The notes beneath the pieces were generated by a model. It saw only the letters and a list, made by a program, of their open reading frames with translations, ran no database searches and was not told where the DNA came from. A program made the translations under genes and the position numbers. Of a DNA stretch of 64,000 nt, positions 1 to 64,000 are shown in pieces; within the stretch, counting starts at the first letter, position 1; every line of letters starts with the position of its first letter. This stretch comes from Bacteroidales bacterium (lineage in GTDB: Bacteria; Bacteroidota; Bacteroidia; Bacteroidales; WCHB1-69): assembly GCA_017525245.1 (NCBI GenBank), contig JAFXTE010000020.1, positions 1-64,000 of the forward strand, written 5' to 3'.

Positions 1-2
1 AT

Positions 3-1064
3 ATTCCGCTCAACCAAGTCAAATTAGAAATGTACCTGCGTCAACCGAAGGCTTACTATCAGCTGCAAGTGGGTGTCTGGGAAGATAATGGCAACTTTGT
101 TCCGGTGGCTACCTTTAACAACAGCGGCACAGGCGTGACACATGTGGAGTGTGATTTCTCCGGTTACAATGGAAACGGCCGCCGCATCGCCTTCCGCAAC
201 GTGTTGGCTAATGGCTACAACTACAATTACAGCTACAATTACATTGACGACGTCACCCTGACAGAGATTCCTCAAATGAATTGCGACATTACCTTGCCAT
301 ACAATGAAAACTTTGATAACTTCACCGACATCACTACTCCCGAGACGGGCGTGAAACCTGATTGCTGGGATGTGATCACCGAGGATGTCGCTCTCACTGG
401 CGCTACCAAACCGCAGGTCTATTACAACGCCACTTACGCCACCAGCGGAAGCTACACCTTGCGTATGAAAAACCGCTGCGTTTTTGCAATGCCCGCTTTG
501 GACGAGAGCATCAACGTCAGCGGACTGACCATGACCTTCAAGCTGCGCCAGCCCAAGAGCGTCTATCGCCTGCAGGTCGGTGTGGTGAACGACAACGGTG
601 TGTTCGAGGCGGTGAAAACCATCAACAATGCCAGCACAAATATGGAAGATATCACAGTTGATTTCTCCAACTACGCTGGCGGCGGTCACCGCATCGCCTT
701 CCGCAACACTGTGAGCAAGAGTTCCACATTGGACTACAGCGTCAACTACATTGATGACATCAACCTTGACTTTACCGTGGTGGGCAAGAGTGTTGCGAAT
801 GACGATAATATCATTGATGCAAACACCGACCTGATAGACTTCGTGGTCTATCCGAACCCGACGAAGGACGTTATCAATGTTCAAGGTTCAAATGTCAATG
901 CTCAATGTTCGGGAATCGAGGTTGTTGATGTCTATGGTAAGGTTGTCCGCACCGTTGACCAGATCCCGGCCCAAATCAACGTCTCGGGTCTCGCCGCAGG
1001 TATGTATTTCGTGCGCGTGACCACGGACAATGGAGTGGTGACGAAGCCGTTCGTCAAACAGTAG
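3..1064 (+). CDS. T9SS-secreted jelly-roll repeat protein, 3' end only
   Basis: The gene runs in from before the window; the frame is open from base 3, leaving 353 residues. The visible part holds two related all-beta modules of the MAM/concanavalin-like jelly-roll type, each ending in a pattern like GxRIAFRNxxS...YSxNYIDD, which suggests extracellular adhesion or glycan binding. The last 75 or so residues are a type A T9SS sorting domain: VVYPNPTKD, then a VxDVYGKVV strand and SGLAAGMYFVRV, ending KPFVKQ. The product should therefore cross the outer membrane through T9SS and be anchored or released at the surface. The same jelly-roll module recurs in the middle of the 41605-45579 protein. 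Its true length and ligand cannot be judged here. Confidence 0.85.
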   Translation: MPLNQVKLEMYLRQPKAYYQLQVGVWEDNGNFVPVATFNNSGTGVTHVECDFSGYNGNGRRIAFRNVLANGYNYNYSYNYIDDVTLTEIPQMNCDITLPYNENFDNFTDITTPETGVKPDCWDVITEDVALTGATKPQVYYNATYATSGSYTLRMKNRCVFAMPALDESINVSGLTMTFKLRQPKSVYRLQVGVVNDNGVFEAVKTINNASTNMEDITVDFSNYAGGGHRIAFRNTVSKSSTLDYSVNYIDDINLDFTVVGKSVANDDNIIDANTDLIDFVVYPNPTKDVINVQGSNVNAQCSGIEVVDVYGKVVRTVDQIPAQINVSGLAAGMYFVRVTTDNGVVTKPFVKQ

Positions 1065-1093
1065 TCTCCGCGGATCACACGGATCTCGTGTAT

Positions 1094-1133
1094 AAAAAAC
1101 GGGTATCGGTTTTACAACTGGTACCCGTTTTTT
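1094..1133 (+). terminator. Rho-independent terminator
   Basis: A perfect 12-bp stem (1094-1105 with 1122-1133), extended inward by weaker pairs, carries A-rich and T-rich outer ends. It lies 30 bp after the T9SS cargo gene and before the pyrB promoter. Confidence 0.85.
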
Positions 1134-1176
1134 CATCGCAAATAGGGAAATCTTATGATATATTTTTTGAACACAA

Positions 1177-1207
1177 TTGTTTTCAATCCTAAAAAATACT
1201 ATTTTTG
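1177..1207 (+). promoter_or_regulatory. Bacteroidetes-type promoter for pyrB
   Basis: The -7 box TATTTTTG (1200-1207) matches TAnnTTTG. A TTG at 1177-1179 sits 20 bp upstream as the -33 element. Transcription would start near 1214, leaving a leader of about 85 nt before pyrB. Confidence 0.7.
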
Positions 1208-1298
1208 CATTGGTTTTAGTTTTGGTAAATTAAGGGGTGGAAAAGGCTGCAATGAAATATGGAAGTTGTTTATAATTAAAAATATAGGAGGTTTTATT

Positions 1299-2222
1299 AT
1301 GTTAAAAAACAGAAGTTTGATCGACCCGTCCGATTTCACACGCGAAGAATTCCGTGAAATTTTCGATTTGGGTCACCAGATCATCGCCAATCCCGAAAAA
1401 TACAGTAAGAGTTGCGAAGGCAAAATCCTGGCAACTCTTTTTTATGAGCCGAGCACGCGCACGCGCCTCAGTTTCGAGACGGCCATGCTGCGCTTGGGCG
1501 GTCAAGTGATCGGATTCTCCGAGGCCGCTTCCTCTTCCACAGCGAAGGGTGAAAGCATTGCCGACACGCTGCGCACTGTGGAGTGCTACGCCGACATCGC
1601 GGCCATGCGCCATCCCAAGGAGGGTGCCCCGCGTCTGGCCAGCCACTACATCCACATGCCGCTCATCAACGCCGGCGACGGCGGCCACCAGCACCCCACG
1701 CAAACCCTCACCGACATCCTCACCATCGAGCGTCTGCGCGGCAACGTGGAGAACAAAACTTACGGCTTCTGCGGTGACCTTAAATTCGGCCGCACGGTCC
1801 ACTCCCTCGTCAAATTCCTCAGCAACTACGAGGGTGTCCGCTTCATCTTCATCTCCCCTGAGGAGCTGAGAGTTCCGGAATACATCCGCGAAGAGGTCGT
1901 CCGCAAGAAAGGCATCCCATTCGAAGAGGTCGATCAGATGGAACCCTACATGAACCAACTCGACTTCCTCTACATGACCCGCGTGCAGCGCGAACGCTTC
2001 TTCAACGAAGAGGACTATATCCGCTTGAAAGATCGTTTCATCCTCGACAAGGAGAAAATGTCCTACGCTCGCCCCGACACCTACATCCTGCACCCGCTAC
2101 CCCGCGTCAACGAAATCAGCACCGAAGTCGATGACGACCCGAGAGCACAATACTTCCAACAGGCCAAGAACGGTATGTATGTTCGTATGGCGTTAATTTT
2201 GAAACTTTTAGGGATATATTAG
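1299..2222 (+). CDS. pyrB: Aspartate carbamoyltransferase catalytic subunit
   Basis: Catalyses carbamoyl phosphate + L-aspartate to N-carbamoyl-aspartate, the committed step of pyrimidine synthesis, in the cytoplasm. The 307-aa product has the usual length. It shows the carbamoyl-phosphate motif STRTRLSFE at residues 52-60, the 80s loop SSSTAKGES and an HPTQTLTD motif. The reading frame stays open back to 1155, but ATG 1299 is preferred because AGGAGG lies just upstream and the product then starts MLKNRSLID. pyrI follows 146 bp downstream, as expected for the class B holoenzyme. The TAG stop is the first part of a heptamer repeat array that fills the space to pyrI. Confidence 0.97.
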
Positions 2223-2336
2223 ACGTAAGACTGAGGACTGAGGACTGAGGACTTAAGACTTATGATTTATGATAAAAACTCTCAAATCTAAAGTCACAAG
2301 TCCCGAGTCTCAAGTCCTCAGTCTCAAGTCAAAATA
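2222..2336. repeat. Paired heptamer arrays forming an inverted repeat
   Basis: Eight 7-bp units (gactgag, gacttaa and variants) run from 2222, the last base of the pyrB stop, to 2277. Eight units of the opposite sense (ctcaagt, cctcagt and variants) run 2281-2336. The two halves are partly complementary, so a pyrBI transcript could fold here into a long irregular hairpin. Confidence 0.85.
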
Positions 2337-2368
2337 GTAAGAAAACATCATCATAAATAAGAAACATC

Positions 2369-2803
2369 ATGTTAGAAATCACCAGCATAGAAAAAGGTAT
2401 TGTCATCGACCACATTACCGCCGGATATGGCATCCAAGTGTTCAATTATCTGAACCTTGACACGGCCGATTATAATGTCGCGCTCATCTGCAACGCATAT
2501 AGCCAAAAGATGGGCAAAAAAGACATCATCAAAATCAACAATGTCATTGACATCAACTACGACTTTTTGGGGCTTATCGACCCAAACGCCACGGTAAACA
2601 TCATCGAGGACGGGAAAACCATCAAGAAGGTGAAGTTAGAGGTGCCTGACCGCGTGGAAAACATCATCCGCTGCAAAAACCCGCGCTGCGTCACCTCTGT
2701 GGAACACTACTTCCCACACGTCTTCCACCTCGTTGATAAAGGGAAACGCTCCTACCGCTGCGAGTACTGCGACGACATTGTGATACCGTATCCGGTGAAA
2801 TAA
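2369..2803 (+). CDS. pyrI: Aspartate carbamoyltransferase regulatory subunit
   Basis: This 144-aa protein binds nucleotide effectors and bridges PyrB trimers. The N-terminal part is the allosteric domain (start MLEITSIEKGIVIDHI). The C-terminal part is the zinc domain, with the four ligands visible as C102, C107, C131 and C134 in the patterns CKNPRC and CEYC. It has no promoter box of its own and probably shares the pyrB transcript, despite the repeat-filled 146-bp gap. Full-length and intact. Confidence 0.97.
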   Translation: MLEITSIEKGIVIDHITAGYGIQVFNYLNLDTADYNVALICNAYSQKMGKKDIIKINNVIDINYDFLGLIDPNATVNIIEDGKTIKKVKLEVPDRVENIIRCKNPRCVTSVEHYFPHVFHLVDKGKRSYRCEYCDDIVIPYPVK

Positions 2804-2832
2804 AGACGTGAAAAACCGAGACGCAAGAAATG

Positions 2833-2854
2833 GAGACGCAAAATTTTGCGTCTC
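2833..2854. repeat. GAGACGC palindrome
   Basis: A perfect 22-bp palindrome with core GCAAAATTTTGC and arms GAGAC/GTCTC, 30 bp after the pyrI stop. It is preceded by two degraded repeats of its left arm. It is a member of the family also seen at 33360, 26620 and elsewhere. Confidence 0.85.
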
Positions 2855-2909
2855 TATTCGTTCCGTGCAAATTTAAGAATTTTAAACAGTTCGGGGATTG
2901 AAAAAAGAC

Positions 2910-2917
2910 TATTTTTG
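2910..2917 (+). promoter_or_regulatory. -7 box TATTTTTG
   Basis: This is an exact TAnnTTTG match 45 bp before the lipoprotein gene. No clear -33 element is seen at the usual distance. Confidence 0.55.
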
Positions 2918-2961
2918 CGCCCGTAATTCATAAAGTTAGAAACAAATTAAAAAACAAAAAA

Positions 2962-3456
2962 ATGAAGAAACTTTTTATCTTGATGGCAGCTGCCTGCTGT
3001 CTGACTTTCACCGCCTGCACCAACAACAAACCTGCTGAGCAGAAAGCCGAATGCACCGAAGTGCAAGCCGAAGATCAACCTTGCTGCAAGGAGATGACCG
3101 AAGAACAGAAAGCCGAAATGGAAGCCTGCAAGAAGGCTGCCGAGGATTGGCAGAACTGGGAAAATCTCACCGAGGAGCGCAAAACGGAACTGCTTGACAT
3201 GCGCAAGGCCAAATACGATGAGATGCAAGCTATGAAGAAAGCCCAGGAAGAGAAGAAAGCCAAATTCGAGGCTGCCATGCTCAACTGGGACAAACTCTCC
3301 CTCGATGACAGAAAAGCCGCTTTCGACGAAATGAGCTGCTGCGGCGGTTGCAAGGGTGAAGGCAAAGCTTGCTGCAAAGGCGGCGACAAACCCGGATGCA
3401 AAGGTGAAGGCAAAGGCTGCCCCAAGGAAGGCGGCAAATGTCCGAAAGGTAACTAA
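2962..3456 (+). CDS. Cysteine-rich lipoprotein, function unknown
   Basis: A 164-aa protein with a lipoprotein signal peptide (start MKKLFILMAAACC, lipobox-like FTAC, C19). Residues 25-120 are a charged, Glu/Lys-rich and probably helical stretch. The last 45 residues are a Cys/Gly/Lys tail with CCGGC, two CKGEGK units, CCKGG and CPKEGGKCPKG, giving many closely paired cysteines. Such a tail suggests metal binding or a disulfide-rich patch; this is inference, as no family is recognised. It lies 6 bp before purN and is probably cotranscribed with it. Confidence 0.75.
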   Translation: MKKLFILMAAACCLTFTACTNNKPAEQKAECTEVQAEDQPCCKEMTEEQKAEMEACKKAAEDWQNWENLTEERKTELLDMRKAKYDEMQAMKKAQEEKKAKFEAAMLNWDKLSLDDRKAAFDEMSCCGGCKGEGKACCKGGDKPGCKGEGKGCPKEGGKCPKGN

Positions 3457-3462
3457 TTCGCT

Positions 3463-4029
3463 ATGAAAAAGATTGCCGTATTCGCCAGTGGTTTCGGCTC
3501 CAATTTCCAAGCCATTATCGAGGCCGTGAAACAGCAGACGCTGAACGCCGACATCGCATTACTGGTATCCGACAATCCTTCAAGCAAAGCAGTGGAACGC
3601 GCCAATGCCGCCGGCATTGACGCGTTCACTTTTTGTGCAAAGGACTACGCCGGAAAGGCCGCATACGAACAGGCCGTTTTAGCAGAACTCCAAAAACGAC
3701 AGGTCGAGTACATTGTGCTGGCCGGCTATATGCGCATCATCGGGTCCACGCTGTTAGAAGCTTTCCCAATGCGCATCATCAACCTGCACCCTGCCCTGCT
3801 GCCCTCGTTTCCGGGCGCACACGGCATCGCCGATGCCTACAACTACGGCGTGAAAGTGTTCGGCATCACCATCCATTTTGTCGATGAAGGCGTGGATACT
3901 GGCAAAATCATCAACCAATTCGCCTTCCACGCGGAGGATGACGACACGTTAGAAACCATCGAAACGAAAATCCACCAGCTGGAACATCAATATTTCCCAC
4001 TGACAATCAATGAAGTAATCAACCGGTAG
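3463..4029 (+). CDS. purN: Phosphoribosylglycinamide formyltransferase
   Basis: Transfers a formyl group from 10-formyl-THF to GAR in purine synthesis. The 188-aa length is typical. The phosphate-binding start is KIAVFASGFGSNFQ. The catalytic residues N107, H109 and D145 are present in NLHPALLPSFPG and DEGVDTG. It begins 6 bp after the Cys-rich lipoprotein gene and ends 6 bp from the convergent GSCFA gene. Confidence 0.97.
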   Translation: MKKIAVFASGFGSNFQAIIEAVKQQTLNADIALLVSDNPSSKAVERANAAGIDAFTFCAKDYAGKAAYEQAVLAELQKRQVEYIVLAGYMRIIGSTLLEAFPMRIINLHPALLPSFPGAHGIADAYNYGVKVFGITIHFVDEGVDTGKIINQFAFHAEDDDTLETIETKIHQLEHQYFPLTINEVINR

Positions 4030-4035
4030 TTTCTT

Positions 4036-4896
4036 CTACCTGAACCGGCGGTGATTTAGGAAACGGTTCTCCTTTTCAATTTCAACCATTTGCTCCCGAG
4101 TTTCCTGAGAGAAAAAGGCCTCCGCCAATTTCTCCTCCAAGTAACTGACCGCCATATCGTTAGGGTGGCAAAGATCCTTGGCATAAAAACGATAGTCCCG
4201 CAAATCGTCCATCAAATACTCGTAAGCGGGGAAATAAAATGTGGTTTCATTGTCCACCAACTTATCTACCGACAAAAGAAGCTCGGACTTGCTCAACGCG
4301 TTTTCGTGCGCCCCATCGCCAAGATGACGAACTGGACTCACCGTGAAAATCACCTTCAAATCCGGAACCGCATCTTTAAGCAACTTAAGCGTACTATTCC
4401 ATTGAGACACAATCTTTTTCTGATCCAAACGAATCCGCTCAAACTGATGGTTCGGAATCTTATGACAATTGGAGACAATCAAATCCCGGGGAATGAACTT
4501 ATAGCAAAAGGCTGTTCCGAAAGTGACAAATAAATAGCGGGTTTTGTACAGAAAATCGGAACATTCCTGTAAACTCCTGTCGATTTCCGACTCAAAATCC
4601 TCATAATTCTCTTTTGAGAAACGACCATGGTGGGCAAAGCTCACCCATAAATCCCGATACTTGTAAAAATAGCGGTTCTTGTCAAAAAGGTCAGGCTGAA
4701 GCATAAAACGCAATGCCCTGTCGATGGAAATCGGATTGAAAAGCACTCCGAACGGATTGGAACAGGCATCAAAACGATGCACGTCAAAATAGTGTCCCAT
4801 ATTGTCGGAGAAACAGGAACCCACAAGCATCACCGTGTCGTTTGGCGTGATTTCAAAAGGATATTGCGGGGCGGGTATGATGGTTCTGAATTGCAT
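4036..4896 (-). CDS. GSCFA domain protein
   Basis: A 286-aa protein of the GSCFA family, named for the motif seen here as GSCFSDNMG near residue 26, followed by NPFGVLFNP. The family is SGNH-hydrolase-like: a late PxHL-like element (SPVRHLGDG) and a DLCHPND motif are visible and would supply catalytic Asp/His in such a fold. Substrate unknown. It begins 6 bp after the pcrA stop on the same strand, so it is probably the distal gene of that transcript. Confidence 0.88.
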   Translation of the reverse strand: MQFRTIIPAPQYPFEITPNDTVMLVGSCFSDNMGHYFDVHRFDACSNPFGVLFNPISIDRALRFMLQPDLFDKNRYFYKYRDLWVSFAHHGRFSKENYEDFESEIDRSLQECSDFLYKTRYLFVTFGTAFCYKFIPRDLIVSNCHKIPNHQFERIRLDQKKIVSQWNSTLKLLKDAVPDLKVIFTVSPVRHLGDGAHENALSKSELLLSVDKLVDNETTFYFPAYEYLMDDLRDYRFYAKDLCHPNDMAVSYLEEKLAEAFFSQETREQMVEIEKENRFLNHRRFR

Positions 4897-4902
4897 ACTT
4901 TC

Positions 4903-7275
4903 TTATTTTGGAATCAATAATTTAGCGAATTTAAGGACTAAGGTTTTGCTGCCTACAGTATCGAAGATAACCACAGCACGGGCATCGGGTCCATTGCCGG
5001 AAACAGAATCCACCCGGCCGAAACCGAATTTCGTATGATAGACTCGCACGCCTGGCTGTACGGACTCCGGTGCCGCTAACTCACCGATCTGGTCGAGCTG
5101 CACATCCTGTTTGGTTTTCACCACTGGCTTTGCGACAACCGGCTGTTTCCGCACCTCCCGCATATAGCCAGAAGATGACGGACGAGACTCGGACTTAAAG
5201 CGGAATCTTCCAGTTTCCGGCTCGGAATAAGACTTTCCGAACATACCACTGCCCTCCGATGCCTTCTGAATCACTTTCATGTAACGGTCAGGAATTTCGT
5301 CCAAAAACCGGCTGCATTCACACGGCCGACGCTGACCATACTGGAACCGCGAGAGTGCCATGGAGAGGAAAACCTGTTTGCGGGCACGGGTCAGCGCGAC
5401 ATAGAACAGACGACGTTCTTCCTCCAAAGCCGCTCGGGAATCCAAACTCATTGACGACGGGAACAAGTTCTCCTCCATTCCCGACACAAACACATAGTCA
5501 AACTCCAATCCTTTGGCAGAATGTATGGTCATCAGCCGCACCACATTGCTCTGTTTCTCCTCATCCTCCTTGTTCAAATCACGGTCATCCAACAACGACA
5601 CCGATTGCATATACTGGTCCAGCGACGGAAAATAGGTTTCTAACATTTCACCAGTGTCTTCATTGAGGATATTCTCGGGTTCGCGACCCACAAAGCTTTG
5701 GATGGCATTAAATAGCTCCGTCACATGATCCACACGCTCTTTCTCCTCAACATTCTCGTTCAAGGCTTTGGCAACCCCGGATTTGACCAGAATCTGCATT
5801 CCCAACTCGTAGGCATCCTTTGTCGTCAGCTGCGCGGAGAAGCCTTTGATAAGGTCGGCAAAATCACGCAAACGGGCTGTCACGCTGCCGTTTAATTCCG
5901 TGGCATAGTTTTCTGGACGTTCTACCACATCCCATAACGGGACCCCGGCAGCTTGTGCGGCGGTGGCCAAACGAGCCAACGTGGTGTCCCCGATGCCGCG
6001 CATTGGGTAGTTAATCACCCGACGGAGCGACTCCTCGTCATAATGGTTGATCACCAAGCGGAAATAGGCCAGCACTGTCTTAATTTCCTTGCGGTTATAG
6101 AAAGATATGCTACCCAATATCTTGTACGGAATATGCCGCTTTACCATAGCTTCTTCCAACGCACGCGACTGTGTATTGGTCCGGTAAAGGATGGCAAACT
6201 GCCGGTTTTCAACATGCTCGTTCATCTGGCACTCGAAAATCTTGTTGGCAATCTCGTTGGCCTCCTCCATATCAGAAGAAGCCCGTATCAACTCTATTTT
6301 CGGCCCTTCAACGTTATCCGTCCACACTTTCTTGGGCATCCTGTCTTTGTTGTGGCGAATTACCTCATTGGCCGCATTCACGATGTTCTGCGTGGAACGG
6401 TAGTTCTGCTCCAACTTGAAAATCCGCGTGTTCGGATAATCTCTTTTGAAGTTCAAGATATTCTGAATATCCGCACCCCGGAAGCCATAGATACTTTGCG
6501 AATCGTCACCCACCACGCAAATATTCTGGTTCAACGCCGCCAGACGTTTGATAATCAAATACTGCGCATAATTCGTGTCCTGATACTCATCCACCAGAAT
6601 ATATTGGAAACGATTTTGGTACTTGAAAAGCGCCTCAGGCGAATCGCGAAGGAGGACGTTCATATAATAAAGCAGATCATCAAAGTCCATGGCATTGGAC
6701 TTGTGAAGCCTGTCATTGTATTTGAAGAAAATCTGCGCAATCATCGGCTTGTTGGACATACGGTCAGCGGCTGCGATTTCCGGGTTGTCCGCATATTCCT
6801 GTGCCGACAAAAGACTCGATTTGGCCATGGAAATTCGGTTCAGGATAAAGCCTGGCGTATATTGCTTGGGATCCAATCCCATTTCCTTGACGATACTCTT
6901 AATCAAAGATTTGGCATCGTCAGTATCGTATATGGTGATATTCGGTCCGTAACCGATTTTTTCAGCCTCTATACGCAGAATCTTGTAAAACACCGAATGG
7001 AAGGTTCCCATGGTCACTGCCTTTGCCGTCTCACCGCCCACAAGCTGGATGATACGTTCACGCATCTCCGCAGCGGCCTTGTTGGTGAACGTCAGCGCCA
7101 AAATCCGAAACGGGCTGATGTTGTTCACAGCCAACATGTAAGCTATCCGGTAGGTCAAAACTCGTGTTTTTCCGGAACCGGCACCCGCCAGTACCATAAC
7201 GGGGCCTTCCGTTTGAGAAACTGCAACCCGCTGCTGCTCATTGAGTTCCGATAAAATTTTCTCTTCTTTCGTCAT
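4903..7275 (-). CDS. pcrA: UvrD/PcrA-type superfamily 1 DNA helicase
   Basis: A 3'-5' DNA helicase used in repair and replication restart. The 790-aa length fits PcrA. Visible motifs in order are Walker A GAGSGKT (31-37), motif II VDEYQDTN, GDDSQSIYGFRGA, the LEQNYRS motif, TIHSAKGLEFDYVF and VALTRARK. The C-terminal tail has the Tudor-like YHTKFGFGRV segment that contacts RNA polymerase in other PcrA proteins. The ATG at 7275 is followed by a normal start (MTKEEKILSELNEQQ). The GSCFA gene follows closely. Confidence 0.95.
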   Translation of the reverse strand: MTKEEKILSELNEQQRVAVSQTEGPVMVLAGAGSGKTRVLTYRIAYMLAVNNISPFRILALTFTNKAAAEMRERIIQLVGGETAKAVTMGTFHSVFYKILRIEAEKIGYGPNITIYDTDDAKSLIKSIVKEMGLDPKQYTPGFILNRISMAKSSLLSAQEYADNPEIAAADRMSNKPMIAQIFFKYNDRLHKSNAMDFDDLLYYMNVLLRDSPEALFKYQNRFQYILVDEYQDTNYAQYLIIKRLAALNQNICVVGDDSQSIYGFRGADIQNILNFKRDYPNTRIFKLEQNYRSTQNIVNAANEVIRHNKDRMPKKVWTDNVEGPKIELIRASSDMEEANEIANKIFECQMNEHVENRQFAILYRTNTQSRALEEAMVKRHIPYKILGSISFYNRKEIKTVLAYFRLVINHYDEESLRRVINYPMRGIGDTTLARLATAAQAAGVPLWDVVERPENYATELNGSVTARLRDFADLIKGFSAQLTTKDAYELGMQILVKSGVAKALNENVEEKERVDHVTELFNAIQSFVGREPENILNEDTGEMLETYFPSLDQYMQSVSLLDDRDLNKEDEEKQSNVVRLMTIHSAKGLEFDYVFVSGMEENLFPSSMSLDSRAALEEERRLFYVALTRARKQVFLSMALSRFQYGQRRPCECSRFLDEIPDRYMKVIQKASEGSGMFGKSYSEPETGRFRFKSESRPSSSGYMREVRKQPVVAKPVVKTKQDVQLDQIGELAAPESVQPGVRVYHTKFGFGRVDSVSGNGPDARAVVIFDTVGSKTLVLKFAKLLIPK

Positions 7276-7376
7276 GGTTTTTCAATTAGGTTAATGTGTT
7301 TTATTTTAGCTGTTAATTGTAAACAAAAATTTATAAAAAATATTTTTATAAATTAAATTTTGAAAGAAATTTTTTA

Positions 7377-7499
7377 TATCTTTGCTCGCTGAAAAATGAT
7401 AACAAACAGGCGACCGGTAAGTCCCACCTATAAAATACATTATCATTTTAGTCCCACCTAAAAAATTGGCAATTACTCACAAAAATCCGGCCGCCTGTT
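7377..7499 (+). other. Structured intergenic region, possible small RNA
   Basis: Between pcrA and the kinase gene there is a -7 box TATCTTTG (7377-7384) reading rightward into non-coding DNA. It is followed by an outer inverted repeat, AACAGGCGACCGG (7405-7417) against CCGGCCGCCTGTT (7487-7499), 12 of 13 bp. Inside are two direct copies of AGTCCCACCTA (7420-7430, 7450-7460) and a 9-bp inner inverted repeat (7393-7401 with 7441-7449). It may be a short RNA closed by a terminal stem, or a remnant element abutting the kinase stop codon. No known RNA family is recognised. Confidence 0.35.
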
Positions 7500-8066
7500 T
7501 TACTCATTATCATCCTCCGCACTTTCCAACACGTGTTCAACTTGTCTATACAAATCCTGGAAATCTCCGTTGTTCATAAAGACATAATCGGCCATTTGCA
7601 TGCATTTGCCAATATTCTGGTGATTCGGGTCAGTGGAGGACATTTCTCGCTGTTCGTTTTCAATAAACGTATCGAAACTGATTTGGTCGGTTTCGGAAGC
7701 ACGGTTGACCACACGCTCATAACGGATTTCGGGATCGGCATCCACACCGAACAACAAGAAATGTTCGTGTTTGCGCAACGATTCCACCTCTCCCGGGGTT
7801 CTGACACTTTCAATGACGGCATTGTCACCGTTCTCAGCAGCTTGCAAATAGAGTTGGTCTGTGATGTACGAGGGACCATGCTTAGCACGCAAGTCATTGG
7901 CAACCACAACGTAAGTGTCGCGATTCAATTCCATTCCACGCCGTTTTGCTTCCTCTATAAGGTAGCCTCGGACGGAGTAATGTTTAAACCCATAATGTTG
8001 GATGAGATAATCCACAATTGTGCCTTTTCCGGCGCCCAAAGTACCTGTTATTCCAATAATCTTCAT
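7500..8066 (-). CDS. P-loop kinase, dephospho-CoA/nucleotide-kinase-like
   Basis: A 188-aa cytoplasmic kinase with Walker A GTLGAGKGT at residues 8-16, the form used by adenylate-kinase-type enzymes. A DxD/ExR-like region (VIESVRTPGEVE) and a lid-like Arg-rich segment (RYERVVNRASE) follow. The overall pattern resembles UPF0200 / dephospho-CoA-kinase-like proteins, but the substrate is not predictable. The gene stands alone between a terminator and the structured 7377-7499 region. Confidence 0.75.
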   Translation of the reverse strand: MKIIGITGTLGAGKGTIVDYLIQHYGFKHYSVRGYLIEEAKRRGMELNRDTYVVVANDLRAKHGPSYITDQLYLQAAENGDNAVIESVRTPGEVESLRKHEHFLLFGVDADPEIRYERVVNRASETDQISFDTFIENEQREMSSTDPNHQNIGKCMQMADYVFMNNGDFQDLYRQVEHVLESAEDDNE

Positions 8067-8082
8067 AATACAAGAGAAAAAA

Positions 8083-8109
8083 AAGGTGGCATCGTAATTG
8101 TGCCACCTT
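8083..8109 (-). terminator. Rho-independent terminator after the HIT gene
   Basis: A 9-bp stem AAGGTGGCA/TGCCACCTT (8083-8091, 8101-8109) is followed on the minus strand by eight T residues. It ends the greA-HIT transcript. Confidence 0.9.
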
Positions 8110-8125
8110 ATTGTTTGACTATTTC

Positions 8126-8521
8126 TTAAATGGCGGCAGAAATCTTGGCAGCGATGTCCGCGAACTCCTCTTTGGAAAGTTGCACACGAGGGGCTTTAAA
8201 ATCCAAATCCCCTACCCCGTTGATGGGAACGAGATGGATATGGTTATGCGGAACGTCAATGCCAATGACAGCCACGCCGATGCGTTTGCACGGTATGGCC
8301 TTTTCAATGCCTTTGGCGACCTTCTTGGCAAAAACCATCATATCGCCTAACATCTTATCATCCAAGTCAAAAATGTAATCATTTTGCAACTTGGTGATAA
8401 CCAAAGTATGACCCTTTGCCAATGGTGAAATATCAAGGAAGGCAAAAAAACGGTCATCTTCTGCGATTTTATAGCAAGGGAATTCCCCTTTCACGATCTT
8501 GGTGAAAATTGTCTCTTCCAT
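8126..8521 (-). CDS. HIT family nucleotide hydrolase
   Basis: A 131-aa histidine-triad protein that hydrolyses or transfers nucleoside phosphates, such as adenosine phosphoramidates. The triad is HNHIHL (H92, H94, H96) in VPHNHIHLVPI, and the substrate-site segment FLDISPLAKGHTLVI is intact. It follows greA by 10 bp on the same strand, a pairing common in this phylum, and is closed by the 8083-8109 terminator. Confidence 0.95.
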   Translation of the reverse strand: MEETIFTKIVKGEFPCYKIAEDDRFFAFLDISPLAKGHTLVITKLQNDYIFDLDDKMLGDMMVFAKKVAKGIEKAIPCKRIGVAVIGIDVPHNHIHLVPINGVGDLDFKAPRVQLSKEEFADIAAKISAAI

Positions 8522-8531
8522 ACTATTCAGA

Positions 8532-9005
8532 TTAACGGGAAACTTCTAAGATTTCAAAATCCATAACACCGGCAGGAGCCTGCACACTGACCACATCGCC
8601 TTTGGAATTGCCAATAAGAGCTTTGGCGATTGGACTTGAGACCGAAATCTTGCCGCCTTTCAAATCCGCTTCCGACTCAGGCACAATAGTGTAGGTCATC
8701 ACCATGTTGTTCTTCAAATTCTTAATCTTTACGATAGAATATATCAACACTTTGGAGACATCAATCTTAGATTCATCCAAGACGCGCGCTTTAGATATCA
8801 GGTTTTTAAGATTGGCGATTTTCAGTTCGAGCATGCCTTGTGCTTCTTTAGCAGCATCATACTCTGCATTTTCGGAGAGGTCGCCCTTGTCTCGTGCATC
8901 GGCAATGGCCTGCGAGATTTTAGGCCTTTCCACAGATTCCAATTGGTTCAGTTCATGTTTAAGCGCATCCAAGCCCTCTTGGGAATAATATTTTACATCT
9001 TCCAT
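8532..9005 (-). CDS. greA: Transcription elongation factor GreA
   Basis: Rescues backtracked RNA polymerase by stimulating transcript cleavage. The start at 9005 gives 157 aa beginning MEDVKYYSQEGLDAL, matching normal GreA length; an upstream in-frame start at 9029 would add eight residues and is less likely. The N-terminal coiled coil carries the loop GDLSENAEYDAAKEAQ with the acidic tip. The C-terminal domain includes SPIAKALIGNSKGDVV. It leads a two-gene unit with the HIT gene. Confidence 0.95.
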   Translation of the reverse strand: MEDVKYYSQEGLDALKHELNQLESVERPKISQAIADARDKGDLSENAEYDAAKEAQGMLELKIANLKNLISKARVLDESKIDVSKVLIYSIVKIKNLKNNMVMTYTIVPESEADLKGGKISVSSPIAKALIGNSKGDVVSVQAPAGVMDFEILEVSR

Positions 9006-9029
9006 AATACGTTTAATAAAATTACACAA

Positions 9030-9057
9030 ATAGAAGAGACCGTTAAGTCTCTTCTAT
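9030..9057 (-). terminator. Hairpin after the PorV-family gene
   Basis: An 11-bp perfect stem ATAGAAGAGAC/GTCTCTTCTAT (9030-9040, 9047-9057) lies between the PorV-family stop and greA. The T-run after it on the minus strand is only three bases, so it may terminate weakly or protect a 3' end. Confidence 0.55.
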
Positions 9058-9086
9058 CGTGATAAACAATAAAATTTTGAATATGT

Positions 9087-10271
9087 TTACAAAGTGATTT
9101 TAATACCCATATAGTGATTGCCTTTCCACTTATTAGTGAATCTATAGCCATAATCGAAATAGATTCTGGGGCCGATAGCATGTTTCGCACGCTCTTTGGT
9201 AAGGGGTGCGCAAACGGTTGCACCGACAGCGGGACCAGTGAAGAAAGAATCACTATTCAAGAGAATGGCAGCAGTTTCATCCAAATTGGATTTTGCTCCT
9301 CTACCGATATTCTCAAGACCGTAACCGGCACGAATCATAAAGATGTTTCTGAAACCGTACTCAATACCAATAGCAAAGACATCTCTCGTGTAAGAATTTG
9401 CGGTGAATGTACCGGCGAAAGTGAGTCTGTGATCTGCATCATCGCGGGTAAGACCCTCTTCTGCCAATTCCTCTTTAGACATTTCGGCGTATTCGCCACC
9501 GAAGAACAAGAGGTCGTAGGAAACGCCAATGGACAAAAGAGAAGGCATCTCAAATTCGGCGGAACGCATCTGCAAAGTCTGATCGAACTCCTGACTCGGA
9601 ATGCGGGAACGGACCGAGAGACCGTCACCGGAATAATGCATAGGAAGACCTATATTCTTCAACGTAACACCGATTTTGAAATTTTCATACTTACCAGTCA
9701 CATACTGTACACCTGCATCAATTGCAAAACCAGTGGCTTTGGAGTCGGAAATACGCTCATTGATGATTTTTAATGAGATACCTCCTTTGATGAAGTTGTT
9801 GAAAGACTTTGCATAATGCAGTCCAATGTATGTCAGAGAAGGGCTAAACGTACCAAGTCCGCCTTCAGGCTGTTCCGTTGTGGTAATCATAATATCACCA
9901 AAACTTTGAGAGAAGAAAGAAACGGAGAGGACACCAAAGTCTTTCTTCTTGCCTAATTTCTGAGCAATGGCAATGGAGTTGATAGCGACACCAGCACCTG
10001 AACCGACAAGATATTGGGTTCTGTTGAATGCCAATTCCGTTTTGCGGACAGCCGTCAAACCTGCAACATTGGAGAAAACGGATTCCAGACCACGGATTTC
10101 AGCAACACCAGCACCCGCCAAACCGCTTGTACGGGCCCACGGATCGATAAGCAGGTGAGAAGCACCCGCCTGACCGGAACGGTCTCTATTTCCTGCAAAT
10201 ACCATAGAGGTACTTGCAGACAAGAGAGCGATAATTGTGCAAATTATTAATGATTTATATAGATTTTTCAT
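9087..10271 (-). CDS. PorV/PorQ-family outer-membrane protein
   Basis: A 394-aa protein with a signal peptide (residues 1-26, cut near VFA) and the family's N-terminal signature: AGASHLLIDPWARTSGLAGAGVA followed by FSNVAGL. The rest is an alternating beta pattern typical of a 14-strand barrel. PorV is the T9SS shuttle that carries cargo to the sortase PorU, and family members can also act as dedicated partners of particular cargo. It is the last gene of a three-gene minus-strand unit, 27 bp after the 1580-aa surface protein, which fits a dedicated role (inference). Confidence 0.85.
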   Translation of the reverse strand: MKNLYKSLIICTIIALLSASTSMVFAGNRDRSGQAGASHLLIDPWARTSGLAGAGVAEIRGLESVFSNVAGLTAVRKTELAFNRTQYLVGSGAGVAINSIAIAQKLGKKKDFGVLSVSFFSQSFGDIMITTTEQPEGGLGTFSPSLTYIGLHYAKSFNNFIKGGISLKIINERISDSKATGFAIDAGVQYVTGKYENFKIGVTLKNIGLPMHYSGDGLSVRSRIPSQEFDQTLQMRSAEFEMPSLLSIGVSYDLLFFGGEYAEMSKEELAEEGLTRDDADHRLTFAGTFTANSYTRDVFAIGIEYGFRNIFMIRAGYGLENIGRGAKSNLDETAAILLNSDSFFTGPAVGATVCAPLTKERAKHAIGPRIYFDYGYRFTNKWKGNHYMGIKITL

Positions 10272-10298
10272 ATTCTCTGTTTTTTAAGATTAATAATT

Positions 10299-13200
10299 TT
10301 AGAAACCATTCAAGTCTGTAGGACGCATATTGCAGAAGAATTTCAACGTACGCTCGCCAATGCCGGGAGCATTCACATGCATAATGTAAACGCCGCTGGC
10401 GATAGGAATGTTAGCGTGGTTCTTCAAATCCCATTGCACGAAGGAGTCGGCATCAGAGCCGTGTGTGAGAGTCCTGATCAGCGTACCGTTGACCGTATAG
10501 ATGGAAATCGTACACCTTGCAGGGAGATTAACTATGCGAACATAGTTCTCAAGTGCGGAATGCTCATAGTTGGAAAAACCATAATAAGGATTCGGCACAA
10601 TATTGATGTCTTGCAGCAATTGTTCCACATCAGCAACTTGCTCAACTTTGGTAGGAGCAATGTTCTTCGTGGTGAATTGATACATCGGATAACCGTTGTT
10701 CAAACTTGCGTGAGAGGATTGAGAAGGATCGTCATACCAACGAGATGAATATCTCATATAAGGACGGGAAACACGCAACTTGATAGTAACATCGGAAGAG
10801 AGCCATTTGTCCGCGAACATCTGGTTAGGCATCGGGATGCTGGTCCACATCACATTGTTGAACACATCCATCTTTTTCGCCTTACGAGCGTTGGACGTGT
10901 AATTAGTTTCATTAACCGTGTTGAATTTCTCTCTCAACCATTTACCCTCATCGTAAACACCGCAATCGTAGTACGGATACGAATTGCCATCGGAGCCCGT
11001 GAATGTACCTCCATGAGTGGTTCCGGCTGCACTAACAGTCTGACCACCATCGTTGAAGTTTCTTTCTCTGTTGAAACGGTAGTAAGTGTTGGCCGTATTA
11101 CCGGAACTACCCACCACATATACATAGTGGCGACCGCCGTTCAAAGGTTCTCCCAAGGACAAACCATAAGAATCTCTATAGGCATTGTACTCACCCTCTG
11201 TAAGGGCAATCAAATTGCCTTGGTCATCTGTAATAAGCGTATCAGCTCTGACATCCTTCATGTAAGCATAGACACTCGTAGGATTGAACTGCATGTCGTT
11301 ACCATTATTCAACTCATCAGCAGAGTTTTCTGCGAACATGATGTTCAAACGCTCACCGGTTTCCACATTGATAGCATAACCAGGGAACCAACCCATACCA
11401 GTCGTACCACTGTTGTCGGGATTTCCGTCTTTGTCAACAGAAGGACAATGTTTCGGTTCCATACGCACATTCTGATAGGTCTGACCATTGAAATGCTGGG
11501 TGACAAGATAGTTGTCGTTCAAACCAGCGGAACCAGATTCCAAGACAACCGCACGTGTCCAGAGACTCTTGTCGGGAGTGAGGACAATATCCACAGAGTA
11601 GAGGTTCGTCAGCGTCTGGTTATAACCACCGAGGTTAGGAATAGAGGATAGAGTGGTGAAATCAAATTCAGCAGGTTGAGGAGAGGCTTCCCCTTCAACG
11701 ATATCTTGAACCAAGAATCTGGCTTTAGGACCACCATCATACGGAGAGGACATAACGTAAGGAGCCCAAAGACCACTCAAAAATGTTTCAAACTGCTGAT
11801 TGGGATCCATGAAACCACGAACCAACTCAGTCGAACCGTTAGCGTCCACAAAATCAAACAGATTGAAGAAGTCCTCAGCACGCCACTTCATATAGTCACA
11901 TTGAGCTTGATCAGGCTGTACACTATTGCACTCCCATTTGTTGGAAGCAGTCTGTTGACCTGCGCGAATCCAGTTAGCAGGATAGTCACCCTCTTGGTCA
12001 GCAACACCGCCAAGCCACGGATAATCACCGCCATATTCAATAGTAGAACCGACGGCATCAGGTTGTGCATAGCGTGTCAGATTCTGGTATGTGTATCCAC
12101 CATGCTCCAAGACATAATCCTTGAGATTTTGCTGATAAATCTTGAAATCGGCGTTTTTGATAGAAATAGAGATACCCATTTCCAGGAAGAGCTGCTCGTT
12201 TGTCATGCTGATAGGCATGGCGGCAGTTGTCACACGCGTTGGCAGCGTATCACCCTCAACAACATCATAAAGACCGTTGTCTATGAGTTCACGATCGGAG
12301 ACCTCATCGGAAATAATCAATTGCCACATTGTACTGTCATTAACATCCTCGCTGATGTTATTCGGCAGGAATTTAATAATGTAGTCATAGGGTTTCACCT
12401 TCAACGGATCCACAACTTGGATGTTCAACGGACCAAAATTGTTCTTGTATTGGACATCATTATAGACATTGTTTGCAAGAATCTTCTCACGAGACTCATC
12501 AGTCAGGTCAAGGAAATAACCACCATTACCCTGTCCTTCAATACGGGTGATCATAGGCACATCACCATATTGTGAATTCAGGATGTTCTCAACAGGTTTG
12601 TGAGGAATACCGACCGTGGTCTTAATATTTCTACGGCCTGCGAGATAAGTGGTCTGCTGACCGTCAAGATAATCCGCATCCAATGTGAAACGTTTGTACT
12701 CATTGTAACCGTATGCCAAAACAAGGAAATAGTACTCCTTGTGATTGACAAGTCTTTTGTTGGTACCGGTGGCGAACTTATCTTCTGTGATTCTGAAAGA
12801 GTGAGAGATTCCGTTGTCAGAACCGTTCACCATTTCAGTGGCAACTGAAGTACCGATAGCATCGTTGTAAATCCAGTTAACGAGCTGGCCTACACCGTTC
12901 TGAATGTCACATTGAGCAACAAGCAAAGCTTTGCTGGCATCATTAAGGTCGGTGACACTGACGGAAGCATTCTTCAATTGGTAAATCTGGTAACCTTCAA
13001 ACACGTATGAACGTTGTTCGTGAGTCAACGTATCAAGGGTTTCAACCGGAACAGTTGAGACATGGACAATGGTATCCGGATCTCCTGCCGCAGTATAGGC
13101 GAAAGTGGTATCATATTGATTAACATAAGAAACCGTTGCCAATGTTCTCGGGATCTGCGGATCAAGTTCGGTATAAGTCTCGTGATAGTTGTTAGCCATA

Positions 13201-15041
13201 GGATTATTGTTGGAGATATAAAGAATCAACTCATTCTCGAGCTCACGAATTGTGACATCGGGAGCGTCAGGACCATCAAGGGTCTTGAAACAGTTTTCGA
13301 AAAGAGACTGACACTTGTCATCTGCACGTTTCAACAAATCAACGGAAGCCTGAGCACCACCTTGAGAAGCGCGTGCCCACGGAATACCGACGGTGATGTA
13401 GTTGACAGAACCGGGTTTCAAAGTGAAAGGACCAGCAGACTGCATGAAACGACGGTCGTATGGGGCATTACCCACATTAGCCTCCGTCCAGCCGTCAGCA
13501 CCATATCTCGTAGGATCCCACTCCTTACCGGGTTGGTCATTTTCATCCTTTACACCCCAGTTACACACATCAGTCAAACTTGGGAACATGAAGTCACATG
13601 CAGGACCATCAGCACCATTTGATGTGTGGGCATTACCACCATAACGCATTTTGGAGTTATCTCTCCACAAACCACGCAGCATGTTGTAATATTCAGGAGC
13701 GATACGCGGGTCACCCGTGACACTCTCGTTGTTGTTGTGATACACAAATCGTCTCATACCGAAACGTTCGTTATCTTCAATGCTATCACCGAAGTTCACA
13801 CCATTGATAGCCATTTGGTCAAGTTCGTATTGACTTCTGAGGAATTTGGCGCAATAACCGGCTTCTGAAGCGCTGTCAGCGTAGAATTTAGGATTATCGC
13901 GGCCATCAGGATCCATGTACGGACCTTGGAAGAAGTCAACACCCACGGCAGGCGGTTGATCGCCGTAAGCCCAGCTCTGACCGGAACCGTCAACGTTAGA
14001 TCCGTTGTAACAGTAACCCAAACCACGACCGACATCACAACCCACGTAGTCATCATTAGCATAACCCAAATCCGGGTCAACCCATTGTGAGAAATAGGTT
14101 TGCGTCAGCGTATAGGTTGAACGGTTGATGATCTCGTAAGAGTAGAACGTCATGTTATTGAGTTCGTCATTGGTAGCGAAACCAAAGCACTGTCCACGAA
14201 TTTCAAGACCGATGTTAGCACCTTGGGATTCTGTATGCGGGCCGCCATTATCATTGAAAATCCAGAAGAGAGTCTCATCACCTTTCAACACATGGTCGGC
14301 GTAAATCATACCGTTGGAATTGTGCCAATCGTCACCATAATAGAGCAGATCTTCGGGAGTTCTGGGAAGTGCATGCTCTGCTGCGAGTGCGATGTTATCC
14401 TCCGTCCACGGACAAAGGTCATTGTTCACATCATAGTACGGATAGTCACCGTTTTCAGGATCATATACACCGTTATCGTTCACATCCTTAAAAGGAGCCA
14501 AGTAGTAAGAATACAACGCGTCACCATGTGCAGGCCAATTAGCAATACTGGCGGGCATCACATAACCAGAGGTGTTGTAACCGTTGATATGTTCGTCAAC
14601 TTCAGCACGGGTGATTTTGAAATGCTTGTCGAACTTGATACACATGTCCTTGGTCGTACCTGCACCGACAAGTTTCAGCGGCCCAGTCCAATAGTCTTCA
14701 CCGACTTGTCTGAAACGGACGGCAGCCAATTTCAGTTGTCCATTGGAGTCATAACCACCAATCCACAATGCAGCGCAGAACATAGAAGTTTTGCCAGAGC
14801 CTCTTGGAACCTCATATTCGGCAACTTCCTTGAACCACATTGTACCACCGGTTTCGATATAGGCACGTACATTGTTCACCGTCAACTCATTGGAGCTACT
14901 TGCAGGAAGGCACGTAGCCGATTCCGCTTTCGGTGAGGAAGAACGTCTAACCTCTCCTTTTAATTTTTCGGCGCGTAATGTGCCAGACATCACAAGCACC
15001 ATTAGAAGAGTCAAGCAGAAAATTTGTTTAATATTTTTCAT
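10299..15041 (-). CDS. Large secreted surface protein with T9SS-like C terminus
   Basis: A 1580-aa protein with a signal peptide (residues 1-24, cut near LRA). No enzyme motif is recognised. The body is rich in Asn, Tyr, Trp and Gly, with several calcium-site-like stretches such as DVNDNGVYDPENGDYP and WVDPDLGYANDD. The C-terminal 95 or so residues resemble a T9SS sorting domain (NIVPNPYYGFSNYE, then NLPARCTISIYTVNGTLIRTL and ASGVYIMHV) but continue past the usual end with a tail FFCNMRPTDLNGF. It is 25 bp downstream of a TonB receptor gene and 27 bp upstream of a PorV-family gene. The set looks like one surface complex of transporter, large external protein and barrel. Confidence 0.85.
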   Translation of the reverse strand: MKNIKQIFCLTLLMVLVMSGTLRAEKLKGEVRRSSSPKAESATCLPASSSNELTVNNVRAYIETGGTMWFKEVAEYEVPRGSGKTSMFCAALWIGGYDSNGQLKLAAVRFRQVGEDYWTGPLKLVGAGTTKDMCIKFDKHFKITRAEVDEHINGYNTSGYVMPASIANWPAHGDALYSYYLAPFKDVNDNGVYDPENGDYPYYDVNNDLCPWTEDNIALAAEHALPRTPEDLLYYGDDWHNSNGMIYADHVLKGDETLFWIFNDNGGPHTESQGANIGLEIRGQCFGFATNDELNNMTFYSYEIINRSTYTLTQTYFSQWVDPDLGYANDDYVGCDVGRGLGYCYNGSNVDGSGQSWAYGDQPPAVGVDFFQGPYMDPDGRDNPKFYADSASEAGYCAKFLRSQYELDQMAINGVNFGDSIEDNERFGMRRFVYHNNNESVTGDPRIAPEYYNMLRGLWRDNSKMRYGGNAHTSNGADGPACDFMFPSLTDVCNWGVKDENDQPGKEWDPTRYGADGWTEANVGNAPYDRRFMQSAGPFTLKPGSVNYITVGIPWARASQGGAQASVDLLKRADDKCQSLFENCFKTLDGPDAPDVTIRELENELILYISNNNPMANNYHETYTELDPQIPRTLATVSYVNQYDTTFAYTAAGDPDTIVHVSTVPVETLDTLTHEQRSYVFEGYQIYQLKNASVSVTDLNDASKALLVAQCDIQNGVGQLVNWIYNDAIGTSVATEMVNGSDNGISHSFRITEDKFATGTNKRLVNHKEYYFLVLAYGYNEYKRFTLDADYLDGQQTTYLAGRRNIKTTVGIPHKPVENILNSQYGDVPMITRIEGQGNGGYFLDLTDESREKILANNVYNDVQYKNNFGPLNIQVVDPLKVKPYDYIIKFLPNNISEDVNDSTMWQLIISDEVSDRELIDNGLYDVVEGDTLPTRVTTAAMPISMTNEQLFLEMGISISIKNADFKIYQQNLKDYVLEHGGYTYQNLTRYAQPDAVGSTIEYGGDYPWLGGVADQEGDYPANWIRAGQQTASNKWECNSVQPDQAQCDYMKWRAEDFFNLFDFVDANGSTELVRGFMDPNQQFETFLSGLWAPYVMSSPYDGGPKARFLVQDIVEGEASPQPAEFDFTTLSSIPNLGGYNQTLTNLYSVDIVLTPDKSLWTRAVVLESGSAGLNDNYLVTQHFNGQTYQNVRMEPKHCPSVDKDGNPDNSGTTGMGWFPGYAINVETGERLNIMFAENSADELNNGNDMQFNPTSVYAYMKDVRADTLITDDQGNLIALTEGEYNAYRDSYGLSLGEPLNGGRHYVYVVGSSGNTANTYYRFNRERNFNDGGQTVSAAGTTHGGTFTGSDGNSYPYYDCGVYDEGKWLREKFNTVNETNYTSNARKAKKMDVFNNVMWTSIPMPNQMFADKWLSSDVTIKLRVSRPYMRYSSRWYDDPSQSSHASLNNGYPMYQFTTKNIAPTKVEQVADVEQLLQDINIVPNPYYGFSNYEHSALENYVRIVNLPARCTISIYTVNGTLIRTLTHGSDADSFVQWDLKNHANIPIASGVYIMHVNAPGIGERTLKFFCNMRPTDLNGF

Positions 15042-15066
15042 ATATCCTATTATTTTTTTCTATTGA

Positions 15067-18000
15067 TTAAAAGCCGAATTGAATACCTAAGCTTGCACGA
15101 ATCGGACGACTGTAGTTGTACGGATTCTGCACTCTCATTGTGTAATAATCAATGTAGGAAGGAACATAGACCTGTGAGTTGATCTGCTGTTGGTAAGCAG
15201 CTGCTGACAGATAACCATCGTCATCGGCATTGCCGGTGTAGTCATAGACAGAGATGATGTTCTTGAAGTTGAACAAGTTCTGAATATCAACATAAACAGT
15301 GACATAACCAATTTTTGCAGCCTTTGCCTTGCCGTTCTCATCCTTCTTGTTCTTGTTGAAGTTGAACATGAACGTTTTGTCGATACGCAAGTCACACTGA
15401 TACTGCCAAGGCATGTTAGAACCATTGATGGTACCGGAAAGCGTAGAGTTGGTACCGGAAACGATAGTGGAGTAAGGTGTGCTTGAACGGGTGTAAGGTG
15501 TACCAGATGCTGCGGAGAACAACAAGGAGAATCCAGTGTTGGCTAACCACTCGATGGTCTTGACCGTTTCTTTACCGTCAACAATGACAGTCTTGTCGCT
15601 GGTCGGACCGTCGTAGTTCACACCGCTCTCAAAACGGTAGTCAAAGTTGACACCGATTCTGTGACGCTGGTCGAAGCTCAAGTTGGTCAGAGTACGCAAG
15701 TTCGGTTGACCGGCTTGCAAAATGGCCAACTGTGATTGGCTGCTGGAACCAGTACCTTTTGCAAACTGCAACGTATAGTTGGCAGAAAGAGTGATGTTCT
15801 TGGTTCTGTTCATTCTGTAAGAGAAGGTGAAACCTTGAACGGTACCGAAGTCAATGTTCTGGTAAGAATAATAGGTATTCGGATATGCACCTGAGAAACG
15901 ATAAGCTTGAATCTGGTTACGTTTCTCTGAATAATAAGCACTGATACTGATAGCGGATTTAGCACCAATCTTCTGACGGAAACCGATTTCATAGTCAATA
16001 CTTTGTTGCGGTCTCATGTTCGGATTGTTGATAATGTCATTAGCCGAATTACGTTTGGAAATGAACAAGTAGTCAACCGGGGAAATCTGCAAATTAGTAG
16101 GACGGGAAGTGATGATGTTATAGTGAGCATAGAACAAAGAGTTGTCGTTCACAGGGAAGGAGAAGGAGATACGAGGCATCACAGACCATTGAGCTTTGTA
16201 ATCAGTGAAGGCGCCTGACTCCACTTTGGTGATTGAGTTGGTTTGGTCAATCTCATTCTTGAGGATAGGACCGTTCACGTTCAATGCAAGAGCGTCTTCC
16301 GGGTCAACAACCTCGGCACCGGTAGCATCATACCATGTGTCTTTATAACGATAACCCACAATAGACTGGGAGTTGAATTCACCACCGCTAATGTCAGCTT
16401 CGCTCATATACACATCATTTCCGCTATAATAAACCACCCACTCATCCGTAGCGTTGCCCACGAATCTCAGGTTGTTGTTCAATTGTCTCAAATCACCAAC
16501 AGTGTAAGCCTCACGGAACAAATAAGGATCCTTCAGGACTGACTGGTTAGCATCGAAACGGTCAACACGCAAACCGACATTGAACAGGAGGGAGTTGATG
16601 GCGAACTTATCCTGGATGTAGAATGCCATGTAGATGGGTTCGTATGCTCCGATGTTATATGTCTTCTGACCATTTTCCACATTGTTGAAAAAGTCATCAA
16701 TAGTGGTTTTCTTATTGTATTTCTTACCTGCATAATCATATCCATAGTAGCTGACCAGCGGTTCAGTACCTGCAGAAGTTCCCAAAAGCAACTCTTCTGC
16801 GGAGAACATATCCACATTGAATGTGTTGGGAGCAAGGTTGTCAATGTCAATCCAATCGTCTCCATTGGGATTCAATCCTAAGCTTGAACGCAGGTTTCTG
16901 TCAAAAACAGTCTGAGCGTCCGTATTGACATAACGGTTATAATCCACATAAATGTACTCGTCACCGTAAGTGATGATAGGATTATCCTTATCCAACTCAG
17001 TGATATGGGAGTTAGCCTCGTTGCGCATCAACGTCCACAACGGAACAGGTGAGATACCATATCCGCGATACGTCAATTTCTCAAAATCATAACCGAATTT
17101 CAACTCATGGTCATTGAGGTTCATGGAGATACTGGCTTTCAAACCAATCTGATCCATGGAGGATTTGCTATAACCACCCAGCACTGTACCAGGTGAATAG
17201 TACATGGAGTAAATCAGGTCGGGGCTGTCGCCATTTCTCAAAGCGCCCAGCTGTTGATAAAGATTCAGATCATAAGGAGTGGAACCAAAATATTCTCTGA
17301 TACTCTCCATGGGGAATTCCTCAAGGAAATTCAAGGTGTATTGAGACAAAATCGGGTTCACGTTGTAGTCAGGGTTGACCCGGAAAGTAACCACGGAGTC
17401 ATACCAACCGTTAAACTCGAAAACACCGTGAAGTTCATTATCTCCATTGATGCTGTCAGTCAAAACCAATTCGTCATGATACTCATAACCTTTTGCCTTG
17501 TTAGTGGTGAACTGACCCACATAACCATATTCAAAGAGACGGTCTTTGTGGTGGGCCGCATACGAAGTGCTTCCGATATGGGTATAGGATGCATTAATGT
17601 CATACATCAAGTTTTTGAGAACCGCCTTACCGGTGGTGTCGGAAACGACACGGTGGTTGAAACGGGCGTTCACACGTGTGTTACTGGATGTGGAAATCGG
17701 GTTGTTGTCTCCATCAAACAGCGCATAGGTTGTACCCCAGGATTTTCCCTTGTCATACTCGTAGGAACCGCTGAGGGACAATTTCATGTTATGGCGCTTG
17801 CCCATGATGAAGTCAAACTTCAGCTGACCAAGATAGTCCCAATAACCGGCATTTTTTCTGACACGTTCTTTATGGAAGGACTCGCTGGTGAGATAGCAAC
17901 CTTCCTGATAATAGACACCGTACTCGGAGGTACTATAGCGAAGCGGTTTGGCAATGAGGGCATCCAACGTCTCATCGTTGGCCACCCATGTACCACCACG

Positions 18001-18849
18001 TGCGGGGGATCCGTCATGGGTGTATGATATCTCACCGCTGAACAAGAAACCGATACGGGTCGGGTCATTTTTGGTCTTACCCTTCAACAGGGGACCGGTA
18101 ACGGTCGCAGCAACCAAAAAGTTGTTGTAACCGTCGATGGAACCGCGCAATTCCAAAGAACCGTGGAAGTCCTTGGGAGCTTGCTTGGTGGTAATCACCG
18201 TGAAGGAAGTACCATCACCGTATTCGGCCGGCACACCGCCCTGGATCAACTGCACCTCCTCGATGGAGGACATGGAGACACCGCTACCGCCACGGACGCG
18301 CATACCATCGACGATGGTCTGCTGTCCATCGGAACGGTTACCACGGACACTGGTCATGGCGCCGTCCACGGAGGAGACACCTTCAAGGTTTGCCAGTGCG
18401 CTGGTCACCGAACGGCCGGGAGTTGTACGGATGTTGTCTCCTGACATACGGCTGGCAGAAGTCGTGTTATCCTGGGAGAACACAGGCGGTTCCCACGTGA
18501 TAACGACCTCTTCAATGTCTGAGGTGAGGTCAATCTCAAAGTCGATAAACACGACTTGATTGGATGGCACAACAACACTGGATTTTGTCATGGTCTTGTT
18601 GACCATCACAGCATCAGCCTGCAAATCGTACGTTCCGGCCTCAATGTTGAACATTGCGTAATCACCCTTGTCATCGGCGGTTGCCATGTTCACCACACGG
18701 TCTCCGACCTTCAGAAACACCCTGGTATAAGCCAATGGCGCTTTCGTTTGGTCTGTCACTTTACCTTTAATCTGGCTCTGTGAGAATGCCGCACTAACGA
18801 ACAGGATGATTACTCCTAAAGTTGCGAGTAATTTTTTAATCATAGCCAT
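15067..18849 (-). CDS. TonB-dependent receptor with carboxypeptidase-like N-terminal domain
   Basis: A 1260-aa outer-membrane receptor with a signal peptide (1-23, cut near AFS). A carboxypeptidase-regulatory-like beta domain (about 24-110) begins QIKGKVTDQTKAPLAYTRVFLK. A plug domain follows (about 118-225; SALANLEGVSSVDGAMTSVRGNR, then IVDGMRVRGG and PAEYGDGTS), then a long barrel ending in Phe. An alternative ATG lies two codons in (18843). It heads the operon with the 1580-aa protein and the PorV-family barrel. No SusD-like lipoprotein is present, so this is not a classical polysaccharide locus, and its substrate is unknown. Confidence 0.93.
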   Translation of the reverse strand: MAMIKKLLATLGVIILFVSAAFSQSQIKGKVTDQTKAPLAYTRVFLKVGDRVVNMATADDKGDYAMFNIEAGTYDLQADAVMVNKTMTKSSVVVPSNQVVFIDFEIDLTSDIEEVVITWEPPVFSQDNTTSASRMSGDNIRTTPGRSVTSALANLEGVSSVDGAMTSVRGNRSDGQQTIVDGMRVRGGSGVSMSSIEEVQLIQGGVPAEYGDGTSFTVITTKQAPKDFHGSLELRGSIDGYNNFLVAATVTGPLLKGKTKNDPTRIGFLFSGEISYTHDGSPARGGTWVANDETLDALIAKPLRYSTSEYGVYYQEGCYLTSESFHKERVRKNAGYWDYLGQLKFDFIMGKRHNMKLSLSGSYEYDKGKSWGTTYALFDGDNNPISTSSNTRVNARFNHRVVSDTTGKAVLKNLMYDINASYTHIGSTSYAAHHKDRLFEYGYVGQFTTNKAKGYEYHDELVLTDSINGDNELHGVFEFNGWYDSVVTFRVNPDYNVNPILSQYTLNFLEEFPMESIREYFGSTPYDLNLYQQLGALRNGDSPDLIYSMYYSPGTVLGGYSKSSMDQIGLKASISMNLNDHELKFGYDFEKLTYRGYGISPVPLWTLMRNEANSHITELDKDNPIITYGDEYIYVDYNRYVNTDAQTVFDRNLRSSLGLNPNGDDWIDIDNLAPNTFNVDMFSAEELLLGTSAGTEPLVSYYGYDYAGKKYNKKTTIDDFFNNVENGQKTYNIGAYEPIYMAFYIQDKFAINSLLFNVGLRVDRFDANQSVLKDPYLFREAYTVGDLRQLNNNLRFVGNATDEWVVYYSGNDVYMSEADISGGEFNSQSIVGYRYKDTWYDATGAEVVDPEDALALNVNGPILKNEIDQTNSITKVESGAFTDYKAQWSVMPRISFSFPVNDNSLFYAHYNIITSRPTNLQISPVDYLFISKRNSANDIINNPNMRPQQSIDYEIGFRQKIGAKSAISISAYYSEKRNQIQAYRFSGAYPNTYYSYQNIDFGTVQGFTFSYRMNRTKNITLSANYTLQFAKGTGSSSQSQLAILQAGQPNLRTLTNLSFDQRHRIGVNFDYRFESGVNYDGPTSDKTVIVDGKETVKTIEWLANTGFSLLFSAASGTPYTRSSTPYSTIVSGTNSTLSGTINGSNMPWQYQCDLRIDKTFMFNFNKNKKDENGKAKAAKIGYVTVYVDIQNLFNFKNIISVYDYTGNADDDGYLSAAAYQQQINSQVYVPSYIDYYTMRVQNPYNYSRPIRASLGIQFGF

Positions 18850-18896
18850 TAATTTATATTAAACATAAAACTATTATCCACTCTATAATAAGCTTG

Positions 18897-18904
18897 CAAA
18901 AATA
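18897..18904 (-). promoter_or_regulatory. -7 box for the TonB receptor operon
   Basis: CAAAAATA on the plus strand is TATTTTTG on the minus strand, 48 bp before the receptor start. No clear -33 element is seen. Confidence 0.55.
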
Positions 18905-18954
18905 TAAAATTTTTCAATACGGATTTCGCCTTGCGATTATTTATTCAAAAAAAA

Positions 18955-18999
18955 GCTGATACAATAATATTATATATACATTAATAATATTGTATCAGC
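18955..18999 (-). terminator. Strong Rho-independent terminator
   Basis: A perfect 18-bp stem (18955-18972 with 18982-18999) with a 9-nt loop is followed on the minus strand by eight T residues. It ends the three-gene TPR operon and insulates the TonB receptor promoter. Confidence 0.9.
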
Positions 19000-19053
19000 C
19001 ATACTGCATGGCTTTATTACAAAAGCAAGACATAAGAAACAAATTTCACGAAT

Positions 19054-19104
19054 GCCAAAGCCAAAAGCTAACAGCTTAAAGCCAATGCCAACAGCCAACA
19101 GCTA
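19054..19104. repeat. Heptamer array at a TAG stop
   Basis: On the plus strand the units read gccaaaa, gctaaca, gcttaaa, gccaaca, gccaaca, with two 6-bp units. On the minus strand the array starts directly after the TAG stop of the lipoprotein gene (19104-19102). Confidence 0.75.
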
Positions 19105-19527
19105 ATTATACACACGCAACTGCACGCCGTCGTAACGTGTTTTGTACTGGTATAACGGCCAAATGGCGGGGCCTGTGATGACACTCCCGTCCAATATGTT
19201 ATATGTGGATCCGCACAATGAATCTATCAACATAATACCGTTCGGGTGAACCCAAATCCAAGAGGCATTGTCCTCCCAATCATACGTACAGGAACGGTCG
19301 TATGCCAAAAATGTCCATTCATCCAGACGATAGACCACAATCCCGCTCACCCCACCGGTGAAATATTCATACCCTCCGTATGTGTTTAGCCTATAATACA
19401 TCACATCATTGGGATATATCGTGAAATCCACTTTTCTGTGGGGAATCGTGGGGTGATAGAGGTTGTTACAACTTGTGAAAAAGATTGCAGACAACAATGC
19501 GATTATTATGGTCTTACGTGTCATCAT
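19102..19527 (-). CDS. Lipoprotein with a degenerate Rieske-like fold
   Basis: A 141-aa lipoprotein (lipobox FTSC, C20). The start at 19527 is the first ATG; the codon just before it is TTG. The second half follows the Rieske layout: a first ligand loop at CTYDWED (C80), a second at CGSTYNILDGSVITGPAIWPL (C105), and the usual GPA-PL-Y ending. Both cysteines are kept, but the partner histidines of CxH and CxxH are replaced, so a [2Fe-2S] cluster is unlikely. This family reading is by pattern only. The start overlaps the stop of the upstream barrel gene by one base (TGATG), indicating translational coupling. Confidence 0.7.
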   Translation of the reverse strand: MMTRKTIIIALLSAIFFTSCNNLYHPTIPHRKVDFTIYPNDVMYYRLNTYGGYEYFTGGVSGIVVYRLDEWTFLAYDRSCTYDWEDNASWIWVHPNGIMLIDSLCGSTYNILDGSVITGPAIWPLYQYKTRYDGVQLRVYN

Positions 19528-21473
19528 CAAAGTTTTGGAGTGGTGGAGGATTTCTTCTTTATGCGTTTGATAGCCTCATTTCCAAACGAATAGGTAATAC
19601 CCACTATGGCGTTGATGCCGAAGTTGTTAAAACCATAGTAATTCGTGGCATACTGGCAGCCCACATTGTTGATGTTGGCAAATGCCGTGAACTGCTTGTT
19701 AATCAAATATTCGAATCCGACTCCGAAATTCAGCACCGGTTTGACAGAACTTTTCTGGCCATCGGGGTTTTTGCGAATGTCGTTCTCAACGGAATAGCCT
19801 ATGGTCATCACTTGATTGCCATTCATGTCCATCACAGGCACCAAATCACCAAATTCATTAACAGCATATACAGGTTGACTATTCGGTACCACTGCCCAGC
19901 GGTTGAATCCCACTTTTGCATTTGCGGTGAAAATGAACCTGTTCCGCCAAATATACTTACCCTCGAAAGCGATTTCCCATCGCGGGATATAGAGCGGTTT
20001 GCCGCCCGTGATGGCATCTGAACCGAACCAGTCATAGTCTTCGAGGAAGAAGAAATCGTGGTAACGGGCGTTCAAAGAGAGGTAAAGATGGTTGATAGCC
20101 TCCCAACTCAAATTGGCATTCACATCCAACTCCGTGCCTTTTTTTGCATACACCACGTCAAATTGGTTCTTAAGCAGACTTGCCGTATCCAACATAAAGA
20201 ACGGTAAATCACGACGATACGAATATCTCGCAGACACATGGTAGTTCAATTTGTCAATAATCTTACCCTTGACACCTCCGTAAATGCTGATTTGCGATTT
20301 GGTGAAACGTAACGTATCGATATTCGGTTTTACATACGGATTCTCATACAGCAAATCTTTCAATGAAGTGTACGAGCTCCGTCCATCAACACCCACATAC
20401 AGATTCAAAATCCCGCGTATCAATCCCATCTGAACCTCCGCTATCGGATAAACGGGGCATTGTGTCTTGTTGAACTGGTTGAGAATCGGCACCCCGACAC
20501 CTAATGTCAGATGATATTCACGAATGCTGAAACTCATGGTCGGCTTCAGTTCAAACATGAAGCTGTTGTCGATGCGCCGTCTCAGCAGACTGCTATCGGT
20601 ACCCATCGGCACACTGTCATTCCAAACATTATTGAAATAATTCAACCCGATGTCCAATTGATAATGCTGATAACCAGATATTTTTAAGAACTTGGCATCA
20701 TACGCCAGTATTCCCTTCAAACCGATTCCATGTTCCATATTTTTCCAATAAGTATGGATGAAATCGTAATTCGCACGCACATCCTCTTTCAATCGTTTCT
20801 CTTCCGCCGTATAATTGGAGCGCAATCCTATTTCCGCACGCACATGGTTGAAATTGTTCTTGATACTGTCGCGGTACTCCTTGTCATAATAGTGGTCGGG
20901 GTTTGTATAAACCGGCAGCACCCAGTCTTTGGAAAATCCATATAGGTTGGCGAGTTCATGATTGTAACCGACGGAGGAGTAGAATGTGTGGTTTTTGAAG
21001 ATTCTATTGAAAAACAGATGTATGCGTGTATCGCTCGTGGGTGCATACGCGAATTTCTTCTGCTCTTTTCCGATAGGTTCAGCCCACGAGGAGAAATGAT
21101 GGAAGTTCAGCCCGTAGGAATATTTCGGATTCTGGCAGTTGTGCATTGACAACTCCGCCAGTGGTGTGATTGGGTATCCGAAACCGACTTTGATGTAGTT
21201 GCGATAATAACGCTCCTTCACCTCGGGATTGAGTTTGCCCACCTGCATGTCACCCGGCGCGAAATCGAGATCCGGCTTGTTCGGAGCAATGACATAATTG
21301 AACTCCACCTGATCGCTCACCACCGTATCCTTCAGCACGGCCTGCTGGTTGATTTTGTTGGAATTGGCCAGCTTCGGCACATATTTGATCAGCAATTGTG
21401 CCGAGTCCACCACCTGCGCCCGCAAACCGGCAACGCAAAACACCATAAAAACCAATATCGTTATCTTTTTCAT
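19527..21473 (-). CDS. Outer-membrane beta-barrel protein, TonB-receptor-like
   Basis: A 648-aa protein with a signal peptide (1-19, cut near LRA). After a periplasmic segment of about 90 residues (FNYVIAPNKPDLDF...), the sequence alternates short aromatic-rich strands with charged turns to the end (VGFGYPITPLAEL, YSYGLNFHHFS, GVGFEYLINKQFTAF, GITYSFGNE), as in a large barrel. No plug domain is recognisable, so it is better called TonB-receptor-like than a receptor. It lies between the TPR protein gene (44 bp upstream) and the Rieske-like lipoprotein gene (1-bp overlap). Confidence 0.75.
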   Translation of the reverse strand: MKKITILVFMVFCVAGLRAQVVDSAQLLIKYVPKLANSNKINQQAVLKDTVVSDQVEFNYVIAPNKPDLDFAPGDMQVGKLNPEVKERYYRNYIKVGFGYPITPLAELSMHNCQNPKYSYGLNFHHFSSWAEPIGKEQKKFAYAPTSDTRIHLFFNRIFKNHTFYSSVGYNHELANLYGFSKDWVLPVYTNPDHYYDKEYRDSIKNNFNHVRAEIGLRSNYTAEEKRLKEDVRANYDFIHTYWKNMEHGIGLKGILAYDAKFLKISGYQHYQLDIGLNYFNNVWNDSVPMGTDSSLLRRRIDNSFMFELKPTMSFSIREYHLTLGVGVPILNQFNKTQCPVYPIAEVQMGLIRGILNLYVGVDGRSSYTSLKDLLYENPYVKPNIDTLRFTKSQISIYGGVKGKIIDKLNYHVSARYSYRRDLPFFMLDTASLLKNQFDVVYAKKGTELDVNANLSWEAINHLYLSLNARYHDFFFLEDYDWFGSDAITGGKPLYIPRWEIAFEGKYIWRNRFIFTANAKVGFNRWAVVPNSQPVYAVNEFGDLVPVMDMNGNQVMTIGYSVENDIRKNPDGQKSSVKPVLNFGVGFEYLINKQFTAFANINNVGCQYATNYYGFNNFGINAIVGITYSFGNEAIKRIKKKSSTTPKL

Positions 21474-21494
21474 CCTTCTGTATCTATTTTCAAT

Positions 21495-21520
21495 TACTAA
21501 CTACAAACTACTAACTGCTA
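21495..21520. repeat. Short heptamer array at a TAG stop
   Basis: Units tactaac, tacaaac, tactaac, tgctaat. On the minus strand the array runs on directly from the TAG stop of the TPR gene (21520-21518) and ends about 20 bp before the barrel gene's start. Confidence 0.7.
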
Positions 21521-24500
21521 ATTATCCAAAGCGTCAACTTCCGCGATTTTCGCCCGCGCCACCTTCACCAAGTCTTCGCCTGCATAGTTATCCACGATGC
21601 TTTGATAGGTGTGGCGAGCCTGGAAATAGTTGCCTTTGGCTTTGTAGAGGTCTCCGTACAAAATAAACGTTTTGGCATACCAATATTCGGAGGAGTAGTC
21701 GCTACCGAGGATGGCCTTGATGCGAGCCTCGCAATCATCAAGATTCTTGTCGTGATTAAGCGCAATGTCGGCCAGATGGTAGGCGGCCTCGGCGCAAAGG
21801 TCATTGCTACCCTTCGGAACCAGCTTGCTGTAGTAATTCTTTGCCGTCCCTATCTCCTTGAGTTCCAAAGCGGAATTGCCGGCAATCAGCAAAGCTTCCG
21901 AAAGAAGATCCTGGTCTGGCTGGTTCGCGCGGATGATATTCTCAGCACTCGTGAGCGCTGAACGATATTCCTTCAGGAAATAGGCGCACCGCATAGCCCC
22001 ATTGTTGGCATAGATAACCTCCTCTTCGGCCGTTGTGTTCTCCATCAGCTTGTTGAAATAGGTCAACGCCTTCGAATAGCTTTTGTCATTATATAATATA
22101 GAAGCGGCCTTATGCAAGGCGGTCACATTGTATTCCGTTTTGTATTTCTTGATAATCGCCTCATAGTCAGCCAATGCGTCATCATAGCGACGCATCCCGT
22201 ACTCACATTCTCCTTTGTAGAAGTGGGCTTTGGCTACGAAAGAGCCGTTCGGGAACTGGCGGATGTAATCCTGACAGGCGGCAATGGAGGCTTCGCAGTC
22301 TCCGCGGTTGTATTTCGTCTCCGCTGCCTTAAAGGCAATGGAATCTTGACGGTCGGCCGAAATGTTCATGTTCTTGGAACGCACGTAGTCGAAGAACTCG
22401 CTGGTGTTGCCGTTTTCCGTGTAGATGGTCTCCAAATTGGCAAGCGCGTCCTTGGCTTCCTGCGAACCGGGATAGGTTTCCACCACATACTTGTATGTGG
22501 AGATGGCCATCTGTTGGTTGTCGCTGTTCAAATAAGCCTGTGCCAAACGGGTATGAGCCTGACGGATATACTGACTTTTCGGATGGTTCTTGATGAAACT
22601 CTTGTAGGCGGAGATGGCACTCGCATAATCATTCTGCGTATGGTAGGTCACGGCCAGATCAAACTCTGCATCATCCTTGTAACTTGATGATGGATAAGAA
22701 TTTAACAAACGTTCTAAGGTTTGGATTTTCTTGTTGTTGTTCTTCTGGTAGCCATAACATTTAGCCAATTGATAGACAGCGTAGTCGGCGTTTGACTGCC
22801 CAAGACGTTCGCATTGGTCATAGTACTTTATGGCATTTGAGAGATCCTGCTGCATGAAATAGCAGTCTGCCAAACGGGCAGACGCATCAGCTTGAATTTC
22901 AATGTCTTCCGATTTAGTTGTCTTATTGAGATAGGTCTTGAAATGGTTGCCCGCATCCCGATAGCGTTTCAACTTCAAAGCTGCATATCCTAATGAATAA
23001 TAAGAACTTACATAGTATTCATTGGAAGCTGCCCTATCTGAATTCTGAAATGATTGAAATGAATAATAAGCGTCTTTGTATTGTTCGTTACGATATTGTG
23101 CCTCTGCTTTCCAGTAGAGTGCGTCTTGGTGGATTTTCTTGTCCGACGGAGAGGATAGCGTCTTATTCAATAAAGCGAGAGCAGTCTTGTAATCCTTGTT
23201 ATTAATCAGTTCGAGGGCGCGGTTGAACGTGCAACGCTGATACGCTTTCAGAATGGCTGGACTTTTTGTTTTCAGCTTTTCAATGGAAGAGATAGCGGCC
23301 TGGTAATTTTTCGTGGAGAGATAGATGCGAGACAGATAGTCTGCAGCTTCTTCGCTATGCTGGGCGTGCGGATACTGGTTAAGATAATCCTGCAAAGCCT
23401 CAATGCCGTTGTTAAATGGGCTTGTGGAGGTTTCACATTGCAGTTTGGCGTAGTTGAAAAGGGACTCTTCTTTGATAGTAGGATCGAAATTGTATTTGGA
23501 GGCCTCCTTGAAACTCTGCGCCGCAAGGGTGCGCTGGGCCGTTTTCATGTAACAGTCAGCGATGAGGAAATAACACTGTTGGGTCATCTCGTCTGGGTTT
23601 TTGTCGTTGGCAGCACGGGAGAAATCTGTGATGGCATCGTTATATTTCAGCACACGATAGTCGGTAAAACCTTTCGCGAACCAATCGTTACGATCAAATG
23701 TTAACAGTGTGTTGTCCTTTATTTTGTCGAATTGTTCCGCCGCCGCCTCATACTGATTCAACTTATAGTTAGAGAGAGCTACACAACGAGCCACTTGCGC
23801 CAGATTCTTGTCTTTCACGATTTCCGTTTCGGGAGCCACTTGCAGCACTTTTTCATACTGTCCTTCTTTGAAATAGATTTGGGTAAGGAAATAGGGCACC
23901 TCGCTCTTGAGTTCCGGATTGTCCTTCAGGATGAGGAAATCCTCCAGGGCGGCATCATACTGTTCCGCCTGATACGCCATATAAGCGAGGTAGTAGAGAC
24001 TGCGGTCTTTGTAGGGTCCCTCCTCTTCGCGCGCTTTGCGGAACATCATTTTTGCGTTGTCGTAATCTTCCGTCATGAAATAGGAATATCCCTTCTTGAA
24101 ATGGTATTCCTGCACATTTTCAGGCTGGATTTCCGACTCGTAAATTTCGTCAAACTGCGCAATTGCCTTTTTATAATTCTTGCGGGCGAAATAAAAACGA
24201 CCCAGGTAGTAGTGCGCCTCAGGCACAGAAGTATGGACCGGATAGCGGTCGATGAACGACTGCAGCAGGTAGCCAGCATCCTGGTTGTCGAGCTTTGCCG
24301 CGCAAACACCTTGATAGAAGAGGGAGTTCGTCCTCAAATCGTGCTGCTTGTCATCGGTGCTTTCATATACATATTTAAAATATTGTTGCGCCGATCCATA
24401 TTTCTCCTTGTTGAACAAATCCACCGCCGTCTGATATTCATATTGGGGTGATTTGAAGTTCTCTGTGCGTTGCGCAGAAGCAAACGGAATGGTGAAAATG

Positions 24501-24541
24501 CCCGTTATCAATAATAACAGGGCCGCCTTGATTATCTTCAT
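21518..24541 (-). CDS. Large TPR repeat protein, exported
   Basis: A 1007-aa protein. ATG 24541 (MKIIKAALLLLITG) is preferred; the codon three positions upstream is GTG. A signal peptide ends near FASA. The remainder is a long chain of tetratricopeptide repeats of the BamD/YbgF type: units such as YYLGRFYFARKNYKKAIAQF, YQAEQYDAALEDF and YHTQNDYASAISAYKSF recur about every 34-36 residues. It is probably periplasmic and a scaffold for the outer-membrane barrel encoded next. It heads the operon that ends at the 18955-18999 terminator. Confidence 0.88.
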   Translation of the reverse strand: MKIIKAALLLLITGIFTIPFASAQRTENFKSPQYEYQTAVDLFNKEKYGSAQQYFKYVYESTDDKQHDLRTNSLFYQGVCAAKLDNQDAGYLLQSFIDRYPVHTSVPEAHYYLGRFYFARKNYKKAIAQFDEIYESEIQPENVQEYHFKKGYSYFMTEDYDNAKMMFRKAREEEGPYKDRSLYYLAYMAYQAEQYDAALEDFLILKDNPELKSEVPYFLTQIYFKEGQYEKVLQVAPETEIVKDKNLAQVARCVALSNYKLNQYEAAAEQFDKIKDNTLLTFDRNDWFAKGFTDYRVLKYNDAITDFSRAANDKNPDEMTQQCYFLIADCYMKTAQRTLAAQSFKEASKYNFDPTIKEESLFNYAKLQCETSTSPFNNGIEALQDYLNQYPHAQHSEEAADYLSRIYLSTKNYQAAISSIEKLKTKSPAILKAYQRCTFNRALELINNKDYKTALALLNKTLSSPSDKKIHQDALYWKAEAQYRNEQYKDAYYSFQSFQNSDRAASNEYYVSSYYSLGYAALKLKRYRDAGNHFKTYLNKTTKSEDIEIQADASARLADCYFMQQDLSNAIKYYDQCERLGQSNADYAVYQLAKCYGYQKNNNKKIQTLERLLNSYPSSSYKDDAEFDLAVTYHTQNDYASAISAYKSFIKNHPKSQYIRQAHTRLAQAYLNSDNQQMAISTYKYVVETYPGSQEAKDALANLETIYTENGNTSEFFDYVRSKNMNISADRQDSIAFKAAETKYNRGDCEASIAACQDYIRQFPNGSFVAKAHFYKGECEYGMRRYDDALADYEAIIKKYKTEYNVTALHKAASILYNDKSYSKALTYFNKLMENTTAEEEVIYANNGAMRCAYFLKEYRSALTSAENIIRANQPDQDLLSEALLIAGNSALELKEIGTAKNYYSKLVPKGSNDLCAEAAYHLADIALNHDKNLDDCEARIKAILGSDYSSEYWYAKTFILYGDLYKAKGNYFQARHTYQSIVDNYAGEDLVKVARAKIAEVDALDN

Positions 24542-24576
24542 ATAGTTCACTGATTATAACCTATTTTACAAACGAA

Positions 24577-24584
24577 CAAAGATA
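24577..24584 (-). promoter_or_regulatory. -7 box for the TPR operon
   Basis: CAAAGATA on the plus strand reads TATCTTTG on the minus strand, 36 bp before the chosen TPR start. Confidence 0.6.
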
Positions 24585-24648
24585 CAACTTTCAAAGGTGT
24601 ATTTTATTGTGGTAAAAATTACTTATAAACAGTGAATTTTTAATTGCC

Positions 24649-24676
24649 GTAGAGGCGAATAATCATTCGCCCCTAC
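24649..24676. repeat. GTAGAGGCG palindrome variant
   Basis: 12-bp arms (24649-24660, 24665-24676) with one mismatch and a 4-nt loop. It differs from the main family by GAGGCG in place of GAGACG. It sits 10 bp after the end of the reductase-like gene (minus strand). Confidence 0.75.
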
Positions 24677-24685
24677 CATAATATC

Positions 24686-25474
24686 TTAATAAATATACGG
24701 GAAAATCTTATACCTTTTCAGCGAAGTAAATTCCTCGCCGAAGAACTGTGTGTAGCGGGCATAGACGGCTTTGGAGCGCGGTACGATGTTGGCGAAACTC
24801 CACAACAGGAACACCGCACCCGACACCGACCATGTGAGGATGGCGAAACCGGCCCACTCCAGAATCTCCCCGAAATAGTTGGCGGAGCTGATCTTACGGA
24901 ACATCCATCCGTGAGGAAGATAATAGTTGTTATCCGTGACATCGGTGCGCAGATCGCGAATCACTCGGTCAGCATAGATGTTGACCACCATGCCGAACAG
25001 GAAAAGCGCCGTGCCGAAAATAAACTGCGGCGACCAAAACCAGCTGATGGGATAAGCGTCCGCCGGCGAGAAGAAAAAGAGCCAACCGCCCTGCATGATG
25101 GCATTGAACGTGTTGAACGTCGCCCCCGTGATGATAATGGACAACGGCATCTTGCTCTGTCCCTTCATCAGCAGCGGGAAAATGAATGACCGCTGGAAAT
25201 AATGGAACTCGAAAAAAATGAACATCACGCAAGTCACCACATTAAACGGCTTCACATTAAGTCCCAATGAGATGAAATACAACACCAACATGGTGAAAAA
25301 GACGGGGCATTCCATGATGAACCAGCCCAAATTGCTGCGCACCGAGACACCCCAACGGTTATTGAAGGTCATGCCGTAAGCGGGTGTAACAAATTGCAAG
25401 GTAATGAACACCAACACCCCCAGAACGGTCATTATGGGCAGCAGATAATGATAAAACTGGGCAAAACATTCCAT
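24686..25474 (-). CDS. Steroid 5-alpha-reductase-like membrane protein
   Basis: A 262-aa integral membrane protein with about six or seven hydrophobic helices (for example LLPIMTVLGVLVFITLQFV and FIFGTALFLFGMVVNIYAD). The C-terminal half has the family signature for NADPH-dependent reduction: ADRVIRDLR, YYLPHGWMFRKISSANYFGEILEWAGFA and a terminal KRYKIFPYIY. Full-length members reduce a C=C bond conjugated to a ketone or act in lipid metabolism; the substrate here is unknown. It starts 9 bp after the glycosyltransferase stop, forming a two-gene unit. Confidence 0.88.
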   Translation of the reverse strand: MECFAQFYHYLLPIMTVLGVLVFITLQFVTPAYGMTFNNRWGVSVRSNLGWFIMECPVFFTMLVLYFISLGLNVKPFNVVTCVMFIFFEFHYFQRSFIFPLLMKGQSKMPLSIIITGATFNTFNAIMQGGWLFFFSPADAYPISWFWSPQFIFGTALFLFGMVVNIYADRVIRDLRTDVTDNNYYLPHGWMFRKISSANYFGEILEWAGFAILTWSVSGAVFLLWSFANIVPRSKAVYARYTQFFGEEFTSLKRYKIFPYIY

Positions 25475-25483
25475 ATTAAAATA

Positions 25484-26494
25484 TTATTCGAAAGTTTTTC
25501 CGTTAAATTTTTTCTTTCTTTTAAGATAATGCAGTTTCACAACCGACTCAGGGTAGCAATCCTGGAAAGCAAGCTTCGGCAAGGTGTTACGTTTGGCCTG
25601 ATAATGCTTGTAAGTGCGGATGAAGGTGAAAATTGCCTTATAGACCGCAAAAAAATCCCGAACATGTCCCTGCGCCAAAAAAGAGAACGCAGCCACCTGG
25701 TCAAGGAAGAAGCGGAGGACGAGTGTCGGCCTCAAGCGTTCGTCCGGCAGGTTTTTGATCAGCAGATAGAGGCTGTTACGGAAATTCAGGAACGTTTTCA
25801 TGGGATTGTTCTTGGGCAAGGTGCCGCCACCGATGTGATAGACCACCGAGGCCGGGTTCACTTTGATCTTGTAGCCGAGATTCTTGATGCGCCAGCAGAA
25901 ATCGATCTCCTCCATGTGGGCGAAAAAGTCGTCATCCAAACCGCCCATGTTGCGATAGACATCGCTGCGGACAAACATTGCTGCGCCCGTAGCCCAAAAG
26001 ACATCCTGCACCGCGTCATACTGGCCGTGATCTTTCTCCACGTTGCCGAACACGCGCCCGCGGCAGAACGGATAACCGTATTTGTCTATGTAACCGCCAC
26101 TTGCACCCGCATATTCAAACTCATCGCGACGATAGTATGAAAGCAGTTTGGGTTGCACCGCCGCAATTTTCTCGTTGGCGTCCATCTGCTCAATCACCGG
26201 CTCTATCCAGCCGTCCGTCACCTCTATGTCGGAATTGAGCAGACAATAGTATTTGGCTTCAACACGCTCAAGGGCAAGGTTATAGCCCTTTGCAAACCCT
26301 TCATTTCGTTCATTATGAAGCAGTTGAACCTGTGGAAAATGTTCCTGCATGAACACCACGGAATCGTCTGTGGAAGCATTGTCACACACCACCGCCTCCG
26401 CATAATCAGGGAGTGTTTTCAGCAAGGTGGGCAAAAACTGCTCTAAAAATTTCCTGCCGTTCCAATTTAATATGACAACCGCCAATTTCGACAT
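25484..26494 (-). CDS. Family 2 glycosyltransferase
   Basis: A 336-aa cytoplasmic or membrane-associated glycosyltransferase with the GT-A nucleotide-sugar site: LAVVILNWNGRKFLEQF at the start, VVCDNASTDDS, and a metal-binding region NSDIEVTDGW. The C-terminal part is basic and amphipathic, suiting membrane contact. ATG 26494 is chosen because the more upstream start is TTG at 26515, which would lie at the predicted transcription start. It probably adds sugars to a surface glycan or lipid. Confidence 0.9.
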   Translation of the reverse strand: MSKLAVVILNWNGRKFLEQFLPTLLKTLPDYAEAVVCDNASTDDSVVFMQEHFPQVQLLHNERNEGFAKGYNLALERVEAKYYCLLNSDIEVTDGWIEPVIEQMDANEKIAAVQPKLLSYYRRDEFEYAGASGGYIDKYGYPFCRGRVFGNVEKDHGQYDAVQDVFWATGAAMFVRSDVYRNMGGLDDDFFAHMEEIDFCWRIKNLGYKIKVNPASVVYHIGGGTLPKNNPMKTFLNFRNSLYLLIKNLPDERLRPTLVLRFFLDQVAAFSFLAQGHVRDFFAVYKAIFTFIRTYKHYQAKRNTLPKLAFQDCYPESVVKLHYLKRKKKFNGKTFE

Positions 26495-26519
26495 ATTTCC
26501 GTGATATTCATTCAAACGG

Positions 26520-26527
26520 CAAAAATA
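26520..26527 (-). promoter_or_regulatory. -7 box for the glycosyltransferase gene
   Basis: CAAAAATA on the plus strand is TATTTTTG on the minus strand. The predicted transcription start near 26513 leaves a leader of about 19 nt before ATG 26494. Confidence 0.6.
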
Positions 26528-26619
26528 TAAAAGTTTTTGAATATTACAAAAAGAAACTTCTTATGCAAACTAACAGCCTACATCCAATAGCCGAAAAACA
26601 GTATCTTTCATCTGAAATT

Positions 26620-26647
26620 GTAGAGACGTTTCATGAAACGTCTCTAC
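26620..26647. repeat. GTAGAGACG palindrome, perfect 28 bp
   Basis: 14-bp arms GTAGAGACGTTTCA/TGAAACGTCTCTAC with no loop. It lies upstream of the YitT gene; a second copy with the same arms closes that gene at 27656-27683, so the gene is flanked on both sides. Confidence 0.92.
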
Positions 26648-26687
26648 TACGTCAATTTCATCTGTCTGTATATATTCGTAATTTATG

Positions 26688-26695
26688 TACATTTG
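26688..26695 (+). promoter_or_regulatory. -7 box TACATTTG for the first YitT gene
   Basis: An exact TAnnTTTG match 22 bp before ATG 26718, giving a very short leader. It rules out the in-frame start at 26685, which lies within the promoter. Confidence 0.6.
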
Positions 26696-26717
26696 CCATC
26701 GCAAAAAATCAAGAGAA

Positions 26718-27659
26718 ATGGAGCAAAAAAACAAAGTTAAAGAGCAGATTATCGCATACTTGATGTTAATTGTCGGCAGCTTTCTTTTTGCAGTCGGCGA
26801 TGTGATGTTTGTCAACCCTTATCTGTTGGCGCCTGGCGGCACATACGGTCTCTCCAACGTGTTGAACACCGTATGGCCGTGGAAAATCAGTTACTACGCC
26901 ATCTGCATGGACATCCCGCTGCTTCTCATCGGCACCTGGATTCTCGGACCCAAATTCGGTTTCAAGACTGTGCTCTCCACCATCCTGATTTTCGCATTCA
27001 CTTGGGTGATAGAAACTTTCTGGGGCTATAACCCCGTCATCCACGAAGGTATCGTGGAGGCCGCCAGTACACCTAATATGGTACAGATTCCGCACAGCGA
27101 GCTGTTTTTCATGCCCGACTACTTTCTGAACACCGTCGTGGCCGGCATCATCTATGGCATCGCTATCGGTCTGATTTTCAAGTCGGGAGCCACTTCCGGC
27201 GGCAGCGACATCATCTCCATGATCATCCACAAATACACCAAAATTTCCCTCGGTACGCTTGTGATGATTGTGGATTCCGTCATCACCCTCACCACTTTGA
27301 TCGCCTTCAAGCAGATTCGTCTGCCCATCTATTCCATCATCCTGATTTACATCGAAGGTAAGATTATCGACCTCATCGTGGAGGGCATGAAGACCTACAA
27401 AACTGTCTATATTGTCACCGACAACGTGGAGGCCATGCGGAACTACATCCTCAACGACCTCAAGCGCGGCGGCACGCTATTCCTCGGACAAGGCCTTTAC
27501 GCCGGCACCGAGCGCAACATGATATACGTTTCCCTGGAACGCGCCGACCTCGTCAAGCTGAAAAACAACCTTCACCACATCGACCCGACCGCTTTCGTGA
27601 ACATCATCGACAGCGCGGAAATTATGGGTCAAGGCTTCAAGGCTTTGCCAACGGAGTAG
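26718..27659 (+). CDS. YitT family membrane protein
   Basis: A 313-aa membrane protein. The N-terminal part has about five or six hydrophobic helices with the family pattern (NPYLLAPGGTYGLSNVL; SGATSGGSDIISMII). The C-terminal 80 residues are the soluble DUF2179 domain (KRGGTLFLGQGLYAGTERNMIYVSL), often linked to ligand binding. Transport substrate unknown. The TAG stop is supplied by a palindromic repeat. A paralogue lies at 46095-47057. Confidence 0.9.
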   Translation: MEQKNKVKEQIIAYLMLIVGSFLFAVGDVMFVNPYLLAPGGTYGLSNVLNTVWPWKISYYAICMDIPLLLIGTWILGPKFGFKTVLSTILIFAFTWVIETFWGYNPVIHEGIVEAASTPNMVQIPHSELFFMPDYFLNTVVAGIIYGIAIGLIFKSGATSGGSDIISMIIHKYTKISLGTLVMIVDSVITLTTLIAFKQIRLPIYSIILIYIEGKIIDLIVEGMKTYKTVYIVTDNVEAMRNYILNDLKRGGTLFLGQGLYAGTERNMIYVSLERADLVKLKNNLHHIDPTAFVNIIDSAEIMGQGFKALPTE

Positions 27660-27683
27660 AGACGTTTCGGGAAACGTCTCTAC
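27656..27683. repeat. GTAGAGACG palindrome overlapping a stop codon
   Basis: Arms GTAGAGACGTTTC/GAAACGTCTCTAC with a 2-bp centre. Bases 2-4 of the element are the TAG stop of the YitT gene. Confidence 0.92.
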
Positions 27684-27699
27684 AGAAAGGAAAATATCA

Positions 27700-27734
27700 T
27701 TTGGCCGCGTTTATTCGAAATTTATGTATCTTTG
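27700..27734 (+). promoter_or_regulatory. Promoter for pyrE
   Basis: TATCTTTG (27727-27734) with TTTG at 27700-27703, a 23-bp spacing that is slightly long. Confidence 0.6.
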
Positions 27735-27770
27735 CGTTTCGTTTTTAGTCAAAATTAAGCCTATCATATT

Positions 27771-28346
27771 ATGAATGAAGAAAAAACAAATTTAGTTATA
27801 GAGGAACTGAAGCAGTCCGAAGCACTTTTAGAAGGCCACTTTTTGTTATCATCGGGTCGTCATAGCGACCGTTACTGTCAGTGTGCCAAGTTGTTGCAAT
27901 ATCCCGACAGAGCCGAGCGGGTCATCGCAAAAATCACGGAGCAGGTGAAGGATTTGCACGTGGATATGGTGGTGGGTCCGGCCATGGGCGGAATCATTGT
28001 GGCTTACGAACTGGGCCGCCAGTTAGGCGTTCCGGCCATCTTCACCGAGCGTGTCGATAACGTGATGTGCCTGCGCCGCGGTTTTGAGGTGAAACCCGGC
28101 ATGAAACTGCTCATTTCAGAAGATGTTGTCACCACAGGCAAATCCTCCCTCGAAACCATCGAGGTTTTGAAAGCTTTCGGTGCGGAAGTCATCGGCGTGT
28201 GCTGCATCGCCGACCGTAGTGACGGTTCCTTCCCCTACCCCATCTACAGCGCTACCAAACTCAACATCCAGAACTGGGCCGTTGAGGATTGCCCGCTCTG
28301 CAAACAAGGTTTGCCGTTCGTGAAACCCGGCAGCCGGAAGATGTAA
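27771..28346 (+). CDS. pyrE: Orotate phosphoribosyltransferase
   Basis: Joins orotate and PRPP to give OMP in pyrimidine synthesis. A 191-aa protein whose PRPP-binding loop reads [31 protein letters not shown] near the start and [19 protein letters not shown] are typical. Monocistronic, with its own promoter. It is followed directly by a heptamer array that begins at the base after the TAA stop. Confidence 0.96.
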
Positions 28347-28458
28347 TGGTTATGGGTTATTGGTTATTGGTTATTGAAGCTTTTTGTTTGTTGGTTATAG
28401 GGTTATAGGTTTGTAGGCTAAACGCCAATAGCAAATAGCCAATAGCCAATAGCAAAAA
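28347..28458. repeat. Heptamer arrays, two opposed blocks
   Basis: The first block (tggttat, gggttat, tggttat, tggttat, tgaagct; 28347-28381) is identical over more than 30 bp to 36447-36481. The second block (gccaata, gcaaata, gccaata, gccaata; 28424-28458) is of opposite sense. Together they can fold into a hairpin between pyrE and atpH. Confidence 0.85.
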
Positions 28459-28464
28459 AAATAG

Positions 28465-28472
28465 TATATTTG
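28465..28472 (+). promoter_or_regulatory. -7 box TATATTTG for atpHAG
   Basis: An exact TAnnTTTG match 21 bp before the atpH start. It gives the atpHAG half-operon its own promoter. Confidence 0.65.
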
Positions 28473-28493
28473 CCGCCGCTTTAAAATTCATCG

Positions 28494-29051
28494 ATGAAAA
28501 ATCCGAAACTATCTGGCCGTTATGCCAAAGCGCTTTTTGATTACGCCTCTGAAAAAGACAAAGTTGAAGAGGTGTGTGGAGATCTCCGACTCTTTGCGGA
28601 TGTTTTGAAAGAAAACCGTGAATTGCAATTGCTATTGCGGAATCCTGTCATTGAGCCTCATCAAAAACACAAGATTTTCGAAAGCATCTTCAACGGCACC
28701 CTTCAGGAAACTACTTATCAGTTTTTGGATGTCCTGCTGAAAAAGAAACGTGAACCAGCTTTGGACACCATCTGTGAAGAGTTTTTCAAATTGTATAACG
28801 CAGCCCATAATATCCGTCCTGTAACCATCACGACCGCTCAGCCCTTAGGCGATGAATTGAAGGAAAAAATCACGCAAATGCTGGTGGAACAAACCCATGC
28901 CACCATTAACTTGCAACAAATTGTGGATCCTGAAATCATCGGCGGTTTTATGATACAGATGGGCGACTACTATTTGGATTCCAGTATCTTATCCAAAATC
29001 AACAAGTTAAGACAAGAGTTTTCGCAAAACATGTTTCAAGTACAATTTTAA
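28494..29051 (+). CDS. atpH: ATP synthase F1 subunit delta
   Basis: A 185-aa peripheral-stalk subunit joining F1 to the b subunits. Its N-terminal part, LSGRYAKALFDYASEKDKVEEV, and the later NPVIEPHQKHKIFESIF are characteristic. The C-terminal end has the conserved IIGGFMIQMGDYYLDSS stretch. It leads atpH-atpA-atpG; in most relatives it would follow atpF directly, but here atpBEF lies some 31 kb away. Confidence 0.94.
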   Translation: MKNPKLSGRYAKALFDYASEKDKVEEVCGDLRLFADVLKENRELQLLLRNPVIEPHQKHKIFESIFNGTLQETTYQFLDVLLKKKREPALDTICEEFFKLYNAAHNIRPVTITTAQPLGDELKEKITQMLVEQTHATINLQQIVDPEIIGGFMIQMGDYYLDSSILSKINKLRQEFSQNMFQVQF

Positions 29052-29063
29052 ATAAGCATATTC

Positions 29064-30653
29064 ATGGCAGAAATAAAACCTTCAGAAGTTACTTCTATCC
29101 TACGTCAGCAATTAGAAAATTTCAACCAGAAATCCGAGATGGAAGAGGTTGGAACCGTGTTGCTCGTGGGCGACGGCATTGCCCGTGTCTATGGCCTGCA
29201 CAACGTCTGCTCCGGTGAATTGGTGACGTTCAGTACCAAAAACGGCGACGAAATCACCGGCATCGCCCTCAATCTTGAGGAGGACAACGTGGGTGTCGTG
29301 CTGCTCGGCGACTCCAAATCGCTCAACGAGGGCGACATTTGCAAACGCACCGGCCGCATCGCCTCCATCAAAGTCGGTGAAGGCTTGTTGGGCCGTGTCA
29401 TTAACACGTTAGGCGAGCCTATCGATGGCAAGGGTGCGATCGAAGGGAAACTCTTCGAGATGCCCATTGAGCGCAAGGCTCCCGGCGTCATCTACCGCCA
29501 ACCCGTGAAAGAACCGTTGCAGACCGGTATCAAGGCCATCGATGCCATGATCCCAATCGGTCGCGGACAACGTGAGCTTATCATCGGCGACCGCCAAACG
29601 GGTAAAACGGCTATCGCCATCGACACCATCATCAACCAGAAGTCTTTCTACGAACAAGGCAACCCCGTATATTGCATCTATGTGGCTGTGGGACAGAAAG
29701 GTTCCTCCGTGGCTGCGTTAGTGAAAACCCTTACGGAACGCGGTGCCATGCCCTACACCATCGTGGTGACCGCCACCGCGTCGGACGCCGCCGCCATGCA
29801 GTTCTACGCCCCGTTCGCGGGTGCCGCCATCGGCGAGTTTTTCCGTGACACCGGCCGCAGCGCCCTCATCATCTACGATGACCTTTCGAAACAGGCTGTC
29901 GCTTATCGTGAGGTTTCCTTGCTGCTCCGTCGCCCGCCCGGACGCGAGGCCTACCCTGGCGATGTCTTCTACCTCCACTCCAGACTGTTGGAACGTGCCG
30001 CCAAAATCATCGAATCCGATGAGATTGCCGCCAAGATGAACGACCTGCCCGAAACGCTGAAACCCATCGTGAAGGGCGGCGGTTCCCTAACGGCTCTGCC
30101 CATCATCGAAACCCAGGCCGGCGACGTGTCCGCCTATATCCCGACCAACGTGATTTCCATCACCGACGGCCAGATCTTCCTGGAGACATCCCTCTTCAAC
30201 GCCGGTGTGCGTCCCGCCATCAACGTTGGTATCTCCGTGTCGCGTGTGGGTGGTAACGCGCAGATCAAGTCCATGAAGAAAGTGGCCGGCACCCTGAAAC
30301 TCGACCAGGCACAATACCGCGAGATGGAGTCGTTCGCAAAGTTCGGCTCCGATGTGGATGCCGCCACACAGTTCATCCTCGACAAAGGCGTGCGCAACGT
30401 GGAAATCTTGAAACAACCGCAATACACGCCTTACAAGGTGGAAGAGCAGATTGCCATCATCTTCTGCGGTTCCCGCGGTCTGTTGCAGCATATCCCCGTC
30501 ACCAGCATCCGCAATTTCGAGACCGAATTTATCTCCTTCATGCACTCCAACCACCAAGATGTCCTTGACACATTAGCCAAAGGTGTCATCAATGACGAAA
30601 TCATGCAGCAACTGACCGATGCCTGCGCTGAGGTGGCTAAAAAATACGAATAG
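29064..30653 (+). CDS. atpA: ATP synthase F1 subunit alpha
   Basis: A 529-aa regulatory nucleotide-binding subunit of the F1 hexamer. P-loop GDRQTGKT lies near residue 175. The beta-barrel start [10 protein letters not shown], the [18 protein letters not shown] region and the arginine-finger region with [14 protein letters not shown] are intact. It starts 12 bp after atpH and ends 2 bp before atpG, so the genes are translationally close. The catalytic beta subunit gene atpD is not in the window. Confidence 0.98.
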
Positions 30654-30655
30654 TT

Positions 30656-31534
30656 ATGGGCAACCTGAAGGAAATACGCACGCGCATCACCTCAATTGAA
30701 TCGACGCAGAAGATCACCAGTTCCATGAAACTGGTGTCGGCTGCCAAGCTCCGCCGCGCCCAGACCGCCATCCAGCATCTCCGTCCTTACTCCCAGAAAT
30801 TGAACGAGATACTGAACAATCTGGCCGGTTCCAATACGGGCACTGAGCCGTCTCCGCTTTTTGAGACGCGCGAACCCGAAAAAGTGGTCATCGTGGTCAT
30901 CACTTCGAACAAAGGACTTTGTGGCGCGTTCAATTCGAATATTGTCAAGACTGTCAACCATCTGGTGACAGAAAAATATGCCGAACAGCAACGTGCCGGC
31001 AACGTGCAACTGATTTGTTTCGGCAAAAAAGGCAAAGAACAGCTCAGCAAACAGTTCCCTGTATCGTTTTACAACGAAAAGCTGTTGGACAACCCCGACT
31101 TCACCGAAATCTCCTCTCTGGCTGATGATTTAATGAAACGGTTTATCAATCACGAAGTGGACAAAGTTGACATTGTCTATAACCAGTTCCTGAACGCCGC
31201 GACACAACGGGTCACCATAGAGGACTACTTGCCCGTCAACCCAATCGAGGCCGATGAAGAAAAAAAGGTGAACAAAGACTATATTATCGAACCATCCGCT
31301 GACAAACTGCTGTCAGAACTGATTCCCAAGATATTGCGTACACAGCTGTACAAAACATTGTCAGACTCCATCGCCTCAGAGCACGGTGCCCGCATGATTT
31401 CCATGACCAAGGCCACGGACAATGCCACCGAAATTCTGCGAGACCTGCGTCTGAAGTACAACAACGCCCGCCAGTCATCCATCACGAACGAATTGATTGA
31501 GATTGTGAGCGGCGCCAACGCATTGAACGGATAG
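30656..31534 (+). CDS. atpG: ATP synthase F1 subunit gamma
   Basis: A 292-aa central rotor shaft. The N-terminal helix LKEIRTRITSIESTQKITSSMKLVSAAKL and the C-terminal helix with SMTKATDNATEILRDLRLKYNNARQSSITNEL carry the family signature. The middle SNKGLCGAFNSNI motif is present. Last gene of the atpHAG unit. Its TAG stop is followed at once by a heptamer array and then a two-way terminator. Confidence 0.97.
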   Translation: MGNLKEIRTRITSIESTQKITSSMKLVSAAKLRRAQTAIQHLRPYSQKLNEILNNLAGSNTGTEPSPLFETREPEKVVIVVITSNKGLCGAFNSNIVKTVNHLVTEKYAEQQRAGNVQLICFGKKGKEQLSKQFPVSFYNEKLLDNPDFTEISSLADDLMKRFINHEVDKVDIVYNQFLNAATQRVTIEDYLPVNPIEADEEKKVNKDYIIEPSADKLLSELIPKILRTQLYKTLSDSIASEHGARMISMTKATDNATEILRDLRLKYNNARQSSITNELIEIVSGANALNG

Positions 31535-31576
31535 TTGGCTGTTGGCTATTAGCTATTGGCTTTTAGCTGTTGGCTA
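31535..31576. repeat. Heptamer array at the atpG stop
   Basis: Six units (ttggctg, ttggcta, ttagcta, ttggctt, ttagctg, ttggcta) directly after the TAG stop. Confidence 0.85.
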
Positions 31577-31590
31577 TTAATGCAAAAATT

Positions 31591-31618
31591 AAAAGGCGGC
31601 TCTTGCGAGTCGCCTTTT
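31591..31618. terminator. Two-way terminator between atpG and pruA
   Basis: Stem AAAAGGCG/CGCCTTTT (31591-31598, 31611-31618), extended inward with one mismatch to a TTGC loop. A-run and T-run flanks serve both converging genes. Confidence 0.85.
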
Positions 31619-31643
31619 AATATGTTCATGTTGTTCCACAGGA

Positions 31644-33269
31644 TTATCCGAGGAAAGGATAGCCGTAGTCCGTGGCGGGAACGTAAGTTTCCTTGATGCA
31701 GCGGGAGCTGATCCAGCGGACGAGGTTGAGGATGCTGCCGGCTTTGTCGTTGGTGCCGGATGCACGGGCACCGCCGAAAGGTTGGCAACCCACCACCGCG
31801 CCTGTCGGCTTGTCGTTGATGTAGAAGTTGCCGGCACAATGGCGCAAAATGTTCTCGGCCTGCATGATAGCGTAACGGTCGCGAGCGATGATGGAGCCTG
31901 TGAGAGCGTACGGAGAAGTCTCGTCGCAAACGTGCAACATCTCTTCGTATTTGTCGTCCTCATAGACATACACCGTGATGACCGGTCCGAAGATTTCCTC
32001 GCGGATGGACTCGTAATCGGTGGTCTTGGCCAGGATGATGGTGGGCTCCACAAAATAACCGACAGATTTGTCATAGTTGCCGCCGAGCACGATTTCCGCA
32101 TCCTTGGAGGCTTTTGCACGGTCGATGTAACCGGCGATATTGTCAAAGGACTTTTCATCGATGACAGCGTTGATGAAGTTGGAGAAGTCACGGACATCGC
32201 CCATCTTCACCGTCTTCATCATATCTTTAATATGTTTCAGCGTTTCATCCCAAATGGATTTAGGCACATATGCGCGGGAAGCGGCAGAGCATTTCTGACC
32301 TTGATACTCGAAAGCGCCACGAAGGATGGCCACAGCCAGTTCGCGTGCGGGAGCGGTCTTGTGTGCGAAGATGAAATCCTTGCCACCCGTCTCACCCACA
32401 ATCTTCGGGTAAGTGTTGTAGATGTCAATGTTCTCACCGATGAGTTTCCAGAAACTCTTGAAAGTGCCGGTGCTACCGGTGAAGTGGATACCCGCCAGAT
32501 GCGGTGACTTGAAGGCCACGTCGCTGATGACGGAGCCGCTGCCGGGCAGGAAGTTGATGACACCGTCAGGAAGACCAGCCTCCTGGAGGAGTTTCATCAG
32601 GTAGTAGTTGGAGAGGATAGCCGTGGTAGAAGGTTTCCAGATGGTGACATTACCCATCAATGCGGGTGCCACGTTGAGGTTCAACGCAATAGAGGTGAAG
32701 TTGAACGGAGTGATGGCATACACGAAACCCTCCATGCCGCGATACTCGTTGCGGTTGAGCGTGGCGTGGTCGGAGATGGGTTGTTGGCTGTACAGCTGGG
32801 AAGCGAAATAGGTGTTGAAGCGCAGGAAGTCGATGGCTTCGCACGGGCAGTCGATTTCAGCCTGCATCGGGCTTTTTCCCTGGCCCAACATACAAGAAGC
32901 GTTCAGAATATAGCGGTACTTGGTTGCGAGAAGTTCGGCAGCCTTCATCATGATGGAAGCGCGTTGGATCCACGGGGTCTCTTCCCAATCTTTCTTAGCG
33001 GCCATAGCTGCATCAATAGCCATCTGCACCTCTTTTTTGCCCACTTTGTGGTATTTGGCCAGCACGTGACTGTGCTCGGTAGGCATCACCACCTGACCCA
33101 TGTCACCGGTTCTGACCTCTTTTCCGCCGATAATCAGCGGAATCTCAATCTCTTGGTTATATTGTCTTTCTAATTCTTTTTGCAATAATGCTCTTTCCGG
33201 AGTACCGGGTGCATAAGAGAAAACCGGTTCGTTCTGCGGTTCTCTGAAAACATAATTGGCGTTGTTCAT
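31644..33269 (-). CDS. pruA: L-glutamate gamma-semialdehyde dehydrogenase
   Basis: Oxidises glutamate semialdehyde (pyrroline-5-carboxylate) to glutamate with NAD in proline degradation. The 541-aa length and sequence match the single-domain enzyme. The substrate and cofactor regions TPFNFTSIALNLN, FTGSTGTFKSFWK and VGETGGKDF are present, with the catalytic cysteine in QGQKCSAASRAY. No proline dehydrogenase gene is nearby. A -7 box lies upstream at 33319-33326. Confidence 0.97.
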   Translation of the reverse strand: MNNANYVFREPQNEPVFSYAPGTPERALLQKELERQYNQEIEIPLIIGGKEVRTGDMGQVVMPTEHSHVLAKYHKVGKKEVQMAIDAAMAAKKDWEETPWIQRASIMMKAAELLATKYRYILNASCMLGQGKSPMQAEIDCPCEAIDFLRFNTYFASQLYSQQPISDHATLNRNEYRGMEGFVYAITPFNFTSIALNLNVAPALMGNVTIWKPSTTAILSNYYLMKLLQEAGLPDGVINFLPGSGSVISDVAFKSPHLAGIHFTGSTGTFKSFWKLIGENIDIYNTYPKIVGETGGKDFIFAHKTAPARELAVAILRGAFEYQGQKCSAASRAYVPKSIWDETLKHIKDMMKTVKMGDVRDFSNFINAVIDEKSFDNIAGYIDRAKASKDAEIVLGGNYDKSVGYFVEPTIILAKTTDYESIREEIFGPVITVYVYEDDKYEEMLHVCDETSPYALTGSIIARDRYAIMQAENILRHCAGNFYINDKPTGAVVGCQPFGGARASGTNDKAGSILNLVRWISSRCIKETYVPATDYGYPFLG

Positions 33270-33318
33270 AATGATTTTTTGTTCTTAAAAAATTAATGTT
33301 AGAATGTAAAAAACGGTG

Positions 33319-33326
33319 CAAAAATA
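33319..33326 (-). promoter_or_regulatory. -7 box for pruA
   Basis: CAAAAATA on the plus strand is TATTTTTG on the minus strand, 50 bp before the pruA start. Confidence 0.6.
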
Positions 33327-33359
33327 CAAAAAAAATGTTCAGTTCAATTTGCGGTCGGC

Positions 33360-33383
33360 AGAGACGCAAAATTTTGCGTCTCT
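33360..33383. repeat. GAGACGC palindrome overlapping a stop codon
   Basis: A perfect 24-bp palindrome with the GCAAAATTTTGC core also found at 2833. On the minus strand its first bases complete the TAG stop of the 33382-33894 gene. Confidence 0.9.
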
Positions 33384-33894
33384 AATAAGCCCACTTTTGC
33401 ATATCGGCCTTCAAAATCTGGATAGCCAACTCCACCACAGGTTTTTGGGAGGTGACGGCCAAAACGGTCTCCGCGAACTCCCGGCTTTCGGCATTCTTGT
33501 CCATGTCGGCGGCCACAGTATTGATGATGGCCTCGATGTCGCCTTTGGCATCGCAAATTTTCTCCCACACCTTGTCGGAGATGTAAATCTGTTGCGAAAG
33601 GTTATGCTCGAACTCACTGCGGATGGCGGTGAGCAACAGATTCTGCTCCTGCGCCACCGTCAATCCGGCTGTATGGATGCGCATGATCAGCTGGTTGGGG
33701 TCAATGCGCTCCAAAAAAAGTGCCATACGCTCGTAGGCCTGCAGACGCAGCGGCAGCACCACCGACTGGTTCTTCTTGCTGTTCTCCAACGCGGCAATCT
33801 TCGCCTTGGATTCCATTATCATTTTGGTGACATAGACCGCGCCCGCGACCATCACCACAATTCCTGCCAAAATGCAAATTCCTAATATATTCAT
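33382..33894 (-). CDS. Hypothetical membrane-anchored protein
   Basis: A 170-aa protein with one N-terminal transmembrane helix (residues 2-24, GICILAGIVVMVAGAVYV), a short coiled-coil-like stretch (IMESKAKIAALENSKKN), then a helical cytoplasmic domain beginning VVLPLRLQAYERMALFLERI. This layout is common in Bacteroidota but I know no function for it. The -7 box at 34052 would give a leader that includes the heptamer arrays. The last codons run into a palindromic repeat that provides the TAG stop. Confidence 0.7.
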   Translation of the reverse strand: MNILGICILAGIVVMVAGAVYVTKMIMESKAKIAALENSKKNQSVVLPLRLQAYERMALFLERIDPNQLIMRIHTAGLTVAQEQNLLLTAIRSEFEHNLSQQIYISDKVWEKICDAKGDIEAIINTVAADMDKNAESREFAETVLAVTSQKPVVELAIQILKADMQKWAY

Positions 33895-33908
33895 TATTTA
33901 AGGTTTTA

Positions 33909-34045
33909 GACGTTGGACGTAAGACGTAAGACTTTGGGGTTTTACGTTAGTTTCAAGTCTTTAGTCATATTGTCCTTCGTTGTTCATTCTTTATGTTTCA
34001 AGTTGTAAATCTCAAGTCCTAAGTCACAAATCTCAAGTCTCAAAA
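33909..34045. repeat. Opposed heptamer arrays in the divergent intergenic region
   Basis: Block one (gacgttg, gacgtaa, gacgtaa, gactttg; 33909-33936) and block two of opposite sense (ctcaagt, cctaagt, cacaaat, ctcaagt, ctcaaaa; 34011-34045). The sequence between is irregular. The whole lies in the leader of the minus-strand hypothetical gene. Confidence 0.75.
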
Positions 34046-34051
34046 GCGCGG

Positions 34052-34059
34052 CAAAAGTA
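34052..34059 (-). promoter_or_regulatory. -7 box for the hypothetical gene
   Basis: CAAAAGTA on the plus strand is TACTTTTG on the minus strand. It is 158 bp from the start codon, so the leader would be about 150 nt and contain the heptamer arrays. Confidence 0.5.
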
Positions 34060-34106
34060 CATAAAAATCACAAAACATTAGGTTAACGTGTCATTTAAAA
34101 AAAAAG

Positions 34107-34114
34107 TATCTTTG
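34107..34114 (+). promoter_or_regulatory. -7 box for the DRTGG operon
   Basis: TATCTTTG, an exact TAnnTTTG match 41 bp before the DRTGG gene. Confidence 0.6.
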
Positions 34115-34155
34115 CAGATTATTTTTCAAAAACATTTATAGAAAAGAATTTAGAA

Positions 34156-34503
34156 ATGACACTCGAAGAAATTAAAACGCTGGTTAATGGCGAGGTTATT
34201 TGTGGCGATGATTATTTGGATCATCAGATTGAAAGTGTGTTCGCCTCTGATTTGATGAGCGATGTACTCACCCTGAAAGACATCAACAATCTTCTGTTAC
34301 TCACTGGTTTAAGCAACCTGCAGTCCATTCGGACATGCGAGATGTCGGACATCAGCTATCTGCTGATTGTGCGTGGCAAAGAGGTGACGGAAGAGATGAA
34401 GGAGCTGGCAGAAGACAACGACATGGTGGTTATCCGCACGGGATTTTCCATGTACAAGACCGCCGGCATCTTATACAACGCTGGCTTACCAGCAGTATAT
34501 TAA
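34156..34503 (+). CDS. DRTGG domain protein
   Basis: A 115-aa single-domain protein of the DRTGG type: residues 10-25 NGEVICGDDYLDHQIESV, VFASDLMSDVLTL and a late VVIRTGFSMYKTAGILYNAGL. DRTGG domains accompany regulatory and hydrogenase-linked proteins and may bind a ligand. The neighbours, an HATPase and a HydS-like Fe-S protein on the same strand, make up a conserved-looking set. First gene of the cluster; 26 bp separate it from the next. Confidence 0.85.
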   Translation: MTLEEIKTLVNGEVICGDDYLDHQIESVFASDLMSDVLTLKDINNLLLLTGLSNLQSIRTCEMSDISYLLIVRGKEVTEEMKELAEDNDMVVIRTGFSMYKTAGILYNAGLPAVY

Positions 34504-34529
34504 CCCATTATGAACCAAAATCTTACATT

Positions 34530-34943
34530 ATGAATTTCGAATATCATGTTGAAGGCGGAGATTTCACCAACGCGGGTTCCACATCCAGTCAGGTGAAACG
34601 GATGCTCAAGAAAATCGGGGTGAGCCCCGAAATCGTCAAGAAGACTGTCGTGGCGTTGTATGAAGCGGAAGTCAACATTGTGGCGCACGCTTATCGTGGC
34701 GACATTTTCGTGGATTTGGAGGAAGACCACGTGAAAATCGTCCTTGCCGACGAAGGCCCTGGCATTCCGGACATTGACAAGGCCATGCAGAAGGGCTACT
34801 CCACCGCCTCCCAGAAAGTCAGGGAAATGGGCTTCGGCGCCGGCATGGGCCTCCCCAACATCAAAAACAACTCCGACTCCCTTAACATCACCTCCGAAGT
34901 CGGCAAAGGAACCACCATCGAGTTCATCAACTATTTCCAGTAG
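34530..34943 (+). CDS. Anti-sigma-factor-like ATP-binding protein (HATPase)
   Basis: A 137-aa GHKL-fold protein like RsbW serine kinases. The N box is EAEVNIVAHAY, G1 is LADEGPGIPD, and G2 is FGAGMGLPNIKNNSDS. It lacks any sensor or receiver domain. ATG 34530 (MNFEYHVEGGDF) is used because the longer open frame overlaps the DRTGG gene. Sitting between DRTGG and a HydS-like protein, it likely passes a redox or hydrogen signal by binding or phosphorylating a partner (inference). A palindrome supplies its TAG stop. Confidence 0.88.
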   Translation: MNFEYHVEGGDFTNAGSTSSQVKRMLKKIGVSPEIVKKTVVALYEAEVNIVAHAYRGDIFVDLEEDHVKIVLADEGPGIPDIDKAMQKGYSTASQKVREMGFGAGMGLPNIKNNSDSLNITSEVGKGTTIEFINYFQ

Positions 34944-35003
34944 AGACGCAAAAATGTTTGCGATATTTCGCAAATCAATGGACGCGAAAATTCGCGTCCC
35001 TAC
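34940..35003. repeat. Composite GTAGAGACGC element overlapping a stop codon
   Basis: Outer arms GTAGAGACGC (34940-34949) and GCGTCCCTAC (34994-35003) enclose two further hairpins: tttgcga/tcgcaaa, and gacgcgaa near 34981-34998. It looks like a nested or fused pair of palindromes. The TAG stop of the HATPase gene is bases 2-4. Confidence 0.8.
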
Positions 35004-35006
35004 TTC

Positions 35007-35058
35007 TATAACCTATAACCTATAACCTTCTATAACCTATAACCCATAACCCATAACC
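35007..35058. repeat. Heptamer array (tataacc)
   Basis: Seven units of tataacc or cataacc, with a 3-bp slip after the third. It starts 3 bp after the composite palindrome and ends 9 bp before the next start codon. Confidence 0.85.
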
Positions 35059-35067
35059 TTTAAAACT

Positions 35068-36444
35068 ATGGCCGAAGATTTCCACCACGCATTAAAATTC
35101 AAATATGACCTCTGTATCGGATGCTCGCACTGCACGGGCGTGTGCCCCACTAGCGCCATCCATGTTGAGGACGGGCATCCTGTGCTTGACCCGAACCGTT
35201 GCGTTGATTGCGGGCGATGCTATGTGGCCTGCCCGATGAACGCCATCTATATCGAACAGGATGACTTTCAGACCATTTACGATTACAAGTATCCAGTTTT
35301 GCTGGTGCCGTCCATCTTTCTGGCCCAGTTTGAGGAGAAAATCCGCGAGCGCACTATCCTTTCGGCATTGCTCCACCTCGGCTTCAAAGATATCTACGAA
35401 GTGGAAAAAAGTGTGGATTTCATCAAGGAATATATCCGCAGAGACCTCGAAAACGGAAATGCTCCTTGCGAAAAACCGGTCATCTCGTCGTTCTGCCCGG
35501 CTATCGTGCGCCTCATCCAAGTGAAATTCCCTGTGTTGGTGGACAATATCTATCTTGTGAAGGCCCCGTTCGACATGACTGCCGAGTATATCAAGAAAAG
35601 TCTGACGGAAAAAGGGGTGAAACAGGAGGACATCGGCATTTTCTATGTGTCGCCGTGCGCCGCGAAGATAGCCGCTATCAAAAGCCCCGTCGGCGAGGAA
35701 AAATCCCCCGTGTCGGGCGTTATCAACATGAACTATCTGTACAGCAAGGTGTTGCGTGTAATCAAGACTGGCGAATATAAGATGTGTGACGAGTCTATCC
35801 GTTTCCACCGGCTGTCGAAAGCCAGCATCACCTATCCGCTCACGGGCGGGGAGACTAAAATGCTGCGAATTGGCCGCAACCTGGCCATCGACGACATTCA
35901 CAACGTGTCTGAATTTTTGGAGAAAGTGGAAGACGAGGACATTCAAGATATTGATTTCCTGGAACTTCGAGCCTGCGATGGCAGCTGCTGCGGCGGCATT
36001 CTCACGGCCGAAAACCGCTTCCTTATGATCGAACGCCAGCGCAAAAGGATGCAAAAATGCTCTGACGAAGTGGATAGCGAGGACAACGACCTGCTCAACT
36101 ATTTCGACTATTTAGCCGACAAACGGCATGTCAGCGAGGTGGAGCCGCGTTCTATGGATAAGATGGATGATAATGTGGCGGCGGCCATGCAGAAGATGAA
36201 ACGGGCGTTCGAGATCAACCAGAATCTACCGCAAGTGGATTGTCACCTCTGCGGCTATCCGTCCTGCAAAGCTCTTGCCGAAGCCGTTGTCACGGACAAA
36301 GCACAGATCCAACAATGCATCTTCGTGCAGCGCGCCATGGAGCATTACGACCTCCTCACCCCAAAGGAGGCACACGACATCTCCGCCAAAGTGTGGGGCG
36401 CAAAAAAGACGGATCCCACCATTGCGAAGAATCTGAATCTTTAA
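35068..36444 (+). CDS. [FeFe]-hydrogenase-like sensor protein (HydS type)
   Basis: A 458-aa cytoplasmic Fe-S protein. Two 4Fe-4S ferredoxin motifs lie at residues 16-27 (CIGCSHCTGVCP) and 45-56 (CVDCGRCYVACP). The hydrogenase core follows: L1 SSFCPA (C143), L2 YVSPCAAK (C197) and L3 LRACDGSCCGG (C303, C307). These keep the four H-cluster cysteines, but the usual proton-relay cysteine before C143 is Phe. A C-terminal FeS domain CHLCGYPSC (392-400, plus C417) replaces a PAS domain. The layout and the loss of the relay residue fit a sensory rather than catalytic protein. hydG at 47179 could mature an H-cluster. Confidence 0.85.
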   Translation: MAEDFHHALKFKYDLCIGCSHCTGVCPTSAIHVEDGHPVLDPNRCVDCGRCYVACPMNAIYIEQDDFQTIYDYKYPVLLVPSIFLAQFEEKIRERTILSALLHLGFKDIYEVEKSVDFIKEYIRRDLENGNAPCEKPVISSFCPAIVRLIQVKFPVLVDNIYLVKAPFDMTAEYIKKSLTEKGVKQEDIGIFYVSPCAAKIAAIKSPVGEEKSPVSGVINMNYLYSKVLRVIKTGEYKMCDESIRFHRLSKASITYPLTGGETKMLRIGRNLAIDDIHNVSEFLEKVEDEDIQDIDFLELRACDGSCCGGILTAENRFLMIERQRKRMQKCSDEVDSEDNDLLNYFDYLADKRHVSEVEPRSMDKMDDNVAAAMQKMKRAFEINQNLPQVDCHLCGYPSCKALAEAVVTDKAQIQQCIFVQRAMEHYDLLTPKEAHDISAKVWGAKKTDPTIAKNLNL

Positions 36445-36446
36445 AA

Positions 36447-36481
36447 TGGTTATGGGTTATTGGTTATTGGTTATTGAAGCT
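36447..36481. repeat. Heptamer array, copy of 28347-28381
   Basis: Units tggttat, gggttat, tggttat, tggttat, tgaagct, identical to the pyrE-proximal block. It starts two bases after the TAA stop of the HydS-like gene. Confidence 0.9.
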
Positions 36482-36486
36482 GTGTG

Positions 36487-37377
36487 ATGGCGGATTTGTG
36501 GGGAATACTATGGGAAGTGATAAAGGAGTCGGTCTCCATCACGCTGTTGGTGTTGTTGCTGATGGCGGTGGTGGAGTCTATCAATATTTCCTCGTCAGGG
36601 CGTTTGTTCAAGAAATTGCATGGGAAACCTGTGGCGGAGGTGGCGATGGCGTGCCTGCTGGGGGCTATTCCCGGTTGCGCCGGCGGCTTTGTAGTGGTCT
36701 CGCTGTTCACCCACCGGTTACTCTCGTTTGGTGCGCTAATTGGCGGTATGGTGGCCACTTTCGGCGATGAAGCCCTCTTTTTAGCCGCACAAAGCCCCAA
36801 ACAGGCCCTCGTTCTGACCGGTGTTTTATTCGTCATCGGTTTCGTGACCGGACTGCTTTTGCAAAAAATACCCGCCAGAACATTAGCCACTTCCGAAACC
36901 CACGATTTTGTCCTTCATGAAGAGCACCAACATCTCCACGAAAATCCTCATGACCGACACTGGAAAGAGCGGATTATCCATTTTTTCCGGGAACACCTTT
37001 GGGAACATGTCATCAAACAGCATGCGTTGAAGCTTTTCCTTTACGCTTTCGGTACGCTTTTGGTGTTGGGTGTCCTTAACCAATATTTTGATTTGCAAAC
37101 GATTATGGAGAACAACAGTTGGACAAAATGGCTGTTACTGCTGATTGCGGTGGGCATCGGATTCCTGCCGGTTTCGGGTCCGCACCTGATTTTCGTGATG
37201 CTGTTTTTACAAGGTAGCATCCCCTTCTCTGTTCTGCTGGCCAATTCCATAGCACAGAACGGTCACGCAGGCATCCCCATGATGGCACAATCGAAACGCA
37301 ACTTCCTCATCATGAAGCTGACAACCATGGCTATAGGGTTGGTGGTTGGCGGAATCCTTTTGGGAATTGGCATTTAG
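36487..37377 (+). CDS. Putative 10TM metal exporter (ArsP_2-like)
   Basis: A 296-aa membrane protein with two halves of about five helices each, split by a His-rich cytoplasmic loop (HDFVLHEEHQHLHENPHDRHWKE). Each half carries a related pore-like motif, LGAIPGCAGGFVVV and FLPVSGPHLIF. This pattern matches the putative manganese / heavy-metal exporter family. The start is ATG 36487; a GTG precedes it. Its place behind the HydS-like gene suggests cotranscription. Confidence 0.8.
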   Translation: MADLWGILWEVIKESVSITLLVLLLMAVVESINISSSGRLFKKLHGKPVAEVAMACLLGAIPGCAGGFVVVSLFTHRLLSFGALIGGMVATFGDEALFLAAQSPKQALVLTGVLFVIGFVTGLLLQKIPARTLATSETHDFVLHEEHQHLHENPHDRHWKERIIHFFREHLWEHVIKQHALKLFLYAFGTLLVLGVLNQYFDLQTIMENNSWTKWLLLLIAVGIGFLPVSGPHLIFVMLFLQGSIPFSVLLANSIAQNGHAGIPMMAQSKRNFLIMKLTTMAIGLVVGGILLGIGI

Positions 37378-37386
37378 CTTAACAAA

Positions 37387-37420
37387 AAAAGGAGAAATCT
37401 CTGTCGAAATCTCTCCTTTT
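37387..37420. terminator. Two-way terminator
   Basis: Arms AAAAGGAGA (37387-37395) and TCTCCTTTT (37412-37420) lie between the converging exporter and cdaA genes. Confidence 0.8.
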
Positions 37421-37442
37421 GTGATATTATCAAGATAAAGCC

Positions 37443-38237
37443 CTACTCTTTTGTCAGAATCTCCTCCAACATCTGCCGGAGCGTGGAAGGGGTGAGGTCG
37501 CGGGTCATCGTGTTGTTATAGCAGACGGAAATCGTGCCCGTCTGTTCGGAAACCACCACGGCCACCGCATCGGTGAACTCCGTGGCTCCGAGGGCAGAGC
37601 GATGACGAAGACCCACCTCCTGTGGTAAATCACGGTTTTTCGACACTGGCAAAATGCAACGGGCGGCTGTGATGCGATGATTTTTGATAATCACCGCGCC
37701 ATCGTGTAAAGGACTGTTCTTGAAGAAGATGTTCTCTAAAAGTTCAGCCGACGGCTTGGCATCGATAATTTCACCGGTGTTAAGAAATTCATTCAGCGGG
37801 GTCTGCCGGGCGAAGATAATCAGGGCGCCTGTTTTGTCGGCCGACATGTGTCGGCAGGCGTTCTTCACCGCCTCAATTTCCTCTATGTACGAAGAACTCT
37901 TGGTCTGTTTGGCGAACCTTTCGCTGAAGAAATGCAAGAAACGCCCGTTTCCGATGTAAATCAAAAACTTGCGGATTTCAGGCTGGAAAATGATGATGAC
38001 GGCGAGCACACCCACGTTGATGAGTTCCCCCATCAGGTCGGAAAGCATGGTGAAATGGAAATAGGCAACTACTTTCCAAATCACATAGATGAAGGCCAGC
38101 ATCCAGAAAATCTTCACGGCGGCGGTGCCCTTCGTCAGCTTGTACAGCTCGAAAAGGAGAATCGCCACAATCAGGATGTCGAGGACATCAATGATGCGGA
38201 AATGGATAAAGTCGAAAATAGCTGCCAACGTCATCAT
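37443..38237 (-). CDS. cdaA: Diadenylate cyclase
   Basis: Makes c-di-AMP from two ATP. A 264-aa membrane protein with three N-terminal helices (about 15-30, 40-60, 70-90) and the DAC catalytic domain. Catalytic motifs are HDGAVII and RHRSALG. It is 12 bp downstream of ptb in one transcript; in many Bacteroidota cdaA instead follows folP. The signal controls turgor, potassium and cell-wall homeostasis in other bacteria. Confidence 0.96.
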   Translation of the reverse strand: MMTLAAIFDFIHFRIIDVLDILIVAILLFELYKLTKGTAAVKIFWMLAFIYVIWKVVAYFHFTMLSDLMGELINVGVLAVIIIFQPEIRKFLIYIGNGRFLHFFSERFAKQTKSSSYIEEIEAVKNACRHMSADKTGALIIFARQTPLNEFLNTGEIIDAKPSAELLENIFFKNSPLHDGAVIIKNHRITAARCILPVSKNRDLPQEVGLRHRSALGATEFTDAVAVVVSEQTGTISVCYNNTMTRDLTPSTLRQMLEEILTKE

Positions 38238-38249
38238 ACTTCCCAGATG

Positions 38250-39152
38250 TTATGCCATCAAAGCAGCCAATGCGATAGAGTACATTTTTGTTTTGGCGCT
38301 GTCGCCACGGGAGGAGAGCACACAAGGTACTTTAGCGCCCTTGAGCAGTGCGCCCAGTTCAGCGTGGTTGAATTTCGTGCAGCATTTGTAGAAAACGTTG
38401 CCCGTTTCAATGTTCGGGAAGAGCAGGCAGTCGGCATCACCGGCCACATCGCTCTTGAATTTCTTGATTTCCACCGTCTCTTGGTCGATAGCGAGGTCCA
38501 ATGAAATGGGGCCTTCGATGTAAGCGTTGCCGAGTTGGCCACGGCTGCCCATAGCGGCGAGCAGAGCGGCATCAACACAAGCCTGCATACCGACAGACAC
38601 CTGTTCGGTGGCGGCGAGACAAGCCACTTTCGGTTTATCAATACCCAGAGCCTTCGCGGTCTCAATCAAATATTTGAGGATGGCCTGTTTCTCTTTCAGC
38701 TCGGGAGCGGGAATCACGGCCACATCGCCCACGATGAGCAGTTTGTGGTAAGCCGGGTTCTCGATGACGGTGACGTGCGACAGGGTGGCCTTCGGCGGGC
38801 AGAGACCCTTCTCCTTGTTCAGGATGGCGCGCATGTATTTGTCGGTGGGCAGCAGACCTTTCATCAGAATCTGGCCTTCGCCGGCATTGATGAGATCGCA
38901 AGCCTTGGCGGCAGCTTTCGTATCCACATATTCAGGAACGATGGTGAATTTGGACATGTCGAAGTTGTGCTCTTTGCACACTTTCTCAATTTCTTCCGGA
39001 TTGCCGACGAGGGTGGCATCGATCACGCCCAATTCCAGTGCGGCGTAAACGGCCTCAATGGTGTGCGCGTCGTTGGCATTTGCGGCCACTAATCTTTTTT
39101 TCGGTTTTGACTTAACTAAATCTACTAATTGGTCTAATTTTGTGATAGTCAT
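38250..39152 (-). CDS. ptb: Phosphate butyryltransferase family enzyme
   Basis: A 300-aa cytoplasmic acyltransferase of the Ptb/Pta family: butyryl-CoA + phosphate to butyryl phosphate + CoA. Recognised from RLVAANANDAHTIEAVYAAL, GQILMKGLLPTDKYMRAIL, TLSHVTVIENPAYHKLLIV and the late GDADCLLFPNIETGNVFYK. It lacks the extra N-terminal domains of long Pta. Butyrate kinase is not in the window, so acetyl or other acyl substrates are possible. Leads cdaA. Confidence 0.9.
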   Translation of the reverse strand: MTITKLDQLVDLVKSKPKKRLVAANANDAHTIEAVYAALELGVIDATLVGNPEEIEKVCKEHNFDMSKFTIVPEYVDTKAAAKACDLINAGEGQILMKGLLPTDKYMRAILNKEKGLCPPKATLSHVTVIENPAYHKLLIVGDVAVIPAPELKEKQAILKYLIETAKALGIDKPKVACLAATEQVSVGMQACVDAALLAAMGSRGQLGNAYIEGPISLDLAIDQETVEIKKFKSDVAGDADCLLFPNIETGNVFYKCCTKFNHAELGALLKGAKVPCVLSSRGDSAKTKMYSIALAALMA

Positions 39153-39180
39153 ATCATTACAATTTTAAGATTACAAGCGG

Positions 39181-39218
39181 CAAAGATACATTTTTTATTG
39201 AGATTTTTTGTATTTTTG
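39181..39218. promoter_or_regulatory. Divergent -7 boxes for ptb-cdaA and the methyltransferase
   Basis: Minus-strand TATCTTTG (39181-39188) faces ptb, 29 bp away. Plus-strand TATTTTTG (39211-39218) faces the methyltransferase, 77 bp away. Confidence 0.6.
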
Positions 39219-39294
39219 CCGATTGATTTTATGACCAGACTTTATTCTGTTTATTAGGAATAGGTCTGTCTTTGTTTTTTCAAAAAGGGAATCG

Positions 39295-40092
39295 ATGCAG
39301 GAACGTCATATAAACAGATGGCAATATTTTACTGAATTAGCCAATACGAGCAGAAAATTTTATATTGACTATTTAAAACTCTATATTCCCATCACGCCCA
39401 ACACAAAAGTGTTGGAGATTGGCTGCGGTGAAGGGGGCAACCTCTTACCTTTTGCAGAAATGGGGTGCTATGTGAAGGGTATTGACTTAAATGTCGGACA
39501 AATCGAAAATGCCAAGAATTTTTTCGCCAAAGAAGGACAAAAAGGGGATTTCTGTGCCGAGAATTTCTTGAACTACCCACCCCAGTCAAACGAAAGCAAA
39601 CTGTTTGACATTGTGCTGATTCATGACTGCGTTGAGCACATTGAGCAACCCGACAAGGAAGAATTTTTCACGAAGATAAAGCCTCTGGTTCACGAAAACG
39701 GCATCGTTTTTTTTGCGTTTCCTGCATGGCAGATGCCATTTGGCGGACACCAGCAAATCTGCAAGAGCAAAATCTCAAAACTTCCATTTATTCATCTGTT
39801 GCCCAATCCTTTGTATAAGGGGCTACTGCGTCTTGGCAAAGAGAATGAAAATACCATCAACGAACTTTTGAGTATCAAAAGATCAAAAATGCCTGTGGAA
39901 AAGTTTGAGAAAGTGGCAAAAGAGACAGGTTTTGAAATCATTGACAAACAATTGTGGTTCATCAATCCACATTATGAGCAGAAATTCCATCTGAAGCCTC
40001 GAAAACTCAACGCGATGATGGCAAAGATTCCCTACTTGCGTAACTTCTTCACCACATCCGCCTTTTATTTACTGAAAATAATTAACAAATAA
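39295..40092 (+). CDS. Class I SAM-dependent methyltransferase
   Basis: A 265-aa Rossmann-fold methyltransferase of UbiE/Methyltransf_11-like type. SAM motif I is [17 protein letters not shown] (near 40-56), with an acidic residue ending the next strand in VKGIDLN and motif post-[18 protein letters not shown]. The C-terminal half has an unusual lipid-facing look ([15 protein letters not shown]). Substrate unknown. It lies 10 bp before ahcY, which removes the S-adenosylhomocysteine that methyltransferases make. Confidence 0.85.
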
Positions 40093-40102
40093 TCGTAATA
40101 AT

Positions 40103-41512
40103 ATGATTGATAGTAATTTGAAATACAAAATCGCCGACATGAGTTTGGCGGAATGGGGGCACAAAGACATTGATGTCTCCCAAAAAGAGATGCCGGGTTT
40201 GCTGGCCATCCGTGAGAAATACGGAGATTCGAAGCCGTTGAAGGGCGTGCGCATCATGGGGTCGCTGCACATGACTATCCAGACGGCCGTGCTGATTGAG
40301 ACGCTGACGCACCTCGGCGCAGAGGTTCGCTGGTGCAGCTGCAACATCTTCTCCACTCAGGATCACGCCGCAGCCGCCATCGCCGACAATGGTGTCTCCG
40401 TGTTCGCTTGGAAAGGCGAATCCTTGGAAGACTACTGGTGGTGTACGGTGAATGCCCTCTCGTTCCCCGGCGGCAAAGGTCCGCAACTCATTGTGGATGA
40501 CGGTGGTGACGCTACCCTACTCATCCATTTAGGATGCAAGGCCGAAGACGACCCGACTGTCCTCGATGCCAAACCGGAGTCCCACGAGCAGGCCGTCATC
40601 TTCAGCACGCTCAAACAAGTGCTGAAGGAGGATCCTCACCACTGGCACAACATGGTGAAAGAGATCAAGGGTGTGTCGGAGGAGACCACCACTGGCGTGC
40701 ATCGTCTGTATCAGATGATGGAACGTGGCGAACTGCTCTTCCCCGCCATCAACGTCAACGACTCCGTGACGAAATCCAAATTCGACAACAAATACGGCTG
40801 CCGCGAATCCTTGGCTGACGGCATCAAGCGCGCCACCGACGTGATGGTGGCCGGCAAGGTAGTGGTCGTATGCGGTTACGGCGATGTCGGCAAGGGCTGC
40901 GCGCAAGCCATGCGCTCCTACGGCGCCCGCGTCATCGTCACCGAAGTTGATCCTATTTGCGCGTTGCAAGCTGCCATGGAAGGTTTTGAGGTCAAAACCG
41001 TGGAAGACGCGCTCGATGAGGGTAACATCTACGTCACCTGCACCGGCAACTGCGACGTCATTACCGTGGATCACCTCAACAAGATGAAAGACCAGTCCAT
41101 CGTCTGTAACATCGGCCATTTTGACAACGAAATACAGGTCAGTGCGTTCGAGAGCCAGCCCAACATCACGAAGCGCAACATCAAGCCGCAGGTAGATGAG
41201 TACATCTTCCCTGACGGCCACTCCATCTTCATCCTTGCGGAAGGCCGCTTGGTGAACTTAGGTTGCGCTACCGGACACCCCTCTTTCGTGATGAGCAACT
41301 CCTTCACCAACCAAGTGATGGCGCAACTCGATTTGTGGCAGCATGATTACAAGGTGGGGGTCTATAACTTGCCGAAGCACTTGGACGAAGAGGTCGCCCG
41401 TCTGCACTTAGGCAAAATCGGCGTTAAACTGACGAAGCTCACGCAGAAGCAGGCCGACTACATCGGCGTGAAAGTCGAAGGCCCGTATAAGACGGATGCT
41501 TACCGATACTAA
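40103..41512 (+). CDS. ahcY: Adenosylhomocysteinase
   Basis: Hydrolyses S-adenosylhomocysteine to adenosine and homocysteine, sustaining methylation. The 469-aa length fits the bacterial form. The NAD site is [54 protein letters not shown] and a C-terminal KTDAYRY end are typical. It follows the methyltransferase closely and ends at a strong terminator. Across it lies the cobalamin-controlled gene; any metabolic link through methionine is conjecture. Confidence 0.98.
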
Positions 41513-41522
41513 CCTATAACAG

Positions 41523-41550
41523 AAAAAGCCCCGCAATCGCGGGGCTTTTT
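41523..41550. terminator. Two-way terminator after ahcY
   Basis: A perfect 12-bp stem AAAAAGCCCCGC/GCGGGGCTTTTT with loop AATC. Confidence 0.95.
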
Positions 41551-41604
41551 CATTTTCAGCCGGCCACTCATCCCAAAACCGGCTGCTCATTAATATAAAA
41601 GGGG

Positions 41605-44600
41605 TTATTTTTTCAGAATCTTCTGAACACCGTTGCCGACTTTCAGCAAATAAAGACCTGCGGGATAAGATTGCATGTTCAAGGTAATGTGCGTGTCACC
41701 GCTGTTCACCATCTCCAACAGCTGTCCATTCACATTGTAAAGTTCCACTTTTTCGGAATTCTCATTGATGATGTACAATGTGCCGTTACAAGGGTTCGGG
41801 TAGGCGAAGACCTGCGGCATCTCGTGATTGTCAATGCCGACGGGTTTTTGGTGGATGACACCCACGCCGGTCAAATCGAAGCCACTGGTATGGTAATCGG
41901 TCGGCCAAGGGTCGTTGACGATGTGACCGAAAGCGTCGTAAGAACCGTATTGCGGATCAATGGAACCCACCACATCCACGATGCGGACATAGACGATGCT
42001 GTCAATATTGAGGTTTTCACTGCCAGCCAGTTCCTCAAGATCAAACGGAGTGCCGTAGCCGATTTGGAACTTGCCGGCCAAGTTGTTAATGAAGGTGGGG
42101 TCAACAAAGCCAAATGTTCCGACCTGAGTTTCCGTCGGGGTGAGGCTGGTGGCCGGGAAACGCACAAAATGCACGCCGTCGGAGCTCACTTCCACGAAAG
42201 CCAACTCCAGGAAGCCGCCGTTAATATCGTTCTCGAAAACGGCAAAGTCAGGACCTTCCCCGTTCTGGATAGGACGCTCAAAGGTAACTAACGCGGAACC
42301 GCCGTCGCCAAGACTCACAGCATCCATGCTGTTGTTCGGTGTGGCGGGTCCTATGGCATTCGTTTCGTCGCCAAAGGTGACTGCCGGGCTGTTCGGATTA
42401 GAGATGTCTTGTGGACCGCGAGTCAACACCACATTGGTAGCCCATGCCACGAATTGATTGTCATCCACTGCGATTGCGTTACAGCCTTCGGTACCCACGC
42501 CGCCACAGAAAGGACCGTGTTCGGGAATCGTGTCAGAGCCAGAACCTCCCGTCGTGTCAGGAACGGTGACAGGATAAATCGTCATCGGATAGACATAGAT
42601 GTAGTTCCAGTAGCCGCCGTATTCGTCAACCCAGACACTGTCAACGAGGATACCCGTGCTGCCATCCGCCCATTTCTCGAAATCACCGTTGGCGAGTGTT
42701 TGGCCCATACCCCAGTCCATCACACCGTTATTGGTGCTACTCCAATAATAACCTGGGGTGATGCCGAGCGGAGTGGTCATGCCGGCAGCGGTGTCAATGT
42801 AGTTGATGTCGCTGACCATGCCCGTGCCCGTAAAGCTGAAACGTGGGTCAGCGGCGGCGATATGGTTCATCATGTCAGCCACGGTGGCGGTACCGTCCCA
42901 GCGGTAACCCCAAGCCAACGCGGTGTCAGCCCAGTTCACGGCCATCACGGCCTCGTTGGAGCCAGTACCCACCCAGAAGAGGATCTCGCTGGCGGCGATG
43001 GTAGCCTCCTCGGGAACAGGGATGACAGGTGTGGTGTCAGGAGCCGTGACAGGATGAATCTCAGTAGGCCAAGTCACCCCCATCGGATACCACATACCAG
43101 CGAAAGCGGTGGAGTCGTAGCCAACACCGTATGCGGACTCCCCGACCTTCAGGAAAGCACCGTCAGTAACAGCGCTGGTAAGACCGGCCTGCGGGTTGCC
43201 ATTAAGGATAAACTGCATGTAGTTTCCTGTAACATTTTGGAAGGTGAGGCTTGTGGTGCCATCGTTATAGTCAAACGTGGACATGGCTGCATTGGTTGTA
43301 AGGCGGTCCTCGGCGGCCACAAGTGCCTGCAGAGCCGTAGTCACGGTCAGATCACCGCTGAAACGCAAGCCCCAAGCCAGTGCGGTGTCAGGAACACCCC
43401 AGTTGATGGCAATGACGGCCTCATTGTCACCAGTACCCACCCAATATTGGATGTCGCTGGCGGAGATGGTAGCGTCAACTGGCATGGTAGCCACTGTTGC
43501 GGGAACAATGGGCGTATCCCATACATTGTCCGTCCGGTTGCTCACCACGACAATCGTGTTGTCAGTAAGGTCATAGTCTTCGAAATCTTCATATTCGTCT
43601 GCTAAAATCCCGTCCACTTTGAAACGGAAGTTGTCGGTCATCAACTTGAGCGGGTGGTTGACATAATAGAACGTATATTCGTAAGTTTCCCAGCTGATAG
43701 TGTAAGCCAAGCGTGGGTCGGCGGCATCAATATCCACCAACATATCACCTACCGTAGGCTCGTCAACCGCGTCGAAATGATAACCCCAAGCCACGGAAGT
43801 ATTGTCTATGTTGAGAACGAAAATAGCGCTTTCGCTACCTTCGCCCACCCAATAGAGGATGTCATCAGCGGCGATGGTGGCGTCACCAGGAATGACAGGT
43901 GTGGTGTCAGCAACATCCAACGCAACCGTCAGGTTGTCGATACCGCAGTAGCGGTTGCCGGGACCGGTGGTGCTGGCCGTGGTGCTGGCGACATCCCACA
44001 TAAGCGTGAGTCGTGCATCAGCAGGGACATTGGCATACTGGTTGAAATGGATCGTGTCGTGATGCAGGACTTTGTTATCGGCGGTATAAGTTTCAAGAGC
44101 CACAAAGTCAGCGGTGTCATTCATGATATAGCCCACCACAAGATGCGTATTGGCATCAGCGATATTGGTGCGATGATCGAAGGTGAGCACCGTTTGGGAG
44201 AGGGGGGCGTCGAAAGCGGGCAGCACAGCGTAACGGCGGGTTCCCGTGGTAAGCATATCATTGATATAATTTGTGTTGTTGCCAGTATAAATCTGGCTGG
44301 CGATGAATGCGAAGAAGGCATCGTTGGCCGCAATGGCGCCGAAACTGTTGGTGCTGGTGGAATAACCCACACCGCCGAAATAATCGGCATCGGTTGAAGT
44401 GCCATTACCACTATGATGGACAGTTCCATTGCTGTAAACAGTCCAGCAATCGGGTTTCGGAGCTCCAGCAAAATAGGGACGCATACTCTGATCGGAAGTG
44501 TAGCTGGCAAAATCCTCGCTGTAGGTCAGCGGATGGATGGTCGTGCAGAGGGTGTCGGGCTCAACGGGAGTTGCGGGAGGCGTAACGGGCGTGGGCATTT

Positions 44601-45579
44601 TCACCCAGGCTTCCTGCATATAATAACCATATTGGAAATCCCAACCAATGGCGGAGTTCATATCACCATACTTGAACACATCTCCGTTGTGGAGCGTGCT
44701 GCTTGCACCGGCATCGGCACTGACGCCGTTGAGGTTGGTCCACCAGAAGTTGTAACCGACATTCGGATCAACGGGGGAAAGTCCCAGCGTGTCGCCATTG
44801 TCGAGAACAAAATGGATGTCGCCACTGACAGAAGGAGAACCCTCCGTCCAGAAACGCGGGTCAGCGGCGGCAATGGCATCGACCATAGCTTGCGCCGTAG
44901 TGGTTCCATCGAAGCGGTAACCCCACGCAAAAGCCGTGTCGGGTTGCGCGAAGTTGACGATAAATTCGGCACTGTTGGAACCGGAGCCCACCCAGTAGAG
45001 AATTTGGTTGAAAGGAAGGGAAGCGTCAACAGGATCGGTGGGAGTACCACCGTTCGAATCAGTAGCAGCCTCCACATCATCACTCGTAAGACTGAAATAA
45101 CACGAGCTGCTGATCTCCATTTGGTCACCATCAAACATCTCGTATTCGCTATATCCAACCGGAGCAAAAGAACCATTAACATTATAGCACCAATAGTTAG
45201 CCGATGAAGCGGACATCAAAACACCATCATTGTATCCGATATAGGTCACTAATCCGGAACCAAAGTTGTAGGTCACTCGATTGTCATAGATGGCGATAGA
45301 ATCCAACATATTGACAGCGGTAGCCCCGTCATTAAAACGGACTCCCCATGCCAATGCAAAATCGTTGCCGGAAGGGTTGTCATCCCATCCGATAATCACC
45401 ACGGCACTGTTGCTGCCGCTGCCAACCCAAAATTCAATGTCTTCCATAGGGAATTCATCAACCGAGCGCACTGCACTCGCTTGGAAATCATGCCCATTCT
45501 GGTGAATTGTCACCGTCTGCTGGGCAAACGTCAGGTTTATCATGCACAATAAACCGAAAAAAATTAAAAGTTTCTTCAT
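41605..45579 (-). CDS. Cobalamin-riboswitch-controlled T9SS surface protein with five transcobalamin-like repeats
   Basis: A 1324-aa protein with a signal peptide (1-19). Five repeats of about 135-150 residues begin near 47, 190, 572, 708 and 865. Each has a WVGxGxNxA strand at 51, 196, 577, 713 or 869, then AWGYRFDG, a TaxxMlxxI helix and, best seen in the first two, YWCYNVNGSFAPVGYSEYEM and FWWTNLNGVSADAGASS followed by a GD. This order resembles the DUF4430 / transcobalamin C-terminal domain. A jelly-roll module sits at about 345-555. A conserved-looking domain spans about 1030-1245 (GEGPDFAVFEND, FLELAFVEVSSDGVHFVRF). The last 70 residues form a T9SS sorting domain (YPNPCNGTLYI to KVGNGVQKILKK). 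A cobalamin aptamer lies in its leader. Predicted role: surface cobalamin or corrinoid capture (inference). The gene is monocistronic, with no BtuB gene nearby. Confidence 0.85.
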   Translation of the reverse strand: MKKLLIFFGLLCMINLTFAQQTVTIHQNGHDFQASAVRSVDEFPMEDIEFWVGSGSNSAVVIIGWDDNPSGNDFALAWGVRFNDGATAVNMLDSIAIYDNRVTYNFGSGLVTYIGYNDGVLMSASSANYWCYNVNGSFAPVGYSEYEMFDGDQMEISSSCYFSLTSDDVEAATDSNGGTPTDPVDASLPFNQILYWVGSGSNSAEFIVNFAQPDTAFAWGYRFDGTTTAQAMVDAIAAADPRFWTEGSPSVSGDIHFVLDNGDTLGLSPVDPNVGYNFWWTNLNGVSADAGASSTLHNGDVFKYGDMNSAIGWDFQYGYYMQEAWVKMPTPVTPPATPVEPDTLCTTIHPLTYSEDFASYTSDQSMRPYFAGAPKPDCWTVYSNGTVHHSGNGTSTDADYFGGVGYSTSTNSFGAIAANDAFFAFIASQIYTGNNTNYINDMLTTGTRRYAVLPAFDAPLSQTVLTFDHRTNIADANTHLVVGYIMNDTADFVALETYTADNKVLHHDTIHFNQYANVPADARLTLMWDVASTTASTTGPGNRYCGIDNLTVALDVADTTPVIPGDATIAADDILYWVGEGSESAIFVLNIDNTSVAWGYHFDAVDEPTVGDMLVDIDAADPRLAYTISWETYEYTFYYVNHPLKLMTDNFRFKVDGILADEYEDFEDYDLTDNTIVVVSNRTDNVWDTPIVPATVATMPVDATISASDIQYWVGTGDNEAVIAINWGVPDTALAWGLRFSGDLTVTTALQALVAAEDRLTTNAAMSTFDYNDGTTSLTFQNVTGNYMQFILNGNPQAGLTSAVTDGAFLKVGESAYGVGYDSTAFAGMWYPMGVTWPTEIHPVTAPDTTPVIPVPEEATIAASEILFWVGTGSNEAVMAVNWADTALAWGYRWDGTATVADMMNHIAAADPRFSFTGTGMVSDINYIDTAAGMTTPLGITPGYYWSSTNNGVMDWGMGQTLANGDFEKWADGSTGILVDSVWVDEYGGYWNYIYVYPMTIYPVTVPDTTGGSGSDTIPEHGPFCGGVGTEGCNAIAVDDNQFVAWATNVVLTRGPQDISNPNSPAVTFGDETNAIGPATPNNSMDAVSLGDGGSALVTFERPIQNGEGPDFAVFENDINGGFLELAFVEVSSDGVHFVRFPATSLTPTETQVGTFGFVDPTFINNLAGKFQIGYGTPFDLEELAGSENLNIDSIVYVRIVDVVGSIDPQYGSYDAFGHIVNDPWPTDYHTSGFDLTGVGVIHQKPVGIDNHEMPQVFAYPNPCNGTLYIINENSEKVELYNVNGQLLEMVNSGDTHITLNMQSYPAGLYLLKVGNGVQKILKK

Positions 45580-45601
45580 AATTTATACTGTTTGTTTAAT
45601 T

Positions 45602-45636
45602 GTGATCAGTGAATAGTGATTGGTGAATAGTGATAT
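45602..45636. repeat. Heptamer array in the riboswitch leader
   Basis: Five units (gtgatca, gtgaata, gtgattg, gtgaata, gtgatat) lie between the aptamer and the start codon. Confidence 0.8.
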
Positions 45637-45818
45637 GCGCATAAGGAATTTGTCGAAGAAATATCCGACAAAATCTTGCTGTTTTTCAAGAAAATACCAT
45701 AAACGCATAATCCTCGGCATTCAGGTTTGACAAAATGCTTCGGACAATATAAGGAATGAAGAGCGCGATTAGGGTCTCTTTTGCATCCGCCTACCTCCCG
45801 AAGCGATAACAACACGCA
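45637..45818 (-). other. Leader between the cobalamin aptamer and the start codon
   Basis: About 180 nt of leader with no gene. One hairpin is visible (tttgtcg/cgacaaa, 45649-45655 with 45666-45672). No T-run terminator is seen, so control may act on translation. A short open frame across it has no support. Confidence 0.5.
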
Positions 45819-45955
45819 AATGGCAGGTTTTCTGACTCGTTCCGGAACAGCGTCTTCCCATCTTTCGACAGTGACTATTTGCCGTTCTTCTTTGTAGAAC
45901 TCACAGCAGCGGGTACTGTACAGGATTCACACCTGTTTCCCTCTCAGGACTTTAG
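45819..45955 (-). promoter_or_regulatory. Cobalamin riboswitch aptamer
   Basis: On the minus strand the conserved segments occur in order: GGGAAACAGGTGTGAATCC, then GTACCCGCTGCTGTGA, then GTCACTG, GGGAAGACGC and the B12-box-like GAGTCAGAAAACCTGCC (ending near 45820). Order and spacing match the classical AdoCbl-type aptamer. It lies in the 400-nt leader of the 1324-aa gene and should lower its expression when cobalamin is ample. Confidence 0.95.
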
Positions 45956-45985
45956 CGACTAAAATCCTTCACCACTTTGCGGCGG

Positions 45986-45993
45986 CAAAGATA
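45986..45993 (-). promoter_or_regulatory. -7 box for the riboswitch transcript
   Basis: CAAAGATA on the plus strand is TATCTTTG on the minus strand. The transcript would begin near 45980, just before the aptamer. Confidence 0.65.
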
Positions 45994-46041
45994 GGATTTT
46001 TTCAAATATGATGGGAATGCATTTAGCATAAGAGTTTTTTG

Positions 46042-46049
46042 TACTTTTG
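46042..46049 (+). promoter_or_regulatory. -7 box for the second YitT gene
   Basis: TACTTTTG, an exact TAnnTTTG match 45 bp before ATG 46095. It is divergent from the riboswitch promoter. Confidence 0.6.
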
Positions 46050-46094
46050 CCACAAAAAACTGCAATTGTGTAAATTTTTTAATAGTAAAATAAT

Positions 46095-47057
46095 ATGAAT
46101 ATAAAAATCAAAGAATCAATCATCGATTTTATCCATTATTTAGGGACGTTTAAATTTTGGAAAGAGCTTGTAATCATGACGTTGGGCATGATGGTTACCG
46201 CCGCCGCTGTCTATTATTTCCTCGTTCCGAGCAAGCTGATCATCGGAACCATTTCCGGTTTGAGCATTGTGCTGAGCAATATCTTTGGCGGCAGTTTAGG
46301 TACATGGATCATGGGAATCAACATCTTTCTGCTGATTTTAGCGTTCATACTGATAGGCAATGAATTTGGCGCAAAGACCGTTTACACCGCATTGATTCTC
46401 GGTCCGTTGACGGACTTCTGGAATTGGGTTTATCCGTGGCAGAACCTCGCCAGTGCCAACCCCGTCACCGGCACGCCTTCCGTGATGGGCGACCCCTGGT
46501 TTGACCTTTGCTGCTTCGTGTTGCTGCTTTCCGCATCGCAGGCCCTGATGTTCAGCATCAACGCCTCCACCGGCGGACTGGACATTCTTGCGAAGATCGT
46601 GAACAAGTATCTGCACTTCGACATCGGAACTTCAGTGAGCATTGCGGGTGCCATGATCTGTTGCACCGCCTTCTTCATCAATCCTTTCCGCATGGTCATC
46701 ATTGGCCTTATCGGCACCTGGATCAACGGACTTGTTGTGGATTATTTCACCGCCGCTTTAGGCAAACGCAAACGGGTCTGTATCGTGTCGAAGGATTATG
46801 AACGGGTTCGTGAGTTCATCGTCAACCATCTTCACCGCGGGTGTACGCTATATGAGGTTATCGGCGGCTATAGCGGGGAAAAGAGCATCGAACTCGAAGT
46901 TCTGCTCGGCAACGAAGAGTTTAGCGAATTGCTTGCTTGGATGAAGCAAGAGAACATTAACGCTTTCACCACCGCCAGCAATGTGAGTGAAGTTTATGGA
47001 CTTTGGTTCAGCGGCAAAAAGCGCAAGCAACTGGAAGAAGAACTTCACCATCGGTAA
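46095..47057 (+). CDS. YitT family membrane protein (second copy)
   Basis: A 320-aa paralogue of the 26718 gene. The membrane part has about six helices (LGMMVTAAAVYYFLVPSKLIIGTISGLSIVL; NASTGGLDILAKIV) and the C-terminal DUF2179 domain starts near HRGCTLYEVIGGYSGEKSIELEVLL. It ends at a hairpin terminator. Transport substrate unknown. Confidence 0.9.
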   Translation: MNIKIKESIIDFIHYLGTFKFWKELVIMTLGMMVTAAAVYYFLVPSKLIIGTISGLSIVLSNIFGGSLGTWIMGINIFLLILAFILIGNEFGAKTVYTALILGPLTDFWNWVYPWQNLASANPVTGTPSVMGDPWFDLCCFVLLLSASQALMFSINASTGGLDILAKIVNKYLHFDIGTSVSIAGAMICCTAFFINPFRMVIIGLIGTWINGLVVDYFTAALGKRKRVCIVSKDYERVREFIVNHLHRGCTLYEVIGGYSGEKSIELEVLLGNEEFSELLAWMKQENINAFTTASNVSEVYGLWFSGKKRKQLEEELHHR

Positions 47058-47072
47058 TAGATATTCGGAAAA

Positions 47073-47108
47073 GAGGGTGTGCCAAAACGTCACTTTTGAC
47101 ACACCCTC
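47073..47108. terminator. Two-way hairpin terminator
   Basis: Arms GAGGGTGTGCCAAAA and TTTTGACACACCCTC (one mismatch) lie between the YitT and hydG genes. A shorter relative is at 63193. Confidence 0.75.
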
Positions 47109-47141
47109 ATCTACAATGTATGGGAAAAAACAAAATGTTAA

Positions 47142-47181
47142 AGCCAATAGCTAACAGCTAACAGCCAAGAGCCAACAGCTA
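47142..47181. repeat. Heptamer array at the hydG stop
   Basis: Units agccaat, agctaac, agctaac, agccaag, agccaac. On the minus strand the array follows directly after hydG's TAG stop (47181-47179). Confidence 0.85.
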
Positions 47182-48633
47182 GAAATAGAGGTCGCGCTCG
47201 CCGGCCTTGATGCGCTCGATTCGCTTCAGCAGCTCGTCGTGGAACTTCTCATCCACATTGACGAGGTTGTTTTCAATCACTTTCCAGCCTTTGGCGGCCA
47301 CCTCGGGAGTGGCGTAATCGACCAAATACTCCGACAGCGTCAGGATGGCGTTGGGCGTGCAGTAACGTTTGATGAAGCCGGGCACACTGAACTCCATGAA
47401 GTGCTCGCCGGTGCGGCCCAAACGGTAGCAAGCGGTGCAGAAACTCGGGATGAAGTTGTTGTCTAACAGCTCGTCGATGATTTCGCCCAGCGAGCGGTCG
47501 TCACCGATTTTGAACTGCTCGCGGTGCAGGTTCTGGTCCTCCTGCTTGTCACTGTTTTTCTCGGTCTCCTCGTGGTGGTACTTGTAGTCACCGATTTGCA
47601 GGTTGGTGCCGCCGTCGATTTGCGAGATGCCGTACTGGATGGCCTTGGCGCGGAACTCGGAGGTCTCGCGGGCCGTCAGGATCATGCCGGTGTAGGGCAC
47701 AGCGAGGCGGAAGATGGCGATGATCTTCTCGAAGGTGTCGTCATCCACAAAGTACTTGGTGTCGATGTTTAAACCGGAAGCGTCCTTGATGCGCGGGAAC
47801 GAGATGGTGTGCGGCCCCACGTTGAAGCAGGCCTCCAAGTGGTTGGTGTGACGAATCATGGCCAGCACCTCGAAACGCCAGTCGTAGAGGCCGAAGAGGA
47901 TGCCGAGTCCGTTGTCGTCGATACCGGCTTGTTGGGCGCGGTCCATGGAGGTGAGTCGCCACTCGTAGTTGCCCTTGATGGTGTTGGCGGGGTGGTACCA
48001 GCTGTATGCCTCGGGATGGTAAGTCTCCTGGAAAATCTGGTAAGTGCCTATGCCAGCTTCTTTTACGATGCGGAAACCTTCCACATCCAGCGGGGCGGCG
48101 TTGATGTTCACGCGGCGGATGGAGCCATTGCCTTTATGCACCGAGTATGCTAATTTGGTGGTGTGCGCGATGAACTCGGGCGAGTATTTCGGCGACTCGC
48201 CATAGACGAGGATCAGACGCTTCTGACCGTCCTCTTCCAACGCTTCGATGTTGTGCACGAACTCCTCGTCGGTGAGGGTGGTGCGCACCTGTTCGCGGTT
48301 GGAGGAGCGGAATCCACAGTATTTGCAGTTGTTCACGCAGTAGTTGCCCACGTAGAGCGGAGCGAACAGCACGATGCGGTTGCCATAGACGTTGCGTTTC
48401 AGCGTGCGGGCGCCCTCCTTGATCTCCTCCACCAGCTCGGGGTCGGTGGTGTTGATGAGGACGGCCGTCTCCTCCATCGTCAAACGGTTCTTGTTCAACG
48501 ACTTGGCGATAATCTCGCGCACCCGCTCAGGCGTGCTTTCGGTCTTGTTGATAAAATCCCAGATCTCTTCCGGGTCGATAAACGGTTTCCCAATCTCATC
48601 GGGAATGCGGCATTTTTCGGGGTTAAATTGCAT
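47179..48633 (-). CDS. hydG: [FeFe]-hydrogenase maturase HydG
   Basis: A radical-SAM enzyme that splits tyrosine to give CO and cyanide ligands for the H-cluster. A 484-aa protein with the SAM cluster motif CVNNCKYCGF (C99, C103, C106). The auxiliary-cluster motif is CTACYRLGRTGEHFMEF, with a later KRYC. IPSF, IFQETYHPEAYSWYHP and the KDASGLNIDTKYF region are typical. It sits in a minus-strand unit after the TM1266-type gene. HydE, HydF and a catalytic HydA are not in the window. Confidence 0.95.
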   Translation of the reverse strand: MQFNPEKCRIPDEIGKPFIDPEEIWDFINKTESTPERVREIIAKSLNKNRLTMEETAVLINTTDPELVEEIKEGARTLKRNVYGNRIVLFAPLYVGNYCVNNCKYCGFRSSNREQVRTTLTDEEFVHNIEALEEDGQKRLILVYGESPKYSPEFIAHTTKLAYSVHKGNGSIRRVNINAAPLDVEGFRIVKEAGIGTYQIFQETYHPEAYSWYHPANTIKGNYEWRLTSMDRAQQAGIDDNGLGILFGLYDWRFEVLAMIRHTNHLEACFNVGPHTISFPRIKDASGLNIDTKYFVDDDTFEKIIAIFRLAVPYTGMILTARETSEFRAKAIQYGISQIDGGTNLQIGDYKYHHEETEKNSDKQEDQNLHREQFKIGDDRSLGEIIDELLDNNFIPSFCTACYRLGRTGEHFMEFSVPGFIKRYCTPNAILTLSEYLVDYATPEVAAKGWKVIENNLVNVDEKFHDELLKRIERIKAGERDLYF

Positions 48634-48639
48634 ATTTTT

Positions 48640-48808
48640 AAGGGTTATTGGTTATCGGTTATTGGTTATTGAATGGTTAGAGTTTATAGGTTAGTGGTTT
48701 GTGGTTTAGGGTTTAGAGGTTAGTGGTTAGTGGTTTAGGGTTTAGGGTTTAGCGGTTTGGGGTTTGGGGTTTAACGGTTTTGGGGTTAACGGTTTAGTAG
48801 TTAGTGGT
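48640..48808. repeat. G/T-rich heptamer array filling the hydG upstream gap
   Basis: About 24 units of 7 bp, with a few 8- or 9-bp slips. They start with ggttatt types near hydG and pass into ggtttag types that look telomere-like. The array occupies almost the whole space between the regulator stop (48809) and the hydG start. Confidence 0.85.
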
Positions 48809-49093
48809 TTATGGGGAGCAACACCCCCCTTTAGGGGGGCAGGGGGGGTATGTTTTCGTCACAACTGCTTTTGAGGTGACATCCGGAATCTTTCCCAGCT
48901 TTCCGGAAAGCGAATTAATTTCATCGACTCCGCCTTCGACGATGAGGGAGATGACGGCCACGGGGCGGTCGTGGAAGGGCAGTCCTTGCCGCGCCAACAC
49001 AATATTCGAATGCGCGGAGATGACCTCGTTCACCTGCGCAGCCGCTGCTCTGTCTGACAATAATACCGTAATGGTGCCTATTCGCTTTTCCAT
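48809..49093 (-). CDS. TM1266-type hydrogenase system regulator
   Basis: A 94-aa ACT-like small protein, recognised from MEKRIGTITVLLSDRAAAAQVNEVISAHSNIVLARQG and VAVISLIVEGGVDEINSLSGKLGKI. It is found with HydEFG genes in other genomes and is thought to regulate the iron-only hydrogenase system. The usual protein ends near TSKAVVTK. Here an extra TYPPCPPKGGCCSP tail is encoded by a G/C-run palindrome (48824-48839), as if a repeat had replaced the original stop. It precedes hydG on the same strand. Confidence 0.85.
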   Translation of the reverse strand: MEKRIGTITVLLSDRAAAAQVNEVISAHSNIVLARQGLPFHDRPVAVISLIVEGGVDEINSLSGKLGKIPDVTSKAVVTKTYPPCPPKGGCCSP

Positions 49094-49163
49094 CAGAACT
49101 TCTTTAGGATCAGGTTATTACACTTAAGATGTCACGCGGGAATTGCGTTCCCGAATGAGCGTG

Positions 49164-49192
49164 CAAAAGTATCATTTTTTTGATTATTTTTG
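49164..49192. promoter_or_regulatory. Divergent -7 boxes
   Basis: Minus-strand TACTTTTG (49164-49171) faces the TM1266-type gene. Plus-strand TATTTTTG (49185-49192) faces the 49228 gene. Confidence 0.6.
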
Positions 49193-49227
49193 CGCCTTCT
49201 AAAAATAAACCTTTTTTGTTAAAAAAA

Positions 49228-50364
49228 ATGATGCAAAAAGTTTTAAAATACAATATTTTACTGATAATCATTGGATTATGCTTATCTCTTTCTGCACAGA
49301 AGAAAGGTGGTCTTTATCGGCAGAAATATGAAGATGCCGAAGTTTTGGTGAACAACGGCCTGTACGATGTCGCCAGAACATACTATGTGGAAGCATATAG
49401 AGACGCCCGTGCCACCCGTCAGAATAAGAAAATCCAAAATCAGATAAAAGAGAAAATCGTCCTCATGGATTGCTATTCCATGTATTTTCATCTGCTGGAA
49501 CAGGCGAAACAATTGGAACAGATGCAGGATATGGTTAGTGCGGACAAATATTGTACCGATGCGCTCTTATACGCTGAGTATGAACATCTTAACATCCCAA
49601 GAATAGATACACTGAAGACTCGTTCGCAAGTGCTGTCGCAGACCGCCGCCCTTTGTCAAAAACTCGCCCATACTGAAGCTTTGAACCAAAAGGGCGACTT
49701 TGCTTCCGCCCGCGAGTTGTTCTGGCAAGTGAAAGGTGAAACGGAAAATTTGTCGGACAGCTGGGAAAAACACGGATTTCCCAGAAGTTTCATCCAAAAG
49801 ATGGATTCTGTTTCCCGTTTTCTGGAAAAAGACCGCAATACAGCACTCCGCTATCGGCAGGTGTTTCCCGAAGAGTTTAAGACGATGGATGACCATCTGT
49901 ATCAATTGTTGAATCGGAAATCCGCACAAAATGCCATCACAATGGAGTCGGATGTCATTTTTGTGTTTTCGTTGGATACGAATGGCATCCTGAAGCATTC
50001 CATTGAAGGTGAGCATATAAATCGGGATTTTCGTGACCTTCTTTCCAAAGAGTTGCAAAATCTGAGGATGCGGCAGCCCTACCGTTACGGATTCTCTATG
50101 CCCACCAAAGAAGAATTAAAGTACCACATCTCATCCACTCCGGCAGAAGTGTGGGCAAAAAAAACAAAAAACGAGGTCAAAATCAAGGATCCCAAACGAA
50201 ACAACCTATATTTCAAGGAGATCAGAGCCAAGTTGGCAAAAGCACCTGCAGGAAATTATTGTTTCAAAATACACCGCAACGAAATTGACGGACAGACTCA
50301 TACCTCCATGCGCATAGTCCGTGCCAAGGGCGGCCAGGCGAACAAATGGTTAAAAACGCTGTAG
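49228..50364 (+). CDS. Exported hypothetical protein
   Basis: A 378-aa protein with a signal peptide (MMQKVLKYNILLIIIGLCLSLSAQ). Residues 25-200 are helical with a TPR-like rhythm (YEDAEVLVNNGLYDVARTYYVEAYRDA; ALNQKGDFASARELFWQV). The C-terminal part has a mixed pattern ending FKIHRNEIDGQTHTSMRIV. ATG 49228 is used because the longer open frame begins at or before the promoter. No family recognised. A palindrome provides its TAG stop. Confidence 0.7.
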   Translation: MMQKVLKYNILLIIIGLCLSLSAQKKGGLYRQKYEDAEVLVNNGLYDVARTYYVEAYRDARATRQNKKIQNQIKEKIVLMDCYSMYFHLLEQAKQLEQMQDMVSADKYCTDALLYAEYEHLNIPRIDTLKTRSQVLSQTAALCQKLAHTEALNQKGDFASARELFWQVKGETENLSDSWEKHGFPRSFIQKMDSVSRFLEKDRNTALRYRQVFPEEFKTMDDHLYQLLNRKSAQNAITMESDVIFVFSLDTNGILKHSIEGEHINRDFRDLLSKELQNLRMRQPYRYGFSMPTKEELKYHISSTPAEVWAKKTKNEVKIKDPKRNNLYFKEIRAKLAKAPAGNYCFKIHRNEIDGQTHTSMRIVRAKGGQANKWLKTL

Positions 50365-50388
50365 GGACGCGCCATGGCACGTCTCTAC
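50361..50388. repeat. GTAGGGACG palindrome overlapping a stop codon
   Basis: Near-perfect 28-bp palindrome with core GCCATGGC. Bases 2-4 are the TAG stop of the 49228 gene. The core is shared with the in-gene copy at 52010. Confidence 0.9.
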
Positions 50389-50415
50389 ATTTGTGATGCA
50401 CCGTTTACATTCGTA

Positions 50416-50446
50416 TTTGTGCGTTTTTGAAAAATGTGTACCTTTG
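50416..50446 (+). promoter_or_regulatory. Complete Bacteroidetes promoter for the gldA-like gene
   Basis: TTTG (50416-50419), a 19-bp spacer and TACCTTTG (50439-50446). This is the best match in the window to the two-part consensus. Confidence 0.75.
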
Positions 50447-50468
50447 CGCCTTGATTTGAGAAAAGAAC

Positions 50469-51227
50469 ATGTCAATAATTGTAAACAACGTTTCTAAGGT
50501 TTTCGGGGAGCAATATGCCCTCAACAAGGTCAGTTTTGAAGCCAAAAAAGGCGAGATTGTCGGTTTTTTAGGACCGAACGGCGCCGGCAAAACCACTATG
50601 ATGAAGATCATCACTGGATTGATTCCACCCACCGAAGGCGATGTCTCCGTTTGTGGACTTGACATCTGGAAGGATTCTCTGAAACTGCGGCAGATCGTCG
50701 GCTATCTTTCGGAGGCGAATCCGCTCTACTATGACATGTATGTGCGTGAATTTCTGGAGTTTGTGGCTGGTGTCTTCCATCTGAAGGACAAGAAGAAGAG
50801 TGTTGATGAGGTCATTGAACGCACAGGGCTTACCCCTGAACAGCACAAGAAAATCGGGGCATTGTCGCGAGGTTACAAACAGCGTGTCGGCATCGCGCAA
50901 GCCCTTATCCACAACCCCGAAGTCCTCATTCTGGACGAGCCGACCACCGGTCTGGACCCGAACCAACTGATTGAAATCCGGGAACTTATACGTTCATACG
51001 GTAAAAACCGCACCGTGCTGCTCTCCACCCACATCATGCAGGAGGTGCAGGCGATGTGCGACCACGTCGTCATCATCAACAAGGGCGAACTCGTGGCCGA
51101 CACCCTGACCAAAGACCTCCATCTCCTCGCCGAAAAGGTCGGACTGAAAACCGCCGAAGATCTCGACGCACTGGGCATGGAGCAACTCTTCCACCGGTTG
51201 ACGATGAATGATGCGATGACGCGATGA
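50469..51227 (+). CDS. gldA: GldA-like ABC transporter ATPase
   Basis: A 252-aa ABC ATPase. Walker A is GPNGAGKTT (38-46), signature LSRGYKQRVGIAQAL, Walker B VLILDEPTTGLDPNQ and H-loop LLSTHIMQEVQAM. The sequence (FGEQYALNKVSF, EANPLYYDMYVREFLEF) is closest to GldA of gliding and T9SS-bearing Bacteroidota. It is about 50 residues shorter than usual after KGELVADTLTKDL. Its permease partners GldF and GldG are absent here. The TGA stop lies in a run of cgatgaaa repeats (51213-51260), so the C terminus may have been altered by repeat growth. Confidence 0.75.
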   Translation: MSIIVNNVSKVFGEQYALNKVSFEAKKGEIVGFLGPNGAGKTTMMKIITGLIPPTEGDVSVCGLDIWKDSLKLRQIVGYLSEANPLYYDMYVREFLEFVAGVFHLKDKKKSVDEVIERTGLTPEQHKKIGALSRGYKQRVGIAQALIHNPEVLILDEPTTGLDPNQLIEIRELIRSYGKNRTVLLSTHIMQEVQAMCDHVVIINKGELVADTLTKDLHLLAEKVGLKTAEDLDALGMEQLFHRLTMNDAMTR

Positions 51228-51260
51228 AACGATGAAACGATGAAACGATGAAAGACGTAG
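51228..51260. repeat. Short tandem repeat, unit cgatgaaa
   Basis: Four units of about 8-10 bp overlapping and following the gldA-like stop. Confidence 0.8.
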
Positions 51261-51391
51261 AAACCTACGAAGCACCATATATAAAACAGACAAGAAACAA
51301 ACGAAGAACGGAAAAACGAATATGAACGAATAAAGCGAAAAACCCCAAGTCCAAAAAGGGCTGAAAGCCCTACCCCTTATTTACCCAGGGT

Positions 51392-51665
51392 GAACGCAGT
51401 GAACCCTGGGGACGAAGGAGAGCAAAGGAGAACACAGTGAACCCTGGGAACGCAGGAGAACAAAGATGAACGCAGTGAACCCTGGGAACGCAGGAGAACA
51501 AAGGTGAACGCAGTGAACCCTGGGAGCGAAGGAGAGCAAAGGTGAACGCAGTGAACCCTGGGAACAAAGGAGAACAAAGATGAACGCAGTGAACCCTGGG
51601 AACGCAGGAGAACAAAGATGAACGAAGTGAACCCTGGGAATAAAGGTGAACGAAGTGACCCTTAG
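51392..51665. repeat. 38-bp tandem repeat array
   Basis: Unit begins gaacgcagtgaaccctggg. Seven successive starts fall at 51392, 51430, 51468, 51506, 51544, 51582 and 51620, exactly 38 bp apart, followed by a shorter final copy at 51648. Units differ by a few substitutions. There are no unique spacers. The gap 51228-51691 otherwise holds no gene. Confidence 0.95.
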
Positions 51666-51691
51666 GGAGAAATAGGGATAAAAGAAAAACA

Positions 51692-52996
51692 ATGAATCAA
51701 CGAATCACAACCCCATACATCAAAAAAAACGGTCAATTAGAGGAAGTCTCGTTCGAGGAGGCATTCCAATATGTTGGCCAAAAACTCCAAAATCCGGAAT
51801 CCAACAGCACGTTGGTGATGAGTTCTGGCAGTTACTCCAATGAAACACTTTACTTGCTCCAACGTCTGGCTCGTACGGCATTGAACACCAATGCGTTGGA
51901 CTCGTTTGACTACTATCGGCGCGGCACGGATTTTTTCGCCGACAAGAATGACATTCTGCCGTTCGCCGAGATGTTCTCCTCCGATAAATTCTATTGCGTT
52001 TTACCCGATGTAGAGACGTGCCATGGCGCGTCTCTACAGACCCCTGAAACGTTAAAGGCCGTTTTCGAGGTTCTGAAACATTGTCCCGACACCCCTCGTT
52101 ATTGGTTTAATAAACCTGATACCCTGAATGTTACGGATTATTACGCCTTTTTCCGCAGTGTCAACTTCTATCTGATTCAGCATCATTTGGAGAAAGGCAT
52201 TTATGTGGATGTGCTGGGTAAGAATTATGGTGCCTATAAGCAGTCGCTGATGGCGGATGATTATGAGGAGTTATTGCATAAGAACAACCTCAAAGATGCT
52301 GATATACAATTGTTTGTTGAGGATTTAATCACGATTCAGGCTCCTGCGTTTATCGTCTGGGAGCAGTGGCTGACGGAGCCGGCCTACCACGAATTGGAAA
52401 ATATGTGCATGTTGCTGGATGTGCAGTCTAAGCCGGCATCAGGTTTCTTGACGATTAAAAGCGAACTGAACAGCCAGGGTCTTTTTGACATGGGAATGTT
52501 CCCGCATATTGCCCCTGGCGGACACAAAATGACGGCACAGCGGCAGGAAAAGATGGTTTCGTTATGGCAAACCAACGTCTGCACGGAATCCGTGGATGTG
52601 GCTGCCACCATCGATGGGTCTGGTTTCCGGAATGTGCTGATATGGAACGCTCTCAATGCGAATGTCTCGCAAGATATTGTCAATCAGATTGATAATTCGG
52701 ATTTTGCCATGTTGCAGACCGCTTATTTGCCCGAAAATGCGAATATGTACGATGTGATTCTGCCCGCAAATCTGCCTGAAGAGATTTCCGGCACTTATAC
52801 GGACACAGCGAAGGTTCCGCACAATTTTATCACAGAAGCTGATCATATTTTGGAATACAATAATTTACAACAGATTGTAAAAATTGCCGAACTGTTGGGG
52901 CACCCATTTCCCTCCAACAAAGATGACATTTTTTTAGAATATATCTCTTTCATGGAAGCTGGTTGTCACAGCAGCGAACGCCATTTCTTCAAATAA
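51692..52996 (+). CDS. Molybdopterin-oxidoreductase-like protein without Fe-S domain
   Basis: A 434-aa protein resembling the middle of NuoG / formate-dehydrogenase-type proteins: RITTPYIKKNGQLEEVSFEEAFQYVGQKL at the start, NVLIWNALNANVSQDI, FAMLQTAYLPENANMYDVILPANLPEE and GTYTDTAKVPHNFITEAD late. The usual 700-900-aa family has an N-terminal [4Fe-4S] domain that is absent here; the protein starts where that domain would end. It may be a stand-alone pseudo-subunit or a 5'-truncated remnant, and the upstream 38-bp array is a possible break point. A 30-bp palindrome adds ten residues (VETCHGASLQ) in frame. Confidence 0.65.
   Translation: MNQRITTPYIKKNGQLEEVSFEEAFQYVGQKLQNPESNSTLVMSSGSYSNETLYLLQRLARTALNTNALDSFDYYRRGTDFFADKNDILPFAEMFSSDKFYCVLPDVETCHGASLQTPETLKAVFEVLKHCPDTPRYWFNKPDTLNVTDYYAFFRSVNFYLIQHHLEKGIYVDVLGKNYGAYKQSLMADDYEELLHKNNLKDADIQLFVEDLITIQAPAFIVWEQWLTEPAYHELENMCMLLDVQSKPASGFLTIKSELNSQGLFDMGMFPHIAPGGHKMTAQRQEKMVSLWQTNVCTESVDVAATIDGSGFRNVLIWNALNANVSQDIVNQIDNSDFAMLQTAYLPENANMYDVILPANLPEEISGTYTDTAKVPHNFITEADHILEYNNLQQIVKIAELLGHPFPSNKDDIFLEYISFMEAGCHSSERHFFK
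52009..52038. repeat. GTAGAGACG palindrome inside a coding region
   Basis: A 30-bp near-perfect palindrome with the GCCATGGC core (one mismatched pair), read in frame and without a stop. It is the same family as 50361-50388. Confidence 0.92.
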
Positions 52997-53101
52997 TTGA
53001 AATTTTGGCAAATTTTTTGCTATACGATTCAGGCGGTTCGAATAAAACGTTCGGCACCGCAGTTTATTTGTGCTTGTAAGTAATTGAAAATTAAACATAT
53101 T

Positions 53102-53731
53102 ATGGAAGAAAATCAAGAGAATAAGGATCAAGAACAGAATGTTCAGGAACCTGAAATAAAAGAAGAAGTTCAGGAAAACACTGACAATTTGACGGATAAA
53201 GAGGCAGATACTGACAAAAATAAAAAAAGTTTTTTCACCAAAAAGAAAGACAAAGAAAAACAGAAAATTCAGGATTTGGAGAAGGAGATTGAGCAACTGA
53301 AAACCGAGAAAGCTGAACTCAACGACCGTTTTCTGCGTCTTTTCTCCGAATTCGACAACTATAAGAAGCGTGTCAGCAAGGAAAAGTTGGATTTGATTGC
53401 AACGGCTTCTGAAAAGGTGCTGGTGAGCCTGCTACCCGTCGTTGATGATTTTGAGAGAGCCATTGCCGCCAATGAAAAAGCAGACAACATTGACTCAATC
53501 AAAGAAGGTTTTAATTTGATTTACAATAAGTTGCTTCAAATGATGAAGCGTTTTGATGTGGAAGAGATCCAAGCCAAAGGTGAAGAATTCAATACGGATT
53601 TCCACGAAGCAGTCACCCATTTCCCGGCGCAAAAAGAAGAGGATAAAGGCAAGGTTATTGATGTGACGGAAAAGGGTTACAAACTGAAAGATAAAGTTAT
53701 CCGCTACGCGAAAGTGGTTGTGGGTCAGTAA
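53102..53731 (+). CDS. grpE: Nucleotide exchange factor GrpE
   Basis: Releases ADP from DnaK. A 209-aa protein with a charged, disordered N-terminal part (residues 1-60), a long coiled coil (about 60-110, IQDLEKEIEQLKTEKAELNDRFLRLFSEFDNYKKR) and the C-terminal beta domain ending KGYKLKDKVIRYAKVVVGQ. ATG 53102 is preferred over 53084. It precedes dnaJ by 15 bp. dnaK is not in the window. Confidence 0.97.
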   Translation: MEENQENKDQEQNVQEPEIKEEVQENTDNLTDKEADTDKNKKSFFTKKKDKEKQKIQDLEKEIEQLKTEKAELNDRFLRLFSEFDNYKKRVSKEKLDLIATASEKVLVSLLPVVDDFERAIAANEKADNIDSIKEGFNLIYNKLLQMMKRFDVEEIQAKGEEFNTDFHEAVTHFPAQKEEDKGKVIDVTEKGYKLKDKVIRYAKVVVGQ

Positions 53732-53746
53732 GAAAGGAGATTCTGA

Positions 53747-54907
53747 ATGGAAAAGAGAGATTACTATGAGGTGCTGGGTGTTTCAAAAGATGCTTCAGCA
53801 GATGAGATAAAAAAAGCCTACCGCAAGAAGGCGATGCAGTACCACCCTGACCGCAATCCCGGCGATAAGGAAGCCGAGGAGAAGTTCAAGGAGGCGGCAG
53901 AGGCGTATGATGTGCTGAGCAATCCCGACAAGAAGGCGCGTTACGACCAATTTGGTCACGCCGGTATGGGTAATCAGGCCAGCGACTTCTCCGGCATGAA
54001 CTTCAACGACATTTTCAGCCATTTTGCCGATATTTTCGGCGGGGGATTCGGTGGTGGATTTAGCGGCTTCAGTGGATTTGGCGGCTTCGGCGGTGGCGGT
54101 CAGCAACGTCGCGTGCGCAAAGGCGGTGACATCCGCATCAAGGTGAAGCTGAATTTGGAGGAGGTGGCCGCACCCATCGAGAAGAAGGTCAAGATCAACA
54201 AACAGGTAGTGTGTCCGCACTGTAACGGTACGGGCGCGAAAGATCCGAACAGCGTCACAACTTGTCCCGACTGTCACGGCAGCGGCCAGGTGGTGCGCCA
54301 GCAACGCAGTATGTTCGGTATCATCCAGCAGGCATCTGTATGTCCGAAATGCGGTGGCATAGGCGAGGTCATCAAGGATCCGTGTCCGCACTGCCATGGC
54401 AATGGCACGGTGTCGGGTGAGGAAATCATCACCATCAACATTCCTGCTGGTGTGGATAATGGGATGCAGATGACGGTTCCGCATAAGGGACATGCCGCGC
54501 AGCGCGGCGGTGTCAACGGCGACCTGCTCGTCGTTTTCGAGGTGGCCGACCACGATGTCTTCGAACGTGACGGCAACAATCTGTACCTTAATTATTATAT
54601 TAGTGTCCCGCAAGCCGCGCTCGGTGCTTCGGTGGAGATTCCTACGCTTACCGGCAAAGCAAAGATCAAGATTGCCCCGGGCACGCAGAGTGGACAAATC
54701 CTTCGTCTGCAGGGGAAAGGATTACCGCAGGTCAATTCGCGAATCGTCGGTGACCTCATCGTCAATGTTAACGTGTGGACCCCGAAGTCGCTTACTCGGG
54801 AAGAAAAAGCGATGCTGGAACAGCTAAGCACACACGAGAATTTCGTGCCGAAACCCGGAAAAAACGACAAGAGCGTTTTCAACCGAGTACGGCAATTCTT
54901 CCAATAA
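53747..54907 (+). CDS. dnaJ: Chaperone DnaJ
   Basis: A 386-aa Hsp40 with all type I parts. The J domain has HPD at YHPDRNPG, followed by a Gly/Phe-rich linker ([17 protein letters not shown]) and four zinc-finger motifs: [24 protein letters not shown] and CPHCHGNG. The C-terminal substrate-binding domains come last. AGAAAGGAGA lies 12 bp upstream of the start. Operon with grpE; ends at a long hairpin. Confidence 0.98.
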
Positions 54908-54933
54908 TTATTGCGGAAAATGTTGCGAGAAAT

Positions 54934-54978
54934 GCGGAAAAGTGCGGAAATCTTTAGAAAATTTCCGCACTTTTCCGC
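54934..54978. terminator. Two-way terminator after dnaJ
   Basis: A perfect 18-bp stem GCGGAAAAGTGCGGAAAT against 54961-54978. A larger outer pair (attgcggaaa / tttccgcaat) encloses it and reaches into the end of rsmE. Confidence 0.9.
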
Positions 54979-54987
54979 TTTTCCGCC

Positions 54988-55698
54988 TTATTTCCGCAAT
55001 ACATTCACAGAAGCCGCCAGACATCCGTACAGTCCTGCCGTTTCGGTGCGCAACCGGCGGTCGCCGAGTTTCACCTCTGTGTAGCCGGATTCGCGCGCAA
55101 GGGCAATTTCCTCTTCGCTGAAGTCTCCTTCGGGACCGATTAACAGTATCATCTCGGAAAATTGTCGCGGCATGTCCACTAACTGTCGCTGGTTGTTTTC
55201 ATCGCACCACGCGATAAACTTATCCGCTTGTGTGTCTGCGTTTTGGTGGATATAATCCGTGAATTTCGTCATCTTGAGCGGCGGCAGCCACGTGGTTTGC
55301 GACTGCTTCAGTGCGGCAATGGCCAACCGTTGCAGACGTTCGAGGTTGAGGTGTGTGCGCTCGGAGTGGTCGCACTGCAGGAACGTGAGCGAGCAGATGC
55401 CGATTTCGATGGCCTTCTCCAACAACCACTCCATGCGGTCGGCGTTCTTGGTGGGCGCAACGGCGAGATGCAATCCGTTGTGAGTAAGGAGGTTGTCGGT
55501 AATATGCTGACGAATCTCCAGCAGACACTTTTTGGGATGTGCTTCAGCGACCACGGCTTCCGCCAAGTGTCCGCAGCCGTCGGTGACGCACACCACATCG
55601 CCCTCGCGGTGGCGCATTACGCGTACGCAATGTTCTGATTCTTCGTTGCTTAACGTGACGAAGGGTTGGGATATATCGGGGGAGTAGAAGTAATGCAT
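54988..55698 (-). CDS. rsmE: 16S rRNA m3U1498 methyltransferase
   Basis: A 236-aa SPOUT-family enzyme that methylates U1498 of 16S rRNA. The start MHYFYSPDI at 55698 is the normal one; a longer frame would overlap the ATPase gene. PUA-like N-terminal half (EESEHCVRVMRHREGDVV); SPOUT knot near the end (ILLIGPEGDFSEEEIALA, VKLGDRRLRTETAGL). It begins 11 bp after the AAA gene stop. Confidence 0.96.
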   Translation of the reverse strand: MHYFYSPDISQPFVTLSNEESEHCVRVMRHREGDVVCVTDGCGHLAEAVVAEAHPKKCLLEIRQHITDNLLTHNGLHLAVAPTKNADRMEWLLEKAIEIGICSLTFLQCDHSERTHLNLERLQRLAIAALKQSQTTWLPPLKMTKFTDYIHQNADTQADKFIAWCDENNQRQLVDMPRQFSEMILLIGPEGDFSEEEIALARESGYTEVKLGDRRLRTETAGLYGCLAASVNVLRK

Positions 55699-55709
55699 AA
55701 AAGTGGTAT

Positions 55710-57140
55710 TTACATAAATAAATCGTTCAGGCAAACTTCGTTTTGGATATTGCCTGAATATGCGTTATGTGCTAAGCCATCGGTTGTCACGAATACCGTG
55801 TGAAGGGCTTTTTTTGTCTTTGAAACTTCTGCAAAAATGCTTTTCCGACGACTTAATTTTTCCTGATAGGCTTCAGTAATGGTGAATTTGTAGTTTGAAT
55901 ATTTTATCTCGCAAAGGTCTATGATGCCGTCACTTCGATCTATAAGCAGGTCTATTTGCACTCCTTCGCTGGCTGTTGCAGAAGGATTATTCTTTGGATT
56001 ATAACGCCAAGCGTACTCGTTGGTTAATACGCCGCTGATTCCGAGTTTTTGTTTGATTTGGTCAATATGCCATAAACAAGTACGTTCGAAAGCACGTCCA
56101 CACCAGTTGTTGTACTGCGGCTTGCCTTCCATGGCTTGCCAGAAGTTCTTGCCATGACGCTTGCCCTGAATGAACTCATAATAAAATAGGGTATAGTGAT
56201 CAATAAGTTGGAATATTTCATCCTTCACCTGTTTGCCTAACATGGAATAGCCACGGATGAATCCGCACCACTCGAGTTCCTTCAATATTTCAGACAAAGC
56301 ACCATTGTCGTCCAATTTCCCTTTCTCAATGATTTCCAACCGGGTCATTCCTTCTTTTTTTTCAGCTAACAAGCTAATAATCTTGATGTAAGGATCTGGT
56401 TTCTTGAAAAGTGAGGCGTAAAGCATGCTGAATTCGTCGTGCATGTCGCCATCTTCTGAAAAAATAAGGCGATCTATTTCTTGTGAGAGGCTGGCGCCTT
56501 TATTCAGCAGACTCCAATAATACGGGATACCACCGAGTATCATATATCCATTCAGGATTTGCTTTCGAGTCATCTCAATTCCGCGCGACTCCATCATTTC
56601 TTCGCATAGGCGAAGTGAAAAGGGTTTTAGTGCAATACGGTGGGTGAGTCGGTTATGTAGTCCACCTTTGTTTTTGATTATCTTTTTCACCATCCAAGAT
56701 GTGGCACTACCACAGACCACAAAGACGATGTCTTTTCTGGCTGAAGCCCATCCGTTCCAAAAAGATTCAAGTTCGGAAAGAAAACCGGAACGCGGTGCAT
56801 CCATCCAAGGTAGCTCGTCAAGGAATATAACTTTTTTACCTTCGGGTTGTAGCGAAATGAAACGCTTGAGTTCAGAAAAGGCAGTCATCCAATTGGTTAA
56901 TACGGGTGGTAAGTCTGTCAATCCATGTTCTTTTAATGCCATGCGAAAGCGTGCCAGTTGTTTTTTTGTATGAGTTTTAGCTGCTCCTGTGAACTGGAAT
57001 GTAAAATGATAGTCATACGACTCGCGTATCAGAAATGTCTTCCCGACACGGCGACGACCATACACAGCGATAAACTGAGAATACTCATCTGTAAGTGCTT
57101 CTTTTAGAATTTGTTGCTCTTTTTCTCTTCCTATTAGCAT
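55710..57140 (-). CDS. AAA ATPase with PD-(D/E)XK C-terminal domain
   Basis: A 476-aa protein of the archaeal-type ATPase / DUF234 group. Walker A is GRRRVGKT (28-35), with Walker B VIFLDELPWM and a sensor VFVVCGSATSW. A winged-helix middle part follows (GMTRLEIIEKGKLDDNGALSEILKELE). The C-terminal nuclease-like motif is QIDLLIDRSDGIIDLCEIKYS, with D and ExK residues. Such genes are common and often mobile in Bacteroidota; their role is unclear. Its own -7 box lies at 57157-57164. Confidence 0.88.
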   Translation of the reverse strand: MLIGREKEQQILKEALTDEYSQFIAVYGRRRVGKTFLIRESYDYHFTFQFTGAAKTHTKKQLARFRMALKEHGLTDLPPVLTNWMTAFSELKRFISLQPEGKKVIFLDELPWMDAPRSGFLSELESFWNGWASARKDIVFVVCGSATSWMVKKIIKNKGGLHNRLTHRIALKPFSLRLCEEMMESRGIEMTRKQILNGYMILGGIPYYWSLLNKGASLSQEIDRLIFSEDGDMHDEFSMLYASLFKKPDPYIKIISLLAEKKEGMTRLEIIEKGKLDDNGALSEILKELEWCGFIRGYSMLGKQVKDEIFQLIDHYTLFYYEFIQGKRHGKNFWQAMEGKPQYNNWCGRAFERTCLWHIDQIKQKLGISGVLTNEYAWRYNPKNNPSATASEGVQIDLLIDRSDGIIDLCEIKYSNYKFTITEAYQEKLSRRKSIFAEVSKTKKALHTVFVTTDGLAHNAYSGNIQNEVCLNDLFM

Positions 57141-57156
57141 AACCTGAATTTTTTTG

Positions 57157-57164
57157 CAAAGATA
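57157..57164 (-). promoter_or_regulatory. -7 box for the AAA ATPase gene
   Basis: CAAAGATA on the plus strand is TATCTTTG on the minus strand, 16 bp from the start codon. Confidence 0.55.
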
Positions 57165-57172
57165 GAAAAAAT

Positions 57173-57227
57173 AACCATAAACCAGCGGAATCTAAAAAAC
57201 AATTATAGATTCCGCTGGTTTACGGTT
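57173..57227 (-). terminator. Terminator hairpin after uup
   Basis: 22-bp arms (57173-57194, 57206-57227) with one mismatch and an 11-nt loop. It separates uup from the AAA promoter. Confidence 0.7.
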
Positions 57228-57230
57228 ACA

Positions 57231-57257
57231 GCAGAGACGATGCATGCACGTCTCTAC
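57231..57257. repeat. GCAGAGACG palindrome variant
   Basis: Arms GCAGAGACG/CGTCTCTAC around ATGCATGCA; flanking GTTACA/TGTTAC extends the pairing. It lies just beside the uup terminator hairpin. Confidence 0.8.
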
Positions 57258-57295
57258 TGTTACCTCTTCACAAACTTCACTATCTTACTGGTTAA

Positions 57296-59179
57296 TCATC
57301 CCTCCTTTTCCGACAGTTCCATCCACCGCTCGGTCTTCTCATCTAACAGCTGGTTGAGTTCGTTGTAGCGTTTGCCCCACTCGGCGAAGTCTTCGGGCGT
57401 GCCTTTGCCCATCGCCATTTTCTCTTCGAGAATCTTCTTCTCGATTTCCATGTTGGCGATGTCGGTCTCCAAGGATTCTAACTCGCGTTTTTCTTTGTAA
57501 GTCAGCTTGTTGGGTTGTGGTGTGCGTTGGGGTTTCACCGGCTCGGGACGAGCGGCCTTCTCAATCCGTTTCTGAATGCGCCGTTCCTTCTCACGCTGCT
57601 GCCGGTAGTCTTCGTAGTTGCCCCAGCAGTCGCGGATGACGCCGTCGCCCTCGAACACGAAGAGGTGATCGACTAACTTGTTCATCAGCCAGCGGTCGTG
57701 GGAGACGATGAGCAGACATCCCTCGAAGTTGCCGAGGAAGTCCTCCAGCAGGTTCAGCGTGTCGATGTCGAAGTCGTTGGTGGGCTCGTCGAGGATGAGG
57801 AAGTTGGGGTTTTTGAGCAACGTGATGAGCAGGTGCAGCTTCCGTTTCTCGCCGCCGCTGAGGTCGTCGTAGTAGGTGTACTGCAGACTGTATGGAAACC
57901 CGAAGTGATTCAGGAAATTGCTGGCACTCATATAGTTGCCGTTTTCCATTCTGATGACTTCGGCGTGCTCCTTCACCAACTCCAGCACGATTTTGTTACC
58001 GGCGTATTCCATCCCGTTCTGCGAGAAGTAACCGAACTTGATGGTTTGTCCGGGGGTGATTTTGCCGCCGTCGGGAATCACCTCGCCCATGATCATCTTC
58101 AGGAAGGTGCTCTTGCCGGAGCCGTTCTTGCCCACGATGCCGCACTTTTCCCCTTTCTTGAAGATGTAAGAGAAGTCCTTGACGATGGTCTGGTCGGGAT
58201 AGGCGAAATCCAGATGACTGATTTCCAATATTTTGTGTCCAATTCGCTCGGCCTGCACTTTGAAGCCCTCAGAGGCGGCCTCGCTGCGTACGCTCACCGC
58301 TTCCTGCAGTTTCTCGAAGTTGTTGATGCGAGCGCGGGCTTTGGAGGTGCGGGCCTGCGGGGAAGTATGTACCCACGCGAGCTCTTTTCGGTAAAGCTGC
58401 CGCAGCTTCTCCTGCTCGGCGGCGGCGTTGGCCAACCGCTCGGCCTTCTTCTCCAAGAAATAGTCGTACTTACCCCGGTAATGGTACAAGTTGCCGTTGG
58501 AAAGTTCGAAAATGTCGTTGCAGACGCGGTCGAGGAAGGAACGGTCGTGGGTGACCATCAGCAGGGTGATATTGGCGGTGGAGAGGTAGTTCTCCAACCA
58601 TTCGGTCATCTCGATGTCGAGATGGTTGGTGGGCTCGTCGAGGATGAGCAGGTCGGTGTCGGCGATGAGCGTTTTGGCGAGCGCGGCCTTCTTCCGCTGA
58701 CCACCGGAGAGCTCGCCAACGTTCTTCAGCACGTCGTTAATGCCGAATTTGGAGAGAATCTCCTTCACCTTCGATTCGTAGTCCCAAGCTTGCAGCCGGT
58801 CTAGGTCGGAGATGGCCTTCTCCATACGCTCCTGCGGCACCTCATGGCCGCTTTCCATCAGAGTTACGCAGGTTTCATACTCTTTAATCGCTTCGAATAC
58901 AGGGGTTTGCGTATCGAAAAGAGTGTCCAACACCGAGCTGTCGTCGTTGAAGTCGTCCCGTTGCGGCAAATACGACACCACAATATCATTGCGGATGATG
59001 ACCTGCCCCTCGTCGGGGGTGTCGAATCCGGCAATGATATTGAGGAGCGTGCTTTTCCCCGTGCCGTTGCGGGCGATGAGGGCGCTTTTCTGCCCCTTCT
59101 CCAGCCCAAACGTAATCTGGTGGAAGAGTTCCTTCTCGCCCACGGACTTGGAGACTTTATCGACGGTGAGATAGTTCAT
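57296..59179 (-). CDS. uup: ABC-F ATPase (Uup type)
   Basis: A 627-aa soluble ABC-F protein that acts on ribosomes or DNA intermediates. It holds two ABC cassettes: Walker A ARNGTGKST and GKNGSGKST, signatures LSGGQRKKAAL and LSGGEKRKLHL, and Walker B DLLILDEPTNH and FLILDEPTND. A linker lies between them, and the C-terminal coiled coil of Uup is present (KEKRELESLETDIANMEIEKKILEEK). It follows ridA, with the whole gap a heptamer array that stops at its ATG. Confidence 0.93.
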   Translation of the reverse strand: MNYLTVDKVSKSVGEKELFHQITFGLEKGQKSALIARNGTGKSTLLNIIAGFDTPDEGQVIIRNDIVVSYLPQRDDFNDDSSVLDTLFDTQTPVFEAIKEYETCVTLMESGHEVPQERMEKAISDLDRLQAWDYESKVKEILSKFGINDVLKNVGELSGGQRKKAALAKTLIADTDLLILDEPTNHLDIEMTEWLENYLSTANITLLMVTHDRSFLDRVCNDIFELSNGNLYHYRGKYDYFLEKKAERLANAAAEQEKLRQLYRKELAWVHTSPQARTSKARARINNFEKLQEAVSVRSEAASEGFKVQAERIGHKILEISHLDFAYPDQTIVKDFSYIFKKGEKCGIVGKNGSGKSTFLKMIMGEVIPDGGKITPGQTIKFGYFSQNGMEYAGNKIVLELVKEHAEVIRMENGNYMSASNFLNHFGFPYSLQYTYYDDLSGGEKRKLHLLITLLKNPNFLILDEPTNDFDIDTLNLLEDFLGNFEGCLLIVSHDRWLMNKLVDHLFVFEGDGVIRDCWGNYEDYRQQREKERRIQKRIEKAARPEPVKPQRTPQPNKLTYKEKRELESLETDIANMEIEKKILEEKMAMGKGTPEDFAEWGKRYNELNQLLDEKTERWMELSEKEG

Positions 59180-59264
59180 GCTGGCTTTTAGCTTTTAGCT
59201 TTTGGCCTTTAGCCAATGGCCAATAGCTAATAGCTAATAGCCAATAGCTAATAGCCAAAAACTA
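59180..59264. repeat. Heptamer arrays spanning the ridA-uup gap
   Basis: On the minus strand, after the ridA TAG stop, units ggctatt, agctatt, ggctatt, agctatt, agctatt, ggccatt run to ggctaaa, ggccaaa, agctaaa, agctaaa, ending at the uup ATG. The second half is partly the inverse of the first. Confidence 0.85.
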
Positions 59265-59636
59265 TTTCGCGGCAATGACCTCAATTTCGACCATCACGCC
59301 TTTGGGGAGGTCGCGCACGGCGAAGGCGGCGCGGGCGGGCGGGTTGGAAGGGAAGCGGGTCGCATAGACCTCGTTCATCGCGCCGAAGTTGGCGATGTCG
59401 CTGAGCAGACAGGTGGTTTTCACCACGTTGTCGAAGGTATAGCCGGCCTCGTCGAGGATGGCGGCGATGTTCTTCATCACCTGCTCGGTTTGGGCGGTAA
59501 TGCCCTCAGGCACAGTGCCGTCGGCGGGATTCACGGGGATTTGACCGGAGATGAACAACATTCCGTTGGCTTCAATAGCTTGGCTGTACGGCCCGATGGC
59601 GGCCGGTGCATTGTTGGTATGGATTATTTTCTTCAT
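59262..59636 (-). CDS. ridA: RidA family enamine/imine deaminase
   Basis: Hydrolyses reactive 2-aminoacrylate formed by PLP enzymes. The 124-aa product has normal length: NAPAAIGPYSQAIEANGMLFISGQIP at the start, then the catalytic Arg and Glu region FPSNPPARAAFAVRDLPKGVMVEIEVIA. ATG 59636 is the RidA start; the long upstream extension of the frame overlaps atpB antisense and is not supported. A -7 box lies upstream. Confidence 0.96.
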   Translation of the reverse strand: MKKIIHTNNAPAAIGPYSQAIEANGMLFISGQIPVNPADGTVPEGITAQTEQVMKNIAAILDEAGYTFDNVVKTTCLLSDIANFGAMNEVYATRFPSNPPARAAFAVRDLPKGVMVEIEVIAAK

Positions 59637-59657
59637 AATGGTAAAAATTTGAAAGCG

Positions 59658-59665
59658 CAAAGATA
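59658..59665 (-). promoter_or_regulatory. -7 box for ridA-uup
   Basis: CAAAGATA on the plus strand is TATCTTTG on the minus strand, 22 bp before the ridA start. Confidence 0.65.
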
Positions 59666-59792
59666 GCATTTTTGTGGAGTGGATTTTTTCATCAACAAAA
59701 AAAAGCGAATAAACCGAAAAATCGTATATTGCACGGCTTTTTAAATTAAGCGGTAGAAGGTTTTGAATTAAGATATAACTAGTTATAAATGT

Positions 59793-60977
59793 ATGAGTTA
59801 TAAAGGTTTCAAGATAAAACTGGCAACGATGGTTTGTGCACTGCTGATGGTTTTCGCGTGCCAAAACGGGTTTGCCCAGACAACAGAAACGGTCGACGCG
59901 GATAATGTGGAAGCTGTAGCTGAAGCGGCACAAGAGGAAGTGTTTGACGCCGGTCCTTTCATCATAGAACACGTCATCGACAGCTATGGCTGGCACATCT
60001 GCGGCAGCGGTGAAAAGAGCGTTACCATCCCGTTGCCCGTCATTTTGTTCAACGAGGGCCGCCCCGTGGTCTTCCTGTCGAACAAGTTCCACCACGGCGA
60101 GGCCGCCTACAATGGCTATGCCATGGGTTGGGAGGAAAACACCAAAGGCCGTATCGTCAAACTCGAGGGCAACTATTCCGACTACACCGGTCACCTTGAA
60201 GAGGGTGAAGCATACGCCAACCACGTCTGCAAGTGGGACATCTCCATCACCAAGAACGTCTGTGCCCTGCTCATTTCTATCATCTTGATAACCTGCATTT
60301 TCCTGTCCGTAGCGAAACGCTACCGCGAGCATCCCGATGAGGTGCCGAGCGGTTTGCAGGCTCTCGTGGAACCGCTCATCGTGTTTATCCAGGACGAGGT
60401 AATCACCCCGTCATTGGGCAAAAACTCCAACAAATACGCGCCTTACCTGCTCACGCTGTTCTTCTTCATTTTCCTGAACAACATGCTGGGCATCGTCCCA
60501 ATTTTCCCGGGCGGCGCGAACCTCACCGGAAACATCGCCGTCACCGGCATTCTGGCGCTCATCACCTTCTTCGTGACCACCTTCTCCTCCGGCAAAGAGT
60601 ACTGGAAAGACATCTTCAACACGCCCGGAGTGCCGTGGTGGCTGAAGGTTCCGCTGCCTCTCATGCCGTTAGTGGAGACCATCGGCATCTTCACGAAGCC
60701 GTTTGTGTTGATGGTGCGACTTTTCGCCAACATCACCGCCGGCCATATCATCACGCTGGCGTTTGTTTCATTGATTTTTATTTTCGGTCAGATGAACCCG
60801 GTCATCGGCTGGGCGGTCTCTCCGGTCTCCATTTTCTTCTACATCTTCATGGGTCTGATGGAGCTTCTGGTGGCGTTCATTCAGGCGTTCGTGTTCACGT
60901 TGTTAAGCGCGATGTACATCGGCATGGCCATCGGCGAGGAGGAACACGAAGAGAAAACAGCAATGGTGGAAGCTTAA
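59793..60977 (+). CDS. atpB: ATP synthase F0 subunit a
   Basis: A 394-aa membrane subunit forming the proton half-channels. The first 150 residues are an extension with a signal-like start (MSYKGFKIKLATMVCALLMVFA) seen in other Bacteroidota a subunits. The core has about five helices and the essential Arg in LMVRLFANITAGHII, next to LMELLVAFIQAFVFTLLSAMYI. First gene of atpBEF. No exact promoter box is seen before it; TATATTGC near 59727 is a poor match. Confidence 0.95.
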   Translation: MSYKGFKIKLATMVCALLMVFACQNGFAQTTETVDADNVEAVAEAAQEEVFDAGPFIIEHVIDSYGWHICGSGEKSVTIPLPVILFNEGRPVVFLSNKFHHGEAAYNGYAMGWEENTKGRIVKLEGNYSDYTGHLEEGEAYANHVCKWDISITKNVCALLISIILITCIFLSVAKRYREHPDEVPSGLQALVEPLIVFIQDEVITPSLGKNSNKYAPYLLTLFFFIFLNNMLGIVPIFPGGANLTGNIAVTGILALITFFVTTFSSGKEYWKDIFNTPGVPWWLKVPLPLMPLVETIGIFTKPFVLMVRLFANITAGHIITLAFVSLIFIFGQMNPVIGWAVSPVSIFFYIFMGLMELLVAFIQAFVFTLLSAMYIGMAIGEEEHEEKTAMVEA

Positions 60978-60983
60978 ACAGTT

Positions 60984-61003
60984 GAACTTTGAACTTTGAA
61001 CCA
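60984..61003. repeat. Short heptamer run (gaacttt)
   Basis: Units gaacttt, gaacttt, gaaccaa between atpB and atpE, six bases after the atpB stop. Confidence 0.6.
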
Positions 61004-61024
61004 ATAGATAGTAACCCTTTTTAA

Positions 61025-61321
<297 letters not shown>

Positions 61322-61394
61322 TGAATGGAAAAGTTCCTTCGCGGTTGGCGGAGGAACTTTCCTTTTTAGTTGTAAATCAAAAAATTAAACATAT

Positions 61395-61889
61395 ATGGAA
61401 TTGATAAAACCCTCATTCGGACTTATCTTTTGGATGCTCATCGGATTTGGCATTCTTTTTTTCATCTTGGCGAAATTCGCATGGCCGATCATCACCAATG
61501 GTATCGCCTCTCGCAACAAAAAGATTGCTGACCAGTTGGAGGAGGCCGCCAAAATTCACGAAGAGATGCAGTCTTTGAACAAGAAACATGAGGAAATGAT
61601 GGCCCAAGCCAAAGCTGAGCGCGATGCACTTCTTGCCGAAGCCCGCAAAGTGAGCGATGAGATGTACGAGAAGGCCAAACTCAAAGCTTCCGCCGAAAGC
61701 CAGGCGATGATTGAGGATGCCAAGAAGGCTATCTACTTCGAGAAGATGAAGGCCATCACTGATGCCAAGAATGCCATCGCCAATTTCTCCATTGACATCG
61801 CCCAGAAGGTGATTACCGAAGAGCTGAAAGACCGCGAAAAGCAGGAAGCTCTCGTGGAAAAATGGCTTGAAGATTGCCATTTCAACTAA
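61395..61889 (+). CDS. atpF: ATP synthase F0 subunit b
   Basis: A 164-aa peripheral-stalk subunit: one N-terminal transmembrane helix (LIFWMLIGFGILFFILAKFAWPII), then a long charged coiled coil (KKIADQLEEAAKIHEEMQSLNKKHEEM) to the C terminus. It would normally be followed by atpH, but here a secreted peptidase gene follows and atpH lies at 28494. Confidence 0.96.
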   Translation: MELIKPSFGLIFWMLIGFGILFFILAKFAWPIITNGIASRNKKIADQLEEAAKIHEEMQSLNKKHEEMMAQAKAERDALLAEARKVSDEMYEKAKLKASAESQAMIEDAKKAIYFEKMKAITDAKNAIANFSIDIAQKVITEELKDREKQEALVEKWLEDCHFN

Positions 61890-61902
61890 TTTTGTATTTT
61901 TG
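61874..61902 (+). promoter_or_regulatory. Promoter for the C1 peptidase
   Basis: TATTTTTG (61895-61902) with TTG at 61874-61876, 18 bp upstream. It lies at the atpF end, marking the peptidase as a separate unit. Confidence 0.6.
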
Positions 61903-61938
61903 CACTTTAATTTTATCACTTAAATAAGCATTATTCAA

Positions 61939-63162
61939 ATGAAAAAACTATCCGTATTATTGGTAACAGCCGCATTGCTTGCCTGCAATGTCTCTTTCGC
62001 CCAAGACAAAGAGAAAACGGAAGAGGAAGGCTACATCTTTAAGGTCACCAAGGAATTACCGATCACTTCCATTAAGGATCAGAACCGTGCTGGCACATGC
62101 TGGTGCTACTCCGGTTTGGCATTCCTCGAATCTGAACTTCTCCGTATGGGAAAAGGCGAGTATGACCTTTCGGAAATGTACATTGTGGCAAACACTTACA
62201 ATGACAGAGCCAAAGCAGCCGTCCGTATGCACGGCGACGTTTCCTTCTCACAAGGCGGTTCTTTCTACGATGTGATTTACGGTATGAAGGCGTTTGGTTT
62301 GGTTCCTGAGGCTGAGATGCGTCCGGGTGCCGCATACGGTGACACACTTTCTGACCACGGCGAGCTTTCCGACATCACCGATGCCATCGTCGATGCCATC
62401 GCCAAGAAAGAGCACAAGAAACTGCAATGCGATGCCAACGGCAATCCCCTTTGGCTGAAGGCCATCTCCGCTGTCCATGAGATTTACCTCGGCCAATGCC
62501 CGAAGGAATTCTCCTACAAAGGCGTGACCTACACCCCGCAATCCTTCTACAACTCACTGGGTCTCAATCCTGATGACTATGTCTCCATCACTTCCTACAC
62601 GCATCATCCTTTCTACGAGAAATTCGTTTTGGAAATCCAAGACAACTGGCGTTGGGGTCAGTCTTACAATGTGCCGTTGGATGAAATGATGCAGATTTTC
62701 GACTACGCCATCGACAATGGTTACACCATCGCTTGGGGTTCCGACGTTTCCGAACCCGGTTTCCGCAACAACATCAAGAACGGTTTCTGTGTGCTTCCCG
62801 ACCTCGAGGCTAAAGCTCAGGTTGGCAGCGACATGGCTCACTGGACCGGTCTGACCACCACCGAGCGTAACAAAGAGTCCCAGACCAAGCCCACGCCGCA
62901 ACGCTGGGTCACCCAAGCCGAGCGTCAAGCCGCTTACGACAACTGGGAGACCACCGACGACCACGGCATGTTGATCTACGGTAAGGCTACCGACCAAATG
63001 GGCAACGAGTACTACATGGTGAAGAATTCTTGGGGCAAATACGGAAAATATGACGGTATGTTCTATGTCTCTAAAGCATTCGCCCGCTACAAAACCATGA
63101 ACATCCTCGTCCACAAGGATGGTATCCCGAAAGACATCAAGAAGAAATTGGGTATTAAATAG
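61939..63162 (+). CDS. Exported papain-like (C1B) peptidase
   Basis: A 407-aa bleomycin-hydrolase / PepC-type cysteine peptidase. The catalytic set is visible: oxyanion Gln48 and Cys54 in QNRAGTCWCYS, His342 in DDHGMLIYG, Asn363 in VKNSWGKYG. Unlike cytoplasmic PepC it has a signal peptide (cut near SFA; ALLAC could be a lipobox), so it works in the periplasm or outside, probably in peptide breakdown. It ends at a hairpin terminator. Confidence 0.93.
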   Translation: MKKLSVLLVTAALLACNVSFAQDKEKTEEEGYIFKVTKELPITSIKDQNRAGTCWCYSGLAFLESELLRMGKGEYDLSEMYIVANTYNDRAKAAVRMHGDVSFSQGGSFYDVIYGMKAFGLVPEAEMRPGAAYGDTLSDHGELSDITDAIVDAIAKKEHKKLQCDANGNPLWLKAISAVHEIYLGQCPKEFSYKGVTYTPQSFYNSLGLNPDDYVSITSYTHHPFYEKFVLEIQDNWRWGQSYNVPLDEMMQIFDYAIDNGYTIAWGSDVSEPGFRNNIKNGFCVLPDLEAKAQVGSDMAHWTGLTTTERNKESQTKPTPQRWVTQAERQAAYDNWETTDDHGMLIYGKATDQMGNEYYMVKNSWGKYGKYDGMFYVSKAFARYKTMNILVHKDGIPKDIKKKLGIK

Positions 63163-63192
63163 GGAACAACTTCAAGAGTCTTAATAACAAGA

Positions 63193-63230
63193 AGGTGTGT
63201 CGAACTCACGTTTGACACACTTTTCTTTTT
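63193..63230 (+). terminator. Rho-independent terminator
   Basis: Arms GTGTGTCGAAC and GTTTGACACAC (one mismatch), with a T-rich tail. It is related in sequence to the 47073 hairpin. Confidence 0.8.
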
Positions 63231-63340
63231 ATATGGCAAAAAACAGCGCGAAATCAACATAATAATACAAGATTTCACTTTTCTATCTGTAGAGCTGACA
63301 AAAAAAATCACAGATGCCTTCACATTCTAAAAAATTTTGT

Positions 63341-63348
63341 TATTTTTG
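63341..63348 (+). promoter_or_regulatory. -7 box for the acyltransferase gene
   Basis: TATTTTTG, an exact match 33 bp before ATG 63382. Confidence 0.6.
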
Positions 63349-63381
63349 CGTTTCGGTTGCAAACACTTTGAAAAAACTGGC

Positions 63382-64000
63382 ATGATAAAGGACTTTTCAT
63401 CATTTGGTGCGGCATATCGGGACTTCAAGGTCAGGGAAGGGGTTTATGTCCCTGAACCGCCGGAAGAGTTCTCAGGAGACAATCCATTCACGAGGATGGC
63501 GCCCATACGCGGGGAACTCAAGGACATCAAGTTTGACGAAACCTATCCATATCTTGACAAATCCCTGAAATTCAAGATTTGGCATTTCCTCATCTACCTT
63601 ACCCTTTGGATTGCTGCATTCCCTTTGAACCGAATCCGTTTCGGGATTAAGATTGAAGGCCGCGAGAAAATCCGCCGGAATCGAAAACTCTTTGCCAATG
63701 GTGTCATGACTGTTTGCAATCACGTTCATCGGTGGGATATGATCTGCGTATTGCAGGCGATGCGTTACCGGAAGGCTTGGATTCCCATGTACGCCCAGCC
63801 TTTCCGTGGCAAAGACGGTTTCCTGATGAAAAACATAGGGGGAATTGCCATCCCTGAAGACCGCAGTGGACTAAGGGCGTTTGACAAGGCGTTGAATGAG
63901 CTGCATGACAGGAAACAATGGATACATATATTCCCTGAAAGCTGCAGCTGGAAATTCTACGCCCCGCTCAGACCCTTCAAAATAGGCGCTTTCAACATGG
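63382..64000 (+). CDS. 1-acyl-glycerol-3-phosphate acyltransferase (PlsC-like), 5' part
   Basis: The gene leaves the window after 206 codons. The ATG start MIKDFSSFGAAYRDF is followed by a soluble lead of about 65 residues and a hydrophobic segment (FLIYLTLWIAAFPLN). Acyltransferase block I is CNHVHRWDM (the H-x4-D motif) and block III is HIFPESCSWKF. Such enzymes add the second acyl chain in phospholipid synthesis, or act on other lipids. Confidence 0.85.
   Translation, partial: MIKDFSSFGAAYRDFKVREGVYVPEPPEEFSGDNPFTRMAPIRGELKDIKFDETYPYLDKSLKFKIWHFLIYLTLWIAAFPLNRIRFGIKIEGREKIRRNRKLFANGVMTVCNHVHRWDMICVLQAMRYRKAWIPMYAQPFRGKDGFLMKNIGGIAIPEDRSGLRAFDKALNELHDRKQWIHIFPESCSWKFYAPLRPFKIGAFNM

Follow-up and report, generated by a model that had tools for sequence, protein, structure and literature searches.

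A riboswitch-led, T9SS-tailed DUF4430-type repeat protein from a Bacteroidales gut bacterium and its probable tie to cobalamin

A cobalamin riboswitch in front of a single large gene of a gut bacterium raises the question of what the product, an apparently surface-exported protein of 1324 aa, has to do with the vitamin. Our comparisons of the window (the whole stretch of DNA analysed, 64,000 nucleotides) with related genomes suggest that the tie of this riboswitch-led, T9SS-tailed protein with DUF4430-type repeats to cobalamin is well supported, because human transcobalamin and intrinsic factor contain segments that score on the Pfam model of DUF4430 and because the genomic neighbourhood in several Bacteroidales families points to B12 uptake. 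A role in cobalamin uptake is very likely, while direct binding of cobamides by the DUF4430 repeats themselves, as judged from their sequences, is somewhat favoured. The locus is laid out as follows.

45986..45993, minus strand: TATCTTTG, putative -7 promoter element of the Bacteroidetes type, 5' edge of the aptamer
45805..45991, minus strand: cobalamin riboswitch aptamer (RF00174, 90.7 bits, E 3.7e-21, model 1-189, complete)
45789..45803, minus strand: CTTCGGGAGGTAGGC element just 3' of the aptamer, at the presumed P13/L13 hairpin position
41605..45579, minus strand: coding sequence, 1324 aa
45520..45579, minus strand: probable signal peptide, about residues 1-20, read from the sequence
45031..45465, minus strand: repeat R1, residues 39-183, DUF4430 (PF14478 27.1 bits; out-of-genus profile 96 bits)
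44569..45030, minus strand: repeat R2, residues 184-337 (out-of-genus profile 108 bits)
43894..44547, minus strand: J domain, residues 345-562, missing from many relatives and without family assignment
43483..43887, minus strand: repeat R3, residues 565-699 (out-of-genus profile 72 bits)
43033..43479, minus strand: repeat R4, residues 701-849 (out-of-genus profile 102 bits)
42553..43011, minus strand: repeat R5, residues 857-1009 (out-of-genus profile 115 bits)
41836..42534, minus strand: C domain, residues 1016-1248, apparently distantly BtuH-like (out-of-genus profile 334 bits)
41608..41802, minus strand: T9SS type A sorting domain, residues 1260-1324 (PF18962 6.2e-11, TIGR04183 6.9e-11)

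The preliminary description had placed a cobalamin aptamer on the minus strand, in the leader of the 1324-aa gene, and the complete RF00174 match bears this out, its score standing against a gathering score of 31.5 and being the only one in the window to reach it. The motif TAnnTTTG, which we take to be the Bacteroidetes -7 consensus, occupies the position of this candidate promoter box in 58 of the 61 cobalamin riboswitches surveyed, compared with 0.012 expected per site. The element directly 3' of the aptamer, which would correspond to the P13/L13 hairpin, takes the CTTCGGGAGGTAGGC form in 21 of these 61 riboswitches and TTCGGGA is found in 40, with CTTTCGAGGA at the same position in many of the remaining ones. 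A terminator-type expression platform was sought in the leader by a consensus terminator scan, which gave 2 sites against 5.2 expected, and by folding, which gave a z of -1.21.

The five repeats reported earlier for this gene are all present (WVGxG at residues 51, 196, 577, 713, and 869), and the T9SS export tail is likewise confirmed: both PF18962 and TIGR04183 score above their cut-offs and a SprA_N match (7.4e-158) was found in the same genome, which together identify the protein as a T9SS type A substrate. The protein is nevertheless not made of repeats alone; the J domain and the conserved C domain had both been missed. In a Pfam search of the whole protein at E<=10, DUF4430 at repeat 1 and Por_Secre_tail at residues 1260-1324 were retrieved.

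The assignment of the repeats to DUF4430 (PF14478, cut-off 23.8 bits) was recovered in part. Repeat 1 scores above this gathering score, whereas R2-R5 have no match of their own, a single stretch being matched in the protein and R5 alone giving no family; these four repeats join via a profile built from 47 repeats of other genera. Searched against the 378 ORFs of the window (stop to stop, 60 aa or longer), this profile had the 1324-aa protein as its sole match, with five repeats at 72-115 bits. It also touches residues 477-536, at a negligible 3.1 bits. When diverse repeats were scanned singly, DUF4430 was found in 15 of 37 at E<=0.1 (best 6.5e-10); the 22 repeats giving no DUF4430 match at E 0.1 were counted against reading the protein as a cobamide trap, as was the occurrence of DUF4430 in Lactococcus lactis and methanogens. 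The repeat profile aligned with the stand-alone DUF4430 proteins at an hhalign value of 95.2% (E 2.5e-8; best of 60 shuffles 0.0057). A second DUF4430 match in the genome (C1:257) is weak, falls below the cut-off, and has one internal stop. In our literature search, no paper mentioned PF14478, and the titles and abstract openings of the six papers mentioning DUF4430 named no bacterial B12 role.

The kinship of the repeats with the transcobalamin beta domain, also proposed in the preliminary description, is suggested by the shared Pfam model, on which the human transcobalamin segment scores 24.2 bits and that of intrinsic factor 23.1, just under the cut-off of 23.8. In contrast, direct hhalign comparison with an alignment of two transcobalamin sequences was negative for the repeats, the stand-alone DUF4430 proteins, and both together (E 0.3, 0.82, and 0.2), some shuffled profiles outscoring the real ones against this two-sequence alignment, and none of the PDB sequence searches, whether the query was the whole protein or a profile of the repeats or of the stand-alone DUF4430 proteins, retrieved transcobalamin or any other meaningful match. 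The PDB matches between E 0.5 and 1.3, the RuBisCO small subunit among them, were regarded as fortuitous. TC-beta alone has been crystallised with cyanocobalamin bound, as reported in PMC5599065. With respect to the vertebrate carriers transcobalamin, intrinsic factor, and haptocorrin, the DUF4430 model is common to transcobalamin and the window protein, but the latter is bacterial, carries several repeats and a T9SS tail, and has no N-terminal alpha domain of the transcobalamin family among its Pfam matches at E<=10.

The C domain, in turn, appears to be a distant relative of the B12-binding BtuH domain and may bind B12 on its own. It aligned with BtuH at an hhalign value of 92.5% (E 4.8e-7) over only 49 columns, the best of 60 shuffles reaching 0.018; the BtuH chains did not come up when the PDB was searched with the C profile, which gave no meaningful match, and a BtuH query had no match in the window's genome at E 1e-15. 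NF033170 (LIC_13355 family lipoprotein) weakly matches 21 of 24 C domains at E<=1, with a best value of 2e-5, but the C domain of the window scores only 13.7 bits on it, for a cut-off of 120.

The genomic surroundings of the repeats link them to B12 uptake. No btuB or btuG homologue is found among the window ORFs classified, and the earlier picture of a single gene without an adjacent receptor holds for this contig. The B12 parts of its own genome are scattered: the 1324-aa gene has its own riboswitch and btuG another, and none lies in the 19 kb around the only btuB found, an absence that was counted against the trap reading. The idea of a system apart from BtuG/BtuB had to be abandoned, as in relatives the repeats belong to genes of riboswitch-led btuB/btuG operons; therefore, the solitary arrangement seen here seems to be derived. 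The BtuB-like and BtuG-like neighbours in these relatives match chains of PDB 8blw (5.6e-154 and 1.1e-75, respectively). In a biased sample of 43 repeat genes, from which a weak repeat-profile match (L151, 21 bits) was left out, a cobalamin riboswitch lies upstream on the same strand in 42, btuG/btuB is near 22, and the C domain is fused or nearby in 34 and neither in nine, with 1 to 5 repeats detected per gene. A survey of 393 Bacteroidales genomes, less biased and with loci picked regardless of riboswitches, yielded 15 with a Pfam DUF4430 match (one of them, G448, below the Pfam cut-off), and the cobalamin riboswitch was upstream of 12 of these 15 loci. In further families of the order, single DUF4430 proteins are encoded after btuB-btuG or ahead of cob genes. 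These stand-alone proteins (L152, L154, L155, and L157) share with the window protein the domain and a riboswitch/btuB/btuG or cob context, but, unlike it, consist of one domain of ~130-145 aa without C domain and, by Pfam, without T9SS tail.

The nearest counterparts are those of Bacteroides, in which BtuB/BtuG work with the accessory binders BtuH, BtuJ, and BtuK, as described in PMC6143338, PMC8941943, PMC12751083, and PMC10404256. The window protein resembles them in its riboswitch control, in the btuB and btuG operons of its relatives, in its apparently BtuH-like domain, and in its presumed capture of B12 at the surface. In contrast, it has DUF4430 repeats where the Bacteroides binders have a propeller or a DUF4465 jelly roll, and a T9SS tail instead of a lipoprotein signal, and it differs from BtuB/BtuG in bearing several repeats per chain and in the dispersal of the parts in the genome. 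No propeller family was found in it by Pfam, it is not in the BtuG set, and the BtuJ-type DUF4465 is absent from its Pfam matches at E<=10.

Taken as a whole, these similarities incline us towards a surface accessory of BtuB-BtuG that would capture cobamides and be made at low B12. By analogy with known Bacteroidetes cobalamin riboswitches, the leader would leave the gene on when cellular cobalamin is low; the product would cross the outer membrane via the type IX system and stay at the surface, as its tail and the SprA homologue suggest; and the DUF4430 repeats, together with the BtuH-like C domain, would catch cobamides and pass them to BtuG and BtuB, several sites per chain giving a higher local B12 concentration and avidity. 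More tentatively, and with somewhat less than even confidence, DUF4430 could be a general bacterial cobamide-binding domain, and its multiplication here, together with the fusion to a BtuH-like domain, would have yielded a multivalent trap at the surface, each chain of which may hold up to six cobamides. If this were true, a family of bacterial B12-capture domains would include the vitamin-binding beta domain of the vertebrate proteins intrinsic factor and transcobalamin. BtuG, BtuH, and BtuJ are surface binders that influence B12 capture in gut Bacteroides, and a transcobalamin-family domain in BtuB/BtuG operons would be an additional binder class; it would also show the T9SS serving vitamin capture and would offer, for the origin of the B12 carriers of animals, a tangible relative among bacteria, and a function is hereby proposed for a domain of unknown function, DUF4430.

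Other divisions of labour must be weighed against this accessory role. The BtuH-like C domain alone could bind B12, the DUF4430 repeats being stalk or docking repeats for surface placement or for binding to BtuG/BtuB. This would fit the better conservation of the C domain (mean column identity 65%, against 34% for the repeats), its presence in or near 34 of the 43 repeat genes and at two riboswitch loci where no repeat gene was detected (L097 and L117), as well as the variable repeat number and the negative comparison of the repeats with the two-sequence transcobalamin alignment. Nevertheless, B12 operons of other families encode single DUF4430 proteins without C domain (L154, L155, and L157) and nine of the 43 repeat genes have no C domain fused or nearby; therefore, a B12-related function seems to reside in the repeats themselves. 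Binding by the C domain alone is rather unlikely. The protein could, on the other hand, be released, either free or vesicle-borne, and act as a siderophore-like B12 scavenging sponge instead of a receptor partner. T9SS cargo can be released as well as anchored, and the receptor gene of the same genome has no riboswitch nearby. There is also a precedent in the vesicle-borne BtuJ of B. thetaiotaomicron, reported to be a scavenger of this kind (PMC12751083). However, the repeats of relatives share operons with btuB and btuG, which suggests a function at the receptor; a released sponge is a little less likely still.

The surface accessory of BtuB-BtuG that we favour must finally be set against an adhesin or structural surface protein, for which the riboswitch link would be incidental or indirect. 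Repeats, a T9SS tail, a J domain, and variable length are all usual in adhesins, and fn3 and choice-of-anchor J domains are present in giant paralogues that bear the repeats. Such a protein is very improbable here, given the btuB/btuG operons in several genera and families and the cobalamin riboswitches at 12 of the 15 loci of the order-level survey, on the strength of which a coincidental riboswitch was rejected.

The window contains a single gene with five DUF4430-type repeats (R1 to R5), together with two further domains of its product, J and C:

41605-45579, minus strand, coding sequence of 1324 residues
residues 345-562, J domain, no family assigned
residues 1016-1248, C domain, conserved

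The repeats are genuine and specific to this protein, and their positions in the preliminary description, which read them as transcobalamin-like, were correct to within a few residues. A profile of 47 repeats, all from outside the window's genus, matched only this protein among the 378 ORFs of the window and recovered five repeats in it, with scores of 72 to 115 bits. Pfam assigned repeat 1 to DUF4430 (PF14478; 27.1 bits against 23.8), and the membership of the protein is shown through this repeat. When 37 diverse repeats were scanned singly, 15 matched DUF4430 at E ≤ 0.1 (best 6.5e-10), and no match was found at E 0.1 for the remaining 22, R5 of the window among them. The repeat profile also matched stand-alone DUF4430 proteins (six sequences; profile match 95.2%, E 2.5e-8), where the best of 60 shuffled controls reached 0.0057 and values of 0.027 to 0.77 came from eight comparisons between unrelated profiles. 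On the Pfam DUF4430 model, a human transcobalamin segment scored 24.2 bits and an intrinsic factor segment 23.1 bits. The direct comparison of the repeats with two transcobalamin sequences was negative, and the PDB profile searches had no transcobalamin among their matches; therefore, the link to the animal carriers rests on Pfam.

The cobalamin aptamer in the leader of the gene is complete (90.7 bits; cut-off 31.5). It starts with the box TATCTTTG, of the form TAnnTTTG found at the aptamer start in 58 of the 61 cobalamin riboswitches examined, and is directly followed on its 3' side by CTTCGGGAGGTAGGC, which would occupy the place of the P13/L13 hairpin. This form was found 3' of the aptamer in 21/61 riboswitches and TTCGGGA in 40/61.

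The linkage of the repeat genes to B12 uptake genes is shown to be conserved. We surveyed 43 repeat genes in 42 loci, namely the window, the 36 regions with a repeat gene among 40 fetched from its family, and five further loci from Bacteroidales. For 42/43, the same strand carries a cobalamin riboswitch no more than 9 kb upstream, a biased rate because most loci were picked for a riboswitch already listed on the contig. The distance is within 300 nt in 24 of the 42 and 976 to 2760 nt in the remainder; in one locus (L081), an opposite-strand gene intervenes. The single exception (L108) is located at a contig edge. For 22/43 repeat genes, btuG and/or btuB are found on the same strand at a distance of up to 6 kb, counting L081 and L080, the latter with btuG upstream of the riboswitch, and a C domain is fused or nearby in 34/43. 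Two less biased samples gave a riboswitch in 4/5 loci fetched without a listed one (L080, L103, L106, L107, L108) and, among the 15 of 393 Bacteroidales genomes with a Pfam DUF4430 match, upstream of the DUF4430 locus in 12/15, up to 6.6 kb off with btu genes in between. The three loci without a riboswitch are on contigs of 3.0, 8.1 and 5.2 kb; on the last (L152), the DUF4430 ORF begins at base 71, and the genes after it read by eye as cobU, cobT, cobS and cobQ.

The range of operon forms suggests how the lone gene originated. Genus g15 (L098-L101) has separate genes in the order riboswitch-btuB-repeat-C-btuG, genus g14 (L094-L096) has riboswitch-btuG-repeats fused to C-btuB, and family f101 (L156, L158, L159, L161) has riboswitch-repeats-C, which in L156 and L161 continues with btuG. 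The window's genus presents two forms, riboswitch-btuG-repeats or riboswitch-repeats alone. One btuB of such operons (L095) matches 8blw_A, named BtuB1 (5.6e-154), and one btuG (L098) matches 8blw_B (1.1e-75). A btuB homologue is present in 94/104 family genomes (E ≤ 1e-30). The window's genome has one, on contig C46, with no riboswitch within the 19 kb fetched, as well as one FecCD permease and three cobalamin riboswitches, located before this gene, btuG and a putative anaerobic ribonucleotide reductase gene. On contig C86 of this genome, an ORF reading as anaerobic ribonucleotide reductase (L006:5688-7778), adjoined by an nrdG-like ORF, lies 93 nt after a cobalamin riboswitch.

The C domain has a mean column identity of 65% (24 sequences). 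Compared with an alignment of 29 BtuH-type sequences, it matched at 92.5% (E 4.8e-7, 49 columns; best of 60 shuffles 0.018). The protein seeding this alignment (L153) matches PDB chains 8blw_B (1.3e-77) and 7biz_A (3.5e-41), which we take to be BtuG1/BtuH-type and BtuH2, respectively. Neither chain was found in the PDB search with the C profile, which counts against the BtuH likeness. The window protein ends in a T9SS sorting domain, and its genome contains a SprA_N match. The BtuH-type protein of L153 (6159-7355), from a riboswitch-btuB-btuG operon, also bears a T9SS tail (PF18962); therefore, T9SS export of B12 binders may extend beyond the repeat proteins. C-domain relatives (window 41836-42534) weakly match the LIC_13355 lipoprotein family (21/24 at E ≤ 1, best 2e-5), for which a B12 role is possible.

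The window protein very probably has a role in B12 uptake. B12 would repress the gene via the leader riboswitch, and the protein would be displayed at the cell surface, where it could bind cobamides and pass them to BtuG/BtuB. The main rival explanation is that the C domain is the sole binder and the repeats form a stalk, against which speaks the occurrence of stand-alone DUF4430 proteins in B12 operons. Direct binding of cobamides by the repeats is the reading we moderately favor, and the full mechanism, from repression to hand-over, can be given only the same moderate preference since it includes this step. Surface B12 binders are already known in Bacteroides (BtuG, BtuH, BtuJ and BtuK; PMC6143338, PMC8941943, PMC12751083). 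The new aspect would be DUF4430/transcobalamin-like proteins in bacterial B12 uptake, of which we found no description in a literature search that had most subscription journals and bioRxiv outside its reach.

Small stand-alone DUF4430 proteins occur in other Bacteroidales families (L154:9549-9980, L157:8871-9269, L155:9807-10220, L152:71-469). Their genes follow btuB-btuG in L154 and L157, directly follow a cobalamin riboswitch in L155, and precede genes reading as cobU/cobT/cobS in L152 and L154. Giant riboswitch-led paralogues of 1462-1801 aa carry 2-4 detected repeats (L088:6158-11506, L089:2830-7908, L110:6684-11072, L114:518-5923), with fn3 and choice-of-anchor J domains in the three scanned (all except L114). 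Finally, on a contig that may be foreign to its genome, a DUF4430 pair (L151:2763-5447) lies after an ORF assigned by eye to the ECF-type S components and downstream of a ribonucleotide reductase-like ORF.
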